Of a stretch of 64,000 bases of DNA, positions 1-64,000 are shown in pieces. Under the pieces are notes generated by a model that saw nothing but the letters and a program-made list of their open reading frames with translations, was not told the DNA's origin and made no database searches. Each line of letters begins with the position of its first letter. Position 1 is the first letter of the stretch. Source of the stretch: Lachnospiraceae bacterium (GTDB lineage Bacteria; Bacillota; Clostridia; Lachnospirales; Lachnospiraceae); assembly GCA_011959105.1 (NCBI GenBank), contig BLLU01000149.1, positions 1 to 64,000 of the forward strand, in the 5' to 3' direction. The position numbers and the translations under genes were made by a program.

Positions 1-9
1 TTTATTTGC

Positions 10-27
10 GGCGACTGTGCAGTCGCC
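10..27. repeat. Perfect inverted repeat GGCGACTG-TG-CAGTCGCC just after the rhs stop codon
   Basis: Read directly: 8-bp arms at 10-17 and 20-27 with a 2-nt loop. Confidence 0.85.
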
Positions 28-34
28 ACTCCAT

Positions 35-3000
35 TTAAAATGCCGTCCAACAATCATAGGTGTAAGCATACCGGCTTACCACCCAGCCGCAGTCGTCACA
101 GATATTGGATAACTCCGTGATCTGGTCCGCCTCGTTGTAGGTATTGTAGGTACTGATGCCGTTAGGACGGTGGATTTCGGTGACACGGTTGATGGCGTCG
201 TACACATAGGTGGTCACCAGGCCCTCCCGGTCTGTCACTTTGATCAGGTTGTCGTTCAGGTCATACTCGTAGCTTACTTTTGTCCCGTCCGGATAGGTGA
301 TGGCGGTAAGGTTGTCCGCGCCGTCATAGGTGTAAGTCACCCTATCGCCCTGGGCTTTTTCATAGGAAAAACTGCCCTCTTCTTCTCCCGGCGCACGGTA
401 GGTGGTCACGGAGGTAATTCGTCCCAGGCTGTCGTAGGTGTACCGGGTGTCTCCCGTGCTGTCATACAGGGCCACCCTCTCCCCCAGGGCGTCATAAGCG
501 TAGGCTACCGGGGCGCCGCTTTCCTCTCCCTGGGCGTCCGTATAAGCCATTTCCACCAGGGAGTCCAGCTTGTCATAGTCGTAGGTGATGGTATTGCCGC
601 CATTGGAAGTATAGGAAGTCAGCCTTCCCGCTATGTCGTAGGTCATGCGCTCTGTCCTGCCCTGGGTGTCCGTCACGCTGGTCAGGTTGCCCATGAGGTC
701 GTAGGTATATCGGGTTCCCCGTCCCAGGAAATCGGTGACGGCGGTCAGGTTGCCCATCACATCATAGGTATAAAAGGCCGTGCTGCCCTGGGCATCCGTC
801 ACGCTGGTGAGCCTGTCCATCAGATCGTAGACGTAGGTGGTGGTGAGGCCGCCGGTGTCCGTGCGGGAAAGCACATTTCCATGGGCGTCATAGGTATAAT
901 TCTCCGCCAATCCCCGTTTATCCGTGTAAGAGACCAGCCGGTTGGCCTTATCGTAAACATAGCCGGTGGTCTGTCCCAGCGGGTCTACGGTGCCGGTCAG
1001 TCTGTCATCCTTGTCATAGGTGTAAGCATAGGTGTATCCCATGGGGTCGGTGACGGAACTTCTGTTGTAGTTCCTGTCATAGCCGTATTGGGTGGTGCGC
1101 TCTCCGGGGGTGGTGATCCGCTCAATGTTGCCCACCATGTCGTATACTACGGCGGCGGCTTTCTGCTCCGGATCGGTGACCGTGACCATCCGGTCCACTT
1201 TATCGTAGGCATAGGTGAAAGTATTTCCCAGGGCGTTGGTCATGGCGGTGCGGTTACTCCTCACATCATAGCTGTAGGAGGTGACGCCGCCCTGGGGATC
1301 GGTGACAGAGAGCAGGTTGTGCAGCACATCATAGGAATACTGCGTGATTCTGCCCAGATTGTCCTCCTCCCGGATGATATCGTCTCCGGCATTGTAGGTA
1401 AAGGTGGTCTCGTATCCCAGCGGGGTGGTGATCCCTGTCAGCCTGTGGGCCGCGTCATAGGCATAGCTGTAGACACCGCCGCCGGGCAGGGTTTTCCTTT
1501 CCACCTGGCCGTTTGCGTTCACCTGGTACTGCGTCACGCTGCCCTGGGCATCCGTGACCTCTGTTACCACGTCATGGCGGTCATAGGTATAGTTCTCCTG
1601 GGCTCCCAGGGGAGAGATCTGTTTCACCATCCGGTACAGGGAGTCATATTCATACTGCCAGGTCTCCCCCATGCCATTTGTCACGGTGAGGATATTTCCC
1701 ACGGCGTCGTAGCCGTACCGCTCAGTGATCCCCTCCGGGGTAGTGATGGCGGTCAGGTTATTCCTGCTGTCATAGGTGTACCGTGTCTGTCCGCCGTTTC
1801 CGTCGGTATATGCTGTCAGGCGGCTCAGAGCATCGTAGCTGTACGCCGTCCGTACTCCGTTTCCGTCTGTCCGCGCCGTCAGGTTGCCATCGCCGTCATA
1901 GGCAAATGTGGTAGCGGCTCCCTCCGGATCTATTTTCTGGGTAAGGCGGTTTAAGGCGTCATAAGCATAGGCATAAAGCGCCTCTCCGGGCAAAGTCTGT
2001 CCGGTCAAGTTGCCCGCCGCGTCATAGGTGTAGGCGGTCACATTTCCCGCAGGATCGGTGACGGAGACCAGCCTGTCCAGAACGTCATAGGCGTAAAGGG
2101 TCTCGGCTCCGTCCACATCGGTGATGGAGATCACACGTCCGAACCCGTCATATTTGTAGAAAGCGCTGCGCCCCAGCACATCCGTCTGCTTTATCAGATT
2201 TCCCGCTGCGTCATAGGCGTAGGTCATCCGGTTTCCGGCGGTGTCGGCGGCCTCCACTACCCTGCCCATGGAGTCATAGTTCAGCGTGGTCTGTATGCCG
2301 TATCGGTCTGTATAGGTAGCCACTTCCCCTGTGGCCAGGTAGGTATAGCTGTCTTTTTCCCCGTTGGGGTAGGTGTCCGTCAGCAGGTTGCCCTCCGCAT
2401 CCACCTGGTAACTGTGGACATTTCCCAGAGCGTCCACAGCCTCTAAAAGATTGCTGTTCCCATCGTAGGCATAGGCCATAAAGCTGCCCGCCGTATCCGC
2501 TATACAGGTGATCCGGCTGATCTTATCGTAAGTGTAGGTACTGCTGTTCCCGGAGGCGTCCCGGGCCTCCGTCATCTGTCCGATGGCGTCATAGGTGAAA
2601 GCGGTCTCTCTGCCCTCGGGTGTAACCATGGAAAGTACCCGATCCTCCCGGTCATAGGTATAGGCGCTGTTTCCGCCCAGGGCGTCTGTCACGGACACCA
2701 GACGGCTCAGAGCGTCATAGCCATAATCCGTGGTATTTCCCAGTTCATCCGTCACGGACAGCAGGTTGCCCAGAGCGTCATAGGTATACAGCACTGTGCC
2801 GCCCATGGGGTCTGTGGATTTTACCAGACGGTTTAACTTGTCGTATGCGTAGGTATATACCCGGCTCTCGTCATCCCAGAGCCGGAGCAGGTTGCCGTTT
2901 TGGTCATAGGCAAGTCTGGTGGCGGTGCCAAGCGGGTCTGTCACCCCGGTCACTCGTCCCAGAAGGTCATAGGTATAGGACACTGCACTGCCATCCGGGT

Positions 3001-6000
3001 AGGTGATCTTTGTGGTTCTGCCGCACACATCGTTTTCGTAAGCGGTCACATGGCCCCGCTCGTCCGTCTCTGTCAGGAGACCTCCTGTCACGGCATCATA
3101 GGCGGAAAGGCTGGTATGACCAAGCCGGTCGGTCTCGCTGGCCACCCGGTCTCCACGGTCATAGGTATAGGCAGTCTCACCGCCCTCCGGTCCGGTCACT
3201 TTCTGCCGGCGGTTCATGGCGTCGTAGGTGTAGGAGGTCACATAGCCCTCCGCATTGGTCTCCGTCAGTCGATTGCCGTTGGCGTCATAGGTATAGCTGA
3301 GGGTATTTCCCAATGGATCTGTACCCTGCAGCATCCGGTTCATCTTGTCATAGGTAAAGACGCTCTTCTGTCCCTCTCTGTCCGTGATGGCCGTCACAGC
3401 TCCCGCCGGGTCAAAGGTATAGGCGGTGGTGTTTCCGGCCGCGTCCGTCTCGCCCACGCACCAGCCTTTTGCGTTGTAGGTCCGGATGGTTACCCCGCCC
3501 AGAGGATTGGCGGTGCGGGTCAGGCGGTTCATGGCGTCATAGGCAAAGTTCCATACGCCGCCCTCGGGGTCTGTCATGGATGTGACGCAGGCGCCGTCAT
3601 AGGTATAGGAGGTCACGGCTCCTCTGGGATCTATTTCCTCGGTCAGACGGTTCTGTCCGTCATAGGCATAGCGGGTCACGCCGCCCTCCGGGTCCGTAAC
3701 GGAGGACAGGCGGTGTTTTTCATCGTATGTATAGGAAGTCACGCCGCCGTCATACTCCGTCACAGAGGCGATCTGCCCGTCTCCAGTGTAGGCGTAGCGT
3801 CTCTCAGCGCCGTCCTGCTTGGTCTGGGTCAGCAGGTTTCCGTTGCCGTCATAGGTATAGGCGGTGGTTATCCCCTGCCTGTCCGTCACGGAGGACAGAT
3901 ACCCCTCCCCATTGTAAGCGCGGCCTTCCGATGTGCCGTCGGGATAGGCGATCTGGGTGGTACGGAATTGATGGTCGTAGGTATAGACGGTGGTATTTCC
4001 GTTGGCGTCCACGGCGGTGGTGCAGCCCTCGCCGTAGGAGAGGGTTATAACTGCGCCCTCCGCGTCGGTCTGCTCTGTGATACGACCCTCCCCGTCATAG
4101 ACATTTGACACCACGCAGTGTCCGTTCTCGTCCTGCCACGTCGTCATCCGGTGCTCTGCGTCATAGGTATAGCTGCGCCGGTCTCCCGCTGCGTCTGTCA
4201 CAGTGGTCAGGTTTCCCGCCCCGTCATAGGTATAGCCGATATGGTTGCCGTCCGGCAGACTGATTTGTGTGATCCGGTTTTTTTCATCCAGCGTCACGAG
4301 ATAGTTCTTTCCGGAGGGAGATGTGACAGCGCTCAGGCGGTAGTCCATGTCGTAGGACAGAATGGTTCTGTTGCCATAGATATCTTCCAGCCCTGTCAGC
4401 ATCCCATAGGCGTTGAACAGATGCTTTTGAAGGCTGCCCAAGTCTGTCAGGACAAAGCCGTCTCCCTCTTCTGCCAGCGCATAGTCGTAGCCGTCGGGAG
4501 CCGCATACCCCTCCGCCGTTTTTTGAAAGGCCACAATGCTGCCGGTGCCGGAAAGCCATAGAACCGTGCCGTCGGAAAGTTCTCCCAGCCGCTCATCAAA
4601 GGGCGTACTCCACCCATACCCCAGGCTGCCCGCATAACCGGCACCCTTGGAATTGTACTGTCTGGCAAAGGCAAAGCTGCCCCCGATATCCGCGATCTCC
4701 GCATCTGTCTGCTCCATGTAAAAGTTACCGGTGTTCAGGTTCACCGGCTCAAAGCCAAAGACGCAGTTTTCCGCCCGGCCCAGGAGCAGTCCGTCCAGCA
4801 CGGCTCTCCAGTAGTCGGACAGTTCTCCCGCCTCATAGGATGTTGTATTCTGAGGGTTGCGGATAAAGAGCCGGTTCCCCTCCACAGTCAGGGCGTCCTG
4901 CATCTGCATATCCGCCATGATGGTATTCACATCCACCCCGTAGTGCAGGGCAATGCGGGGGATCAGATCAAATGCGCCCTCCTCATAAATCAAGAACGTA
5001 TCGCTGGTCACCGTGGCTCCCACGCCCATCACGCCCTCTGAGCCGGGGAGCAGCGGATCAGTCACCAGGCCCTCGGCATAGGCGGTAATGTAGTAGATCT
5101 GGCCCGGTGTCAGGTTCGAGAATACCTCGCTCTGCCAGTTGGATAAGCGTCTGTTATAGGCAACAGCCGTGGGGAAAGCCCCTGCATAGAGTCCGGAGTC
5201 GGGATAGATCAGGCTGGTCTGGGCCTCCACTTCTCCGGTGCTGCCGTTGATAAGCTGATAGTGTACGACACTTCCGGCTTTGGCCTGGCCGTGGGCCACA
5301 ACCCCCAGTGTGTTGGTGGATTTATCCCCTTTTCTCTCCACCACAGGGTAAATCTCGATGGTGGTATCATCCAGACTCAGGGAATCCAGATCTGTCAGTT
5401 CCCCAGTCCAGGACAGGATCAGTTTGGGGGCGTACTTGGCGGACGCGCCGTTATACAGCACCTCGCACTGCATCTTGACCCCTGCCGCCGCCTGCTCCTT
5501 ATTGGGCGCCTCCACCTGGGCTTTCATAACAAAGCCGTGGTTTTCTTCCGTGCCGTTGATCCAGGCACTGACTTCCTCTGTTACATCATAGGAGACAGCC
5601 TCCCCTCTGACGGCGCTGGCATACTGGGCATCCAGAAAACGGTGGGTATAGTTCACCTGGTTGTTCCAGGTAAGGCTCCTCACCTCCCAGGGTTCTTCCA
5701 CGCCGTAAATGCCGAATTCGCTCTTGCCCTTGCTCCATCTTGTCTTTTGTGTTACCTGGAACGTGGCCGACACGATTTCCGCCTCGGACAACAGGGAATT
5801 GAAGTCATAGTCTATGGCAAAATAGGTTCTGCAGTTAAGGTGGCGGCTGCCAAATCCCGCATAGGTGCCGGAGGTTACACCGTCGTCATAGCCCACAAAG
5901 GGGTACTGATTGTCACCGATTATGGTATTGGGGCTGCCCTCCTCCGCACAGGTCATGCGGATGGCGCTGCCAGTCACCTGGATGGCCGTGGGGTCTATGC

Positions 6001-7087
6001 GCACGGGATATACTCTCTCCGGTGCGGAAAGCCACTCTTTATCTGCCGTCACTGTCACCAGCAGCAGATCCCCCTGTTCCTCCATGGACATGCTGACGCC
6101 AAAACTGATCTCCTCAGCGCTGTCCGTCATCTCCGGAGCCTCCACCACAAAGACGGCCTCCGCCTCCGGATCTGTCCCCGGCTCATACAGGTATAGGGTA
6201 TTGCCCCGGATTTCTCCCGCCAGGCCGCAGGGATCGATCAGATAGGAAAAGCTGTTTCTCTCTCCCCTCTCCAGCAGGATGATATCTTCTTTTACGCTGT
6301 TTCCCAGCACGGTGTACTGATAGTCCACGCCAGGGAACACTTCGCTGTAGCGGACGGCGTTGTCTTTTGCCAGCCCGCCTGTAAAATCGCCCTCCGCCGG
6401 GTACAGGGTGATCACGGCCTCCTCGTTGGCAATGGTGATGCCCTTGCCTTCCTCCCTGTCAAGGTTTTCCGGCAGGACTACCGTATAATCATTGGCTCTG
6501 TTTCTGTAGCTGGTCTCTTCCCCGCCAAACAGCCCAAAGACTGCGGTGGTATCCTTTTCCAATGTGTTGTCCACAGGCCGCAGACTGCCGTCATCGTCTA
6601 TGTAGGTGGCTCCGTCGTTGCCCACCACGGTCACATAGCGATTCCCGTCCACGTGGTAGGTGCGGCTGTATTGGTCGTAAGAGACCAGCGTACCATAGGA
6701 TTCCGGTATCTCCTCCTCATAGAAGGCCTCCGGCAGACGACCGGGTTTCAGTGCGTCTCCGCCGGAGACCGTTCCGGCATCTCCCCCGGAGACGGTTTCG
6801 GAAGTGTCTTCCGAACTATCCGGTTTGTCGTCAGAATCTGTAGTATTTCCTGTATTTTCTGCAGGCTTTTCTCCCTTTCCGGATGCTGTGTCATCCCCCA
6901 CATCACCATCAGAGACAGTCCCCGCCTTCTCTTTCGGTTCCGTCTGCAGTTCGATGCTCCCAGAGGCGCTCGGGGAAACGACCGCCTCTGCGGCATACAA
7001 TACCCTGTGATCCGACAGGAGCAGTACTGCCATCAGCAAGATGGCCAAGGTTCTTCTCAATCCGATGCTTAAGTGCCTGGTTTTCAT
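35..7087 (-). CDS. Secreted RHS/YD-repeat protein (signal peptide, DNRLRE-like region, DUF6531-like region, dozens of YD repeats); C-terminus appears truncated
   Basis: ORF 35..7222; start placed at MKTRHLSIGLRRTLAILLMAVLLL (CAT at 7085-7087) preceded by AGAGGGG. Dozens of YTYDxxGNLxxxTDxxG repeats. The C-terminus ends YAYTYDCWTAF* with no RYYDPxxGRF core-end motif. Confidence 0.9.
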   Translation of the reverse strand: MKTRHLSIGLRRTLAILLMAVLLLSDHRVLYAAEAVVSPSASGSIELQTEPKEKAGTVSDGDVGDDTASGKGEKPAENTGNTTDSDDKPDSSEDTSETVSGGDAGTVSGGDALKPGRLPEAFYEEEIPESYGTLVSYDQYSRTYHVDGNRYVTVVGNDGATYIDDDGSLRPVDNTLEKDTTAVFGLFGGEETSYRNRANDYTVVLPENLDREEGKGITIANEEAVITLYPAEGDFTGGLAKDNAVRYSEVFPGVDYQYTVLGNSVKEDIILLERGERNSFSYLIDPCGLAGEIRGNTLYLYEPGTDPEAEAVFVVEAPEMTDSAEEISFGVSMSMEEQGDLLLVTVTADKEWLSAPERVYPVRIDPTAIQVTGSAIRMTCAEEGSPNTIIGDNQYPFVGYDDGVTSGTYAGFGSRHLNCRTYFAIDYDFNSLLSEAEIVSATFQVTQKTRWSKGKSEFGIYGVEEPWEVRSLTWNNQVNYTHRFLDAQYASAVRGEAVSYDVTEEVSAWINGTEENHGFVMKAQVEAPNKEQAAAGVKMQCEVLYNGASAKYAPKLILSWTGELTDLDSLSLDDTTIEIYPVVERKGDKSTNTLGVVAHGQAKAGSVVHYQLINGSTGEVEAQTSLIYPDSGLYAGAFPTAVAYNRRLSNWQSEVFSNLTPGQIYYITAYAEGLVTDPLLPGSEGVMGVGATVTSDTFLIYEEGAFDLIPRIALHYGVDVNTIMADMQMQDALTVEGNRLFIRNPQNTTSYEAGELSDYWRAVLDGLLLGRAENCVFGFEPVNLNTGNFYMEQTDAEIADIGGSFAFARQYNSKGAGYAGSLGYGWSTPFDERLGELSDGTVLWLSGTGSIVAFQKTAEGYAAPDGYDYALAEEGDGFVLTDLGSLQKHLFNAYGMLTGLEDIYGNRTILSYDMDYRLSAVTSPSGKNYLVTLDEKNRITQISLPDGNHIGYTYDGAGNLTTVTDAAGDRRSYTYDAEHRMTTWQDENGHCVVSNVYDGEGRITEQTDAEGAVITLSYGEGCTTAVDANGNTTVYTYDHQFRTTQIAYPDGTSEGRAYNGEGYLSSVTDRQGITTAYTYDGNGNLLTQTKQDGAERRYAYTGDGQIASVTEYDGGVTSYTYDEKHRLSSVTDPEGGVTRYAYDGQNRLTEEIDPRGAVTSYTYDGACVTSMTDPEGGVWNFAYDAMNRLTRTANPLGGVTIRTYNAKGWCVGETDAAGNTTAYTFDPAGAVTAITDREGQKSVFTYDKMNRMLQGTDPLGNTLSYTYDANGNRLTETNAEGYVTSYTYDAMNRRQKVTGPEGGETAYTYDRGDRVASETDRLGHTSLSAYDAVTGGLLTETDERGHVTAYENDVCGRTTKITYPDGSAVSYTYDLLGRVTGVTDPLGTATRLAYDQNGNLLRLWDDESRVYTYAYDKLNRLVKSTDPMGGTVLYTYDALGNLLSVTDELGNTTDYGYDALSRLVSVTDALGGNSAYTYDREDRVLSMVTPEGRETAFTYDAIGQMTEARDASGNSSTYTYDKISRITCIADTAGSFMAYAYDGNSNLLEAVDALGNVHSYQVDAEGNLLTDTYPNGEKDSYTYLATGEVATYTDRYGIQTTLNYDSMGRVVEAADTAGNRMTYAYDAAGNLIKQTDVLGRSAFYKYDGFGRVISITDVDGAETLYAYDVLDRLVSVTDPAGNVTAYTYDAAGNLTGQTLPGEALYAYAYDALNRLTQKIDPEGAATTFAYDGDGNLTARTDGNGVRTAYSYDALSRLTAYTDGNGGQTRYTYDSRNNLTAITTPEGITERYGYDAVGNILTVTNGMGETWQYEYDSLYRMVKQISPLGAQENYTYDRHDVVTEVTDAQGSVTQYQVNANGQVERKTLPGGGVYSYAYDAAHRLTGITTPLGYETTFTYNAGDDIIREEDNLGRITQYSYDVLHNLLSVTDPQGGVTSYSYDVRSNRTAMTNALGNTFTYAYDKVDRMVTVTDPEQKAAAVVYDMVGNIERITTPGERTTQYGYDRNYNRSSVTDPMGYTYAYTYDKDDRLTGTVDPLGQTTGYVYDKANRLVSYTDKRGLAENYTYDAHGNVLSRTDTGGLTTTYVYDLMDRLTSVTDAQGSTAFYTYDVMGNLTAVTDFLGRGTRYTYDLMGNLTSVTDTQGRTERMTYDIAGRLTSYTSNGGNTITYDYDKLDSLVEMAYTDAQGEESGAPVAYAYDALGERVALYDSTGDTRYTYDSLGRITSVTTYRAPGEEEGSFSYEKAQGDRVTYTYDGADNLTAITYPDGTKVSYEYDLNDNLIKVTDREGLVTTYVYDAINRVTEIHRPNGISTYNTYNEADQITELSNICDDCGWVVSRYAYTYDCWTAF

Positions 7088-7336
7088 TTGAATATCCCCT
7101 CTCAATATGTAATATAAATTATTATAATTTATATTATCAATCGGGTCAATCCATTTATTATGTTGTTTGTGCAAAAAAATGCCGTCTGATTTTTGTTTTG
7201 CTATAATGTGCCTGTATGACACCCTTTATTACCCACACAGCAGAACTTGTCTGCAAGCGCTTTCATTCCTTTCACTTCGATACCTTTATTTGATTGCTGC
7301 CGTTTTAATATGTAAAATCCATAAACAGCCATGCTT

Positions 7337-8011
7337 CTATATACCGAATACATTCACCCACACTGTAATCAGAAAGTTATACAATCCATGGCCGATAATC
7401 AGGGACAAGGTGGTACAGTTTTTTACCTTGCTCCTGACCAGACAAAAAAATATACCCATCAAGGTGGTAATGCCGATCTGTACCATCGAACCGCTGAAGA
7501 TATGAAACAGCCCGAAAGCCAGGGAAGATACCAGAACCGCCACACCGGAAGAACCGCTGAGAACATGAACTTTCCGGTACAGGAAGCCGCGGAAGATAAA
7601 CTCTTCCGTAAGTGCCACCGCCCCCACACAATAGACGATTTCATAAAGATACTGCCATAAAAATTGGTAATGTTTTCCGTTGTCGCTCCACTCCCCATGC
7701 CCTGTTAGGAAAAGCGGCAGTGTAAGCACCAGGGACATGGCTGCGCCGATTGCGATTCCCACCAGAATCTGGCCTCCTATCTTCTCCCGGGAAAACAGGT
7801 AATCGGTCCAAGTGTCTCCGGCGATCAGCATAACCACCAGGGGACCTATGGCCATGCACAGATACATGTTAATGGAAAGCACCAGCCTTGCCTGCAAAGG
7901 CAGACTCATCAGGACATATCTGTTAAAGCAGACCAGCCCCCACAGTGCCAGCATACACCACCCGATTCCCATGACTATTTGAACAGGTAAATTTTTCTTA
8001 TCTTTATACAT
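7337..8011 (-). CDS. CPBP family intramembrane metalloprotease
   Basis: TEEFIFRGFLYRK (EExxxR-type motif) and AFGLFHIFSG, multiple TM segments; start at MYKDKKNLP (8011). Confidence 0.85.
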   Translation of the reverse strand: MYKDKKNLPVQIVMGIGWCMLALWGLVCFNRYVLMSLPLQARLVLSINMYLCMAIGPLVVMLIAGDTWTDYLFSREKIGGQILVGIAIGAAMSLVLTLPLFLTGHGEWSDNGKHYQFLWQYLYEIVYCVGAVALTEEFIFRGFLYRKVHVLSGSSGVAVLVSSLAFGLFHIFSGSMVQIGITTLMGIFFCLVRSKVKNCTTLSLIIGHGLYNFLITVWVNVFGI

Positions 8012-8024
8012 AAACCCTCCCTCT

Positions 8025-8789
8025 TTACTCATACTTTCTGGCCGCCGCATACATGGGGCCAAACAGAACGATAAAAAACAGCGGCAGACAGACAAACACG
8101 AAAATACTGTTCACAATCGTCGGAGCCAGTAAACCGCAGAGAAAATACAGTGCTGGAAAAGCCATGGCAGAGATTGACATCCCCCGTATGGCCGCACGCT
8201 TGATGGGAAGCCAGTTCCGATTGTTAAAATGGATTCCCGGCATATTCATGCGAAAAATACCGTCACTGTACGCATCAATTTTGTATTCGTCATAGTATTC
8301 CGGCAGTTTATCTTTCATAAAGAAACAGAAATATCCCCCAAAGAAAATAAACAGCGATTCATAGGTAAGCAGATGCAGGCCGATATCCCCCCAGCTGTAT
8401 CCAAACACCCGCAGTCCCAGCAATTCCAGCACTGACACGATCAGGCTTATAATGAACAGCAATGCCTCCTGCCTGCGTCTCTTCTGCCGTTCCGCAGGAG
8501 ACTCCTCAGAGTAGGTGATTACCTTATGCATCAATTCCTCTACCCGTCCCGATTCTATGACGGCCTGTTCCAGACGCTGGCATTCCAGCAGTTCCGTAAC
8601 CGTAACTCCCAGAGCCTGGGACAGGGGGATCAGCACCGTGATATCCGGCATACTCAGCCCCCGCTCCCATTTGCTCACCGCCTTGTCGGATACAAATACT
8701 TTCAGCGACAGCTCCTTCTGGGTCATGCCCTGCTCCTTGCGAAGCTGCGACACAAAAGTGCCGAATCTTTCCTTGTCTATCTCATACAT
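8025..8789 (-). CDS. XRE-family transcriptional regulator with C-terminal membrane domain
   Basis: N-terminal HTH FGTFVSQLRKEQGMTQKELSLKVFVSDKAVSKWERGLSMPDI; hydrophobic C-terminal half. Confidence 0.88.
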   Translation of the reverse strand: MYEIDKERFGTFVSQLRKEQGMTQKELSLKVFVSDKAVSKWERGLSMPDITVLIPLSQALGVTVTELLECQRLEQAVIESGRVEELMHKVITYSEESPAERQKRRRQEALLFIISLIVSVLELLGLRVFGYSWGDIGLHLLTYESLFIFFGGYFCFFMKDKLPEYYDEYKIDAYSDGIFRMNMPGIHFNNRNWLPIKRAAIRGMSISAMAFPALYFLCGLLAPTIVNSIFVFVCLPLFFIVLFGPMYAAARKYE

Positions 8790-9086
8790 ATGATACTATC
8801 TCCTTTCCCGCATGACTGCGGTATGGGCAAAGTCCCTGTAGCCTATGGGTCTGCCCGAGACAGCGCCGGCCGAACGCTTTGGTCTCTGTCAGAACTTATT
8901 ATACATTTTATACCTGTTTACTGCAACCGACCGATGGTAGAATGCCGGGGAAACGACGCTGCAATCCCCGTAAAACCGCCACTTTGGCAAAGCCTATTGA
9001 CTTTAAACCCTTGCATGATATAATCGTACCAATAACATGGAAAAATTTTGCATAGATAAAAGTGTTTACCAGGGAAAGGAGCAAAT

Positions 9087-10250
9087 ATGCGTATCGAATG
9101 GAAAACATGTCTCAAAGTGGGTATTACCGTAATACTGCTGTTCATATTTATACGGTATTGGGATGTCTGTATGGGAGTGACGGGCACAGCCTGGGCGGCG
9201 GCATTTCCACTGTTTCTGGGCTGTGCTCTGGCATATGTCCTCAACATATTGATGTGCTTTTATGAGCGGCATCTGTTCCCCCGCAAAAAAGGACGCGTAT
9301 GGAGCCGTCTGCGCCGCCCTGTCTGTATTCTTCTGGCCATGACCTCCATCGTATTGATCCTGTTTCTAATCGTGCGCATGGTCATACCGGAACTCTCCTC
9401 CTGTCTGCAGCTTTTGTTCAGCCAACTGCCGGGAGCGCTGGAAAGCGGGTTCCTGTGGCTGGAGGAAAATTTCGGAGTCACATCCTTCCTTCAGGAGCTT
9501 ATGGCCATGCTGCCGGAAACCGAAGCCGAATGGCAGGAGGTTATCAACCGCTTTTTAGAAACCTTTCTTTCCGGTGTGGGAAACATTATGGAGATAGCCA
9601 CCAATATTATTTTCTCCACTGTTTCCATAACAATTACATTTGTGGTTGCATTGGTTTTTTCCATTTACCTTTTGATGGGCAAGGAAAAAATCGGGCAGCA
9701 GATCCGCACGCTCATGAAAGTCTATCTGCCTCAGAAAATGACGGACGGCATACTGTATGTGGCAAAAACTTTTGATAACTCTTTTCACCATTTTATTGTG
9801 GGACAGTTCGTGGAGGCTTTCATTCTGGGCCTGCTTTGCACCATCGGCATGTTGATTCTGCAGCTTCCATATGCTGCCATGATCGGCTCCCTGATCGGCG
9901 CCACCGCCCTGATTCCCGTGGCGGGCGCCTATATCGGCGGCGTGGTGGGAACCTTTATGATCTTCACCGTCTCGCCGGTGAAGGCAATGATCTTCCTGCT
10001 CTTTCTGGTGATTCTGCAGCAGTTGGAGGGCAATCTGATCTATCCCAAAGTGGTTGGCTCCTCCATCGGACTGCCCGGAATCTGGGTGCTGGCCACCGTG
10101 ACCATCGGCGGCGGTATCGCGGGAGTCGGAGGTATGCTGTTGGGGGTACCTATCATTGCCTCATTATACCAACTTTTAAAAGGAGACGTGCAAAAGCGGA
10201 CCCGTCCTGTAAAACAAGTCAAAAAGCAATGCCCTCCCAAGCCTGAATAG
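9087..10250 (+). CDS. AI-2E family transporter (permease)
   Basis: 387 aa, multi-TM; GALIPVAGAYIGG-like and LIYPKVVGSSIGLPGIWVLATVTIGGG motifs typical of this family; AGGAAAGGAG upstream. Confidence 0.88.
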   Translation: MRIEWKTCLKVGITVILLFIFIRYWDVCMGVTGTAWAAAFPLFLGCALAYVLNILMCFYERHLFPRKKGRVWSRLRRPVCILLAMTSIVLILFLIVRMVIPELSSCLQLLFSQLPGALESGFLWLEENFGVTSFLQELMAMLPETEAEWQEVINRFLETFLSGVGNIMEIATNIIFSTVSITITFVVALVFSIYLLMGKEKIGQQIRTLMKVYLPQKMTDGILYVAKTFDNSFHHFIVGQFVEAFILGLLCTIGMLILQLPYAAMIGSLIGATALIPVAGAYIGGVVGTFMIFTVSPVKAMIFLLFLVILQQLEGNLIYPKVVGSSIGLPGIWVLATVTIGGGIAGVGGMLLGVPIIASLYQLLKGDVQKRTRPVKQVKKQCPPKPE

Positions 10251-10293
10251 TTTCCGCTGTATCGGCGCGTGATGGGGAGCAGCAAACTTATTT

Positions 10294-10328
10294 AAAAAAG
10301 CAGCCGGATCATTTCTCCGGCTGCTTTT
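10294..10328. terminator. Bidirectional intrinsic terminator between convergent genes
   Basis: AAAAAAGCAGCCGGATCATTTCTCCGGCTGCTTTT. Confidence 0.9.
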
Positions 10329-11691
10329 CATATTGGGCGCGCTTATCTTTATACATAAGGCAGTCCGCCTCTTTCATCAGTTGGTCCATATCCGCTTCCC
10401 CATCCGTGCGCCATACGCAGCCCAGAGCCATAAGCGCGTTCCTTGCTTTCATCTCCTGCCGCAGCATCGCCATTCCCTCGTCCAGTTCCCGCAGAGTGAT
10501 CCCTTCGCACAGGGCCAAGAACTCGTCTCCTCCCACCCGGAACAGGGCCTGGTTCCCGAATGCTTTTCTCAGACACTCACTGGCACGGATCAGAAGATTA
10601 TCTCCCTCCAGATGCCCTTTCTCGTCATTGGTGCGTTTCAGACCCATCACGTCACAGTATATCACGCCCATACTCCGGCCGGGCTGTATGCCGCTTATGT
10701 ATTCGTTCATGGCATGGCGATTGCCAAGCCCGGTGAGCTGGTCGTGAAAACACAGTTCCTCCAGCCGGCGCACATGATCTCTTCTGTGCAGCAGAGCCGC
10801 AATAAAATGGCCCAGAATCTGGAGTAATGTAGTGATATGTTCCAGATACCGCTCCGGCGGATTATCCACGCCGAAAAACCCTATGATCTTTTCTTCCTCC
10901 ACCAGCGGGGCAACCACCAGCGACTGAATCTTCTGGGGTTTCAGATACTCATAAACGGTGGGATCTTCCTCCCTGATCTGCTCCGCGTTTTTAATAATCA
11001 CGCTTTCGCCCTTCAGGAATTTCTGATACCAGAGGCTCACCACCTCATAAGATACTCCCTGCAGATTATCTTTCTGGGGTTCCACACCGCTGGCGCACCA
11101 CTCATAGGTGTTGTCAAATACCTTCCGGCCCGTCTCTTCAAAGATATAAACTCTCTCGCTTTTTAAGGATAGGCCCAGGTACTCCAGCAGCACGGCCACG
11201 GATTTTTCCGGCGAAGAAGCCGCCAGTGAAAGACGCAGCCCTTCGTTCACCATGGCCTCGTTATCCTCATAGCCATTATTCTGCTGTTCCCATGCGCTCA
11301 GATCCACTGCCATAGAAAAACGGTATCTTTTTCCGTTGTCCTCTATGAGCGTGTCTTTCAATGCCAGTTTTTTCCCAAGAACGGGATTGTAGCGCACTTC
11401 CTCCAGAAAGCTGCCCACACGCAGTCTGTTGTCTTCGCAGACGGCGCAGGGCATGGAACTGCCCCGAAGTATCTCGTAACACTTTCTCCCCCTTATGTCC
11501 TCCAAAGATGATATCCCATACACTTCACGGGCATGACGATTCATATATACCAGTTCATGGGCTTCCAGTTCCAGTACATATACGATCTCCTGCATTTCCT
11601 CATAGATTTCCCATATTCTTGCCACCGTCCGGCATGAAGACTGTTCTCTTTCCACACTTACTCCTATCCGCCCGTCCCATAGAGCCTGCAA
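10309..11691 (-). CDS. GGDEF domain-containing protein (PAS- and GAF-like N-terminal region; putative diguanylate cyclase)
   Basis: RVGGDEFLALCEG motif; upstream ELEAHELVYMNRHAREVYG resembles a PAS domain; LVVAPLVEEEKIIGFFGVDNPP resembles GAF. Confidence 0.88.
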   Translation of the reverse strand: MQALWDGRIGVSVEREQSSCRTVARIWEIYEEMQEIVYVLELEAHELVYMNRHAREVYGISSLEDIRGRKCYEILRGSSMPCAVCEDNRLRVGSFLEEVRYNPVLGKKLALKDTLIEDNGKRYRFSMAVDLSAWEQQNNGYEDNEAMVNEGLRLSLAASSPEKSVAVLLEYLGLSLKSERVYIFEETGRKVFDNTYEWCASGVEPQKDNLQGVSYEVVSLWYQKFLKGESVIIKNAEQIREEDPTVYEYLKPQKIQSLVVAPLVEEEKIIGFFGVDNPPERYLEHITTLLQILGHFIAALLHRRDHVRRLEELCFHDQLTGLGNRHAMNEYISGIQPGRSMGVIYCDVMGLKRTNDEKGHLEGDNLLIRASECLRKAFGNQALFRVGGDEFLALCEGITLRELDEGMAMLRQEMKARNALMALGCVWRTDGEADMDQLMKEADCLMYKDKRAQYEKQPEK

Positions 11692-11839
11692 TAAATTAAA
11701 TAATAACCGGAATGCGGTTATTAAAAATCGCCTTCTGTCTCCGACGTATTACATATTATATCATATCCCTTTACAAAGTCGCACGCTAAATTTGCCTTTA
11801 AAATTGTCAATTTTGTTTCCTTCCCGGGCGGACAGACAT

Positions 11840-11870
11840 AAAAAGGCCGCGCCCGATGCGCGGCCTTTTA
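11840..11870. terminator. Intrinsic terminator downstream of the LplABC-like operon
   Basis: AAAAGGCCGCGCCCGATGCGCGGCCTTTT. Confidence 0.9.
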
Positions 11871-11896
11871 CAATCTTTAAATATAATATCCTTCTT

Positions 11897-12790
11897 CTAC
11901 TCCTTCACGCCACCGATGGTAAGGCCCGTGACAAAGTATCTCTGCAGAAAGGGGTACAGGCAGATGATGGGCAGCATGGTGACCACAGTGGCCGCCGCCC
12001 GGATGGTGATGGGGGTGACAGCCGCAGAACTGTACTTGGCCGAGTCCGCGCTGCCGCTCTGCTGCATCACTGAGGACAACAGCTTCATTAACTCATACTG
12101 CAATGTGGTGTACTCGGTTTTCATGCGGTTATACAGCATGGCGTCAAACCAGGAATTCCACTGCCCCACCGCCACGAACAGGGCGATAGTGGCATATACC
12201 GGCTTGCACAGGGGGGAGATGATTCTGACAAAGATAGTCCAGTATCCGGCCCCGTCAAGCTGCGCCGATTCCTCCAGGCTGTCGGGCAGCCCGGTCATAT
12301 AAGTGCGGATCACCAGCATATTCCAGGCGCTGATCATTCCGGGCACCACATACACCCAAAAGCTGTTGGTCAGCCCCAGGTTACGATAGAGCATGAAAGT
12401 GGGGATCATACCGCCGTTGACATACATAGTGATCACCCAGAACAGGGACAATTCCCTCTTGAACAGAAAGCGCTTCCTGCTGACCACATAGGCAAGCAGA
12501 GCGTTTACCACCAGGGCAGAGAGAGTGCCGATCACTGTCCTGGCCACCGTAATCTTAGCCCCGGTAAGCAGATTCTGCATACCCAGAACCGTGGTATAGT
12601 TCTTGGTGGCAAATTTTCTCGGCCACAGATATATGCCGCCCCGCACGGCGTCTATACCGTCATTGAAGGAGATGGCGACCGTATTCAGCACCGGATACAG
12701 CGTTATAACCACAAACGCGATCATAAACAGCGCTATAAAAAGGGAAAACAGCCTATCCCCGAATGTATGCTTGATTTTATTCTTTCTCAT
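11897..12790 (-). CDS. Carbohydrate ABC transporter permease (LplC-like)
   Basis: 297 aa MalG-type permease; EESAQLDGAGYWTIFVRIISPLCKP EAA-like loop. Confidence 0.88.
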   Translation of the reverse strand: MRKNKIKHTFGDRLFSLFIALFMIAFVVITLYPVLNTVAISFNDGIDAVRGGIYLWPRKFATKNYTTVLGMQNLLTGAKITVARTVIGTLSALVVNALLAYVVSRKRFLFKRELSLFWVITMYVNGGMIPTFMLYRNLGLTNSFWVYVVPGMISAWNMLVIRTYMTGLPDSLEESAQLDGAGYWTIFVRIISPLCKPVYATIALFVAVGQWNSWFDAMLYNRMKTEYTTLQYELMKLLSSVMQQSGSADSAKYSSAAVTPITIRAAATVVTMLPIICLYPFLQRYFVTGLTIGGVKE

Positions 12791-12802
12791 GGTCTGGACC
12801 TC

Positions 12803-13747
12803 CTAGAACAGGCGCTCTTCGCCGGCTCGTTTCGCCCATGCGTTGCTGAGCAGGATCAGCGCAATACTCACTGCGCTCTTAAATATGCCGGCTGCAGTAC
12901 CCAGGGAATAATCATTCTGGCTGATACCCCATTTCAACACATATATGTCGATGGTCTGAGACACACTCTGCACCAGTCCGTTGCCCAGCAGATATTGGAC
13001 TTCAAACCCGGCGTTCAGCACATTACCCACATTCATAAGCAGCAATATAATGATGGTGGGCTTGATCCCCGGCAGGGTAATATAGCGGATTTTTGCCAGC
13101 CGCCCCGCGCCGTCTATGGACGCCGCCTCATACAGGCAGGGGTCAATGGAGGTAATTGCGGCCAGGTAAATAATCGCGTTCCAGCCCGTCTCCTTCCAGC
13201 AGTTGGCAAATGCCACTATTGGCCAGAAATATTTGGTATGGGCAAAGAAATTGATGGCCTGATTGATGAAACCTGCCCGCATTAGCAGATCATTGATGAT
13301 ACCCGTGCTGGACAAAGCATCATGCAAAATGCCTGTAACTATGATCCAGGAAAGGAAATGGGGCAGATAGGATACCGTCTGTATGGTCTTTTTCACCACG
13401 GAATTGCGGATTTCATTGAGCAGAATGGCGAACAGAATGGCCATCACCGTGGTGGTCAGCAAATTCAGCGCACCCATGCAGAAGGTATTTCGTATAACCT
13501 TTATAAAAGTAGCATCGGAAAAAAGAAATTTGAATTTGTCCAGCCCTATGAACTCGGAACCCAGCAGGCCGTTTTTGGGCTTGTAATTCTGGAATGCCAT
13601 CACCCACCCGGTCAAAGGCAGGTAGTAAAAGATAAATCCATATACCACCACAAAGAAGGAAATAATCAGGAGAGTCTTCTGCCTCTTGATCTCCTTCCAT
13701 GTGATCCTCTTGTCTTTCTTGACATTGGAAACTTGCGCTCGAGCCAT
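12803..13747 (-). CDS. Sugar ABC transporter permease (LplB-like)
   Basis: 314 aa; YEAASIDGAGRLAKIRYITLPGIKP EAA loop. Confidence 0.88.
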   Translation of the reverse strand: MARAQVSNVKKDKRITWKEIKRQKTLLIISFFVVVYGFIFYYLPLTGWVMAFQNYKPKNGLLGSEFIGLDKFKFLFSDATFIKVIRNTFCMGALNLLTTTVMAILFAILLNEIRNSVVKKTIQTVSYLPHFLSWIIVTGILHDALSSTGIINDLLMRAGFINQAINFFAHTKYFWPIVAFANCWKETGWNAIIYLAAITSIDPCLYEAASIDGAGRLAKIRYITLPGIKPTIIILLLMNVGNVLNAGFEVQYLLGNGLVQSVSQTIDIYVLKWGISQNDYSLGTAAGIFKSAVSIALILLSNAWAKRAGEERLF

Positions 13748-13853
13748 AGCATCACTCCTATTTTAAATATGAAGAAGGGACGACAACAGTCCTTTCTATA
13801 TGAAATAACCATTGCCGCCTCTCTCATGCAATTACTTAAGGTCTACGGCCATC

Positions 13854-15590
13854 CTATTTGAAGGTGTCCAGGATTGCCTGCATCTCCGCAATGAAGTCCT
13901 CCGGCTTGCATGCGCTGTATGCTTTCATGTAATCCGCCCATCCCTGCTCAAAATCAGGCGCCATTACCACCTTGGGAAGCCATTCATGCTTGCACTCGCC
14001 CATCAGCGCCCAGGCAAGGCCGCCGGGAGTCTCGGTGGTAAAGTTGTTGGAGTAGCTGTACATGGGGAACCAGGGCGCATTCTCTTCTACCACGGAACCG
14101 ATCATTTCAGGGTATGTAGTTACGCCGTAAGCGTTAAAGCAATCTACCAAAGGCTGAGCCATACCGTTCATGAACTCGGAAGGCTGCTCGGTGGGAAGCA
14201 TGGCATTCTTGCCGTCCTGGCTGGTGCCGCCCCACTGAGGGAAGTAAGAGTATCCGCACATATGGGATGCCTTGTAGGCGGTGTCGGCGCATCTCTGCCT
14301 CATCTCGTCAGTGCGGTAGTACAGGCCGTTTTCGTCCACCATGTAGTCCACGCCTTCCACGCCCCAGAAGCGCAGATCATGCAGCTCCTGATCCATGCAG
14401 ATGTCCACCATGAACTTGAATGCCTTCTCGGGATCCTTACAGTCCACGGAGATTGCTATGCCGCTGGCCTGGTTTACGGTATCGCCGTAAGTATGCCATC
14501 TGTTCTCCATGCCCGCCTCAGTGGTCAGACCAAGAGGCACATAGTTGCAGCCCTTCTGATCCAGGCCCTGGGATTTGAATACATCGTTTACCGTGTTGGC
14601 GAAATTCCACCACTGGTCAACCATGCCCAGCACGCGGCCGGTGGAAAGTTTCGCTATGTACTCGTCATAGGTCTGGGTGAAACTCTCCGGATCCACAAAG
14701 CCCTTCTGATATTCCTCGTTCAGCTTTTTGAAATAAGCGATGGTATCCTCGGAGGTGTTGTAGTCCTCCACCGTCATGGTAGCCTTATTTACCAGTACGG
14801 AACCGTCATTGGGATAGCCGCCCAGGAACTGGCCCGCATTCTCAAGGCAGAAGTATCTCCAGTCCTCACACAGAATGGTATAAGCAATGTTGGCAGTGCC
14901 GTCCTCCATGGTGGGATTGGCCTCCATGTATCTCTCCAACAGGTCAAAATACTCATCCATGGTCTGGATCTTGGGGTAACCCGCCCACTCGAGAACTCTC
15001 ACCTGAATCCAGAAAGCCTCATCGTTGTGCGTGGTGACCTTGCTCTCACCATAGGTATTGCCGAAGGGATTGATCCAATAGATATGGCCGTCCGGCTGAC
15101 GGAACTTTTCCCACTCCTCCTCGGTAAACCAGGTATTCTTAAACTCGGGATATTTATCGATATAGTCGTCCAGAGGAAGCAGTGCGCCTGCATCAACCAG
15201 CATGGACATGTCATCACTGTCGATAAAGTCAGGATATTCGCCGCCGGCGATCAGAGTACCTGTCGCTTCGGCCGCCGACTGGCCTGTGAGCCAGGTCTCC
15301 TTTACTTTGACGCCTGTCTTTTCCGCGATAATCTGGGCGATCTCATTGTCATCATTGATCTCGGAACCGGGCATGGTGATGAAATAGGAAAACTCGGTGA
15401 TCTCTGTATTACCTCCGGCGTTGGATGCGTCTTCGGAGCCTCCGTTGTTCTCGGTGGCAGTGCTGCCGGCATTACTGCCGCCTGCGTTGCCGCCTCCATT
15501 GTTTCCCTCTCCTCCCTGGTCTCCGCATCCCGTCAAAGCGGATATTGCCATAACGGAAACCAGAAGCATGGAAAGTAATTTCTTTTTCAT
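13854..15590 (-). CDS. Extracellular solute-binding lipoprotein (LplA-like)
   Basis: Start MKKKLLSMLLVSVMAISALTGCG (lipobox LTGC); Gly/Asn/Ser linker; next to two permeases. Confidence 0.88.
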   Translation of the reverse strand: MKKKLLSMLLVSVMAISALTGCGDQGGEGNNGGGNAGGSNAGSTATENNGGSEDASNAGGNTEITEFSYFITMPGSEINDDNEIAQIIAEKTGVKVKETWLTGQSAAEATGTLIAGGEYPDFIDSDDMSMLVDAGALLPLDDYIDKYPEFKNTWFTEEEWEKFRQPDGHIYWINPFGNTYGESKVTTHNDEAFWIQVRVLEWAGYPKIQTMDEYFDLLERYMEANPTMEDGTANIAYTILCEDWRYFCLENAGQFLGGYPNDGSVLVNKATMTVEDYNTSEDTIAYFKKLNEEYQKGFVDPESFTQTYDEYIAKLSTGRVLGMVDQWWNFANTVNDVFKSQGLDQKGCNYVPLGLTTEAGMENRWHTYGDTVNQASGIAISVDCKDPEKAFKFMVDICMDQELHDLRFWGVEGVDYMVDENGLYYRTDEMRQRCADTAYKASHMCGYSYFPQWGGTSQDGKNAMLPTEQPSEFMNGMAQPLVDCFNAYGVTTYPEMIGSVVEENAPWFPMYSYSNNFTTETPGGLAWALMGECKHEWLPKVVMAPDFEQGWADYMKAYSACKPEDFIAEMQAILDTFK

Positions 15591-15693
15591 AAATTTCTCC
15601 CTCCTACTGTTTGATTTTGTTTCGTCAGTCAGTATACTTCCTACACCAATATTGTAGATTTTCGCCGTCACTTTCACAACCAGACAAACTATA

Positions 15694-15743
15694 GAAAAAA
15701 CCCTGTAAATTATAGTTGCACAATGCTATTCATAATTTACAGG
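15694..15743 (-). terminator. Intrinsic terminator downstream of the response regulator
   Basis: CCTGTAAATTAT...ATAATTTACAGG 12-bp arms, followed on the minus strand by GTTTTTTC. Confidence 0.85.
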
Positions 15744-15763
15744 TGTCTTTTCGTCAACATGCA

Positions 15764-17347
15764 CTACTGCCGATTCTGTTTTCTGAACTTGGTAGGGGTA
15801 CATCCTACCATGGCCAGAAAACGGTTGATAAAGTAATCACTGTCTCTATATCCCACTTTTTCCGCAATCTCATAGATCTTCAGGTCCGTATGCAGCAGCA
15901 GTTCCTCCGCATACTCCATGCGAATACGGTTCAGGCGGTCTTTAAAAGATTCTCCGTATTGCTTTTTAAAAATCTGCCCCAGGTAAGCCGCATTGATAAA
16001 ATACTTGGCCCCCATGTCCTTTAATGTAAGATTTTCCCTGAAGTTCGCCCTCATATCGCTCTCGATCTGTCCTAAGACCGCCTGAGACTGGTTCCTGCGC
16101 AGCTGCATCAGATATTCCCCGTAATCCAGCAGCATCCTGGACATGGCCTTTCCGCCGTCCTCCATGTCTGTCTGCTCAAAGGCGCAGCGGCTTATAAAGC
16201 GCAATACCTCATGCTGGTCAATATTCTCATCAACCCCCGTTGCCAGCCTAAGCAGCTTGATAAACAGGTAGCGGAAAACCATATTCACCTGGTGACTCTC
16301 CAGGCTGTACAGTTCACCATACAGCTTTTCTGTCGCGACAGCAATCTCCTCTTTCTGGTTATGCTTCACCATCTGAACCAGTTCGTCCACTCCCTCCCTG
16401 TCCACCTGCTTTTCCAGCAGCCCCCAGTCGGTCTCCTCTATGCCTTCCAGGTCCTCCCCGGATTCCAGCCCCCGCAGCAGTCTGGCCATCCGCACTGTCC
16501 TGACGGAATCCGAGATCTGCTCCAGTCCCTCCACTTTGCTGCCCGCCACCAGACGGACAGGAAATCCCATTCCCCGGGTGATCCGCTGCTTCAGCCGTCC
16601 CAGATATTCCTGTTCCGTGAGCCCGCCTGACGCCTGAAGAAGTTCCTCGCTGTAAAGGATAGCCACATCATGGTTTTCCCCCTGTACGGAAATATCAAAA
16701 ATACACCGGTATTCCTCCCCCGGCAGTTCCTTCAGACATTTCTGGTAAAGCTGCTTTTGCATCCTTCTTCTCTCCTCCCTGGAAGGAGCAGGATTCACGG
16801 CGCCGTCATTTACTTCCACACAGATATAGCGGCAGCCATGACATTCCCCCAGATACTGCCTGACGCATTCCATATTCTCCTCGTCATATTTCCCCCGGAT
16901 CAGGGCGATCATGTTGCGCGAGAAGAATTCCTTGGCAATCAGGGAATCGTCCCTCTCCCTGCGCTTTTCTTCCTCTTTCAGCGCTTTGACTTTCCCCAGC
17001 ACATGCACCAGTTCCTCACAGCTGATAGGCTTTAAAAGATAATCTATACAGCCGCATTTCAGGGCCGTTCTGGCATATTCGAAGTCACTGTAGCCGCTCA
17101 TCATGACAAAAAAAGCATGGGAAATTCCCTCTTTGCGCACTTCCTCCACAAAGTCCAGCCCGCTCGTCTGGGGCATTCGGATATCCGCCAGCACCAGATC
17201 CGGCTGCTCCCGCCCTATGGCCTCCAGTGCTTCCCGGGCGCTGCCCGCCTTCCCCACAATCTCAAATCCCTCTTTTCCCCAGTCAATCAATACGGACAAT
17301 CCCTGCAGGATGTAAGGCTCGTCATCCACCAACAAAACTTTCAGCAT
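15764..17347 (-). CDS. Response regulator with AraC-type HTH (YesN-like)
   Basis: MLKVLLVDDEPYILQGL receiver; LVLADIRMP; C-terminal AraC HTH (YLGQIFKKQYGESFKDRLNRIRMEYAEELLLHTDLKIYEIAEKVGYRDSDYF). Confidence 0.93.
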   Translation of the reverse strand: MLKVLLVDDEPYILQGLSVLIDWGKEGFEIVGKAGSAREALEAIGREQPDLVLADIRMPQTSGLDFVEEVRKEGISHAFFVMMSGYSDFEYARTALKCGCIDYLLKPISCEELVHVLGKVKALKEEEKRRERDDSLIAKEFFSRNMIALIRGKYDEENMECVRQYLGECHGCRYICVEVNDGAVNPAPSREERRRMQKQLYQKCLKELPGEEYRCIFDISVQGENHDVAILYSEELLQASGGLTEQEYLGRLKQRITRGMGFPVRLVAGSKVEGLEQISDSVRTVRMARLLRGLESGEDLEGIEETDWGLLEKQVDREGVDELVQMVKHNQKEEIAVATEKLYGELYSLESHQVNMVFRYLFIKLLRLATGVDENIDQHEVLRFISRCAFEQTDMEDGGKAMSRMLLDYGEYLMQLRRNQSQAVLGQIESDMRANFRENLTLKDMGAKYFINAAYLGQIFKKQYGESFKDRLNRIRMEYAEELLLHTDLKIYEIAEKVGYRDSDYFINRFLAMVGCTPTKFRKQNRQ

Positions 17348-19155
17348 ACTCCTTCTCCTCCTCCGCCTGCCTGCAGGCAACGTTTCCGCCGGGCCGCTTT
17401 AAGCGGAATCCGAATGGTCACCAGCGTACCCACGCCTGTCTCGCTGTCCATCTCAAAGCCCACCTGACCGTCCAGAAACAGCTTCAGACGCAGGGCGGCG
17501 TTCAGCATACCCACACGCCTGCTGTCCTTTAATATCTCAATGCTGGCCTCGTTCATCTCTCCGGCCAGACGGCGGCATTTTTCCTCCGTCATCCCATGTC
17601 CGGTATCCTCCACCTCCAATATCAGATTTTCCCCATCCTGAGATACCCGCACAAACACCCAGCAGGCGGCTTCTTTCTTTTCCATCCCATGAACGCAGGC
17701 ATTCTCCACAAAAGTAACCAGCGTCAGCCTGGGAATCCGGAATTGTCCGCATTCGCCGGGCGCGCTGATTTCGTAGCACAGCCTGTCGCCAAAGCGGTAT
17801 TTTTGCAGTTCCAGATAAGCCTTTACAAAGTTCATCTCGTCCTCGATGGTCACATAATCGTTGCCCCATGTAACATTCTGCCGCTGCATCACCGCCAGCT
17901 TCTCCACCATATCGGCCGTCTCATATTCCTTCTTGATCACGCTGTGCATGCGGATACTCTCCAGGGCATTGAACAGGAAATGAGGGTTTATCTGGCTGTG
18001 CAGTGCCAGCAGTTCGGCCTTCTGCCTGGCAATATCCTGCTCCTGACGTTTTAAGCGGTTCTTGTATTCATTCTGAATCAGATTGTTCATGCGCCCCGCC
18101 ATCTCATTATAGGTCCGCATCAGCAGGCTGATCTCATCAGAACCGCTGATTTCGGGAAGCTGGTATAGTTCGTCCTTTTTTACCTTCCGAAGCACTGCTT
18201 CCAGGTCCTGCAGACGCTCTGTGAAAGAACGGTTAATCAGATTCATCAAGGCGAAAGGCAGAAAGATATTAAAAAAGATCAACAGACAGAACAAGGGCAT
18301 ATTTTTGCGCATTGCTTCGTAAGCCACATTTCTTTGAGACATAATATAAATATCCCAACTGTTGTCCAACATACGGATGGTCTTATGCACTCCCGCTTTG
18401 GCTGCCGTGGAAGCGGGCAGGGTCTCAAAAGGCACATAGATGCCGCCCCGCCCCTCATTGGAAAAAAGGATCCTGTCTCCCTCACAGACATATACCGTGG
18501 ATGCGTACTTGGAATTGACGATGGCCCTGAGAATATTACTGTAATCCCACTCCAGGCGCAGCACCGCCCCCCGGTCGCCGCTGGCCAGATAATCCATATG
18601 GCGGATGAAAGAAATAGTCCTTCTATTTTCCCAGTTGACCTTGGCAAAATCCGCAAACAACAGAATTTTCTTGTCCTGTCCCCGAAATGTCTGATACCAG
18701 TTTTCCCCTTCTGCCTTTTCCAGCCTTTGGAAATTCCCGCCGTTGACGATGCCCTCCGCGTCCGTGTAGATCACCACATTGCAGTCGTTGTTGTTCATAA
18801 GCAATGTGAACAGGGATACCTGGGCAAAGCTGAAATGCCTGTTGTAGTAATCCAGCGGAGAGGTGTAAGTACTGCTGATAAACTCATTAACCTCCCGATT
18901 CTTATAGATGTCCTGCATCAATGTCACCAACTGGGCGCTGTAACTCATGATGGTATACTCCACAGAATCCGCAATGTTGCTCATTTCCTGCAAATTCTCC
19001 TGCCGTTCCGCGTGCATGATGACAGCCGCCACCACACTGTCTGTCAAAAGCAGCGGCAGGATCACGCAGCATATCTGCATGATCCCCAGCTTCTGCTTCA
19101 GTTTCAGCCGGTTCAGCCAGGCCACCAGGCGGCTTTCCTTTTTCCTTTTTCTCAT
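17341..19155 (-). CDS. Sensor histidine kinase (YesM-like)
   Basis: INPHFLFNALESIRMHSVIKKE His-kinase motif, LEVEDTGHGM ATP lid; overlaps the response-regulator start by 7 nt. Confidence 0.93.
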   Translation of the reverse strand: MRKRKKESRLVAWLNRLKLKQKLGIMQICCVILPLLLTDSVVAAVIMHAERQENLQEMSNIADSVEYTIMSYSAQLVTLMQDIYKNREVNEFISSTYTSPLDYYNRHFSFAQVSLFTLLMNNNDCNVVIYTDAEGIVNGGNFQRLEKAEGENWYQTFRGQDKKILLFADFAKVNWENRRTISFIRHMDYLASGDRGAVLRLEWDYSNILRAIVNSKYASTVYVCEGDRILFSNEGRGGIYVPFETLPASTAAKAGVHKTIRMLDNSWDIYIMSQRNVAYEAMRKNMPLFCLLIFFNIFLPFALMNLINRSFTERLQDLEAVLRKVKKDELYQLPEISGSDEISLLMRTYNEMAGRMNNLIQNEYKNRLKRQEQDIARQKAELLALHSQINPHFLFNALESIRMHSVIKKEYETADMVEKLAVMQRQNVTWGNDYVTIEDEMNFVKAYLELQKYRFGDRLCYEISAPGECGQFRIPRLTLVTFVENACVHGMEKKEAACWVFVRVSQDGENLILEVEDTGHGMTEEKCRRLAGEMNEASIEILKDSRRVGMLNAALRLKLFLDGQVGFEMDSETGVGTLVTIRIPLKAARRKRCLQAGGGGEGVC

Positions 19156-19177
19156 GGCGTCCTTTCCAGGATCCTTT

Positions 19178-21361
19178 CTACTCCTCCACCTTAAAGGCCG
19201 ATATCTCCGTTTTCAATCCGTCCATGTTATCGTTCAGAGCATGGGAAATGCGATCCAGTTTTTCTGCGCTGTGCAGCAGATTCTCTGCCATGCCGTGAAC
19301 CATCAAAGCGCTGCTGGCCGTCTCTTCTATGATGGCTGAGATGTTCTCCACGGCATCAATGGTGTCGTTCCGCTCTCTGTCCGCCGCTTCCGTGCCCACG
19401 GCAATCTGCTTCAATTCCGACAGCAGCTCCGTGATCTGTTCGCTCATGCCTCCGAATACATCTATGACCTGCCGCACGGCTTTCTCCTGAATATGCACGA
19501 TCTCCTGGGCATAGTCCGCATCCTTTACGGTCTGCTCCGTATATTTGGTAATCATATTCACCTGGTTGCGAATCTCTCCCGCCGCTCTGTTTGAGTCCTC
19601 CGCCAGCTTGCGGATCTCCGAGGCCACCACGGCAAAGCCCATACCTGCGGTACCTGCCCGGGCTGCCTCTATGGAGGCATTCAGGGACAGCAGATTGGTC
19701 TGTTTGGAAATGCTGCTGATGGTTTCCACAAACTCGTTGATGGCCTGGGATTCCGACTGCAGCTGTGTGATGCTGTCTCCCACTTTCTGAGTCACCTCCC
19801 AGGTCTCCTGGGCCTTATCTCCCAGCACTCCAACGATCTCCGCGCCCTGTCCGATCATTCGCTCTGTCTTGTCCGCCAGTGCCTGGGTATGTTCCACTCT
19901 TCCCCGCACTTCCTTAATCCTCTCGGACAATGTGTTGGTCTTTACAGCGCACTCCTGAGCATGTTCCGCCTGCTTATCCATACCCACGTTGATCTCGTTG
20001 ATGGCCCGGGTAATATCCTGAGAACAGGTATTTATGTCCCCTGACGCATCGTCCACCTGCCCGGTGGATTGCTCCAGCACCTGAATGGTCTTGTACAGCC
20101 CCATCACCAGATTCCGGTTATTTCGGATCATATTATTGGCCACCTGAGCCAAATCCTGAAACTCGTCTTTGCCGTATGCTTTTACTTCCGTGCGAAGATC
20201 CCCGTCGGCCACCTGATTGAACCTGGAAGATATGGCTTTCATGTTTTTCTGGATGCCAAGAGTGATGCTAAGGCCCACAAATCCTGCCACCACACAGGCC
20301 AAGATTACCGCGGCGGCCGTAATACCCTTGATTTTCTGCGCCTGCCCGGTGATCACTTCATAGGGAACCAGAGCGCAGAAGTTGATCCCGGCTCCTTCCT
20401 CACTCTTTGCATGGATGTACAGATAGCTGGCTCCCCGGAAGCGCACTTTCCGGGCGATGCACATCTCTTCCCCCTCCAGGCTGTCCGCAAAGAATTCCGT
20501 ATCTGCGAAAACGCTCTCCCCCTGTACAAGGCTGCCGGTTCCACCTTCCTTCACATTTTCGTACAGCAGTTCCTTTCCGTTGTCCGTTACAAACCCGCAG
20601 ATACTTCCCTCTCCGAAATCAATGGCCCGGAGGCGGTCATACAAGGCGCTGCTGCTGATGTCCACCACAATGTATGCAGCTTTTTTGTTGGTGGGAATCT
20701 GATACACGATAAAGGTGTCCGCCCCATTCAGAGAAAGCGCACTGTCCAGGGCCTCATGGCCCTCCGCCCACTGGGACATGGTCCTGCCGTCTTCAGACTT
20801 GGCCTGCATCTCCGCGCAGTATTCCTCATAGATACCGTTCTGCCGCTCCGGCGCATTGGTGCTGAACATTTCAATGCCCTTCTTGGTTACGATATGTATA
20901 TTGTGGATCATATTGTTCATGTGCTGGATTGCCACCAGGCCGCTGCGGGTATCGTTCAGAAAATTGGTTTTCGCGATCTGGTCTCCCTCCATGGAGCCCA
21001 GGCCATAGCTGACCAGGCCTCCGTCTACCATATACTGCAGGGCTTCTCCCTTGATAAAAGCCAGGCTTACGTCCACATAGTCCATAGCCATCTGAGATAC
21101 CTGCTGGCTGGAATCCCTGAACTTTTCGGACAATCCGTCGGCAGCGGCATTATAGGACACGATTCCTATAACCACTACAAACAGGATTGGCAGAAGGAAG
21201 CTGACAAATATCTTGTTTCTCAGGCTGAGCAGCCTGCGCGGCCCGGAAGCCGCGCTCCCGTCAGGCCCGGAAAGTTTTCCCGGAGCCGGCATTTTCCTAT
21301 GTGCAGGTTTTCGGCTAGCCGGTCTGTTTTTTGCTTCTTTCTCTTTTTTTTGAGTTTTCAT
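19178..21361 (-). CDS. Methyl-accepting chemotaxis protein
   Basis: [35 protein letters not shown] signalling hairpin; HAMP-like region; start at MKTQKKEKE (21361). Confidence 0.92.
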
Positions 21362-21657
21362 TTTTACACCCCCGTGCCCGCCTCTGGTGGGCACTGATTT
21401 CAATATTTGGAAGTTTACTTCCAAACTTCTCCGCGCTTTCTTTTTTCTCACCAAAAATTCTTTCTTATCAGTGATTGGAAAATTAAAGGGTAACTTTAAG
21501 ACAGCCCATCCCTAAACTAGGCTTCCTGGTTTTTGATATAAGAAGTAACGACTCGTAAACATGTATTATTTTATCATACGCTCACAAAAATGTCCATTAT
21601 ATTCTTTTACTTGAATTATGGACCTTGAATTATGGATAACCCATCAATCAATTCAGA

Positions 21658-21706
21658 AAAGAATCCGAAGGAATTGGTGACTGCCTCAATTCCCCCGGAT
21701 TCTTAA
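21658..21706. terminator. Terminator-like hairpin downstream of the Rpn-type gene
   Basis: AAGAATCCG...AATTG / CAATTC...CGGATTCTT inverted repeat. Confidence 0.65.
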
Positions 21707-21711
21707 ATATT

Positions 21712-22818
21712 TTATAACTGTTTTTCCCGATATTTTTGCAGTTCAGTCCGCAGCCTGTTATTCTCGGCTGCCAACTGCGTATTATGAACCTCCAGTACGC
21801 TGTTCTGGTTCTCCAATTCGCTGTTTTGATTCTCCAACTCGTTTTTTCGGTTCTCCAGCCGACTGTTCTGGTTCTCCAACTCACTGTTCTGAGATTCCAG
21901 CTTTTCCGCTTCTATCTGTAGACAGGCAAGCCTGCTCTCCATCTCGTCCATCATATAGCGCACAGTATTCTGATCCATGATTCTGAGTTCTTCTGAAAAA
22001 AATCCCATCGCTTTCACCATATCCTTATTCATATTATACAGCGTTTCATACATAGCGATAAACTGCGGGAATGCCTCGAACAATTCCACCAGGCGTTCGG
22101 GATTGTCCTCGCATAGAAATGTGAGCCAGGCTTCTTCCAAAGTGTTGATCGCTTTATTCTGCATATTCTTTCTGAATATGTCAAGAGAAATCAAAACGCA
22201 CCTTTGCAATAAGTCCATCTCCAATCCCGTATCAAATATATGGCGGGACCGATGCAGGCATGTCTCCGGCATGTGACGCAATTCCGGCGGACTGTTCTCA
22301 TATAGGACAATTAAATACACTTTTTTGATCTTTCCATATGAAAAATCCCTTTTCTCCCTGGCTCTGATCCGCTTGTACTGCCGCAGCATCATATCGGACA
22401 AATAGCAGGAGCAGCGGGGTCCTGTGAACATATACCCAATCTTCTGCACCTCCACATTGGCTATGGAACCGTCCCCCAATTCTACCACAATATCTGTCAC
22501 AAGCAGTGAGTTTTCGTCTTCCAGGCGCACACCGTCATTGGGTAGTTGCTTTAATATCTTCACAGGTTCTCCCAAGACCACCTCCAGAAATGATTCCAAT
22601 CTGGAGGGATCGTACTCCGGATTCAACACTTCTTTAAAATAGGAATCATACAGCAGATTATGCCCTTTTATACCGGTACATCGATCCAGATATTCCTTCT
22701 GTTGTTCATCGCTCCAGGACCCAAACAGTTCTTTTAATTCACCCCTCCTTTCAATTTTGTCCTTCAGCTCCCCAACTGAAGGCAGGTTGAAGAAATTGTT
22801 CATCGTTTTGTATACCAT
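21712..22818 (-). CDS. Rpn / PD-(D/E)XK nuclease-family transposase-like protein with C-terminal coiled coil
   Basis: NLLYDSYFKEVLNPEYDPSRLESFLEVVLGEPVKIL...VTDIVVELGDGSIANVEVQKIGY matches the pattern of this family; C-terminal LENQNSE heptads; AAGGAGGA before ATG 22818. Confidence 0.82.
   Translation of the reverse strand: MVYKTMNNFFNLPSVGELKDKIERRGELKELFGSWSDEQQKEYLDRCTGIKGHNLLYDSYFKEVLNPEYDPSRLESFLEVVLGEPVKILKQLPNDGVRLEDENSLLVTDIVVELGDGSIANVEVQKIGYMFTGPRCSCYLSDMMLRQYKRIRAREKRDFSYGKIKKVYLIVLYENSPPELRHMPETCLHRSRHIFDTGLEMDLLQRCVLISLDIFRKNMQNKAINTLEEAWLTFLCEDNPERLVELFEAFPQFIAMYETLYNMNKDMVKAMGFFSEELRIMDQNTVRYMMDEMESRLACLQIEAEKLESQNSELENQNSRLENRKNELENQNSELENQNSVLEVHNTQLAAENNRLRTELQKYREKQL
21795..21905. 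repeat. ~21-bp tandem repeats encoding LE(N/S)QNSE heptads
   Basis: GTTCTGGTTCTCCAA(C/T)TC-type units repeated about six times (plus-strand reading). Confidence 0.75.
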
Positions 22819-22881
22819 TTTTCCTCCTTTAAATAACAAAACTCTTCACAATGCCTTCTTCCCATGTACTTCCCATGTTAT

Positions 22882-22982
22882 AAAAAAATAGAGAAAACAT
22901 AAACCCGGCATCCGTAGATGTGAGTTTTTGTTTTCTCTATCCCTTGTGTTATAAGTGTATTCGATCTTTTCACCGCTGTCAA
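22882..22982 (-). promoter_or_regulatory. Cassette A: TTGACA-N17-TACACT promoter followed by hairpin and U-tract terminator, upstream of the Rpn-type gene
   Basis: Minus strand: TTGACA (22977-22982), TACACT (22954-22959), hairpin ATAGAGAAAACA...TGTTTTCTCTAT (22888-22940) then T7. Confidence 0.75.
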
Positions 22983-22986
22983 GTAT

Positions 22987-23403
22987 TTATATACTTTCAG
23001 AGGACTTTTTTTCAAGTATTTTTCCCAGAAGAGCCTCCTGCAGCACCTGCGAGAAATTCAGGTTTATGGAAATTGCCGCCTCGTTCATCCACTCAGGTAT
23101 ACTCAAGGTTTTCTTAACCGCCCGCGAATTTGTACGCTTCTTATAAGCCAACATGTCAAACTCTATCACCACCAGGAACAAATCCTGCCCCGCAGCAATT
23201 GCCCTGGGGTCTGAGCTGTCCGGAAGCGGTCTCCCTTCCTTATCATACTCCGCCAGCACCAGGCCCAGCGCTTCCACAGCCTTCTCATAAGCCTGCGCCA
23301 AATCCTCACCCTGGGTATGGCATTCGGGTATGTCGGGAAATGAAACCCGGAAACTGCCGTTCCGGGCAATCTGAAACAGTGCGGGATAAAATAATTTTTT
23401 CAT
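22987..23403 (-). CDS. HicB-family antitoxin-like protein with C-terminal ribbon-helix-helix (no HicA seen)
   Basis: MKKLFYPALFQIARNGSFRVSFPDIPECHTQGEDLAQAYEKAVEALGLVLAEY; C-terminal TLSIPEWMNEAAISINLNFSQVLQEAL; GGAGGTG SD. Confidence 0.82.
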   Translation of the reverse strand: MKKLFYPALFQIARNGSFRVSFPDIPECHTQGEDLAQAYEKAVEALGLVLAEYDKEGRPLPDSSDPRAIAAGQDLFLVVIEFDMLAYKKRTNSRAVKKTLSIPEWMNEAAISINLNFSQVLQEALLGKILEKKSSESI

Positions 23404-23436
23404 AAGGCACCTCCATAAAATCGGATTGTTTTCCAC

Positions 23437-23535
23437 AAAAAAAGAGAAAACCCAGACCCGGCATCCAAAGATACGGACCTTCTGTTTTCCCTTTCTATTA
23501 CAATCCAGTGTATTCTCTTTTAGGGGATCTGTCAA
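23437..23535 (-). promoter_or_regulatory. Cassette B: TTGACA-N17-TACACT promoter followed by hairpin and U-tract terminator, upstream of hicB
   Basis: Minus strand: TTGACA (23530-23535), TACACT (23507-23512), hairpin AGGGAAAAC...GTTTTCTCT (23443-23492) then T7. Confidence 0.75.
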
Positions 23536-23630
23536 GAAACTGATGTGAAAAAATGATAAATAAAAAATTAGTACTGGAAATATTCAGGCCGATGTGGTAA
23601 AGTGTATTGGTAAAGACAGGAGGAGGAGCA

Positions 23631-23642
23631 ATGCGGAGATAA
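23631..23642 (+). promoter_or_regulatory. Candidate 3-codon uORF (MRR*) in the leader of the ABC-F gene
   Basis: AGGAGGAGGAG-CA-ATG CGG AGA TAA. Confidence 0.45.
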
Positions 23643-23677
23643 TCTATTAACAGAAATTGCACAGGGATTCCGGCATT

Positions 23678-23722
23678 ATGGCAAACATGTTTCGTGGGCC
23701 GTGTTCTTTGTGTAACCGTTGA
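23678..23722 (+). promoter_or_regulatory. Candidate leader peptide ORF MANMFRGPCSLCNR* upstream of the ABC-F gene
   Basis: ATG GCA AAC ATG TTT CGT GGG CCG TGT TCT TTG TGT AAC CGT TGA; its 3' end contains the antiterminator arm. SD is weak. Confidence 0.4.
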
Positions 23723-23798
23723 TAGATATCTGGCCATATGTTTAATCCTGTGAAGAGGGGTTTCCTTTGCCCGAAACATGGAATAACATGCGGAGTCT

Positions 23799-23834
23799 GC
23801 TTTCGGTTACATATTGTAGCCGGAGGCATTTTTT
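23799..23834 (+). terminator. Intrinsic terminator inside the ABC-F leader (putative attenuator)
   Basis: GCTTTCGGTTAC-ATATT-GTAGCCGGAGGC (12 pairs incl. G-U) then ATTTTTT. Confidence 0.7.
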
Positions 23835-23951
23835 ATGTGGCAAAATATCTTCTCCGGCAATATGCCCTTCAATGGCTGCATCCCGAAACAAAGGGATGGG
23901 AACCACAGGAAGCCGGCAGAAAATACAGGAACCACAAGACAGGAGGTATCT

Positions 23952-25499
23952 ATGTTACAGGTTAAAAATTTAAACATCTATCATAAAAAGGATCTGCGCC
24001 CCCTGGCGTCCGACCTCTCCTTTACTCTGAACAGAGGAGACAAAGCCGCCATAATCGGCGAGGAGGGAAACGGCAAGTCAACTTTGTTAAAACTCCTATG
24101 GGATCCGGCCCTGGTGGAAGACTATATTGAGTACGAGGGGGAAATTCTGAAAAACCAGGAAGTTTGCGGCTATTTACCCCAGGAATTGGACCCGGAAGAA
24201 CGGCAGAAAACCGTCTATGAATTTTTGTGCGGAGAACCCGCTTTTTTGGAGACGGATTACCGGGAACTGGCATCCATGGCAGGACAGCTGGGGCTTTCTC
24301 CAGACCTGCTGTACAGCGACACAACAATGGAAAAGCTCTCCGGCGGCGAAAAGATCAAGATCCAACTGATTCGGATCCTGAGCATGCGCCCCAGCCTTTT
24401 TCTGCTGGACGAACCCTCCAATGACATTGACATTGACACTCTGAAATGGCTGGAAGACTTTATAAACCACTGTTCTTCTCCCGTGCTCTATATCTCCCAT
24501 GACGAGACTTTGTTGGAGCACACCGCCAACATGGTTCTGCATATGGAGCAGCTGAAGCGCAAGACCGAAAGCCAGTGTACCCTGTTCCGGACAGGCTACC
24601 GGGAATATGTGCGCCTTCGCCAGGAAGGCCTAGAGAGGCAGGAGAGACTGGCTCAGGAAGAGAAGGCCGCCTTTGAAAAACAACAGGAAAAATTTCGCAG
24701 AATCTATGAGAAAGTGGAATATCGGCAGGACATCATTACCCGGCAGAACCCCGCTGGAGGAAGGCTTTTAAAGAAAAAAATGCATTCCCTCAAATCCATG
24801 AAGCGGCGTTTTGAACGTCAGGAAGAAAATATGACCAAACGGCCGGACACAGAGGAAGCCATTTTCTTCCGCTTCGCCCAGGGAGAAGGTGTTCCCGGAG
24901 GAAAATGGGTCATCGACTTCGAACTGCCTCAACTCATGGTGGAAGACAGAGAGTTAGCCCGCAATATCCGGCTGCAGGTCAGAGGGCCGGAAAAAATCTG
25001 CATCATCGGGAAAAACGGCGTGGGCAAAACCACATTGCTGCGGCTCGTGGCACAACAACTGCTGGAACGGACAGACATCCGGGCAGCCTACATGCCGCAA
25101 AATTACGAAGAACTGTTATCCCTGGACAAAACCCCGGTGGAATATCTTTCCCGAACCTGGGACAAAGAGGAAAACACAAGGATCCGCACTTATCTGGGAA
25201 GTATGAAATACACGGTCCAGGAGATGGACCACGCCATCCGTGAACTCTCCGGCGGCCAGAAAGCCAAACTGCTGCTGCTGAAAATGAGCATGGAACAGCG
25301 AAACGTGCTGATTCTGGACGAACCCACCCGGAACTTCTCCCCTCTGTCAGGTCCGGTGATCCGGGAATTGCTGCAAAATTTTCCGGGTGCAATAATCAGT
25401 GTCTCCCATGACAGAAAGTATATCCAGGAGGTATGCGACCGGGTGTTGGAACTGCGTGAAGAGGGGCTGCTGCCTGTAAACCCGGAGTCAAATACCTAA
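23952..25499 (+). CDS. ABC-F family ATPase (candidate ribosomal protection protein)
   Basis: Two ABC domains: GEEGNGKST...LSGGEKIKIQLIRIL...LLDEPSNDID and GKNGVGKTTLL...LSGGQKAKLLLLKM...ILDEPTRNFSP; no TM domains; AGGAGG at 23941. Confidence 0.88.
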   Translation: MLQVKNLNIYHKKDLRPLASDLSFTLNRGDKAAIIGEEGNGKSTLLKLLWDPALVEDYIEYEGEILKNQEVCGYLPQELDPEERQKTVYEFLCGEPAFLETDYRELASMAGQLGLSPDLLYSDTTMEKLSGGEKIKIQLIRILSMRPSLFLLDEPSNDIDIDTLKWLEDFINHCSSPVLYISHDETLLEHTANMVLHMEQLKRKTESQCTLFRTGYREYVRLRQEGLERQERLAQEEKAAFEKQQEKFRRIYEKVEYRQDIITRQNPAGGRLLKKKMHSLKSMKRRFERQEENMTKRPDTEEAIFFRFAQGEGVPGGKWVIDFELPQLMVEDRELARNIRLQVRGPEKICIIGKNGVGKTTLLRLVAQQLLERTDIRAAYMPQNYEELLSLDKTPVEYLSRTWDKEENTRIRTYLGSMKYTVQEMDHAIRELSGGQKAKLLLLKMSMEQRNVLILDEPTRNFSPLSGPVIRELLQNFPGAIISVSHDRKYIQEVCDRVLELREEGLLPVNPESNT

Positions 25500-27709
25500 C
25501 CCAGCAAAATATACAGAAGCGTCAACCCCAGGCCCAGACATACAAGCAGCAATCCAAAAGACAGACTGCGGCGGATGATAAAACCATCCTCCTTGAGCCG
25601 GGCATGTTTCATGGCCGCCAGATGCACATAATCCCGCCTGGTGGGAAACCTTCGCTTCCAGGTGTGATTCCCCAGCCACTGTATGCCATTGAGCACATGT
25701 CCGGCAGCCGCCGTCATAACATTGCCTTCTGCCCGTTCCCGGGGGAGCGGGCTGTCCCGGTACAGAGTCCTGCGCAGCAGTATCACTGTCAAATCCAGGG
25801 CACTGTCCAACAGCCTGCACAGAATCCCCCACACCAGCGGTAAAAAAGATAACAGCAGGGGCCGATACAGCAATTCCTCCAAATCCAGCCAGGCAGGCCA
25901 GGGGTTCACATACTCCCCTGGCTGCTTCCATTTAAAAAACCGCCTCACCGGCCCTGTCAAAGCAGAGGATTCTCCCGGCGCAGTCCCGGTTTTCATCAAT
26001 ATTCCTCTCACAATGACAATATATACCGCCGCTCCGATTCCCATGGAAACGACTGCTCCCGCCAGATTGCCCGGGCTGTAAAATGCCACCTGCTCCCCGC
26101 TTTCCTTTAACCCCATAAAGCCCTGCCCCAGCCAGGCCACAGGGTCCATGGTGAACCCCGGCGCCAGCCCCCAGAGTACCAGGATTCCGGCGCTGGCTGT
26201 GAGGGCAAATCCCGTCCCCGGATTCCAATAGCCCTTTTTTACCTCATAGGAAGCCTGCCTTGCACCATCCCCGTTTTTTTCCACAAAAATCGCCACAAAC
26301 AATTTGGTCATATAAGCAGCGGTCAGCCCGCCGGAGATCAGAAACAGCCACTCCAGTATAGTAAACATCCCTCCGCCGCCATATTCCACAATACTTTCAT
26401 GCAGCAGCGTCTTGCTCACATACCCTGCGGACAGCGGTACACCGCTGACGGACAAAGCCCCTGCCAGAAAAATTCCCTTCAGCAGCGGTTTCTCTCTCCC
26501 ATATCCCCGCAGTGTATTCAAATCCGACTCATGGACATTCAGGTAAATCACCCCCGCCGCCATGAACAGCACCAGCTTAATCAAAGAATGGCTTACCATA
26601 TGCAGCAATGTGCCATGTACCGCCAGGGCCTTCTCCTCTCCCGCCAGCCCCTGCATACCCACTCCCACCAGAATAAAACCGATCTGGGACATGGTGGAGC
26701 AGGCCAGCGTGCGCTTCAGATCCAGTGAAAAAACAGCCAGCACCGCTCCAAGCACCATGGTGACGGCCCCCAGAGCCAACAGCAGCCTCCCCCATTTTTC
26801 GTCCCCGTGAAACAGTTGGCTTCCTAAAATCAATATCCCGTAAATCCCGGTCTTGGTCAATATGCCGGACAGCAAAGCCGAGGCGGGAGCCGGAGCCACG
26901 GGATGGGCCCTGGGAAGCCAGATATGCAGGGGAAAGGCCCCCGCCTTTGCCCCAAATCCCACCAGCATGCATGTCCCGGCGGCATACAGGATTCTCTTAT
27001 CCCGTAGGCTTTCCGCTGCCCGGGCCAATTCTGCGATCTCCAAAGTACCCAGTTCCCGATACAGCAGAAATATCCCCATCAGCAGCACCATACCTCCTAT
27101 CACCGCCACCGCCAGATAAGTTTCCGCCGCCCGCAGGGAGGCAACATTTTCCTCCTGGGCAACCCACACATAGGAAGTAAAAGACATAAGTTCGAAAAAA
27201 ACAAAGGTTGTCAGCAGGTCTGCAGAAAGAAACACTCCCATGACAGTTCCCTGGGTCCACAGCAGAAACAGGTAAAACCGCTCCGCATGCCGCCGGCGGG
27301 CAAAATACTCCCCCGCAAATAATGTGGTCATAAACCACATCAGCGCCGACACCACACAGCAGATTAACCGCAGGCCGTCCATGCAGAACCGCAGCCCCAA
27401 CCCGCAGATGTGGGGAACGGAATATTCCGGCATCTTCTCCATCCCCTGGAAATGCCTGAAATAAAAACCCGCCAGACACAGCACCAGCAGCAATTCCGCC
27501 GTCACGGCGCAGACAGCCAGGAGGCGCCCGGCCCGGGAGATTCCCCGGCCAGCCCTCTTTTGGCTCCCCGCCCGGCCAGCCCCATATACTGCAGCCCCCA
27601 TCAAAAAGGGCAGCAATACCAGGATCACAAGACCTATATTGCCTCTTGGAACTGTCCCGGCCGCCATACTCATTATGTCACGCCAGCCCATACCACATTC
27701 TGTCATCAT
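25496..27709 (-). CDS. Proton-conducting antiporter subunit (MrpA/MrpD/NuoL-like)
   Basis: GFGAKAGAFPLHIWLPRAHPVAPAPASALLSGILTKTGIYGI, multi-TM. Confidence 0.88.
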   Translation of the reverse strand: MMTECGMGWRDIMSMAAGTVPRGNIGLVILVLLPFLMGAAVYGAGRAGSQKRAGRGISRAGRLLAVCAVTAELLLVLCLAGFYFRHFQGMEKMPEYSVPHICGLGLRFCMDGLRLICCVVSALMWFMTTLFAGEYFARRRHAERFYLFLLWTQGTVMGVFLSADLLTTFVFFELMSFTSYVWVAQEENVASLRAAETYLAVAVIGGMVLLMGIFLLYRELGTLEIAELARAAESLRDKRILYAAGTCMLVGFGAKAGAFPLHIWLPRAHPVAPAPASALLSGILTKTGIYGILILGSQLFHGDEKWGRLLLALGAVTMVLGAVLAVFSLDLKRTLACSTMSQIGFILVGVGMQGLAGEEKALAVHGTLLHMVSHSLIKLVLFMAAGVIYLNVHESDLNTLRGYGREKPLLKGIFLAGALSVSGVPLSAGYVSKTLLHESIVEYGGGGMFTILEWLFLISGGLTAAYMTKLFVAIFVEKNGDGARQASYEVKKGYWNPGTGFALTASAGILVLWGLAPGFTMDPVAWLGQGFMGLKESGEQVAFYSPGNLAGAVVSMGIGAAVYIVIVRGILMKTGTAPGESSALTGPVRRFFKWKQPGEYVNPWPAWLDLEELLYRPLLLSFLPLVWGILCRLLDSALDLTVILLRRTLYRDSPLPRERAEGNVMTAAAGHVLNGIQWLGNHTWKRRFPTRRDYVHLAAMKHARLKEDGFIIRRSLSFGLLLVCLGLGLTLLYILLG

Positions 27710-27774
27710 TACTCCTGTTCTCCTGCATCCTGCTGCGATTCAGATCCCTTTTCCCTGAAAATGACAAGGGTACT

Positions 27775-29256
27775 CTACTGCGGCGGCATCGCTGAAGCCA
27801 CATCCCACAGAACCTCCCTAAAGGGTCGGGAATACAGTCCGAACAACAGAATTGCCGCCGCAAATACCGCCAGGGGCAGCAGCATCTTCCACCCCGGGTC
27901 CCTGGCCTCCGGAACCTTATTGTAATCAAAGTCTTTTCCCGGAAAAAAAGCCCTCACAGAAATCGTCAGCATATAGATGGCCGTGAACAGCGCCGACACC
28001 AGCAAGGCCCCCACTCCCGCCAGAGCCATGGGATTATCGCTGGCCACCGCCGCCTGGGCCAAATGCCATTTACTGACAAAGCCAGCCAGTCCGGGAACAC
28101 CCATCAGCGCCATGCCGCAGAGAGTAAAAACCGCCAGCACTTTTGGCATTTTCCGGCCCAGACCATTAAGTTCCTGTATAAAGCTGCAGCCCGTCTCATG
28201 TATTACAGCGCCTGCGCAGAAAAAGGAACCGACTTTCATAAAGGAATGGAACAGCATATGGCAAAGTGCCCCGGCCAGCCCCAGGGGCGACATCAGCACT
28301 GCGCCGAACAGGATATAGGACAGATTGCTCACCGTAGACCAGGCCAGCCGCCGCTTGATATGCGTCTCCTTCAACGCCCGGCCGCAGCCGTATACAATCG
28401 TAAAAATCACCAACAGCATCACCGTATCCTGGGCCCATGTGCCCCTTAACATCCCTGGGCCAAAGCTGTAATAGGTAATGCGCATTACAGCAAAAGCACC
28501 TGTGTTGACCACCGCCACCGCATGCAGCAGCGCCGTCACCGGTGTGGGAGCCACCCCCGCCCTTGGCAGCCAGTTGGAGAAAGGCCAAACAGCGGTTTTG
28601 ACCCCAAATCCCAGAAAGCACAGCACATACATCAGAAGCATCAGATTGGTCTTGTCTCCTATTATGGCCGCATCCAACACGCCCCCGGGCACGAAAGCGG
28701 AAGTGACGCCATAGGACAGGATAAACACCATGCCGATAAAGGCAAAAGCCGCCCCGCCGATCATATAATATAAGTAACTGCGGCTGGCCAGCACCGCCTC
28801 CCTGGTACGGGAGTGCAGGATCAGGGGCAATGTGACAAGACTCATCATTTCAAAGAAAAAATACATGGTCAGAATATTATCCGCCATGGCGATACCCAAA
28901 GTGACTCCATAGGTAATAATATAAAACATATAAAAAGATTTTTCGTTGTTGTCTTTATCCATATATTCAAAAGAGTACAACACCGCCGGAGGCCAGAGCA
29001 CCGCCGCCAAGGCGGCGAATACCCTTCCCAGCCCGTCCAGATGGAAACTCACCCGCAGATTGCCGGTAAAGCGGAACAGAACAAATGCCTCCTCCGGTTG
29101 AAAAAACAGCATGGCCGCAACCAGTATGGAATTGAGCAGCACCAGAGCCTGCACATACCAAAGCAGGTCCCTCCTGCTTTTAAAAGGAAGCAGCGGGATC
29201 AGGATGCCTCCCAGGATGGGAAGCAGCACCACTGTGATCATCACCGCAATATGCAT
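27775..29256 (-). CDS. Proton-conducting antiporter subunit (MrpD/NuoN-like)
   Basis: GFGVKTAVWPFSNWLPRAGVAPTPVTALLHAVAVVNTGAFA. Confidence 0.88.
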   Translation of the reverse strand: MHIAVMITVVLLPILGGILIPLLPFKSRRDLLWYVQALVLLNSILVAAMLFFQPEEAFVLFRFTGNLRVSFHLDGLGRVFAALAAVLWPPAVLYSFEYMDKDNNEKSFYMFYIITYGVTLGIAMADNILTMYFFFEMMSLVTLPLILHSRTREAVLASRSYLYYMIGGAAFAFIGMVFILSYGVTSAFVPGGVLDAAIIGDKTNLMLLMYVLCFLGFGVKTAVWPFSNWLPRAGVAPTPVTALLHAVAVVNTGAFAVMRITYYSFGPGMLRGTWAQDTVMLLVIFTIVYGCGRALKETHIKRRLAWSTVSNLSYILFGAVLMSPLGLAGALCHMLFHSFMKVGSFFCAGAVIHETGCSFIQELNGLGRKMPKVLAVFTLCGMALMGVPGLAGFVSKWHLAQAAVASDNPMALAGVGALLVSALFTAIYMLTISVRAFFPGKDFDYNKVPEARDPGWKMLLPLAVFAAAILLFGLYSRPFREVLWDVASAMPPQ

Positions 29257-29283
29257 TGTTATTTCTCCTTTTGCTTATAGTGC

Positions 29284-30825
29284 TCACATTGTCGATTGCG
29301 CGATTATACCTGCGTACTCCGTAAGGATTCCGGGTAAAAGGCCCAGGACCATAGACAGGGCTGCCAAAACCAGCAGGGGAAGCAGCATAGCCGCCCCGGG
29401 TTCCTGCCGCTCTGTCTGCGGTGCCGGACCATTCCCGAAAAAACCTCTTGTTACAATGGGAAGCAGATACCCGGCGGTGAGAATGGCACTGAGCAGAAGT
29501 ACCGCCGCTCCCACATATCCCCAGACGCCCAGGCCTGCCTCCAAAGCCCCCTGGGCCAGATACCATTTGCTGACAAAACCACAGGCGGGCGGGATTCCAA
29601 TAAGGGCCAGCGCCAATAGGGTATAACCCCACAACGTTGTCGGCATTGTACGGCCAATTCCCCTCAATTCCTCCGCTTCGGTCTTTCCGCTGCAATGCAG
29701 AAACACCCCTGCCGTAAGAAACAGGCCGCTTTTTATCACCCCGTGAAACGCAACATGCAGCAGCGCCCCCACAAGCCCCTCAGGAGATAATACAGCCAGA
29801 CCGAAGAGAATATAGGACAACTGACTGACGGTGGAATAGGCCAGGCGCTTTTTCAGGACCGGCTCCCGACAGGCCAGCAGGGATCCCATACCTATTGTGA
29901 TAAGCGCCAGCGTCATCCAGACATACTGTACCCAGGTCCCCCGGAGAAATTCCGGCCCCACCACATAGTAAACCACCCGAAGGATGGCCAGTACCCCGGA
30001 TTTCACAAGGACGCCGGACAAGACTGCAGAAGCCGGGGAAGGGGCCACGGGATGAGCCGCAGGCAGCCAGGCATGCAGAGGAAACATACCCGCCTTGGCC
30101 CCTAAGCCCACCACCAGCAGCAGCACCGCCGTCAGAAGGAGTTCCTCTTGTCCCCGTACCGCCTCCTGCCTCAATATCCCTCCCGGAGAAAATGCCGCCG
30201 TTCCGAAGACATGATGGAAGAGAAAAATCCCAAAAAGCCCCATATAGGCACCACACAGAGAGTAAAACAAATATTTCAGTCCCGCCATGATGGCTTCCCT
30301 GCTGCCGTTATGCAGTACCAATGGGAATGACGCAAGTGTCATAAACTCATAAAACAGGTACATGGTCACAAGATTCCCTGCAAAGTACAGACAGACCAGC
30401 GCCCCATATACCAAGAAGTAAAAACCATAAAACCGTTTTTCCCCTCCCTCCCGCCGTATATATACAATGCTGTAGATTCCCACCGGCACCCACACTGCCG
30501 TAGCCAGGGTTACAAACCATCTGCCCAACGGATCTATTCGAAAATACACGGGAACATCTTTCATCAGATGAAACAGTATCACCTCTCCGTCACCGCTCCA
30601 GGCCACCACCATTGCCAATGCTGCCGCCGTCAGCAGCGCTCCCAGAGCCGGCGCCCCTACCCTGCTGAGCCGCAGCGTTCTGCTGCCGGATTCTCCCTCC
30701 TGCGGCTCCTCTCCTCTGTCTGCCAGTTCAGGTAAGGAAATATATTCCGTAAAAGAGGCTGTCAGAAAAAATACCCCTGCGGCGCCTGCTGCCAGGGCCG
30801 GACTCAATATCCACAGACTCTCCAT
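29284..30825 (-). CDS. Proton-conducting antiporter subunit (MrpD/NuoN-like)
   Basis: GLGAKAGMFPLHAWLPAAHPVAPSPASAVLSGVLVKSGVLAI; start MESLWIL with AGAAGGGAGG upstream. Confidence 0.88.
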   Translation of the reverse strand: MESLWILSPALAAGAAGVFFLTASFTEYISLPELADRGEEPQEGESGSRTLRLSRVGAPALGALLTAAALAMVVAWSGDGEVILFHLMKDVPVYFRIDPLGRWFVTLATAVWVPVGIYSIVYIRREGGEKRFYGFYFLVYGALVCLYFAGNLVTMYLFYEFMTLASFPLVLHNGSREAIMAGLKYLFYSLCGAYMGLFGIFLFHHVFGTAAFSPGGILRQEAVRGQEELLLTAVLLLVVGLGAKAGMFPLHAWLPAAHPVAPSPASAVLSGVLVKSGVLAILRVVYYVVGPEFLRGTWVQYVWMTLALITIGMGSLLACREPVLKKRLAYSTVSQLSYILFGLAVLSPEGLVGALLHVAFHGVIKSGLFLTAGVFLHCSGKTEAEELRGIGRTMPTTLWGYTLLALALIGIPPACGFVSKWYLAQGALEAGLGVWGYVGAAVLLLSAILTAGYLLPIVTRGFFGNGPAPQTERQEPGAAMLLPLLVLAALSMVLGLLPGILTEYAGIIAQSTM

Positions 30826-30878
30826 ATTTCCTCCCTTCTGGAATCCAAATCCGCCATTTTCATTCCCGGGTTCCATCC

Positions 30879-32408
30879 CTATAAAGTGTTAAACATCTCC
30901 AGTCCCTGCCGGATCAGTCCAATCAGCGGTTCGGAATTAAGGCCCAGCACAATGTTGAGCAAAATGAACAGAATCATGGCCGCCGCCTTTAACGGCTGCT
31001 GCCTCAAAGTGATATTCTCATATTCCCGGGGCAGCGCACCGGCAGTTCCGGGAACAGGGGATCCCGAAGGCGAATAAATTCGAATCACCGTTTTCATAAA
31101 ATACATCGTATTCAGAACCGAACTAAGAGCCAGAGCCATCAGCGTAGGCAGCATTTTCAGATCATGCCCCACCGCCGCCTGCGAGAAAAACAGCTTGGAA
31201 ATAAAGCCCGCGAACATGGGCACCCCCACCATGGAGAGGGAGCCTGCCGTGAAAGCCACCCCCGCCAGTCTGTTGCGGAAACCCGCGCCGTTTAAGTCCT
31301 TAAAATACCTGCTCTTGCCGGATACTTCCGTAATGCCCGATGCCGCCACAAACAGCAGGGACTTGGTGGCCGCGTGGCAAATCATATGGTAGATGCTGGC
31401 AATGACCCCCGCCGTGGTCCCCAGTCCAAATCCCATGTAAATATAGCCGATCTGCGCCACGGAAGAGTACGCGATCATCCGCCGTATATCGCTCTCCCGA
31501 ATAGCGTCCAGCGAGCCCATAATCATTCCTGCGATTCCGAATACGAACAGTACATGGATCACCTTACTGTCCCTGATTACGTCGAAACCGATCACCCGGT
31601 AAAATATTTTCACCAACAGAAAGATATACCCCTTGGACACCAGAGAAGACAAAATCGCCGCCGAGGACAGAGTGGAATATCCATATGCGTCCGGCAGCCA
31701 GGTATGGAAGGGAAACAGGGCACTTTTGATGGCCAGACCCACGCACATAAGACAGATTGCCACCAGCAGGGGCGTCTGGTACTGCCCGAAATCCGCCAGC
31801 GCTTGTACGCTCTCCCTGATATTGCTCATCAGCAAATGCCCTGTAAGATCATAGAGAAAGCACAGGCCCAACAACAGCAGGCCGGATCCCAGCAGGCTCA
31901 TGATCATATAACGGGTGGCCGCCTCAATGGTCCGCCCGTTCTGCCGGATCATAATCAAACCGCAGGCGGAAATGGTGTTGATTTCCACAAATACATAGGC
32001 GGTAAACAAATCGTTGGTATAAAGGAGCGCCAGCAGGGAACAGAGCAGCAGATCCACCATGATATAGTACAGGTTTTGTTTGCCAGACTCGATCTCCGCC
32101 TCCCGCTCCCGGGAGCCTCCCCACATACACAGCAGCATGATTACACAAAAAATTACGGCCAGCAGCGCCTCCAATATACCTGCCCGGAGCTCGTTTCCCC
32201 AGGGGGCGGGAAAATGCCCCATGGTATAAACAAAGGCCTCCCCTGTCCGCGCCGCATACCACAGCACGGCCCCGGACAGCAGTCCGCACAGCGCAATCAC
32301 TGCCCCATTCGCCCTTTTCGCCCATTTTCCATCCAAAACAGAGGACAGAGGCCCGGAAAACAGAGACAATACAATGGAGAAAAAGGGAAAATTGCGAATG
32401 AACTCCAT
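30879..32408 (-). CDS. Proton-conducting antiporter subunit (MrpD/NuoN-like)
   Basis: GLAIKSALFPFHTWLPDAYGYSTLSSAAILSSLVSKGYIFLL. Confidence 0.88.
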   Translation of the reverse strand: MEFIRNFPFFSIVLSLFSGPLSSVLDGKWAKRANGAVIALCGLLSGAVLWYAARTGEAFVYTMGHFPAPWGNELRAGILEALLAVIFCVIMLLCMWGGSREREAEIESGKQNLYYIMVDLLLCSLLALLYTNDLFTAYVFVEINTISACGLIMIRQNGRTIEAATRYMIMSLLGSGLLLLGLCFLYDLTGHLLMSNIRESVQALADFGQYQTPLLVAICLMCVGLAIKSALFPFHTWLPDAYGYSTLSSAAILSSLVSKGYIFLLVKIFYRVIGFDVIRDSKVIHVLFVFGIAGMIMGSLDAIRESDIRRMIAYSSVAQIGYIYMGFGLGTTAGVIASIYHMICHAATKSLLFVAASGITEVSGKSRYFKDLNGAGFRNRLAGVAFTAGSLSMVGVPMFAGFISKLFFSQAAVGHDLKMLPTLMALALSSVLNTMYFMKTVIRIYSPSGSPVPGTAGALPREYENITLRQQPLKAAAMILFILLNIVLGLNSEPLIGLIRQGLEMFNTL

Positions 32409-32785
32409 TACTTTTCCTCCCTCTTCAACAGGGTGGAGATCTCGTCCAGATCCAGGCTGTGATACCGCCGGTACAGCCGGATTGTCAGGGACAACAGCAG
32501 CGCCGTCACCGATACGGACACCACAATACCTGTCAGCACCAGGCCGCTGGGAATGGGGTTCACATAGGCTTCCGCCCTCTGCACGCCGTCCGCCGCCACC
32601 GGCGCTTTCCGCCCTTCAATATAGCCCTTCAGCGCCAGGAACAGATAGGTGGCCGTATCCATGATATTCAACCCGATGATCTTCTTGATCAGGTTTTTCT
32701 GCAAAAGCAGGTTGGAGAAACCGATGCCGAACAGGATCATAGCCACCGCCTCCCCATAATTGCGAATCAAATTCCCCAAGTCCAT
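32408..32785 (-). CDS. MrpC/NuoK-like antiporter subunit
   Basis: IGLNIMDTATYLFLALKGY and NPIPSGLVLTGIVVSVSVTALLLSL. Confidence 0.85.
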   Translation of the reverse strand: MDLGNLIRNYGEAVAMILFGIGFSNLLLQKNLIKKIIGLNIMDTATYLFLALKGYIEGRKAPVAADGVQRAEAYVNPIPSGLVLTGIVVSVSVTALLLSLTIRLYRRYHSLDLDEISTLLKREEK

Positions 32786-32844
32786 TTATTTTCCCTCTGC
32801 CCTCCAGGCATTCTTTCCGTGCAGGACTGGAAGTTCTTTCTGCA

Positions 32845-33816
32845 CTAATAGCCCCCCTTTCGAAACATCCCATAAAAAGTGTACATCGTGCCCGCCACCA
32901 CTACACCCACACAGATATTCAGCGGCAGGATCAGGCCGCTGCTCAGGATGGCTCCCGGCGTGCCCAGAGGAATCACGCTCTCCAGGTGATTGGCCCCTGT
33001 ATAAAAAGAATAGGTTTTTAACACACAGTAGCAGGCCAGGGCTCCAAAACTCATCCGCTTATAGGTTCTGGCGGTGAAAAAGCGCTCCGCCCTGGCAAAT
33101 CCAAAAGCGCTGACATACAGGATCAGCCCTGCGCCAATTACCGCCCCGCCGGAAAAGCCGCCCCCCGGCCCCAGATGGCCGCAGAGGATGATATAGATCC
33201 CAAAAATGAGGATAAAAGGCACCAACAGCCTGGCCGCTGTCTGCAATATCACATCGTTTTTCGGCTCGTAGGCCCTGTCATGGGCCTCCGCCTCTTCCTC
33301 GCTGTTTTTGCCTTTCTTACTGTCTGCCCGCAAAAGAATCAGCACCGTACAGGCGGCGATAAAAAGTACATGAGATTCTCCCAGCGTGTCAAAGGCCCGA
33401 TAGTCCAAGATCATACCCGTGACAAGATTCACCGCCCCCGTCTCCTCCAGTCCCTTCTCAATATACCGCCGGGACACTTCGTTATTCACCGGTCTGTCCG
33501 CCTCCCCCAGAGGGGGCAGATCCGCCACCCCCATAAGGAGCATGGCCACCAGCAGGACGCAGAACAGCAGACTGAATCCCCGATACATTTTTTGAAACAG
33601 GACCACCTCCCGGTTGTGTTCCGTGTCATAGACCCGGGCGCGCACCCGCTTTCTGTCTTCCTGCATCCTCCGCAGGGCAGCTTCATCTTCCTGGCGGGGC
33701 TCCCGGGGCCTTATCTCCAGATTGCCCAGATAGGGATCCCTGCTGCCCTCCAGCCAGATTTTCAACCGATAGGAAAGGGTTTTCTCGTACCTCTCACGAG
33801 GCAGTTTTCGACTCAT
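32845..33816 (-). CDS. MrpB (MnhB)/MbhE-like fused antiporter subunit
   Basis: DVILQTAARLLVPFILIFGIYIILCGHLGPGGGFSGGAVIGAGLILY (MnhB-type HLGPGGGFSGG). Confidence 0.85.
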   Translation of the reverse strand: MSRKLPRERYEKTLSYRLKIWLEGSRDPYLGNLEIRPREPRQEDEAALRRMQEDRKRVRARVYDTEHNREVVLFQKMYRGFSLLFCVLLVAMLLMGVADLPPLGEADRPVNNEVSRRYIEKGLEETGAVNLVTGMILDYRAFDTLGESHVLFIAACTVLILLRADSKKGKNSEEEAEAHDRAYEPKNDVILQTAARLLVPFILIFGIYIILCGHLGPGGGFSGGAVIGAGLILYVSAFGFARAERFFTARTYKRMSFGALACYCVLKTYSFYTGANHLESVIPLGTPGAILSSGLILPLNICVGVVVAGTMYTFYGMFRKGGY

Positions 33817-34112
33817 AAACTGCGCCTCCTTCTATGCTCCAACTCACTCTCTGCTTCCCTGCCCGCGGCCTCCGCCCCCATAATGGCATGAATTTTCTTC
33901 AGTGTCAGCACAAACAGCACCGTGGTAATACCCGCACCTACCGCCGCTTCGGTAATGGCCAGATCCGGCGCTTCCAGTACCACCCAGACGATGGACATCA
34001 CAAGACTGTAGGACATAAAGATCAGCACCGTGTTCAGCAGACTCCCGGACAGGCTGGCCCCCACCGCGCACACAATCAGGAACAAAAACAAAATGCATGT
34101 AAAGACTGTCAT
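33813..34112 (-). CDS. MbhD-like antiporter subunit (DUF4040-type)
   Basis: SLVMSIVWVVLEAPDLAITEAAVGAGITTVLFVLTLKK; start MTVFTCILF with AGGAGAAGGG upstream. Confidence 0.85.
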   Translation of the reverse strand: MTVFTCILFLFLIVCAVGASLSGSLLNTVLIFMSYSLVMSIVWVVLEAPDLAITEAAVGAGITTVLFVLTLKKIHAIMGAEAAGREAESELEHRRRRSL

Positions 34113-34122
34113 AACCCTTCTC

Positions 34123-34545
34123 CTATATAAGATCCGTCCGCTCTTTTTCATCCGGAAAAGCCTGCATGGCATGGGACTTTCCCTGGCTGCTCTGATCCTC
34201 TTCCTCCGGGGTCAGGGACTTCTCCAATAAACGGTAATGTTTCTCCGGTTCTTCACCCGTGGTCACTTCCAGCCGGGCAATCAGATGGGAAGAGGTGGGA
34301 GAGGAGAGCCACAAAAATAAAATTACCAAAAACAGCTTCAAAGAAGTAAAATTCCACCCGCATATGACCATCAGTCCCAGCATGCAGCAGCCGATCCCCA
34401 GCGTATCCCCCATGGCCGCCGCATGCATTCGGTTCAGAATATAGCGGAACCGAAATACCCCTACCATCTCAATGACAAATATGCCCAATCCCGTCAGCAA
34501 GAATGCCGCTCCTGCCAGAAAACGAATCCATTCCCATACCGCCAT
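34123..34545 (-). CDS. MrpG/MnhG-like antiporter subunit
   Basis: GVFRFRYILNRMHAAAMGDTLGIGCCMLGLMV. Confidence 0.85.
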   Translation of the reverse strand: MAVWEWIRFLAGAAFLLTGLGIFVIEMVGVFRFRYILNRMHAAAMGDTLGIGCCMLGLMVICGWNFTSLKLFLVILFLWLSSPTSSHLIARLEVTTGEEPEKHYRLLEKSLTPEEEDQSSQGKSHAMQAFPDEKERTDLI

Positions 34546-34548
34546 GGT

Positions 34549-34878
34549 TTACACCTCCGGCCCTTCCCCTCTGTGCTCTTTCCATTCCGTATATACGCCC
34601 ATATACACCTTGGTCAATATGATGACAGCCAAAAAGCTGATCATGGCATAAATCAGGCAGATATCCACCAGGTATCCCTCCTCCAGGAGCAGAGCCAATA
34701 CAGAGATGATCACCATGACCATGGTTCCCATCATGTTCACCGCCACCACCCGGTCCGCAATCCGAGGCCCGATGATGGCCCTGATCAGACACAGTACCAC
34801 CATCACCGCCAGAAACACCAGCGCCCCAACCAGCAAAAATGCATATGCCTGCCCCAGACCCGGTATCCTTTCCTCCAT
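34549..34878 (-). CDS. MrpF/MnhF-like antiporter subunit
   Basis: CLIRAIIGPRIADRVVAVNMMGTMVMVIISVLALL. Confidence 0.85.
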   Translation of the reverse strand: MEERIPGLGQAYAFLLVGALVFLAVMVVLCLIRAIIGPRIADRVVAVNMMGTMVMVIISVLALLLEEGYLVDICLIYAMISFLAVIILTKVYMGVYTEWKEHRGEGPEV

Positions 34879-34926
34879 GTCGGCCTCCTTCCCCGGGACA
34901 TGGGCCTCTCCCGCCCCATCCCTCTT

Positions 34927-35469
34927 TCAGACAATTTCCGAAGCTGCCGTCCCCTGCTTCTGCTCCAGTTCCCTTGCCAGTTCCACAAATATACTGCACT
35001 CCATACCTTCCGCAAAATCCTCGTCCAGGCAATGCACCGTATACTCTCCGTTTTCCAAAGATACGGTAATGGTGCCCGGCGTCAGCGTGATGGCATTGGC
35101 CAGAAACGTCCGGGCCACAGGGCCCTTTAACGCACTGCGAAAGCTGACCAGCACAGGCTGGATTTCCTCTTTCTGGGACAGGATCAGCCGCACCGTACCC
35201 AAATTGGCCCTCACCACCTCCCGGACCAGCACCAGCCCATATCTTGGCAGCCTGCTCAGTTTTCCATAGAATTTTAATTCCTTTTTCATACTATAATCCA
35301 GAAATTTGCAGCTAAAGGCCAGCAGCAGCGCCGCCACAGCCACTCCAAATACACAGATTTCCCCTGTCACCTGCCCGTTGAAAATAACCCACAGCACAAA
35401 ATAAAGTAAAAACACAGCGTACCTCCGCCCCGGAAAAACATCCCCAGAAGAACTTGATATTATAACCAT
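34927..35469 (-). CDS. MrpE/MnhE-like antiporter subunit
   Basis: VLVREVVRANLGTVRLIL...FLANAITLTPGTITVSLENGEYTVHCL; exact start uncertain. Confidence 0.85.
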   Translation of the reverse strand: MVIISSSSGDVFPGRRYAVFLLYFVLWVIFNGQVTGEICVFGVAVAALLLAFSCKFLDYSMKKELKFYGKLSRLPRYGLVLVREVVRANLGTVRLILSQKEEIQPVLVSFRSALKGPVARTFLANAITLTPGTITVSLENGEYTVHCLDEDFAEGMECSIFVELARELEQKQGTAASEIV

Positions 35470-35564
35470 TATTCCCCAAAAACAGTGGCCGGAATTCACA
35501 AAAAGACAAAAAACAGATCCCCCCGCAAATTGCAGGGAGACCTGTCTATCTGTTTACCATATTA

Positions 35565-35798
35565 TTATTTCCCGGCTTTTCTTTTCCTGATCAGATGCGC
35601 CGCATAAGCGGCCAGCGATGCCAGGGTCAGTCCCAGGGCTATCAGGAGCAGCAGCTGCCATGTTACATGCCACACATGGATCAGCAGAATAGAAGCCACC
35701 ATCAGCACAAAGGCCCAGTAAACATACATCAATATACCCACCAGCAAAGTGAACAGGATATCCTTCAGCAGGTCTGTCCTGGTGTACCGCTTATCCAT
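35565..35798 (-). CDS. Small membrane protein, unknown function
   Basis: 77 aa with two hydrophobic segments upstream of the antiporter operon. Confidence 0.55.
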   Translation of the reverse strand: MDKRYTRTDLLKDILFTLLVGILMYVYWAFVLMVASILLIHVWHVTWQLLLLIALGLTLASLAAYAAHLIRKRKAGK

Positions 35799-35878
35799 TC
35801 TTCCATCCCTCCGCCCGGTGTCGGATATACTGTAACCGACACATTTTCCTTACCGATATCCCCCTATAAACGGGTCTG

Positions 35879-37558
35879 TCAATATTTTACTCCCCAGATG
35901 CTCTCATTCACTCCCACGGCCGAGAAAGTCATCACTTCCGTACCCGCCTGGTCTTTCATGGCGCAGAACACACCGCTGTACTCATGGCCGTCATAGCTGA
36001 TATGCACATAGGGCGTACCCTCGGAAACGGTCCAGGTGCCCACCACGGATCCCGTAACCGTGCCGTCCTCGTTCAGGTCAATCATCACCGGCTGGGCAAT
36101 CTCGCTGTCGATCTTCATGCCCTGATTGATAAAGAAATACTCCCCCGCCAGTTCCGCACTGTCGTAGCCGCTTTCAGAAATGGTCTCCCCGGTGGTGGTA
36201 TAGGGGGCCAGCACCGGCCATCCTTCCTGGTTCATAAAAATCTGTTTTACCGCAGGCTCATGATACTCGTTGCCATTGTTAAAACGGGTATGATAGCACA
36301 TATACTGCTTCCCGTCGGTGTCAAAGAAGGTGGACATGCCCCCGGTAGCCATGTAGGCGTACTTACAGCTTGGCAGATAATAATTGCCGGACAGCTTCAG
36401 GCCATAATAAGCGTTGTTATACCCCTTCACGGGACGCTGTCCTCCCATATCCACATATTCCCCGTCCGGCCTGTCGCTGCGCAGTACCCGGATCTGGTAA
36501 CCCCCGGTGCGCTCTAGGGAACCGAAAGACAAATACAGATAGTAATAACCCGTATCCGCGTCATACTGGATATAAGGTCCCTCGATGGACTGATGTCCCC
36601 CGCCCAGCAGGCGCTTTCCGAAATAAGGATCCACCTCGTTCTCCGGGTCCGCCTCGGGATGGATCACCAGACCCGTCTGAGGATCCAGTTCCAGGAGGAA
36701 GATACCCCCGGACCAGGAGCCATAGGTCATCCAAAGCCTCCCGTCCGCATCATAAAAGGGAGCGGGATCAATGCAGTTGGGCCAGTCCTGGTTATCATAC
36801 TGGCCGTTGCCCCTCAAATATGTTTCTTCGGCATAGGCCTGGTCCACATACTCATACACATCCGTCTGGCCGATGTCCTCCGCAGTAAAGCCGGAATACA
36901 GGAGTTCCCCCTGGTACACATAAGGCCCTTCCGGTGCGTCTGCGGTGGCATAGCACAGATTGGACTTAATATAGGTAGAAGAGGTACAGAAATACATGAC
37001 GTATTTGCCCATGGCCTCATTGTAAATCACATCCTCCGCCCACACCGCATAGGAGCCGTTGCCGTAATCGCCGGAATAATCAAATATGCTCAATTCCTCG
37101 TTGAACAAATCCTCAAAAAGAGCATTGTCGGAGGTATATCCATTTCCGATATATTTCCAGACATGCAGATCCTCCGATGTGGCCCCCGTCATATGAGAGC
37201 CGTAGATATAGTATTTTCCGTCAAAAACCTTGATGGAAGGATCGTGCACAGACACCCTGGCTCCATTGGACGCCGTCTCTATGCCAGTGTAATCCGCCTC
37301 CCTGACCACAGGCTCCGCAGCGGGCTCCGAAGCCGCCTGTCCGTTCCCCGTTCCATCGTCAGCCCCGCTTCCTGTCTGGACGTCACTTCCAACCCCCGTC
37401 TCTCCATCACTTCCGCCAGCCGTCTCTCCATCACTCCCGACGCCCGTTTCACTTCCGGACTCCGACGGGTCCCCTGACGACGCAGGCTGCCCCCCGCAGC
37501 CCAGAAGCGAGCCCGTCAGGCATACACATAACGCCACTGCCAGTAATTTGTTCTTCAT
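35879..37558 (-). CDS. GH43-family lipoprotein glycosidase (arabinan-degrading type likely)
   Basis: Lipobox LTGSLLGCGG; VHDPSIKVFDGKYYIYGSHMTGATSEDLHVWKY; NCIDPAPFYDADGRLWMTYGSWSGGIFLLEL; EGPYIQYDADTGYYYLYLSFG. Confidence 0.88.
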   Translation of the reverse strand: MKNKLLAVALCVCLTGSLLGCGGQPASSGDPSESGSETGVGSDGETAGGSDGETGVGSDVQTGSGADDGTGNGQAASEPAAEPVVREADYTGIETASNGARVSVHDPSIKVFDGKYYIYGSHMTGATSEDLHVWKYIGNGYTSDNALFEDLFNEELSIFDYSGDYGNGSYAVWAEDVIYNEAMGKYVMYFCTSSTYIKSNLCYATADAPEGPYVYQGELLYSGFTAEDIGQTDVYEYVDQAYAEETYLRGNGQYDNQDWPNCIDPAPFYDADGRLWMTYGSWSGGIFLLELDPQTGLVIHPEADPENEVDPYFGKRLLGGGHQSIEGPYIQYDADTGYYYLYLSFGSLERTGGYQIRVLRSDRPDGEYVDMGGQRPVKGYNNAYYGLKLSGNYYLPSCKYAYMATGGMSTFFDTDGKQYMCYHTRFNNGNEYHEPAVKQIFMNQEGWPVLAPYTTTGETISESGYDSAELAGEYFFINQGMKIDSEIAQPVMIDLNEDGTVTGSVVGTWTVSEGTPYVHISYDGHEYSGVFCAMKDQAGTEVMTFSAVGVNESIWGVKY

Positions 37559-37785
37559 ACCCCTTGCATCCTCCATTTAGCCTTCCGTTCTTTGAGAGTT
37601 TCCATGATGTCCCGCCCATGTTGTCACCACTTCTTTACTCTAGATTAAAATGTTTTACTCAAAATGTCAATAAATCTTGCAAATCTTTTTGCTGCAGATA
37701 TTGAAAAAAATATACTTTAGGAGTAGAATAACTACGGTGTTTATAAATATTTTATTATTATTTCATAATTTAGGAGAGGATACTT

Positions 37786-39108
37786 ATGAAAAACATTCAA
37801 AACAAATGGATCCGCGCCGCTATTCCGGCGCTGTTACTGCATTGCAGTATCGGCACGGTATACTGCTGGTCCATCTTCAGCCAGGAAATCGCCGATTATA
37901 TCGGCTTCTCCAAAAGTGCCACGGAATGGGCCTTCAGTTTCGCCATCTTTTTCCTGGGCATGTCCGCCGCTTTCCTGGGTAATGTGGTGGAAAAGGACAT
38001 CCATCGTTCTTCGCTGATCGCCGCCATCTGCTTCGCCGCCGGTATGGCAGGCACGGGCTTCTTCATCTGGTACGGCGGTACGCACCAGCACAGCCCTCTG
38101 GCCTTGATCGGCATCTATATCTGCTACGGCTTCATCATGGGCGTTGGTCTGGGCACGGGATATCTGTCCCCGGTTAAGACCCTGATGCTCTGGTTCCAGG
38201 ACCGCAAGGGGCTGGCAACGGGACTGGCCGTGGCGGGCTTTGGCGCCGCAAAGGCCATCGCAAGCCCTATTATGCAGGCATTGCTGAATTCCCTGGGGGA
38301 GGGAGGCATCTACAAGATGTTCCTGATCCTGGCCTGCGTGTACTTCGTGATGATGTTCGTTGGCCATCTGCTGTTGGCCAAGCCCGCAGACTGGCATGAG
38401 CCCGCTTCCCAGGAGAAGGGTGCAAAGGCTCTGGATGTGATCAAGAGCAAGCCCGTGGTGTTCATCGGCATCTGGCTTATGTTCTATATCAACATCACCT
38501 GCGGTCTGGCGCTGATCTCTCAGGAGAAAATGATTATCAAATGCATCGGCCTGGCAGGCATGGCCGGGGTACTGTCCTCCATTACCGCCGTATTTAACGC
38601 CGGCGGCCGCCTGGGCTTCTCCGCATGGGCGGACACCATGAAGGATCGGAATACGGTATATAAGATTATGATCATCCTGTCCATCATCGCCACCGGGCTG
38701 GTAATCCTGACCAGAGGCATTGCGGATATGGGCGTCCACACCCTGCTGATGATTCTGGTACTGGTATTGCTGTTTGTGGTGAATGCAGGCTACGGCGGCG
38801 GCTTCAGCAATGTGCCCACCCTCTTGTCCGACCATTACGGTATGCAGAACATCAGCGCCATCCACGGCATCACCCTGTCCGCCTGGGCCATTGCGGGCCT
38901 TACGGGCAACCAGCTGGCTACCTTCATTGTGGGACATGTAGGAGAGATGGTGGAAGTCAGCGACGGGCACGGCGGTTTCACCTCGGTAAACCCTGTGGGA
39001 TACCAGACCGTGCTGTATGTCACCATCGTGCTGTATGTAATCGCCCTGCTGTGCAGTTTCTTCCTGGTGGGGGGCAAAAAGAAAACCGGAAACGGGAAGG
39101 CTGCCTGA
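37786..39108 (+). CDS. OFA-family MFS transporter (oxalate/formate antiporter-like)
   Basis: 440 aa, about 12 TM; IGTVYCWSIFSQEI...GVGLGTGYLSPVKTLMLWFQDRKGLATGLAVAGFG. Confidence 0.88.
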   Translation: MKNIQNKWIRAAIPALLLHCSIGTVYCWSIFSQEIADYIGFSKSATEWAFSFAIFFLGMSAAFLGNVVEKDIHRSSLIAAICFAAGMAGTGFFIWYGGTHQHSPLALIGIYICYGFIMGVGLGTGYLSPVKTLMLWFQDRKGLATGLAVAGFGAAKAIASPIMQALLNSLGEGGIYKMFLILACVYFVMMFVGHLLLAKPADWHEPASQEKGAKALDVIKSKPVVFIGIWLMFYINITCGLALISQEKMIIKCIGLAGMAGVLSSITAVFNAGGRLGFSAWADTMKDRNTVYKIMIILSIIATGLVILTRGIADMGVHTLLMILVLVLLFVVNAGYGGGFSNVPTLLSDHYGMQNISAIHGITLSAWAIAGLTGNQLATFIVGHVGEMVEVSDGHGGFTSVNPVGYQTVLYVTIVLYVIALLCSFFLVGGKKKTGNGKAA

Positions 39109-39158
39109 GAGATTGCCGGATAGCCGGATTCAGTCACTTGGGTGAACCGATAAAGAAC

Positions 39159-39204
39159 AAAAAAGCACCGGAAATAGAGCCATTTCTTTCTGGTGCTCTT
39201 TTTA
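39159..39204 (+). terminator. Intrinsic terminator after the MFS gene
   Basis: AAAAAGCACCGGAAAT...ATTTCTTTCTGGTGCTCTTTTT. Confidence 0.75.
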
Positions 39205-39356
39205 TATCTTTCCCAACTATCCCCGCTTCTCTGCGGCCTGCCGCACTCCCGGTTCACTCATAAGCGAGAACCTGATAATGATTGTTGATTTTTAATCCTT
39301 TCTCAAGTAAACTATAGATAATTATCTGAACCCATTTGGGTATGCAGGAGGAGGAC

Positions 39357-41015
39357 ATGATACGTACATTTTCCACACACTGCCTCAGAAAGCAGGAGGA
39401 ACTCACCGGAAGGCTTTGGCAGTTCTGCCCTCTTCAGGGTGAGTCTGCCGGACGTCAGTTCCTGGTTCCCACCCCCAGCTGTTGGGAGAATTATCCGGAT
39501 TTTGGCCTGTATCGGGGAGAGGGACGTTATTCCACCCGTTTTCAGGCGGAGGGCAATCTGCTGATCACCTGCAAAGGTGTGAGCCACACGGCCACCCTGC
39601 TTTTGGACGGACAGGTAATTGCCAGACATTACAATGCCTATACCGCCTTTTCCGCCCTGGTCCGGGCCGTGCCGGAGGGTATGCATACCCTGGAAATCAT
39701 AGCGGACAACCGCTTCTCGGAAGAGAGCGCTCTGCATGTGCCCAACGATTACATGTCCTACGGCGGCGTCATCAGGCCTGTGGTACTGGAACAGGTGGGC
39801 GCTTCCTATCTGGAATATCTTCATGTAACGCCGTCCTTCCGGGACGGGCAGTGGCACGCCCGGGTGGAAGCCGCCATCCAAAACCTGTGCGAGACGCAGC
39901 CGGTGGACATGCGGATCACCCTGGCGGGGCAATCCCTGGACTTTCAGGGACTGACGCTGCCCCGGGGCAGAAGCGTCCACAGGGCGGAACTCTCCTTTGA
40001 CGAAGTCCGGCCGTGGCTTCCCGAATCCCCTGTTCTGTATGAGATTCACGCCGTTCTGCAGAAAGATGGACAGCCCTACGATGACCTGATTGACCGCTTT
40101 GGTTTCCGGGAAATAAATATTGAGGGCAGGCAGATCCTGTTAAACGGAAGCCCCCTGCGCATTAAGGGTGTATGCCGCCATGAGGATCATCCGCAGTTTG
40201 GATGCGCTCTGCCCTTTGCGGCCATGGCCGGGGATCTGGCTCTGATCAGGCATCTGGGGGCCAACTCCGTGCGCACCGCCCACTATCCCAACGATGAGGT
40301 TTTCCTGGATCTTTGCGACGAGCAGGGAATCCTGGTGTGGGAGGAGAATCATGCCCGGGGCCTGAGCCTGGAGCAGATGCAGAATCCCCACTTTGAGAGG
40401 CAGGCTGAGCAGGTTATACAGGAAATGGTAGAACTTCATTACAACCATCCTTCCATCTACATCTGGGGCATCCTGAACGAATGCGCCAGTGACACCGAGT
40501 ATGGAAAGGAATGTTATCGGCGGCAGTTTGAACTGCTCCGCTCCCTGGATCCATCCCGTCCCTGTTCCTTTGCCAGCTGCAAATTTAAGTCGGACATCTG
40601 CTTCGGGCTTCCCGATGTGGTATCCTACAATATTTACCCCCTCTGGTATCATGACACGCCGCCGGAAGAATACCTGGAGGACTTATATAATTGGGTACAG
40701 GAAGAGACAGAGGGACAGGGGAAGCCCTTCCTGATCACGGAAATCGGGGCAGGAGGAATCTATGGCCACCGCAGTACCTATGCCACCAAGTGGAGCGAAG
40801 AGTACCAGGCCAGGGTTCTGAAAGAACAGATCCGTGCCGTTCTCTCCCACCCCGATTGCGCCGGTGTCTATATCTGGCAGTTCTGTGATATCCGCATAAG
40901 CGAAGAGGGGTGGTTCGGCAGGCCCCGCACCATGAATAACAAAGGGATTCTGGACGAATATCGCCGGCCCAAACTCTGTTATGAAGTGGTAAAAGAATTA
41001 TTTGAGGAGCAATAA
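39357..41015 (+). CDS. Glycoside hydrolase family 2 (beta-glucuronidase/beta-galactosidase-like)
   Basis: LLNGSPLRIKGVCRHEDHPQFG...RHLGANSVRTAHYPNDEVFLDLCDEQGILVWEE...HPSIYIWGILNECAS; start uncertain (39336 or 39357). Confidence 0.88.
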   Translation: MIRTFSTHCLRKQEELTGRLWQFCPLQGESAGRQFLVPTPSCWENYPDFGLYRGEGRYSTRFQAEGNLLITCKGVSHTATLLLDGQVIARHYNAYTAFSALVRAVPEGMHTLEIIADNRFSEESALHVPNDYMSYGGVIRPVVLEQVGASYLEYLHVTPSFRDGQWHARVEAAIQNLCETQPVDMRITLAGQSLDFQGLTLPRGRSVHRAELSFDEVRPWLPESPVLYEIHAVLQKDGQPYDDLIDRFGFREINIEGRQILLNGSPLRIKGVCRHEDHPQFGCALPFAAMAGDLALIRHLGANSVRTAHYPNDEVFLDLCDEQGILVWEENHARGLSLEQMQNPHFERQAEQVIQEMVELHYNHPSIYIWGILNECASDTEYGKECYRRQFELLRSLDPSRPCSFASCKFKSDICFGLPDVVSYNIYPLWYHDTPPEEYLEDLYNWVQEETEGQGKPFLITEIGAGGIYGHRSTYATKWSEEYQARVLKEQIRAVLSHPDCAGVYIWQFCDIRISEEGWFGRPRTMNNKGILDEYRRPKLCYEVVKELFEEQ

Positions 41016-41028
41016 CGGATACTCCCGT

Positions 41029-41071
41029 AAAAAAGGGAACGCCGGTATCAAGCGCCAGCGTTCCCTTTTTT
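41029..41071. terminator. Bidirectional intrinsic terminator
   Basis: AAAAAAGGGAACGC...GCGTTCCCTTTTTT. Confidence 0.88.
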
Positions 41072-41072
41072 A

Positions 41073-41303
41073 CTACTTTTTGTCAGGAGGGTAGAAAACC
41101 AGTAAATCCTCTATCCTGCATTCCAAGACGGTGCAGAGTTTGCAAAGAACAAACACATCCAGCCGGGAAATATTATTTGTGCAGTAATTATCAATCTGTT
41201 TCCAATTCATCTCTGCTTTGTGTGATAGCTTGTTTTTGCTCAACCCTTTTTGTTTCAGCAATTCGTTTAACCGAATTTCCAAACTACCGAAATCTTCTTC
41301 CAC
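41073..41303 (-). CDS. Small XRE/Cro-type HTH regulator
   Basis: 76 aa: RLNELLKQKGLSKNKLSHKAEMNWKQIDNYCTNNISRLDVFVLCKLCTVLECRIEDLL. Confidence 0.82.
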   Translation of the reverse strand: MEEDFGSLEIRLNELLKQKGLSKNKLSHKAEMNWKQIDNYCTNNISRLDVFVLCKLCTVLECRIEDLLVFYPPDKK

Positions 41304-41350
41304 ATTATCACCTCTAAATACGTATTTTTATGTATTCAAACAATATAATT

Positions 41351-41393
41351 CTATACTTGTTATAGTCCTTTGATAACCCTAAACAAGTATTAG
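41351..41393. promoter_or_regulatory. Operator-like module 1 (two oppositely oriented CTAWAACAAGTATTAG-type sites)
   Basis: CTATACTTGTTATAG (41351-41365) and CTAAACAAGTATTAG (41379-41393). Confidence 0.6.
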
Positions 41394-41486
41394 AATCCTA
41401 AATGCAGAAATGTGTGTTCGCCTCCAAAACCGTATATTGTCGCATTCTGTCGAAATTTGTAGACCCTTTGCACTTGCAATGTCCTA

Positions 41487-41529
41487 TATAACTTGTTATA
41501 GTATATTTACGGTCTACTGCAAGTATTAG
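41487..41529. promoter_or_regulatory. Operator-like module 2 (same spacing, 136 bp downstream of module 1)
   Basis: TATAACTTGTTATAG (41487-41501) and TACTGCAAGTATTAG (41515-41529). Confidence 0.6.
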
Positions 41530-41616
41530 AATACTAGTATTATAGACCGTTTACTGACAGTAAATTTTTGTATCAAATTGCAAGCAGAATTTTTTGTTCT
41601 GTGAAAGGAGAAGGGT

Positions 41617-41772
41617 ATGGACTACTTCAAGGATAAGCTTTTTGAGTTGCTCAATGATGCAGATGATATCGGAATCAGCGATATCGAAACCAATGACAAG
41701 GAGAACAAGCTGCGAGTATCTCTTCAAAACGGCCTTCTTCTGGAGATCGAGTGCCGACAGATTGAAAACTGA
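41617..41772 (+). CDS. 51-aa small protein, unknown function (missed by the ORF track)
   Basis: GAAAGGAGAAGGGT-ATG; translation MDYFKDKLFELLNDADDIGISDIETNDKENKLRVSLQNGLLLEIECRQIEN*; followed by a terminator. Confidence 0.65.
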   Translation: MDYFKDKLFELLNDADDIGISDIETNDKENKLRVSLQNGLLLEIECRQIEN

Positions 41773-41813
41773 TATAAAACTGAATACAAAACTAAATAAT
41801 CAATTAAATAAAC

Positions 41814-41850
41814 AAAAAATCTTAGGACAATGCCTGCCCTAAGATTTTTT
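41814..41850. terminator. Bidirectional intrinsic terminator
   Basis: AAAAAATCTTAGG...CCCTAAGATTTTTT. Confidence 0.88.
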
Positions 41851-41855
41851 GCTCT

Positions 41856-44144
41856 TTATTCTGCTGCCGCTTCCACCTGCAGTTCCGTTACGGTTCCAAA
41901 TCTGCAGACCAGCACTTTCCGGTAGGTTTTTCCGTACCCATGGTAATCCAGCCTGCACTGCGCCGTGCCATCCTTCCCCACTGTAATGGTATATCGGTTG
42001 AACTCTCCCTTCCGATAGGCGAAGTCCTCCCCGTTGTCCTGATAATGTTCCCATTGTCCGACTCCCGGATATACCTCCAGAAGCAGCACATCCTCTTCCT
42101 TCTCTCCCACATAAGACATGGGTTCCATGGCAGGAATCGCGCTTCCGGCCTTTATATAGATGGGACACACATCCAGGGGCGCTTCCTTGATGATCCAGGC
42201 CGGCCCCACATGCCGTTCATCGGTCCAATAATCGTACCAGATTCCCTCCGGCAGATATACCATCCTCCTGGTCATACCCTGACAAACCACAGGAGCTGCC
42301 AGGATTCGGTCTCCCAACATAAATTCGTCGTTGCAGGTCCTGGCTGCCTGGTCTTTTTCATAATGATATACCAGAGGACGCATCACCGGGGCCCCTGTCT
42401 GCTCCGTCTCCCGGAACAAATCATAAAAATAAGGGATCCAATGGTAACGCAGTTTTACATATTTCCGATAGATGTCCAAAACTTCCTGTCCGAACCGCCA
42501 GGGCTCCTGGGGTCTGGTTCCCATGGCGGAATGATTGCGGAACAGGGGAGAGAAACAACCCACCTGCACCCAGCGGGCCAGCAATTCCCCGGTGGTGTCG
42601 GATCCAAAACCTCCCACGTCCGTGCCCGCGAAAGTCATCCCGGACAGACCCAGATTGCATAACTGGGGAATCGCCATCTGCAAATGCGCCCAGATACTGT
42701 GGTTGTCCCCGGTCCAGCAGGTGGTATATTTCTGACTTCCCGCATAACAGGCTCTGGTGATCACAAAGGGTCTGCGGCCATCCAGGCGCTTTAATCCCTC
42801 GTAAGTACCCCTGGCCATCAAATGCCCATACACATTGTGCATCCTGGCATGGTTTGCCTCCTTGTCCTCATCGGTAAACACCACATCCTCCGGCAGAGGT
42901 CCCTTAAAGCTGGCAGGCTCATTCATATCGTTCCAGATCCCCCGGACGCCCTGCTCCAGCAGGAATTTCTGTTTCTCGCCCCACCACTGCCGCACGGCAG
43001 GATTGCCGAAATCCGGGAAGGCCGCGTCACCGGGCCACACCGCATTGATATAGACCTGGCCTTCCGGCGTCCTGGCAAAGTATCCTTTCTCTACGCCCTC
43101 CTCATAGACGGCATACCCGGCCTCTTTCTTAACGCCCGGATCATTGATGACCACCGGCTTAAATCCCCGCTGGACCAGAGTCTTCAGATAACCCGCCGCA
43201 TCGCCGTGATACCGTTTTTGGTTCCAGGTAAACACCTTATAATCCTGCATATAATCAATGTCAAAATGAATGGCGTCACAGGGAATATCCTGCTCCCGCA
43301 TTCCCCGGGCAATCTCCTCCATATCCTCCTGTGTGGTATATCCCCATCTGGACTGATGGTATCCCAGCGTCCACTTCTGGGGCAGGGGGCAAGTTCCCGT
43401 GAGATAGGTATACTGAGAAAGCACTTCCGCCATGGAATTTCCCGCCATATAGTAATAATCCAGATTCCCTGCTGCCGCGCCGAAGTAATAATACTTCTCC
43501 GATTCCTGGCCCATATTGAAGAAGCTCTTATAAGTGTTGTCCAGAAACACACCATACACATGCTCTCCCGTCAACGCCATAAAAAAGGGAATAGATTTAT
43601 ACAGCGCCTTGAAGCTGTCCACCTGGGGATCCGGATTGTCCGTGTTCCACATCTCGTAGTCATAGCCTCGCTTATCCAAAAATCCCGTCTTGTCTCCCAG
43701 GCCGTAAAAATGAGCATCTTCCGGCAGCTGTTTCAGTATGTCAAAGGCATGGTCCATACCTCTGTCGGCCTTGTGCCCTTCGCTGGCCAGAATTTTCAGT
43801 GCCTCATCGCTGACCACCTGCAGAGGCTGGCGCTCTCCCCGGTAGTCCTGACACACCGCATTGCCCTTCTCGTCATAAAAATCCACATAGAACCCGTCGC
43901 TGACCCGAACGGACAGGGCTGCTGTGCGAATCCACAGACCATCTTCCCCATCCTCCAGGGTCAGTTCCACCGCCATTTCCTTTTCTTCCAGAATGGCCTT
44001 GGAGTCATGGGTGTCGCTCTCCAGACCACAGAATACATTGATGATCCGGGGCGTTACCGCCCGGATCTCCCCTTTGCCATGCTCAAATTCCAATATAACT
44101 TTCTGCCCTGAAACCACATAATTTTTACGCTTTCCCAGATTCAT
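41856..44144 (-). CDS. Alpha-glucosidase, GH31
   Basis: GIWNDMNEPASF (GH31 nucleophile region) and AGTDVGGFGSDTTGELLARWVQVGCFSPLFRNHS. Confidence 0.93.
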   Translation of the reverse strand: MNLGKRKNYVVSGQKVILEFEHGKGEIRAVTPRIINVFCGLESDTHDSKAILEEKEMAVELTLEDGEDGLWIRTAALSVRVSDGFYVDFYDEKGNAVCQDYRGERQPLQVVSDEALKILASEGHKADRGMDHAFDILKQLPEDAHFYGLGDKTGFLDKRGYDYEMWNTDNPDPQVDSFKALYKSIPFFMALTGEHVYGVFLDNTYKSFFNMGQESEKYYYFGAAAGNLDYYYMAGNSMAEVLSQYTYLTGTCPLPQKWTLGYHQSRWGYTTQEDMEEIARGMREQDIPCDAIHFDIDYMQDYKVFTWNQKRYHGDAAGYLKTLVQRGFKPVVINDPGVKKEAGYAVYEEGVEKGYFARTPEGQVYINAVWPGDAAFPDFGNPAVRQWWGEKQKFLLEQGVRGIWNDMNEPASFKGPLPEDVVFTDEDKEANHARMHNVYGHLMARGTYEGLKRLDGRRPFVITRACYAGSQKYTTCWTGDNHSIWAHLQMAIPQLCNLGLSGMTFAGTDVGGFGSDTTGELLARWVQVGCFSPLFRNHSAMGTRPQEPWRFGQEVLDIYRKYVKLRYHWIPYFYDLFRETEQTGAPVMRPLVYHYEKDQAARTCNDEFMLGDRILAAPVVCQGMTRRMVYLPEGIWYDYWTDERHVGPAWIIKEAPLDVCPIYIKAGSAIPAMEPMSYVGEKEEDVLLLEVYPGVGQWEHYQDNGEDFAYRKGEFNRYTITVGKDGTAQCRLDYHGYGKTYRKVLVCRFGTVTELQVEAAAE

Positions 44145-44166
44145 ATTCCTGTTCCTTTCTTATTAA

Positions 44167-44371
44167 AGTTCCGCATGTCCCCTACAAGCGCAACTTTCCT
44201 GTGCTGTCTGTTCGGACGCTTTGCGTCCGCACAGGCAGCAGTGCGCTTTCCGGGCACATGCTGTTTTTTGATTTCAGTTCCGCATGTCCCCTACAAGCAC
44301 ATCCCTCCTGTGCTGTCTGTCCGGACGCTTTGCGTCCACACAGGCAGCAGTGTGCTTTTCAGACAGCAAAA
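44167..44371. repeat. 109-bp imperfect tandem repeat (two copies), each able to form a long hairpin
   Basis: AGTTCCGCATGTCCCCTACAAGC... at 44167 and again at 44276; each contains TGCTGTCTGT-..GGACGC-TTT-GCGTCC-..ACAGGCAGCA. Confidence 0.85.
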
Positions 44372-45098
44372 TGTCCGCCACTTTTCCCCAGTCTCCGTCC
44401 ATTACGCGGTAGGTGGGTCTGTATTTTCCCTGGGGCTGAGGCGAGGTGGCCGTGTGGAGATAGAGGCTGTCCATCCCCATCCCGACGGCCCCTGCTATAT
44501 CGGAAAACTCATCATTTCCCACCATGATGCTCCTGGCCGGGTCCAGACCATATCGCTCCAGCAATCTGGTGAAAAAGGCGGCACAGGGCTTTTTACAGCC
44601 TTCTTCCGAGGATATCAGGATGCCGTCAAAGCAGTCCGCAAGGCCCAGCAGTTCCAGTTCCGGCCTGGTAAAGTCGCTCTGGGCATTGGACAGCAGATAC
44701 AGACGGCCGCCCCGGCGGCGCAGTTCCCCCAGAGTCTCTTTCACTCCATCATACACCCGGAGCATCTGTCTGGACAAGGCCCGAAAGAAAATAGCCGTCA
44801 TCCGGGCCGTCTCTCGATCACAGGCCACAGCCTTTTCCAGAAAAAGGCCCCGGAATACTTCCGTCAGATCCGGCTCCACCAGCAGGTCCTCCTGCTCCGC
44901 CCCTCCGGCTCCGCCCCCCATCCGCCCGGCGTATTCCCTCTCCAGGCGGCGGAACCCGGAGCGCAGTCCGGATGCGGTATAGGCTGCCCCCAGGGAAGTG
45001 TATAACTCACTCATTTTCCGCCACAGATACGGCTTCTCCTCGTTGGTGCGGATATCCGCCAATGTTCCGTACAGATCAAAGATATAATTGTCATACAT
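44274..45098 (-). CDS. HAD-family hydrolase (phosphatase/phosphoglycolate phosphatase-like)
   Basis: YIFDLYGTLADI; LYLLSNAQSDF; MVGNDEFSDIAGAVGMG. The last ~29 codons lie in the repeat. Confidence 0.87.
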   Translation of the reverse strand: MYDNYIFDLYGTLADIRTNEEKPYLWRKMSELYTSLGAAYTASGLRSGFRRLEREYAGRMGGGAGGAEQEDLLVEPDLTEVFRGLFLEKAVACDRETARMTAIFFRALSRQMLRVYDGVKETLGELRRRGGRLYLLSNAQSDFTRPELELLGLADCFDGILISSEEGCKKPCAAFFTRLLERYGLDPARSIMVGNDEFSDIAGAVGMGMDSLYLHTATSPQPQGKYRPTYRVMDGDWGKVADILLSEKHTAACVDAKRPDRQHRRDVLVGDMRN

Positions 45099-45112
45099 TT
45101 TGTTATTCTCCG

Positions 45113-47092
45113 CTATTGTTCCAGCGCCTCATATACCCGCAGAATCTCCCCCACGCTCCAGGCCTGGGCAAAGCAGCCCTTGGAGCAAACAGGATTTTCT
45201 CCGTCGTAGATCTCCGGCAGCTGACCCACGCAGCCCTCCCGAAGAGCCGTCTCGATGCCCCTGAGCTGTTCCCGCACACAGGATTTGGCCTGACGGGAAT
45301 AGCCGTGAACTTTCAAATAGGCCAGATAATATCCTCCCAGGGGGAAGGTCCACACGGTTCCCTGGTGATATGCCAGATCCCGGTCCAACTGCGCCCCGCC
45401 ATAGAAAGGATGGAACTGGGCGTCTTCGGGAGCCAGAGAACGCAGTCCCACGGGGGTATAGAGTTTGCGGAACACCGTCTCCACCACCTGTTTTTCCTTC
45501 TCTTCAGGCAGAAGGGAAAAAGGCAGGGATACCGCCCAGATCTGGTTGCACCGCACCTGATCGTCTGCCGGCGTACCGGATATCACGTCCCGCAGACATC
45601 CTTTTTCTTCATTCCAGAAAAGTTTGCCGAAGGCGGCATGGACTTTGTCTGCCAGTGCCCCGTAACCGGGCTCTTCCTCCTGGGTTCCCATGGTCCCGGC
45701 CCGGCCTGCGGATTGCCCTTTGGAAAATTCCTCCATAATCCGCAGCGCATTGTACCAGTACGCATTGACCTCCACCGGCTTACCATGCCTGGGAGTGGGC
45801 AGAATATCCTCCACCCGCACATCCATCCAGGTCACCTGATCGTAACCCTGCCCTGCCAGGATCAGGCCGTCCCCGTCCATATGGATTCCGTAGTCCGTAC
45901 CCTGGGCATACCATTTTATAATATCCTGCATCACCGGGTAGGCCTGCTTTAAAAAGTCATTGTCCCCGGTTCTCTTGATATACTCATACACAGCCAGAAT
46001 AAACAGCAGCGCCGCATCCACCGTGTTATAGGCCGCCGCTTCCGTCCCCTCCGGGAACAGATTGGGCATCAGCCCCCTGCGGCAGTGAGCCATAAAGGTC
46101 TGCAGGATACTTCTGGCCGTATCATACTGCCGGGTAGAAAGGCAGCACCCCACCAGCGCAATCATGGTATCCCTTCCCCAATCTTCGAAAAAGGGGAAAC
46201 CCGCCAGAATAGTCTTCTCCCCTGTGGAATCCCTTTGGGAAATAAACTGATCCGCAGCGGCCGCCAGCACCCTTGCGGTCTCGTCAGGAAAACGCCCCTG
46301 GAGATTTTTCCGATGGTTTGCCACATTTTGCAGAATCTCCGTCATACCGGGCAGGGCTTCCTCCATACCATAGACAATCTCCAGCGTTTCTTCCTGCCCC
46401 TGCTCCACGGAGAAGCAGATCTCATGGTTCACGGCGCTGCGTCCCAAGGCCATCTTGCCGTCTCTCACATCGTCCTGATAATACAAATCCTCCCGGTACA
46501 GAACAGGCAGTTCCCGGCAATCTCCGTTGGTGCGCAGATACAAAGTCTGTCCGTTGGACTGAATTCTGTCCTTGGCAAATATAAATTCCTGCTTCACCGA
46601 AAGTCTCTGTCCTTTCGGTACAAATTGCAAATGGGGACGCACCCGCAGCGTAGCACGGTCCAAAGACCGATTCCTGATTCGGTAGGAGATGCCCACCACA
46701 TTCCTGCCCTGCATCAGGGCGATGGTCCGCGCCACTTCCACTCCCTCCGCCAGATAATTCCAGGTGGGATAATCCTCATAAGCGAATTCGGTCTGGAGGC
46801 GGTATCCCTCCTCCCTTTTCTCATGACACTGAAAGTCCTGGCTGGACAGAAACATCCGGCGCATACGGGAACCCTCTCCCCCCAGTTCCAGCACTTCCTC
46901 CAGCCTGTGTACCATGTTGAAGCGATGGTTGGGCGAATGGGTGCAGGCCATCAGCACTGCCTGGTCATTCCGGCTGCAGGAGGCGATCATGCTCAGGGAG
47001 GAGAAGCCTCCCAGGCCATTGGCCATCAAATAACAGTTTTCCTCGCCCCTGTCAAAGGTTTTCCAGTCCTGTTTTCCATATAAAAACTTCAT
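45113..47092 (-). CDS. Glycogen debranching enzyme (amylo-alpha-1,6-glucosidase)
   Basis: GEENCYLMANGLGGFSSLS; ILAGFPFFEDWGRDTMIAL; DAALLFILAVYEY; LDRDLAYHQGTVWTFPLGGY. Confidence 0.92.
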   Translation of the reverse strand: MKFLYGKQDWKTFDRGEENCYLMANGLGGFSSLSMIASCSRNDQAVLMACTHSPNHRFNMVHRLEEVLELGGEGSRMRRMFLSSQDFQCHEKREEGYRLQTEFAYEDYPTWNYLAEGVEVARTIALMQGRNVVGISYRIRNRSLDRATLRVRPHLQFVPKGQRLSVKQEFIFAKDRIQSNGQTLYLRTNGDCRELPVLYREDLYYQDDVRDGKMALGRSAVNHEICFSVEQGQEETLEIVYGMEEALPGMTEILQNVANHRKNLQGRFPDETARVLAAAADQFISQRDSTGEKTILAGFPFFEDWGRDTMIALVGCCLSTRQYDTARSILQTFMAHCRRGLMPNLFPEGTEAAAYNTVDAALLFILAVYEYIKRTGDNDFLKQAYPVMQDIIKWYAQGTDYGIHMDGDGLILAGQGYDQVTWMDVRVEDILPTPRHGKPVEVNAYWYNALRIMEEFSKGQSAGRAGTMGTQEEEPGYGALADKVHAAFGKLFWNEEKGCLRDVISGTPADDQVRCNQIWAVSLPFSLLPEEKEKQVVETVFRKLYTPVGLRSLAPEDAQFHPFYGGAQLDRDLAYHQGTVWTFPLGGYYLAYLKVHGYSRQAKSCVREQLRGIETALREGCVGQLPEIYDGENPVCSKGCFAQAWSVGEILRVYEALEQ

Positions 47093-47093
47093 G

Positions 47094-49085
47094 TCAGTCC
47101 TCCCTTAAATATCCCAATAGCACACCGCTGCCCGCCGGGACAGAGATCTTTCCCCGCCGGGGCGTCTGTTCCTCCCCTTCATAATCCGTACACTGCCCGT
47201 CCGCCAGGACCTCCCAGGCGCCTGCCGGCAGCTCTATCTGCGCGTCATGGGAAGAAGCATTGTAGGCGACAAACAGTTTGTCTCCCCGGGTATGGTAACC
47301 GATGGTGCTCCCTTCCTGCGCCTTCTGCCGCTCCAGGGGCCTGTTGTCCATGCAGAACGCCACTACACCGGGTCCGGGAATCTGTTTCTCCAGGAGACGG
47401 GCCGCAGCGTCCGCGCTTTTGTCGCACAGCCCGGGAAGCCGTTTCCGCAGCCGGATCAGACCCCGGTAGTAGTCCACCAGTTCTCCATATTCCAGGGTCT
47501 GCCGCCACCGCAGCATATTGAGTTCCGGATCGGAGCGATAGCTGTTTTCCTCCCCCAGCTTTGTACGGCCAAACTCTTCCCCCGCCTGAAAGAACAGATT
47601 GCCCTGGCAGGTAAAGTAAATCAACGCTGCCAGTTTGTTGGCGGAAAGCACATCCTCATAGGACTTGGTAAAGTCCGCCTCCCGGCCATGAAGGGACATG
47701 ACCAGCTTATCCCACAGGGTTAAATTGTCATGGGAGGACACATAATTGATGATCTGGGAGCAGCTTCTGGAGCGAAATCCATCCTGTCCGGCCTCTCCCC
47801 GCCATGCCGTCACGGCCTCCAGAACTTTCTCCTCCAGATCCTTTCCCCCGTTGACAAATCCCGGCTCCTCTTCATAGAATACATGCCCTTTGATCACATC
47901 CCTGGTATTATCGCAGAACATGGCCACGCCTTCATCCAAATACTGGATATTTTTCTTCAGCGCAGCACGGGTATCCTTCTCCATGGGGGAATCCGCCGCA
48001 CTCCAGGGCTCCCCATACAGCAGCTTCTCCCCCCGTCCGAACTCCCGGTCCAGTTCCCTTCTGATACGATTCATCAGTTCCACTGTCATAAGGCCCATCA
48101 GATCAAAACGAAAACCGTCCAGATGGTATTCTCTGGCCCAGTACATCACGGAATCCATGATATAATTGTCAACCATCTTCCGCCCGATGGCCATATCACT
48201 GCCGCAGGCGGAACCATTGGACAGGCTGCCGTCCTCCAGACGGCGGCAATAGTATCCCGGCGCAGTCCTTTCCAGCCAGGAATCCGCATCGTGGGTGTGG
48301 TTGTACACCACGTCCATAATTACCCGAATGCCCGCCCGGTGCAGGGCCTGTATCATCTCTTTGCACTCCCGGATCCGCACGGTGCCGTCGCAGACATTCG
48401 TGGCATAAGATCCCTCCGGCACATTGTAGTTCACCGGGTCATAACCCCAATTGAACTGCTCTCCGCCCCCTTCCTCATCCAGCCATCCATAGTCGAAAAA
48501 AGGAAGCAGATGAACATGGGTAACCCCCAGTTCTTTCAGATAGGCCATACCTGTGGGATGGCTGCCGTTCCCGTCAAGCCCCCCGGTCTCCACAGTGAAC
48601 GCCTTATATTTTCCCCGATATGCCTGGGGCACCCCACTGTCCGGATCATGGGAGAAGTCTTTAATATGCAGTTCATAGATAATATTTTCCGCAGGAAGGG
48701 CAGGAGCCCGGTCGGTCTCAAACCCTTCCGGATCGGTGCGCTTCAGGTCCACCACCATGCTGGGGTAGCCGTTGATCCCACAGCCCACGGCATAAGGGTC
48801 GGCAGTTTGCACGGACGCCCCTTTTGTCCAAATGCGGTAATCATAGTAAAAACCATGGTAATCTCCCTCCAGCCGCCGATGCCAGACCCCTCTGAGGCCT
48901 TTTTCCATATCCAGGCTTTGAAGGGCCTGGGCTCCGCCCTCCCCGTACAGACACAGTTCCACCCTGTCCGCAAAGGGTGCCCATAACTTGAAATCCGTTC
49001 CCTGGGGCGTACAGGCCGCCCCCAGATCTTTCCCGTCATAAGAATTATCAATGTCAAACGCTTTATTATACCTAAATCTTTCCAT
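47094..49085 (-). CDS. pulA: Type I pullulanase
   Basis: YNWGYDPVNYNVPEGSY-like (FNWGYDPVNYNVPEGSYATN), GIRVIMDVVYNHT, DGFRFDLMGLM, NYVSSHDNLTLWDKL. Confidence 0.92.
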   Translation of the reverse strand: MERFRYNKAFDIDNSYDGKDLGAACTPQGTDFKLWAPFADRVELCLYGEGGAQALQSLDMEKGLRGVWHRRLEGDYHGFYYDYRIWTKGASVQTADPYAVGCGINGYPSMVVDLKRTDPEGFETDRAPALPAENIIYELHIKDFSHDPDSGVPQAYRGKYKAFTVETGGLDGNGSHPTGMAYLKELGVTHVHLLPFFDYGWLDEEGGGEQFNWGYDPVNYNVPEGSYATNVCDGTVRIRECKEMIQALHRAGIRVIMDVVYNHTHDADSWLERTAPGYYCRRLEDGSLSNGSACGSDMAIGRKMVDNYIMDSVMYWAREYHLDGFRFDLMGLMTVELMNRIRRELDREFGRGEKLLYGEPWSAADSPMEKDTRAALKKNIQYLDEGVAMFCDNTRDVIKGHVFYEEEPGFVNGGKDLEEKVLEAVTAWRGEAGQDGFRSRSCSQIINYVSSHDNLTLWDKLVMSLHGREADFTKSYEDVLSANKLAALIYFTCQGNLFFQAGEEFGRTKLGEENSYRSDPELNMLRWRQTLEYGELVDYYRGLIRLRKRLPGLCDKSADAAARLLEKQIPGPGVVAFCMDNRPLERQKAQEGSTIGYHTRGDKLFVAYNASSHDAQIELPAGAWEVLADGQCTDYEGEEQTPRRGKISVPAGSGVLLGYLRED

Positions 49086-49151
49086 GACAGCTCCCGTTTA
49101 CCCGCTTCGCCGGGCGTTTATTTCCAGTTAATATCCACGCAACAAGTCAAA

Positions 49152-49194
49152 AAAAGAGCCGCTGCAAAAAGAAGTACTGATTCGCAGCGGCTCC
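49152..49194 (-). terminator. Intrinsic terminator downstream of malG-like gene
   Basis: Minus strand GAGCCGCTGC...GCAGCGGCTCTTTTTTT. Confidence 0.88.
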
Positions 49195-49197
49195 GCA

Positions 49198-50049
49198 TTA
49201 TCCTTTAACAGCTCCCGACAATCCTTCCACATAGCATCTCTGTGTCAGTACAAACAGGATGGATATGGGAATGGATATCAATACGCAGCCCGCATAGAAT
49301 TGCGTATAGAAGGTCTCCACATACTCCCTCTCCAACATGGTCCACAGACCGATGGCAATGGTGTAGTATTTGGTATCATTTCCCATGATGACCTTGGCGA
49401 AAATGTAATCCACCCAGGGCCCCATGAAAGTGGTGATCAACGTGTAGGTGATGATCGGCTTGGACATGGGGATGGTCACATGGATGAAGGTATCCCACTT
49501 GGTGGCCCCGTCAATGTAAGCCGCCTCGTCTATTGTCTTAGGTATGGTGTCAAAGAAGCCCTTGGCCATATAAAATCCCAGGCCCGCTCCGCCGGAGTAA
49601 ACCATCACCAGCGCAATCTGCTTCAGCATGCCCGTCTCCAAAAAGCCCAGGCCCTTCAGGATATAGTACACGGCGATCATGGACATGAAGCCGGGGAACA
49701 TGCCCAGAATCAGGGCAACGTTCATAAAAGGCTTACGCATCTTAAACCGCAGGCGGCTCATACAATAGGACACACAGAGTACAAAAAACGCCGCGATAAT
49801 CGTGCTGAATATGGCGATCACCAGGGTGTTGGTGAACCAGCGGAAGAAGTCGATCTGGCTGGTGGGCTTGAACAAATTGGCGTAATTGTCCAGCGTAAAG
49901 CCGCGGGGCCAGATATAACTCTTATAGGAACCGCCCTCTTTTCTAAAAGAGGTCAGCACCACATAAAATATGGGCAGTACCCAGATAAAGCTGAGTATGG
50001 CCAGCAATATATGGACAAATGTGTTGGTGATAAATCTTTTTGCTTTCAT
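49198..50049 (-). CDS. Maltodextrin-type ABC transporter permease (MalG-like)
   Basis: 283 aa; KTIDEAAYIDGATKWDTFIHVTIPMSKP EAA loop. Confidence 0.88.
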   Translation of the reverse strand: MKAKRFITNTFVHILLAILSFIWVLPIFYVVLTSFRKEGGSYKSYIWPRGFTLDNYANLFKPTSQIDFFRWFTNTLVIAIFSTIIAAFFVLCVSYCMSRLRFKMRKPFMNVALILGMFPGFMSMIAVYYILKGLGFLETGMLKQIALVMVYSGGAGLGFYMAKGFFDTIPKTIDEAAYIDGATKWDTFIHVTIPMSKPIITYTLITTFMGPWVDYIFAKVIMGNDTKYYTIAIGLWTMLEREYVETFYTQFYAGCVLISIPISILFVLTQRCYVEGLSGAVKG

Positions 50050-51461
50050 TATTGGAACGCCCCCTCATCTTTGTAGGAACCGGTATGCCGGTAGGTCAAC
50101 AGTGACAAAGTAGCCAGAATAATGAACACCAGGATACCGATTACGGCTCCCAGATTGTAGTCCTTCTGCGTGATGGTCAGCCGGTACAGCCAGGTAACCA
50201 GCAGGTCGGTCTTGCCCGCGTAATAGTAATCCAATGTGTCGGGCCCGCCCCCGGATAGCAGGAATATCACGTTAAAGTTGTTGATATTGCCTGTGAAGGA
50301 CGTGATCAGGTTGGGCGTCATGATGAATACGATATACGGAATTGTAATTTTCCTGAAGATTACAAAGGCGCTGGCGCCGTCAATCTTGGCCGCCTCATAC
50401 AACTCCGCCGGGATGTTCTGCAGGATGCCTGTGGTGGACAGCATGGTAAAGGGAATACCGATCCACAGGTTGATGCAGATAATGGTGATCTTAGCCAGCG
50501 TAGGGTCTGTAAAGAAAGGAATAGACTCCGTGGTGCCGATCATGCCAATCTCCCGCAGCAGCACGTTCACGGGACCGTTGGCGTTGAAAATGGTTCTCAT
50601 GCTCAGCAGGGACACGAACTGGGGCACTGCGATGGACAGCACAAACATAAATCTCCAGAAACCCTTAATCCGGGTACCCTTGCGGTTAATCAGCAGGGCC
50701 AGGATGATACCCAGGATAAAGCAGCTGAAGGTGGCGAACACCGCCCAGATCAGCGTCCAGCTGAGTACCGGCCAGAAGGTGGCGGCCAGCTTACTTCCCT
50801 GTCCCAACATAGTCTTAAAATTATCTAAACCCACCCAGGTAAACAGATTTCCGGGCGGCTGATGCTCATGGTCATAGCTGGTAAACGCAATCAGGATCAT
50901 AAATACCAGCGGTACAATGGTAAAAATAATGATACCTATGATGGGCAGAGCCATCAATCCGGTATGGATATTCTCTTCCCGAAGGGAGAGCAGATCGTCC
51001 TTGAAGGAGGGAACATGCATTTCCCGTTCCTTCCGCAGCTGAGTGCAGTAAGCGCTCTTTGCAGACATGCAGGCCACAAAGATGACAGCCAGCGTAAGTA
51101 CAATGGTGATTACACCGTACAGCAGGAACAGCATGGAATTGTCTCCTGCGGTATATTCATAGATTCCCAGGGCTTCGTTGTAGGTCTGTCCCTGCTCCTT
51201 GGTACCCAGGGTAATAAAGTTCCCGATGGAACTTATGCCGAATGTTGCCATGTAAAAGATATAGGCGATCTCGATTGCCAGGAAGATCAGCCCCCGTATT
51301 ATCTGTTTGTTCAAAATATTTCCGAGGCCAAAGACAAAAAGCGAACCCTTTGTGAGCGCGTTTCCTTTTACAATCGCTTCACCGACACTTGCATCGCTGG
51401 GTCTCCCGGAAGTTGTCTGCAATTTATTCTTCTTCAAAGCCCCCATACGGAACCTCCTCAT
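50049..51461 (-). CDS. Maltodextrin-type ABC transporter permease (MalF-like)
   Basis: 470 aa; PAELYEAAKIDGASAFVIFRKITIPYI EAA loop. Confidence 0.88.
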   Translation of the reverse strand: MRRFRMGALKKNKLQTTSGRPSDASVGEAIVKGNALTKGSLFVFGLGNILNKQIIRGLIFLAIEIAYIFYMATFGISSIGNFITLGTKEQGQTYNEALGIYEYTAGDNSMLFLLYGVITIVLTLAVIFVACMSAKSAYCTQLRKEREMHVPSFKDDLLSLREENIHTGLMALPIIGIIIFTIVPLVFMILIAFTSYDHEHQPPGNLFTWVGLDNFKTMLGQGSKLAATFWPVLSWTLIWAVFATFSCFILGIILALLINRKGTRIKGFWRFMFVLSIAVPQFVSLLSMRTIFNANGPVNVLLREIGMIGTTESIPFFTDPTLAKITIICINLWIGIPFTMLSTTGILQNIPAELYEAAKIDGASAFVIFRKITIPYIVFIMTPNLITSFTGNINNFNVIFLLSGGGPDTLDYYYAGKTDLLVTWLYRLTITQKDYNLGAVIGILVFIILATLSLLTYRHTGSYKDEGAFQ

Positions 51462-51559
51462 ATTTTAGGGGAGCTAAGGAAACCCCAAAGGGTATCCTTA
51501 GCTCCAGATCTCAATTTTCCGTCTATACTTTCATTCTGCTTGTGAGAAATACCGCAGGA

Positions 51560-52891
51560 TTACTCCGTCATGGCCTTTACGAAAGCATCCAGCTTCTCCT
51601 GCACATTGTCCTTGTTGATCGCACCGCTTCTGATCTCGGTAGGGATGGCGCCTGCATAGGTCCAGTACCTGGAGGAGAATACGGAGTGAGAGGGCTGCAT
51701 TACGCTGGCTTCATTGGCTTCCTTTACAATAACTGCTGCCAGAGGATCAGCGGAAACTGCCTCGCTGGCGCCGGCATTGATATTGGTAGGAATCTGTGCA
51801 GACTTCTGATAACGCAGGGTCTGGTTCTCTTCGTTGCCCAGGAAAGCAGCGAAAGCTACAGCCGCCACCATGTTCTTGGAATGAGCGTTCACGCCGATGC
51901 ACTTGGAGCCGTAGAAGCCCAGCATCTGATAGTCGTTCCCATCGGGATTGAAGGTGGGGATCACGCCGATGCCCAGGTCATCGCCCAGGATGTTCTTATA
52001 GGTATCATAGTTCCAGGAACCGTCGAACCATACGCCCAGCCTGTGATCTTCGATTAACTCGGATACAGCGATCTCGCCGTCATAGGCACATTTGGGGTTG
52101 TTGATCAGGTCGATCAGATAATTGGTAACCGCCACGCCGGTCTCGTTGTTCCAGTTTACACCGGCCTCCAGGTCATTGCCCTCGGGACCGAACACGGTCA
52201 AACCTGCGCCGTAGTAGTAAGCGCCCAGCTTCCAGCCGCCTGAGGACTCAAAATAGTAGTTGTATACATTGTCCGCGGTTTCCTTGGCCATGATCTTCTC
52301 CAGGGAAGTCACGTCGCTCTCGTCCATGATGGTCTTGTCATAGAACATGAAAAAAGTATTGTGGGTGAAAGGAATGGCATAAGTAGCGTCTCCGATCATG
52401 GCGGTAGCGCGCACGGAATCGGCGATGGTCTCCTTTACCAACTTCTCGGCTTCACCGCCAAGCTGGGCGATGGCGCCTGCATCCACCAACTCGATCAGCT
52501 GGTCGGAAGCGAACAGGAACACGTCCGCAGCAGCGTCCACATCCTTCAGTACCTCAGTCTTGGCATTGTCCTCACCTACGATCTCGGTGGTCCAGGTAAT
52601 GTTCCACTCGGGATGAGCCGCGGCAAAGGCTGCCTGCTGCTCCGCCATAACGCCGGTGTCAACCTGATTCTGAGGGCACCATACCTTCAGGGCCACATCG
52701 GTCACTTCGGTGCTGCCGCCGTTGTCTGTGCTTCCGGCGTCCGCCCCGCTGTCGCTGCTCTGCTGGGTGCTGCCGCTGCCGGCATCACTGCTGCTGCCGC
52801 TGCTGCCGCTGTTGCCGTCGTTGCCGCAGCCTGCCAGCATGGAGACAGACAGAACCGCTGCCAAAGTACATGCTAAAACTTTCTTTTTCAT
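51560..52891 (-). CDS. Maltodextrin-type ABC transporter substrate-binding lipoprotein (MalE-like)
   Basis: MKKKVLACTLAAVLSVSMLAGCGNDGNSGSSG lipobox; LKVWCPQNQVDTGVMAEQQAAFAAAHPEWNITW. Confidence 0.88.
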   Translation of the reverse strand: MKKKVLACTLAAVLSVSMLAGCGNDGNSGSSGSSSDAGSGSTQQSSDSGADAGSTDNGGSTEVTDVALKVWCPQNQVDTGVMAEQQAAFAAAHPEWNITWTTEIVGEDNAKTEVLKDVDAAADVFLFASDQLIELVDAGAIAQLGGEAEKLVKETIADSVRATAMIGDATYAIPFTHNTFFMFYDKTIMDESDVTSLEKIMAKETADNVYNYYFESSGGWKLGAYYYGAGLTVFGPEGNDLEAGVNWNNETGVAVTNYLIDLINNPKCAYDGEIAVSELIEDHRLGVWFDGSWNYDTYKNILGDDLGIGVIPTFNPDGNDYQMLGFYGSKCIGVNAHSKNMVAAVAFAAFLGNEENQTLRYQKSAQIPTNINAGASEAVSADPLAAVIVKEANEASVMQPSHSVFSSRYWTYAGAIPTEIRSGAINKDNVQEKLDAFVKAMTE

Positions 52892-52919
52892 AATTTGAAT
52901 CCTCCTTCATACATGGTTG

Positions 52920-52935
52920 CCGAAACAAGTTTCGG
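52920..52935. promoter_or_regulatory. Palindrome CCGAAAC-AA-GTTTCGG upstream of the malE-like gene
   Basis: 7-bp arms, 29 bp upstream of the start codon. Confidence 0.5.
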
Positions 52936-53296
52936 TATGTTGTTCTTCCCTAAATTACCACAGGTTATTTCATAAGTCAACCACTATTTTTGTGACTTTT
53001 TACACATATGCACATCCATTCAATGGTATGTTGTGCAATATGTATATTTTTCTTCCTGGTTTTTCCTTTCAATATTTCGAAACTGCAACTCCTTTCATTT
53101 CGATGTCCGCAACGGTGAAACGCCGCTTAAATCCAGTTTCTTTGCAAAACTTGCAAAAGATTTCAAGGGAAAGTTTAGAAAAAAAATCTTGCCATTCTCC
53201 CTTCCTGTTGCTATAATAAGTTTCGGAACAGATTTTTTATTGGCACTTTTCACAAAGTTTCAGCCGTTCTTCGGGAGAAATCATGGTTTTTCGTTT

Positions 53297-53310
53297 CGAA
53301 ACCGTTTTCG
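53297..53310. promoter_or_regulatory. LacI-type operator candidate CGAAACCGTTTTCG upstream of lacI-like gene
   Basis: Near-palindrome with central CG, 68-81 bp upstream of ATG 53378. Confidence 0.45.
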
Positions 53311-53377
53311 AACGACTGGCAGCTTACAGAGCACCGCCCTGTCGGCAGATCTGCCCGGGGCCTGCGGGAGTATACCT

Positions 53378-54373
53378 ATGACTACCATATCCGATATCGC
53401 CGCCAAACTCGGCATCTCCAAAAGCACCGTTTCCAAGGCATTGAACAATGCCACGGACATCAGCGCCGCCATGCGCAAGCGGGTGCTGGAAGCCGCCGCA
53501 GAGATGGGCTACATCAGCCGAAGAAGTTACGGGGCGGAAAAGAAACTCTGCATTCTAATTGAAAACATGGACTACAAGACCCCCAACCAGTTTGGCCACG
53601 ACATTGTACAGGGCTTTCTGCAGATGGCGGAAGCCGACGGATGGAGCGTGGAAGTGGTTCCCCTCACCATGGAATTCCAGCGGCTGACCCCCTATGGAGT
53701 GTTTATGCTGGACCACGGTTATCAGGCGGCTTTTGTGCTGGGCTTTTCGCTGCTGGATCCCTGGATGCAGGAGTTCAAGGCCACCCAGATTCCCACCGTC
53801 CTGTATGACAACTATATTAAGAACAATCCCTATATCGCCTCCGTGGGCTGTGACAACCAGGAGGGCATAGAACTGGCCATCAAGCATTTGATCGGGCTGG
53901 GGCACAAAAAGATCGGGCTGATCTCCGGGCCCCTGGATTCCTATATCCTGAAGGCGCGGTACCGGGCCTATCTGGGCGCCTTGAAAAAATATAAACTGGA
54001 AGTCAACGAAGACTACATCGGCCTGGGCTACTTTGTGGCGGAGTCCACCAGGACCTATATCCCCAGGCTGCTGGAACACGGCGTTACCGCCATCCTCTTT
54101 TCTCATGATGTGCGGGCCTTCTCCGCCATGACGGAATGCAGCGACCGATGCATCCAGGTTCCCCGGGACTTGAGCATCATCGGCTTTGACGATCTGCCCA
54201 TGACCGCCTACACCACGCCTCCCCTGACCACCATCCGGCAGGATCGGATCGGATTGGGACGCTGCGGTTATTTTGCGATAAACTGCCTGTTGGGGGGACT
54301 TCCCATCGGCTCCATCCTGCTGCGGGCGCCTCTGATTATCCGGGATTCCACCGGCCCCGCTCCCGTAGAATAA
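53378..54373 (+). CDS. LacI-family transcriptional regulator
   Basis: MTTISDIAAKLGISKSTVSKALNNATDISAAMRKRVLEAAAEMGY; C-terminal IIGFDDLPMTAYTTPPLTTIRQD. Confidence 0.93.
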   Translation: MTTISDIAAKLGISKSTVSKALNNATDISAAMRKRVLEAAAEMGYISRRSYGAEKKLCILIENMDYKTPNQFGHDIVQGFLQMAEADGWSVEVVPLTMEFQRLTPYGVFMLDHGYQAAFVLGFSLLDPWMQEFKATQIPTVLYDNYIKNNPYIASVGCDNQEGIELAIKHLIGLGHKKIGLISGPLDSYILKARYRAYLGALKKYKLEVNEDYIGLGYFVAESTRTYIPRLLEHGVTAILFSHDVRAFSAMTECSDRCIQVPRDLSIIGFDDLPMTAYTTPPLTTIRQDRIGLGRCGYFAINCLLGGLPIGSILLRAPLIIRDSTGPAPVE

Positions 54374-54649
54374 AACGGCGTGAAATTCTCTAATAGTATG
54401 GACGCGGCGGCTGTATATTTATTATGGAAAATCCTGGTATGCACAAAGAGGTTTGTGATGCCGGGAACAACTTGCGTTATTTTAACTCTTATGGTATCCT
54501 TATCGTATCTGTATGATCCGAAAGGGGGGAAATTCTTTATGAGGAGATATGTTATGTTTGCGTAGCACTGGCTATCGCAATACAGAATGCATTTTCAGTT
54601 GCCATAGCCATTGCTATTCCTAAAGAAATTACACATTTAGGAGGCAGAC

Positions 54650-54919
54650 ATGGGCTATCGGAACGCAGGAGAGATCCTGCCGGTTGAAGTAATCGAATTG
54701 ATACAGCAATATGTGGACGGTGAAAATATTTATATTCCCAGGCGCTCGGATAACCGCCTGAAATGGGGTTCCAAGACCAGGATTACCCAGGAGTTGTCCC
54801 GCAGGAACCAACTGATTTATGCGGATTACCGCGGCGGCATGACCGTTTCGGAACTGGGTGAAAAGTATTATCTGTCCGTCAAAAGCATACAGCGCATTAT
54901 CAGAAGCATGAAAGTATAA
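54650..54919 (+). CDS. CD3324-like small HTH protein
   Basis: 89 aa: NAGEILPVEVIELIQQYVDGENIYIPRR...YADYRGGMTVSELGEKYYLSVKSIQRII; AGGAGG upstream. Confidence 0.75.
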   Translation: MGYRNAGEILPVEVIELIQQYVDGENIYIPRRSDNRLKWGSKTRITQELSRRNQLIYADYRGGMTVSELGEKYYLSVKSIQRIIRSMKV

Positions 54920-55048
54920 GACAATGGGCCGACACCTTCCGGGGGCGGCTCATGTTTTTTTAGAAAAAATCACAAGGTGGCAGGAAACATCCTTTTCTGA
55001 TAAAATCAGGGCAGAAGAAGGATTATATAGGAGCGGCAGGGGAGAAAA

Positions 55049-55912
55049 ATGGAGATTATAAAAGATTACCGGGATCACATGGGCCTCCGGCACAGCTTTA
55101 ACGAACTGGCAGGCAGGACTTTCGGCCTGGACTTTGAGAATTGGTATCAAAACGGTTTCTGGGGAGATGCCTACAATCCCTATTCTGTAGTAGAAAACGG
55201 GCGGGTGGTGGCAAATGTGTCCGTCAACCGCACGGACTTTCTGTTTGACGGCACAATGAGACATTATCTGCAGCTGGGCACGGTGATGACGGACCAGGCT
55301 TACCGGCATCGGGGCTATATCCGTTCACTCATGGAACGGATTGCGGCGGACTATGAGGGTCGCGCGGAAGGTATTTATCTTTTTGCCAATGACAGCGTGC
55401 TGGATTTCTATCCCAGATTCGGTTTTAAAAAGAGCAAAGAATTTCTGCATTCTCTGTCTCTCCAGGGCGTGGGGACATGCGCCTTCCGGCCTCTGGCCAT
55501 GGATTGCCCTGCTGCCTGGGAACGGCTTGGGGAAGCGGCGGAGCACAGCGTATTCCGGGGACGGTTGGACCTGGTCGGCAACAAGGGCCTTTTGTTCTTT
55601 TATATCACCGGGTTTATGCAGGAGAACGTGTATTACCACGCGCCCAGCCACACCTATATAGTGGCGGAGCGTCAGGGAGACCGGCTCTTACTGCACAATG
55701 TGTTCTCCGGCAGGCTGACAGAGCTGTCCCAAGTGCTGGAGTTGTTGGGAGGAGACATCCGGCAGGTAACCCTGGGCTTCACCCCCGCAGACGGCACTGC
55801 CTGCCAGATAACGGAACTGCGGGAGGAGGATTGCACTCTTTTTGTCAGGGGAGACAGTCTGGGGATCTTGGAACGGGAAAAGCTGCGGATTCCCTCCCTG
55901 GCCCATGCCTAG
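55049..55912 (+). CDS. GNAT family N-acetyltransferase
   Basis: LQLGTVMTDQAYRHRGYIRSLMERI acetyl-CoA motif A; C-terminal extension. Confidence 0.8.
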   Translation: MEIIKDYRDHMGLRHSFNELAGRTFGLDFENWYQNGFWGDAYNPYSVVENGRVVANVSVNRTDFLFDGTMRHYLQLGTVMTDQAYRHRGYIRSLMERIAADYEGRAEGIYLFANDSVLDFYPRFGFKKSKEFLHSLSLQGVGTCAFRPLAMDCPAAWERLGEAAEHSVFRGRLDLVGNKGLLFFYITGFMQENVYYHAPSHTYIVAERQGDRLLLHNVFSGRLTELSQVLELLGGDIRQVTLGFTPADGTACQITELREEDCTLFVRGDSLGILEREKLRIPSLAHA

Positions 55913-56014
55913 AAACCAGGCTCTTATAAAAAAATTAATCCCTATGGAATACCCGGGGATTTATCAAAAGAGGCACTTGGCCTCTATAGAATTATATCTG
56001 AGGAGGGAAATCCC

Positions 56015-57427
56015 ATGTATCTGGAAACAGAAAGATTGATTATCCGCAGCCTGGAACCTGGGGATGAGGAAGCCTTCATAGACATGGCTTCGGACGGCAG
56101 CCTGGGAGACATTTTCGGGGATTGGGGAGACTGCCGGAAATGGATGAATTCCTGGATCCGGGAGGCCCTGGACCTGGACCGGGCCGATGACCCTCACGGG
56201 GAATACCTGGCCTATGCCATAACGGAGAAATCCCGGGGAATACTGCTGGGCTCCGTGGGATGCTCCCGCTACCAGGACCTGGGGCAGGTGGGGGTTACCT
56301 TTTTCATCGGCAGTCCCCATCGGGGAAAGGGGTATGCCCCGGAAGCTGTCGCCGCTTACGCCGGATATTTTTTTACCCGTTATGGCGTCCAAAAGCTGAT
56401 TGCCACCGTGCGGGAGGACAATGCTGCCTCCCGGAAAGCCATTGAAAAGGCCGGTTTTCTTCCGGCGGATACCAGAATGTACAGAGATATAAATGACGCG
56501 GTAGAAAAACCCTATGTGTTCTATGCACTGTACAGCCATGGCCTGGGAAGGATACTGTATAGCTGGGGATTGCAGGAACAGAAAGTTGAACAGATCTACG
56601 ACACGGCCTGGCAGGTGGGCGCGGGCCATGTGCTGAAAGTATACCGGGAGCCGGAAGCTCTGGAGCGGAACCTGAAAATGCTGCAGCTGTTAAGCGGCCA
56701 GAATCTTCCTGTGGCCCGGGTGGTTCCCACTAAGGACGGCTCCCTGTCCGTATCCCGAGACAGCGCCTGTTATTTTCTCACAGAAAAACTCCCGGGATCC
56801 CCGGTCACGCAGCCCAGCCGTTCCACCATCCGCTTAATGGGGCAGGTCATTGCCAGGCTCCACAGGGCTTTTCGGGAATGTGAGCCTTCAGACGTCTGGG
56901 ACAACAGCCTGCTTGGCGAAATGAACGGATGGGTGAGAGACAGCATGGAAGCAGACGGATGGCATTATATTTCCCGGGAGGCATATACCCAGACAATCTC
57001 GGATTTGGCAAAACTTTATGGACAGCTCCCTGTACAGTTAATCCATCGGGATATCCACTTTGGCAATTTCCTGTTTGCGGAGGGGGTTTTCTCCGGGTAT
57101 ATCGACTTTGACCTCAGCCAGCGAAATATACGGATTTTTGACCTGTGTTACTTCCTGCTGGGGCTGTTGGCGGAGGAGGATTCTTCCCTTACGGAGGAGG
57201 ATTGGTTTTTGTATCTGAAAGACCTTTTTGAGGGGTATGAGAGCGTTCTGGAACTGACCTCCGGGGAAAAGGAAGCCGTTCCCTGCGTGATGGAATGCAT
57301 CGAATTGCTTTTTACCGCCTATTTCGCAAATGAAAAGGACCAGGCCTGCGCCCGCAATGCCATGGAACTATATGGCTTTGTACGGCATCACATAGACAGA
57401 ATACTGAATAGCCTCCGGCTGCCCTGA
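56015..57427 (+). CDS. Bifunctional GNAT acetyltransferase - APH-like phosphotransferase fusion
   Basis: N-terminus MYLETERLIIRSLEPGDEEAF...GVTFFIGSPHRGKGYAPEAV...DNAASRKAIEKAGF; C-terminus LIHRDIHFGNFLFAEGVFSGYIDFDLSQRNIRIFDLCYFL; AGGAGGG SD. Confidence 0.85.
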   Translation: MYLETERLIIRSLEPGDEEAFIDMASDGSLGDIFGDWGDCRKWMNSWIREALDLDRADDPHGEYLAYAITEKSRGILLGSVGCSRYQDLGQVGVTFFIGSPHRGKGYAPEAVAAYAGYFFTRYGVQKLIATVREDNAASRKAIEKAGFLPADTRMYRDINDAVEKPYVFYALYSHGLGRILYSWGLQEQKVEQIYDTAWQVGAGHVLKVYREPEALERNLKMLQLLSGQNLPVARVVPTKDGSLSVSRDSACYFLTEKLPGSPVTQPSRSTIRLMGQVIARLHRAFRECEPSDVWDNSLLGEMNGWVRDSMEADGWHYISREAYTQTISDLAKLYGQLPVQLIHRDIHFGNFLFAEGVFSGYIDFDLSQRNIRIFDLCYFLLGLLAEEDSSLTEEDWFLYLKDLFEGYESVLELTSGEKEAVPCVMECIELLFTAYFANEKDQACARNAMELYGFVRHHIDRILNSLRLP

Positions 57428-57450
57428 GTTATTGGCAGCCGGATTTTCAT
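57415..57450 (+). terminator. Intrinsic terminator-like hairpin at the end of the fusion gene
   Basis: CCGGCTGCC...GGCAGCCGGATTTT. Confidence 0.75.
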
Positions 57451-57597
57451 TTCGATTTTTTCTTAAATAAAATCCGAACATTCTGTGAAAACTCATTAAA
57501 AAAGTCTTAATTTATGGATTTTCCCAACACGGACATGCTATGATATTTCCACAGGTCTTACGGCCCGGAAAATCTGTGTGCATAAATAAATTGGAGG

Positions 57598-58308
57598 TTG
57601 GTCATGGGAGCATTTGTGGAATTTCAGAATGTGAGCAAAATATACCAGACAGGGGAGGTGTCCATACAGGCGCTTCACGATGTGGATTTTCAAGTCCTGC
57701 AGGGAGAATTCTGCGTCATTGTGGGAGCCTCCGGGGCAGGTAAGACCACCATACTGAATATTCTGGGAGGAATGGACACCCTGACGGAGGGAAAGGTGTT
57801 TCTGGACGGGAATGAAATCTCCGCCTACAATAAAAAAGAACTCACCGGCTACAGGCGGCATGACGTGGGATTCGTGTTCCAGTTCTACAATCTGGTGCCC
57901 AACCTGACGGCACTGGAGAACGTAGAACTGGCCGCCCAGATCTGCACGGACCCGCTGGACGCGTCCCAGGTTCTGGAGGAGGTGGGGCTGGGAGAACGGA
58001 TGAAAAATTTTCCGGCCCAGCTGTCCGGCGGGGAGCAGCAAAGGGTGGCCATCGCCCGCGCCCTGGCCAAGAATCCCAAGCTGCTGCTGTGCGACGAACC
58101 CACGGGAGCACTGGATTACAATACAGGTAAGGCCGTGTTAAAGCTGCTGCAGGACACATGCAGGGAAAAGGGCAAGACCGTCATTGTTATCACCCACAAC
58201 CAGGCGCTGACCGCCATGGCAGACCGGATCATAACGGTAAAAAGCGGCACCATCGTGGACATGGTACAAAACCCTCATATTGTCAGAGTCGAGGAAATCG
58301 AGTGGTAG
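57598..58308 (+). CDS. ABC transporter ATP-binding protein (MacB/LolD/BceA type)
   Basis: [52 protein letters not shown]. Confidence 0.92.
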
Positions 58309-58342
58309 CCCGGCCATGTTGTAATAGAAACGGAGTGATCAG

Positions 58343-61318
58343 ATGAAATCCATGATGAAAAAAACCACATTGCGGGAAATCCGGCAGAGCCTGGGACGTT
58401 ACCTGGCCATCTTCGCCATCGTGGCATTGGGCGTGGGCTTCTTTGCGGGACTGAAAGTCACCAAAACCGTCATGGTGGAGTCTGCCCATGATTATCTGCT
58501 GAAGCACCAACTGTTTGACTACCGGCTGCTGTCCACCCTGGGCTTCCAGGAAGAGGACGTGCAGGCTCTGGAGCAGAAGGAACATGTGCGGGCGGTAGAG
58601 GGCGCGGTGGAGGCGGATATCCTCTATGTATACGGGGAGGGCAACGAAGGCGTACTCAAGGCCCACACCCTGCTGGAACGAATCAACGGCCTGGAACTGG
58701 TGGCGGGAAGAATGCCTGAGACGTCCTCGGAATGTATTGTGGATGCCAATCGCTACGGGGAGGAGGCCCTGGGCAGCAAAATCATCCTCTCCGAAAACAA
58801 TGAACAGAAAGATCTGGACAATTTTGCCTTCCCGGAATACACCATCGTGGGCATCGCCCAGGCATCCGCTTATATCCAGTTTGAGCGGGGCAACAGTTCC
58901 CTGGGAAACGGCCGGGTGGACGGATTCATGTACCTGCTGCCCCAGGGATTTGCCACCGATTACTATACGGAAATCTATGTAAAATTTGATATGGACCATC
59001 GAATCTACTCTCCACAGTATGATGCCTACATGGCAGAACGGGAGCCTCAGTGGAAAGAGTACTGCCAGGAACAGGGAGAACGGAGATATCTGGCGGTGGT
59101 GGAGGAGGCCCAAGCCGAACTGGCAGACGCCAGAAAGGAGCTGGAAAAAGAGAAAGCAGAAGCGGAAAAGGAACTGGCCGGGGCAGAGCAGGAACTTAAG
59201 GAAGCCGAAGCCGAAATCGCAGATTGGGAGGCAAAGCTGGCAGCGGGAGAAGCCGAAATCGTCGGCCAGTTGGCCCGGATAGAACGGGAAGAGGAAAAGC
59301 TGACGGAGGCCAGAGCCGCCATAGAGCAGCAGAAAGCCGGGCTGGCGGAGGCGGAACAGGCTCTGGCAGGTTCGGAATATCTGCCCCAGATGGCGGCGGC
59401 ACGCCAGCAGCTGGAATTGGCGGAGCGCCAGCTTGCAGACGGAGAAGCCGCGCTGGCGGACGCCAAAAAACAGATTGAAAACGCCCAGGCGGAACTGACA
59501 GAAAACCGCCAAAAACTCACGGAAGGCCGGGAGGAACTGAACCAGGGCCGGGAAGAATACCGCAGTGCCAGGGAGGAATTCGAGAAGCAGATGGCAGAGG
59601 CGGAACAGAAAATAGCCGATGCGGAAACAGATATTGCGGCCATCCAGAAGCCCCGTACCTATGTGCTGGGCCGGGATACCAATGTGGGATATGCCCTTTT
59701 TGAGAATGATTCCAGTATCGTGGAAGGCATCGCCAATGTGTTCCCCGTGTTTTTCTTTCTGGTGGCGGCATTGGTATGCATGACCACCATGAACCGCATG
59801 GTGGAGGAGCAGCGCACCCAGATCGGGGTGCTGAAAGCCCTGGGCTACGGTAACGGCAGTATCATGGGCAAATATCTGTTTTATGCCGGCAGCGCTGCCC
59901 TGGGAGGATGTGCGGCAGGATATTTCCTGGGCATCTTTATCTTTCCCCTGGTAATCTGGAAGGCTTATGCCATGATGTATCGGCTGGGGAATGTGGTGTT
60001 TGTGTTTGACTGGCTGGCGGCCCTATTATGCCTGGGAGCCTCCCTGCTCTGCTCCATGGGTACCACCTGGGTATCCTGCCGTCATACGCTGAAGGCTTCC
60101 GCCGCGGGCCTGATGCGGCCGAAAGCACCCAAGGCAGGAAAGAGAATCTTTCTGGAGCGGATGGGCTTTCTATGGAACCGGCTGAAATTCCTGCACAAGG
60201 TATCCATCCGCAACATCGTGCGCTATAAAAAGCGGCTGTTCATGATGGTCCTGGGCATCAGCGGCTGTACCGCCCTTCTGGTGACCGGCTTCGGCGTGCG
60301 GGATTCCGTAACCAGCATTGCCGATCAGCAATATAAGGAGATCCAGACTTATCAACTCAATATCACTCTGGACGATGAAGCCGGAGAAAATGAAGCCCTA
60401 CGGCAGGAGATCTACAGGGTACTGGATACCCTGGGAGGAGAATATACCTGTGCCTACGAGACTTCTCTGGATCTGCAGACCCCTGAAGGGCCGAAGTCGG
60501 TAAACCTGATTGTAGCGGAAAACCCCTCGGAGTTTGGAGCATATATTGATCTGCACACCCCCTCCGGGGAAGCAATTCCCTACCCCGGCCCCGGGGAGAT
60601 CGTACTCTGCGACAAGCTGGCCGGGAAATATCGTATCAAAGCCGGGGACGGCCTGCGCCTCCGCAGCCAGGACGGCCCGGAACTCTCCGCTGTTATGAGC
60701 GGCGTATGTGAGAATTACATTTTCAATTATGCGTATGTGGACAGGCAGACTTATGAGGAGGCCCTGGGCCCCCTTACTTTTAAAAATCTCTATGTGAATC
60801 TGCCGCAGGAAGCGGATGTACACGAGGTGAGCGCCGCATTGATGAATCTGGAGCATGTGGCCTCCGTGCAGGTCAATGCAGATATGCTGGTGCGCTTTTC
60901 CAGCATGATGAGCAGTATGAACTATATCGTATTTGTGGTGATCGGCTGCGCCGCTGCGCTGGCCTTCATCGTACTCTACAATTTGAACAACATCAATATC
61001 ACAGAGCGTATCCGGGAGATTGCCACCATCAAGGTGCTGGGCTTTTACCGGAATGAGACTTCCTCCTATGTGTTCCGGGAGAACACGGTGCTCACGGCCA
61101 TGGGCTGCGCACTGGGGCTGGTGCTGGGAAAGCTGCTGCATATTTACGTTATGCACGAAGTGGATATCGACATGATCTCCTTTGATGTGCATGTACGGCC
61201 TGTCAGCTATCTCCTCAGCGTCCTGCTCACTTTTGCCTTTACCTGGATCGTCAACCGGATCATGTCCGTTAAGCTGAACCGAATCAATATGGCGGAGTCT
61301 CTGAAGTCTGTGGATTAA
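58343..61318 (+). CDS. FtsX-family ABC transporter permease with large extracellular coiled coil
   Basis: 991 aa; long Glu/Ala-rich coiled coil between TM1 and the FtsX region; ERIREIATIKVLGFYRNE. Confidence 0.9.
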   Translation: MKSMMKKTTLREIRQSLGRYLAIFAIVALGVGFFAGLKVTKTVMVESAHDYLLKHQLFDYRLLSTLGFQEEDVQALEQKEHVRAVEGAVEADILYVYGEGNEGVLKAHTLLERINGLELVAGRMPETSSECIVDANRYGEEALGSKIILSENNEQKDLDNFAFPEYTIVGIAQASAYIQFERGNSSLGNGRVDGFMYLLPQGFATDYYTEIYVKFDMDHRIYSPQYDAYMAEREPQWKEYCQEQGERRYLAVVEEAQAELADARKELEKEKAEAEKELAGAEQELKEAEAEIADWEAKLAAGEAEIVGQLARIEREEEKLTEARAAIEQQKAGLAEAEQALAGSEYLPQMAAARQQLELAERQLADGEAALADAKKQIENAQAELTENRQKLTEGREELNQGREEYRSAREEFEKQMAEAEQKIADAETDIAAIQKPRTYVLGRDTNVGYALFENDSSIVEGIANVFPVFFFLVAALVCMTTMNRMVEEQRTQIGVLKALGYGNGSIMGKYLFYAGSAALGGCAAGYFLGIFIFPLVIWKAYAMMYRLGNVVFVFDWLAALLCLGASLLCSMGTTWVSCRHTLKASAAGLMRPKAPKAGKRIFLERMGFLWNRLKFLHKVSIRNIVRYKKRLFMMVLGISGCTALLVTGFGVRDSVTSIADQQYKEIQTYQLNITLDDEAGENEALRQEIYRVLDTLGGEYTCAYETSLDLQTPEGPKSVNLIVAENPSEFGAYIDLHTPSGEAIPYPGPGEIVLCDKLAGKYRIKAGDGLRLRSQDGPELSAVMSGVCENYIFNYAYVDRQTYEEALGPLTFKNLYVNLPQEADVHEVSAALMNLEHVASVQVNADMLVRFSSMMSSMNYIVFVVIGCAAALAFIVLYNLNNINITERIREIATIKVLGFYRNETSSYVFRENTVLTAMGCALGLVLGKLLHIYVMHEVDIDMISFDVHVRPVSYLLSVLLTFAFTWIVNRIMSVKLNRINMAESLKSVD

Positions 61319-61324
61319 GAAATG

Positions 61325-61365
61325 GATCGGCTGGCAGTCCCTGTCAGCCGATCAGCACTTTTTTC
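61325..61365. terminator. Intrinsic terminator
   Basis: GATCGGCTGGCAG...CTGTCAGCCGATC then CACTTTTTT. Confidence 0.85.
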
Positions 61366-61697
61366 CCCTGGAAGGCAAATCCATAGCAGCGGATACGCTC
61401 CTGCAGGATACCCCGGGTCAGAAGCCGGGCTTCGTACTGCCTGTTCTGAATCTGCCGGTGTGCCTCCTGCACGGTATCCTGCAGCGTCTTTTCCTCCTCC
61501 GGGTCGTGCACCGAGAAGAACTGCTCCAACATGCTCATATTCAGCGTCTTTCCAAACCGGCGAGGACGGGTAATCAGCGTCACATCATCCCGGCTCTCCC
61601 ACCACTCCCGGATAAAGTCTGTTTTATCCACATAGAAACACTGGTTTGATATTATTTTTCCAAAGTCCTGCAATCCTATTGCCACATTCCTCGCCAT
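61344..61697 (-). pseudogene. AAA-ATPase-like / PD-(D/E)XK (DUF1703-type) protein remnant with internal deletion
   Basis: 117 aa: N-terminal GLQDFGKIISNQCFYVDKTDFIREWWESRDDVTLITRPRRFGKTLNMSMLEQFFSV joined directly to C-terminal TLQDTVQEAHRQIQNRQYEARLLTRGILQERIRCYGFAFQGKKVLIG. Confidence 0.75.
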
Positions 61698-61759
61698 ATT
61701 TGTCTCCTTTCCCTCTCTGCCGTTACACTGCGGTATATCTGATTTCCTGACAAATCTGA

Positions 61760-62245
61760 TCAATGCTGCGCCAGGACCTTTATCATAATCAGACAGGGAT
61801 TATTCTTATCCCACATTTCGGTCAACGTGATCAACGGTTCAAAGCCTATGCTCTCATAAAAATGTCTGGTCTTCTCATAGGGCGCATAGTCTGTCAGATC
61901 ACTCAGGGTTTCCACCATGGCATATTTGCAGCCCCGCTCCAGCAGGCAGCGCTCAACCTGATCATAAAGGCTTTTGCCCATGCCCATGCGGTGAAACTCC
62001 GGCCGCACACCGCAGACATAGATGTCCCCGGTATGTCCATAGTGAAATCTCATGGAGAAAAAACCCAGGCATTTCCCCTCCCCGTCCAGGGCTGCCCAGA
62101 ACGGAAGACTTCTTACGCCTTCCACATATTCTTCCAGCGCTTCCCTGTTTCCAAACCAATCCGGCAGACTCTCCAGAACCTCCCTGGCCCAGGTCGACTT
62201 TTTCTCCTGATCCTGAATCTCCAGAATACGATATTCTTTTCCCAT
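61760..62245 (-). CDS. GNAT family N-acetyltransferase
   Basis: DIYVCGVRPEFHRMGMGKSLYDQVERCLLERG; TRHFYESIGFEPL. Confidence 0.87.
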   Translation of the reverse strand: MGKEYRILEIQDQEKKSTWAREVLESLPDWFGNREALEEYVEGVRSLPFWAALDGEGKCLGFFSMRFHYGHTGDIYVCGVRPEFHRMGMGKSLYDQVERCLLERGCKYAMVETLSDLTDYAPYEKTRHFYESIGFEPLITLTEMWDKNNPCLIMIKVLAQH

Positions 62246-62279
62246 AGATCTACTGCTCCTTTCCCGGCTTCCCCACTCC

Positions 62280-63236
62280 TTATACTTCTGCCAGATCCTT
62301 CAGTCCGCTCTCCACGGCCCGGCATCCCAGATGATAGAAGTCCCGGTTATCATACCCTCTGTAGTCGGTCTCCAGACACCACAGCAGAGCCAGGTAGACG
62401 TCATACCATCTGGCACGCCTTTTTTCCGCCCCGGTCAACTCCCCGATACCGTAGCCATCATAAAAATCCCTGTTATACTCATAGTTGCGGAATCCCACCT
62501 CCATCAGAGGGTCTCCCCACAGGCATCTCTCAAAATCAATAATCCCTTCCACTTTGTTGTCCGCAATAAATACATTACCCGCCCATATATCCCAGTGGAC
62601 AAACCGGGGGATTTTCACAGCGTTAAATATGTCTTTGTCCCGTTCCAGCAGTTTCAGCGTCCCGGCTTCCTCCGCAGGCATGGGAATAGCCTTACGCCCG
62701 GCATCCCTGTAAGTGTCCCGCACCATGTCCCGGAACACCTCATACCATTCTGTGCCCTGTCTGTCCGGCTGTCCATAATAGCCGAAACGCTCTCCCCGGA
62801 TCTGGTTCAGCTGCCGGGTATATTGCCCCAACTGACGGTAAATCTCCTGCTTTTGCTCCTCCGGCAGGGTATCCTGCAGACCGGACAGGCTCTGCCCCCT
62901 TAGTCTCTCCATAAAAAAGTATTCCCTGTCGATGACGCGCCTGCTGTCATCATAAAACAGCACCCCGGGAACCGGCACCTCTGTGCGCCGGGCCACCATC
63001 CCCATGGAATCCACCTCGCTGAACATAATGTTTTTCTCAAATGTCATTACCTGGATCTCCGAAGAGGGTGCGATCTTCAGCACTACCTCACGGTCTTTCA
63101 GACAAATCCTGTAGGCAATGTTAAAATACCCCTCCTTCAGCTCCTCCATTCCCAGGGCCCTCTCCCCGAAAGCCTTTTGCGTCATGCGGTTTACTGTCTC
63201 TTCCGCGACAGTACCTTTCGTTATGCTGCTTGGCAT
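62280..63236 (-). CDS. Aminoglycoside phosphotransferase-family protein
   Basis: FVHWDIWAGNVFIADNKVEGIIDFERCLWGDPLMEVGF catalytic and metal-binding motifs. Confidence 0.87.
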   Translation of the reverse strand: MPSSITKGTVAEETVNRMTQKAFGERALGMEELKEGYFNIAYRICLKDREVVLKIAPSSEIQVMTFEKNIMFSEVDSMGMVARRTEVPVPGVLFYDDSRRVIDREYFFMERLRGQSLSGLQDTLPEEQKQEIYRQLGQYTRQLNQIRGERFGYYGQPDRQGTEWYEVFRDMVRDTYRDAGRKAIPMPAEEAGTLKLLERDKDIFNAVKIPRFVHWDIWAGNVFIADNKVEGIIDFERCLWGDPLMEVGFRNYEYNRDFYDGYGIGELTGAEKRRARWYDVYLALLWCLETDYRGYDNRDFYHLGCRAVESGLKDLAEV

Positions 63237-63456
63237 CTTTTCATCTCCATTCCCTGTTTACAGCGCATCCTGCCGTTCCCTTGGGAGCCATCCCATGTTT
63301 CTGATTGGGATGGCCGCTCCGCCATATTATACCATAGGAGGCCCCAAAAAGTCATTCTTTTTGCATAGTACAAATACCCGAAAAAGTACTTGCATTATTC
63401 GAATCTATATGATATATTATTGATATCAAATATATTCCAAAAATGGAGGTATTACA

Positions 63457-64000
63457 ATGGAAGAGAAAATTCTGAATGGGAAAAAGAACGGAATGAAAGT
63501 GTTGTTGACGATTATTGCGGTCTATGTGCTGGATATCGCACTGTTCGCGTATACCGTGAGCCATGTGCAGGGCGCAGAGACACCCTTGCTGGTGGCCGGA
63601 CTGGTGATAAGCATCCTGGTGTTCTGTACCGCATGGATTTTCCTGTGCGGCCTGAAAGTATTACGGCCCCAGGAGGCGCTGGTTCTCACTTTATTTGGTA
63701 AATATGTGGGAACGCTGAAGGACAGCGGCTTTTATTTTGTAAATCCCTTCTGCGCAGGGGTGAACCCGGCGGCAAAGACCCGGCTGAGCCAGAGCGGAGA
63801 CGTGTCCGAAACCGGCAGCGGCATGGCGGTTCTGATGGGCGCGGCACAGGGAATGGGAACAAATGTGGTTATTGAAAGCAACAAGCTCTCCCTGAAGATC
63901 ATGACTCTGAACAACAGCCGACAGAAGATCAACGACTGTCTGGGCAATCCCATTGAAATCGGAATCGCCGTCACCTGGCGAATCGTGGACACGGCAAAGG
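63457..64000 (+). CDS. SPFH/Band-7 domain protein (truncated by window end)
   Basis: ATGGAGGT SD region then ATG 63457; LRPQEALVLTLFGKYVGTLKDSGFYFVNPF, IEIGIAVTWRIVDTAK; open at position 64000. Confidence 0.87.
   Translation, partial: MEEKILNGKKNGMKVLLTIIAVYVLDIALFAYTVSHVQGAETPLLVAGLVISILVFCTAWIFLCGLKVLRPQEALVLTLFGKYVGTLKDSGFYFVNPFCAGVNPAAKTRLSQSGDVSETGSGMAVLMGAAQGMGTNVVIESNKLSLKIMTLNNSRQKINDCLGNPIEIGIAVTWRIVDTAK

Follow-up and report, generated by a model that had tools for sequence, protein, structure and literature searches.

To our knowledge, little is known of how Rpn-like nucleases are kept silent until needed beyond the RpnS antitoxin of E. coli. Attenuation in a leader is a known kind of control, and the pR′-tR′ region of lambda is a promoter-terminator unit under Q-type antitermination. 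In the cell-death pathway alpBCDE, AlpA bypasses intrinsic terminators downstream of its target promoters (PMC7969949), LoaP reads through a leader terminator (dfn, mln; PMC12691694), and control of Rpn in E. coli involves an internally translated RpnS (PMC10327210). Here we describe a single start-then-stop element that precedes many Rpn-type nuclease genes and a toxin-less antitoxin gene in one genus of gut bacteria, an arrangement which suggests that these genes, being potentially toxic, are kept off and may be switched on together. Its control logic resembles that of AlpA/Q antitermination and LoaP leaders. Among open-access papers we found no description of this RNA motif or target-gene set, and an Rfam search of the cassette returned nothing above a gathering score, the weak matches to microRNA models being chance.

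The window, a stretch of 64,000 nt from a Lachnospiraceae bacterium (contig BLLU01000149.1), carries two such cassettes around a hicB-like gene (Table 1). Cassettes A and B share one layout, TTGACA and TACACT separated by 17 bp, then 15–16 nt, a 47–48-nt hairpin and seven T's, and transcription from A would start near 22947. Promoters, spacing, hairpins and seven-T tails all lie where an earlier note on this DNA had placed them, and its claim that each gene sits behind its own promoter and an apparent terminator describes a real, repeated leader. Its comparison of the stems stands in part: GGATGCCGGGT is common to A and B, but the G-U pairs in the lower stem of B match A-U pairs in A, not G-C. 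Folded as RNA with their flanks, A reaches −29.1 kcal/mol (z = −9.65) and B −24.0 kcal/mol (z = −3.39), and no shuffle of either was as stable. Each cassette thus places a stable hairpin with an immediate T tract between promoter and gene, as expected of an intrinsic terminator or leader attenuator.

Table 1. Positions of the cassettes, their downstream genes and other features discussed in the text (window coordinates unless a contig or locus is named)
Feature	Position	Strand	Remarks
Cassette B, whole	23436-23535	−	upstream of hicB
Cassette B, −35 hexamer TTGACA	23530..23535	−	the same in nearly every copy
Cassette B, −10 hexamer TACACT	23507..23512	−	17 bp from −35
Cassette B, terminator-type hairpin (AGGGAAAAC...GTTTTCTCT)	23443..23492	−	folding; covariance model E 8.3e-14
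Cassette B, T tract	23436..23443	−	3′ of hairpin
hicB-like gene (HicB_lk_antitox, 138 aa)	22987..23403	−	no adjoining hicA; Pfam 34.5 bits, cut-off 27
Cassette A, whole	22882-22982	−	between hicB and Rpn-like gene
Cassette A, −35 hexamer TTGACA	22977..22982	−	
Cassette A, −10 hexamer TACACT	22954..22959	−	17 bp from −35
Cassette A, terminator-type hairpin (ATAGAGAAAACA...TGTTTTCTCTAT)	22888..22940	−	folding; covariance model E 6.0e-15
Cassette A, seven-T tract	22882..22888	−	
Rpn-like PD-(D/E)XK gene (PDDEXK_2)	21712..22818	−	47.9 bits, cut-off 27.4; D...ExQ motif TDIVVELGDGSIANVEVQ; C-terminal coiled-coil repeats
Heptad run of the Rpn-like gene	21712-22010	−	LENQNSE-type
Leader of the ABC-F gene	23600-23960	+	terminator-like hairpin at 23798-23828
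Cassettes before a 105-aa ORF	L157:3801-3853; L158:2168-2220		beside apparent Mu-like prophage
Copies of the ~130-nt leader	G000:C202:32426-32551, C250:54172-54300, C132:3220-3327		L187, L162, L051

Both genes had been named correctly, the nuclease in a broad sense: its product passes the PDDEXK_2 (PF12784) cut-off and stays below that of the NCBIfam Rpn family (TIGR01784; 22.2 against 52.1). Its C-terminal end is a run of near-identical heptads whose copy number differs among relatives, recalling the variable repeats reported for RpnS. The hicB gene is indeed an orphan. Close relatives (53–71% identity; L127 to L138 and L152) directly follow a hicA, recognized by eye, as in hicAB operons; no hicA adjoins the window gene, which does not form a HicAB module, and the cassette takes the place of hicA. 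The same substitution is seen in all four cassette-bearing hicB genes (window, G123, G021 and G152). The window order, an ABC-F gene, B-hicB-A-rpn and a chemoreceptor gene, recurs in G123. The ABC-F gene has a long leader of its own with a terminator-like hairpin, possibly an antibiotic-responsive ABC-F attenuator.

A covariance model built from 11 copies recovered A (6e-15), B (8e-14) and just two further true copies in the 4.6-Mb genome, so that the likeness of A and B is not due to chance. Because A and B belonged to the training set, the real test of the model lies in the two extra copies, both on contig C135, and in the wider survey. Each C135 copy precedes another PDDEXK_2 gene, so that three of the four cassettes stand directly before PD-(D/E)XK/Rpn-like genes and one before hicB (P ~5e-8 if genes were drawn at random, on an estimated gene number). 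Of its 11 PDDEXK_2 genes, 3 have a cassette, and most Rpn-like genes of cassette-bearing genomes lack one. The exact lower-stem palindrome GAGAAAAC(6-36)GTTTTCTC occurs in A, in both C135 copies and in one chance match inside a coding gene and nowhere else in the genome, B carrying the variant GGGAAAAC; the lower stem is therefore not generic here, despite weak matches at plain terminators in other genomes.

In 9/138 genomes of the genus the model found 22 copies, of which 17 precede an Rpn-like gene, 4 precede hicB and 1 is decayed. The possibility, raised beforehand, that the cassette is a generic dispersed repeat unlinked to hicB or rpn genes is rejected by both the own-genome and the genus surveys, 21/22 copies directly preceding one or the other. 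The decayed copy (L044) lies behind an EAL-domain gene and has neither promoter nor rpn gene; at the orthologous place in the own genome, promoter, cassette and rpn are all present. The 17 Rpn-like genes span several barely related subfamilies. Most clear the PDDEXK_2 cut-off, two match it weakly (L065, L067), one weakly matches Transposase_31 (L074), and three (L072, L071, L073) match no family and show a D...ExQ pattern by eye. The leaders align well though some downstream proteins are barely alike (two subfamilies share 23.6% identity, E 6e-5), and none of these proteins resembles HicB. The proposed pairing of hicB with rpn through a common leader holds insofar as both genes carry it; however, Rpn-like genes in general are marked, hicB is a minority target, and two genomes (G021, G152) have a cassette and hicB with no rpn after it. 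Neither does the presence of hicB predict the cassette, relatives of the gene occurring in 69/138 genomes, mostly without it.

The weak model matches in G030/G003 (just 3′ of a tRNA gene, by eye) and G279/G273 are apparently plain terminators of other genes. Outside the genus, 397 genomes of the family gave just two matches of this weak kind. An exact-pattern search of GTDB species genomes returned records from Lachnospiraceae, a single unclassified MAG and two matches due to chance. Viral contigs yielded one chance match and two copies of a single locus, before a truncated rpn, in host-like DNA flanking an apparent Mu-like prophage. At L157 and L158 the cassette stands before just a 105-aa ORF, which matches the C-terminal part of the Transposase_31-type rpn at L074 and resembles a free-standing RpnS.

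We mapped constraint as mean pairwise identity over the 20 copies that have a promoter. It reaches 98% in the −35 hexamer, 79% in the −10 and 76% in the hairpin, versus 34% in the 17-bp spacer and 33% and 31% upstream and downstream of the cassette. An unconstrained promoter search gave a 17-bp spacer in 20/22 copies, the −10 lies 15–17 nt from the stem, and the hairpin measures 47–48 nt from stem to stem. When all 22 copies are aligned, pairing holds in 93.7% of cells, and 10/21 pairs show compensatory (double) changes; 0/500 shuffles matched it on any structure measure, and although related sequences can beat shuffles without any structure, slid controls were also far lower. The compensatory changes are confined to the upper stem or its junction. 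Below it, nine pairs never vary save for G-U variants and one mismatch and show no compensatory change, so that pairing there rests on identity; this near-invariance raises the possibility that the lower-stem sequence itself may be recognized.

We read the cassette as a promoter-proximal, cis-acting transcription attenuator that would define a small regulon of Rpn-like nucleases and hicB, and put the probability of this reading at about 0.62. A strong sigma-A-type promoter would start an RNA whose first ~65 nt form an intrinsic terminator hairpin; most transcription would end ahead of the gene, and the nuclease or HicB would be made solely from read-through transcripts. The conserved anatomy and the gene association can be read in the sequence, and we infer that termination takes place and is regulated. 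In all hicB copies, the gap from cassette end to ATG is 33–39 nt, ribosome-binding site included, too small to hold a second promoter; the window's hicB moreover has a divergent gene upstream, so that expression of hicB must depend on read-through. The transcript would begin only a few nucleotides before the hairpin and so offer no upstream RNA for an antiterminator, and since no antiterminator fold is available to the leader as an alternative, regulation would have to come in trans. A leader peptide was also rejected, as the apical ATG lies within the stem and some copies lack it. Sequence and geometry are alike in front of unrelated genes, and for this reason a single condition or factor acting in trans (an antiterminator, or changed RNA polymerase or NusA activity) would probably free all copies together. 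Such a leader, common to several nuclease subfamilies and a partnerless antitoxin, would mark a defined regulon and provide a handle in the search for its trigger factor.

The strongest alternative is that the terminator is a passive damper, cutting expression of a toxic gene by a fixed amount with basal, unregulated read-through. Overproduction of Rpn proteins is toxic (PMC10327210), and we found neither a cis antiterminator nor a candidate trans factor; a mere damper, however, need not hold its sequence, its 47–48-nt length and its precise spacing to the promoter constant in front of unrelated genes, and we think it unlikely. Next comes a form of the second option of the earlier note, that the ~65-nt terminated RNA is itself the product, an sRNA acting in trans on other mRNAs, its copies placed by duplication. 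It would have its own promoter and terminator, a stable hairpin and several similar copies per genome. Yet, L044 excepted, every copy is directly followed by hicB or an Rpn-like gene, and those genes, hicB above all, would be left with no promoter of their own; as the stretch from the terminator to the start codon of hicB cannot accommodate another promoter, attenuation fits better and a free sRNA is decidedly improbable. That the leader merely hitchhiked with copied or mobile rpn genes, its likeness reflecting shared descent without selection, agrees with the clustering of copies in one genus and the horizontal movement of Rpn genes (PMC10327210), but is very hard to credit given hexamers, spacing and hairpin kept amid random flanks and a spacer far more diverged than the hairpin, and given targets that include the unrelated hicB, in whose lineage the cassette replaced hicA.

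The putative attenuator shares with Q and AlpA units a strong promoter, a short leader RNA with an intrinsic terminator, harmful genes and several targets. Unlike them, it has no evident factor-binding element between −35 and −10, where the spacer is not conserved; what is conserved is the hairpin of the RNA. LoaP leaders, also from Bacillota, likewise combine a conserved hairpin with an intrinsic terminator, there read through by a trans factor, but their recognition hairpin and terminator are two structures and their targets biosynthetic operons, whereas the cassette has one hairpin. No separate UNCG-type recognition hairpin lies upstream of its terminator, and the apical loop varies (UACG, UUUG, UGCA, UGUA and others). 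LoaP exceeds its curated cut-off in 1/9 cassette genomes versus 15/129 other genomes of the genus; with 8/9 cassette genomes lacking it and no association, LoaP is unlikely to be the releasing factor. The E. coli Rpn toxin-antitoxin genes resemble the cassette targets in their PD-(D/E)XK fold, variable C-terminal part and need for tight control. The words leader, untranslated and terminat- are absent from the text describing them (PMC10327210), and the putative control by the cassette differs from that by RpnS. A bolder version of the attenuator reading, which we offer tentatively and regard as possible but doubtful, is that a dedicated, non-LoaP antitermination switch recognizes the hairpin and turns on unrelated Rpn-like nucleases simultaneously with the toxin-less HicB, for instance in response to phage attack, the cassette having spread between genes and captured hicB after the loss of hicA.

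Other Rpn-like genes carry other leaders. An unrelated conserved one of ~130 nt (TTGCAA...TATGCTAATAT...AAAGCATATATTTCTTTTCAC...GGAAAATCTATGCTTT...AGCAGG), with no Rfam match, precedes other PDDEXK_2 genes in 23/138 genomes of the genus, and its existence implies that leader control of Rpn-like genes may be more general than the cassette motif. A few of its copies stand before different genes, namely an Mrr-like ORF (L189) and coiled-coil ORFs (L168, L180). A third leader (TGCTATACTGTG...GGCGTTTTGCC...ATTTTTTG) is common to another set of PDDEXK_2 genes (L053, L099, L105, L110, L111). Finally, a gene of the window's own Rpn-like subfamily without the motif (L113, G117:C274) has a TTGACA-type promoter and, before the gene, a terminator-like hairpin distinct from that of the cassette (CCTGCTG...CAGCGGG followed by T's), the same layout as the cassette in a different sequence.
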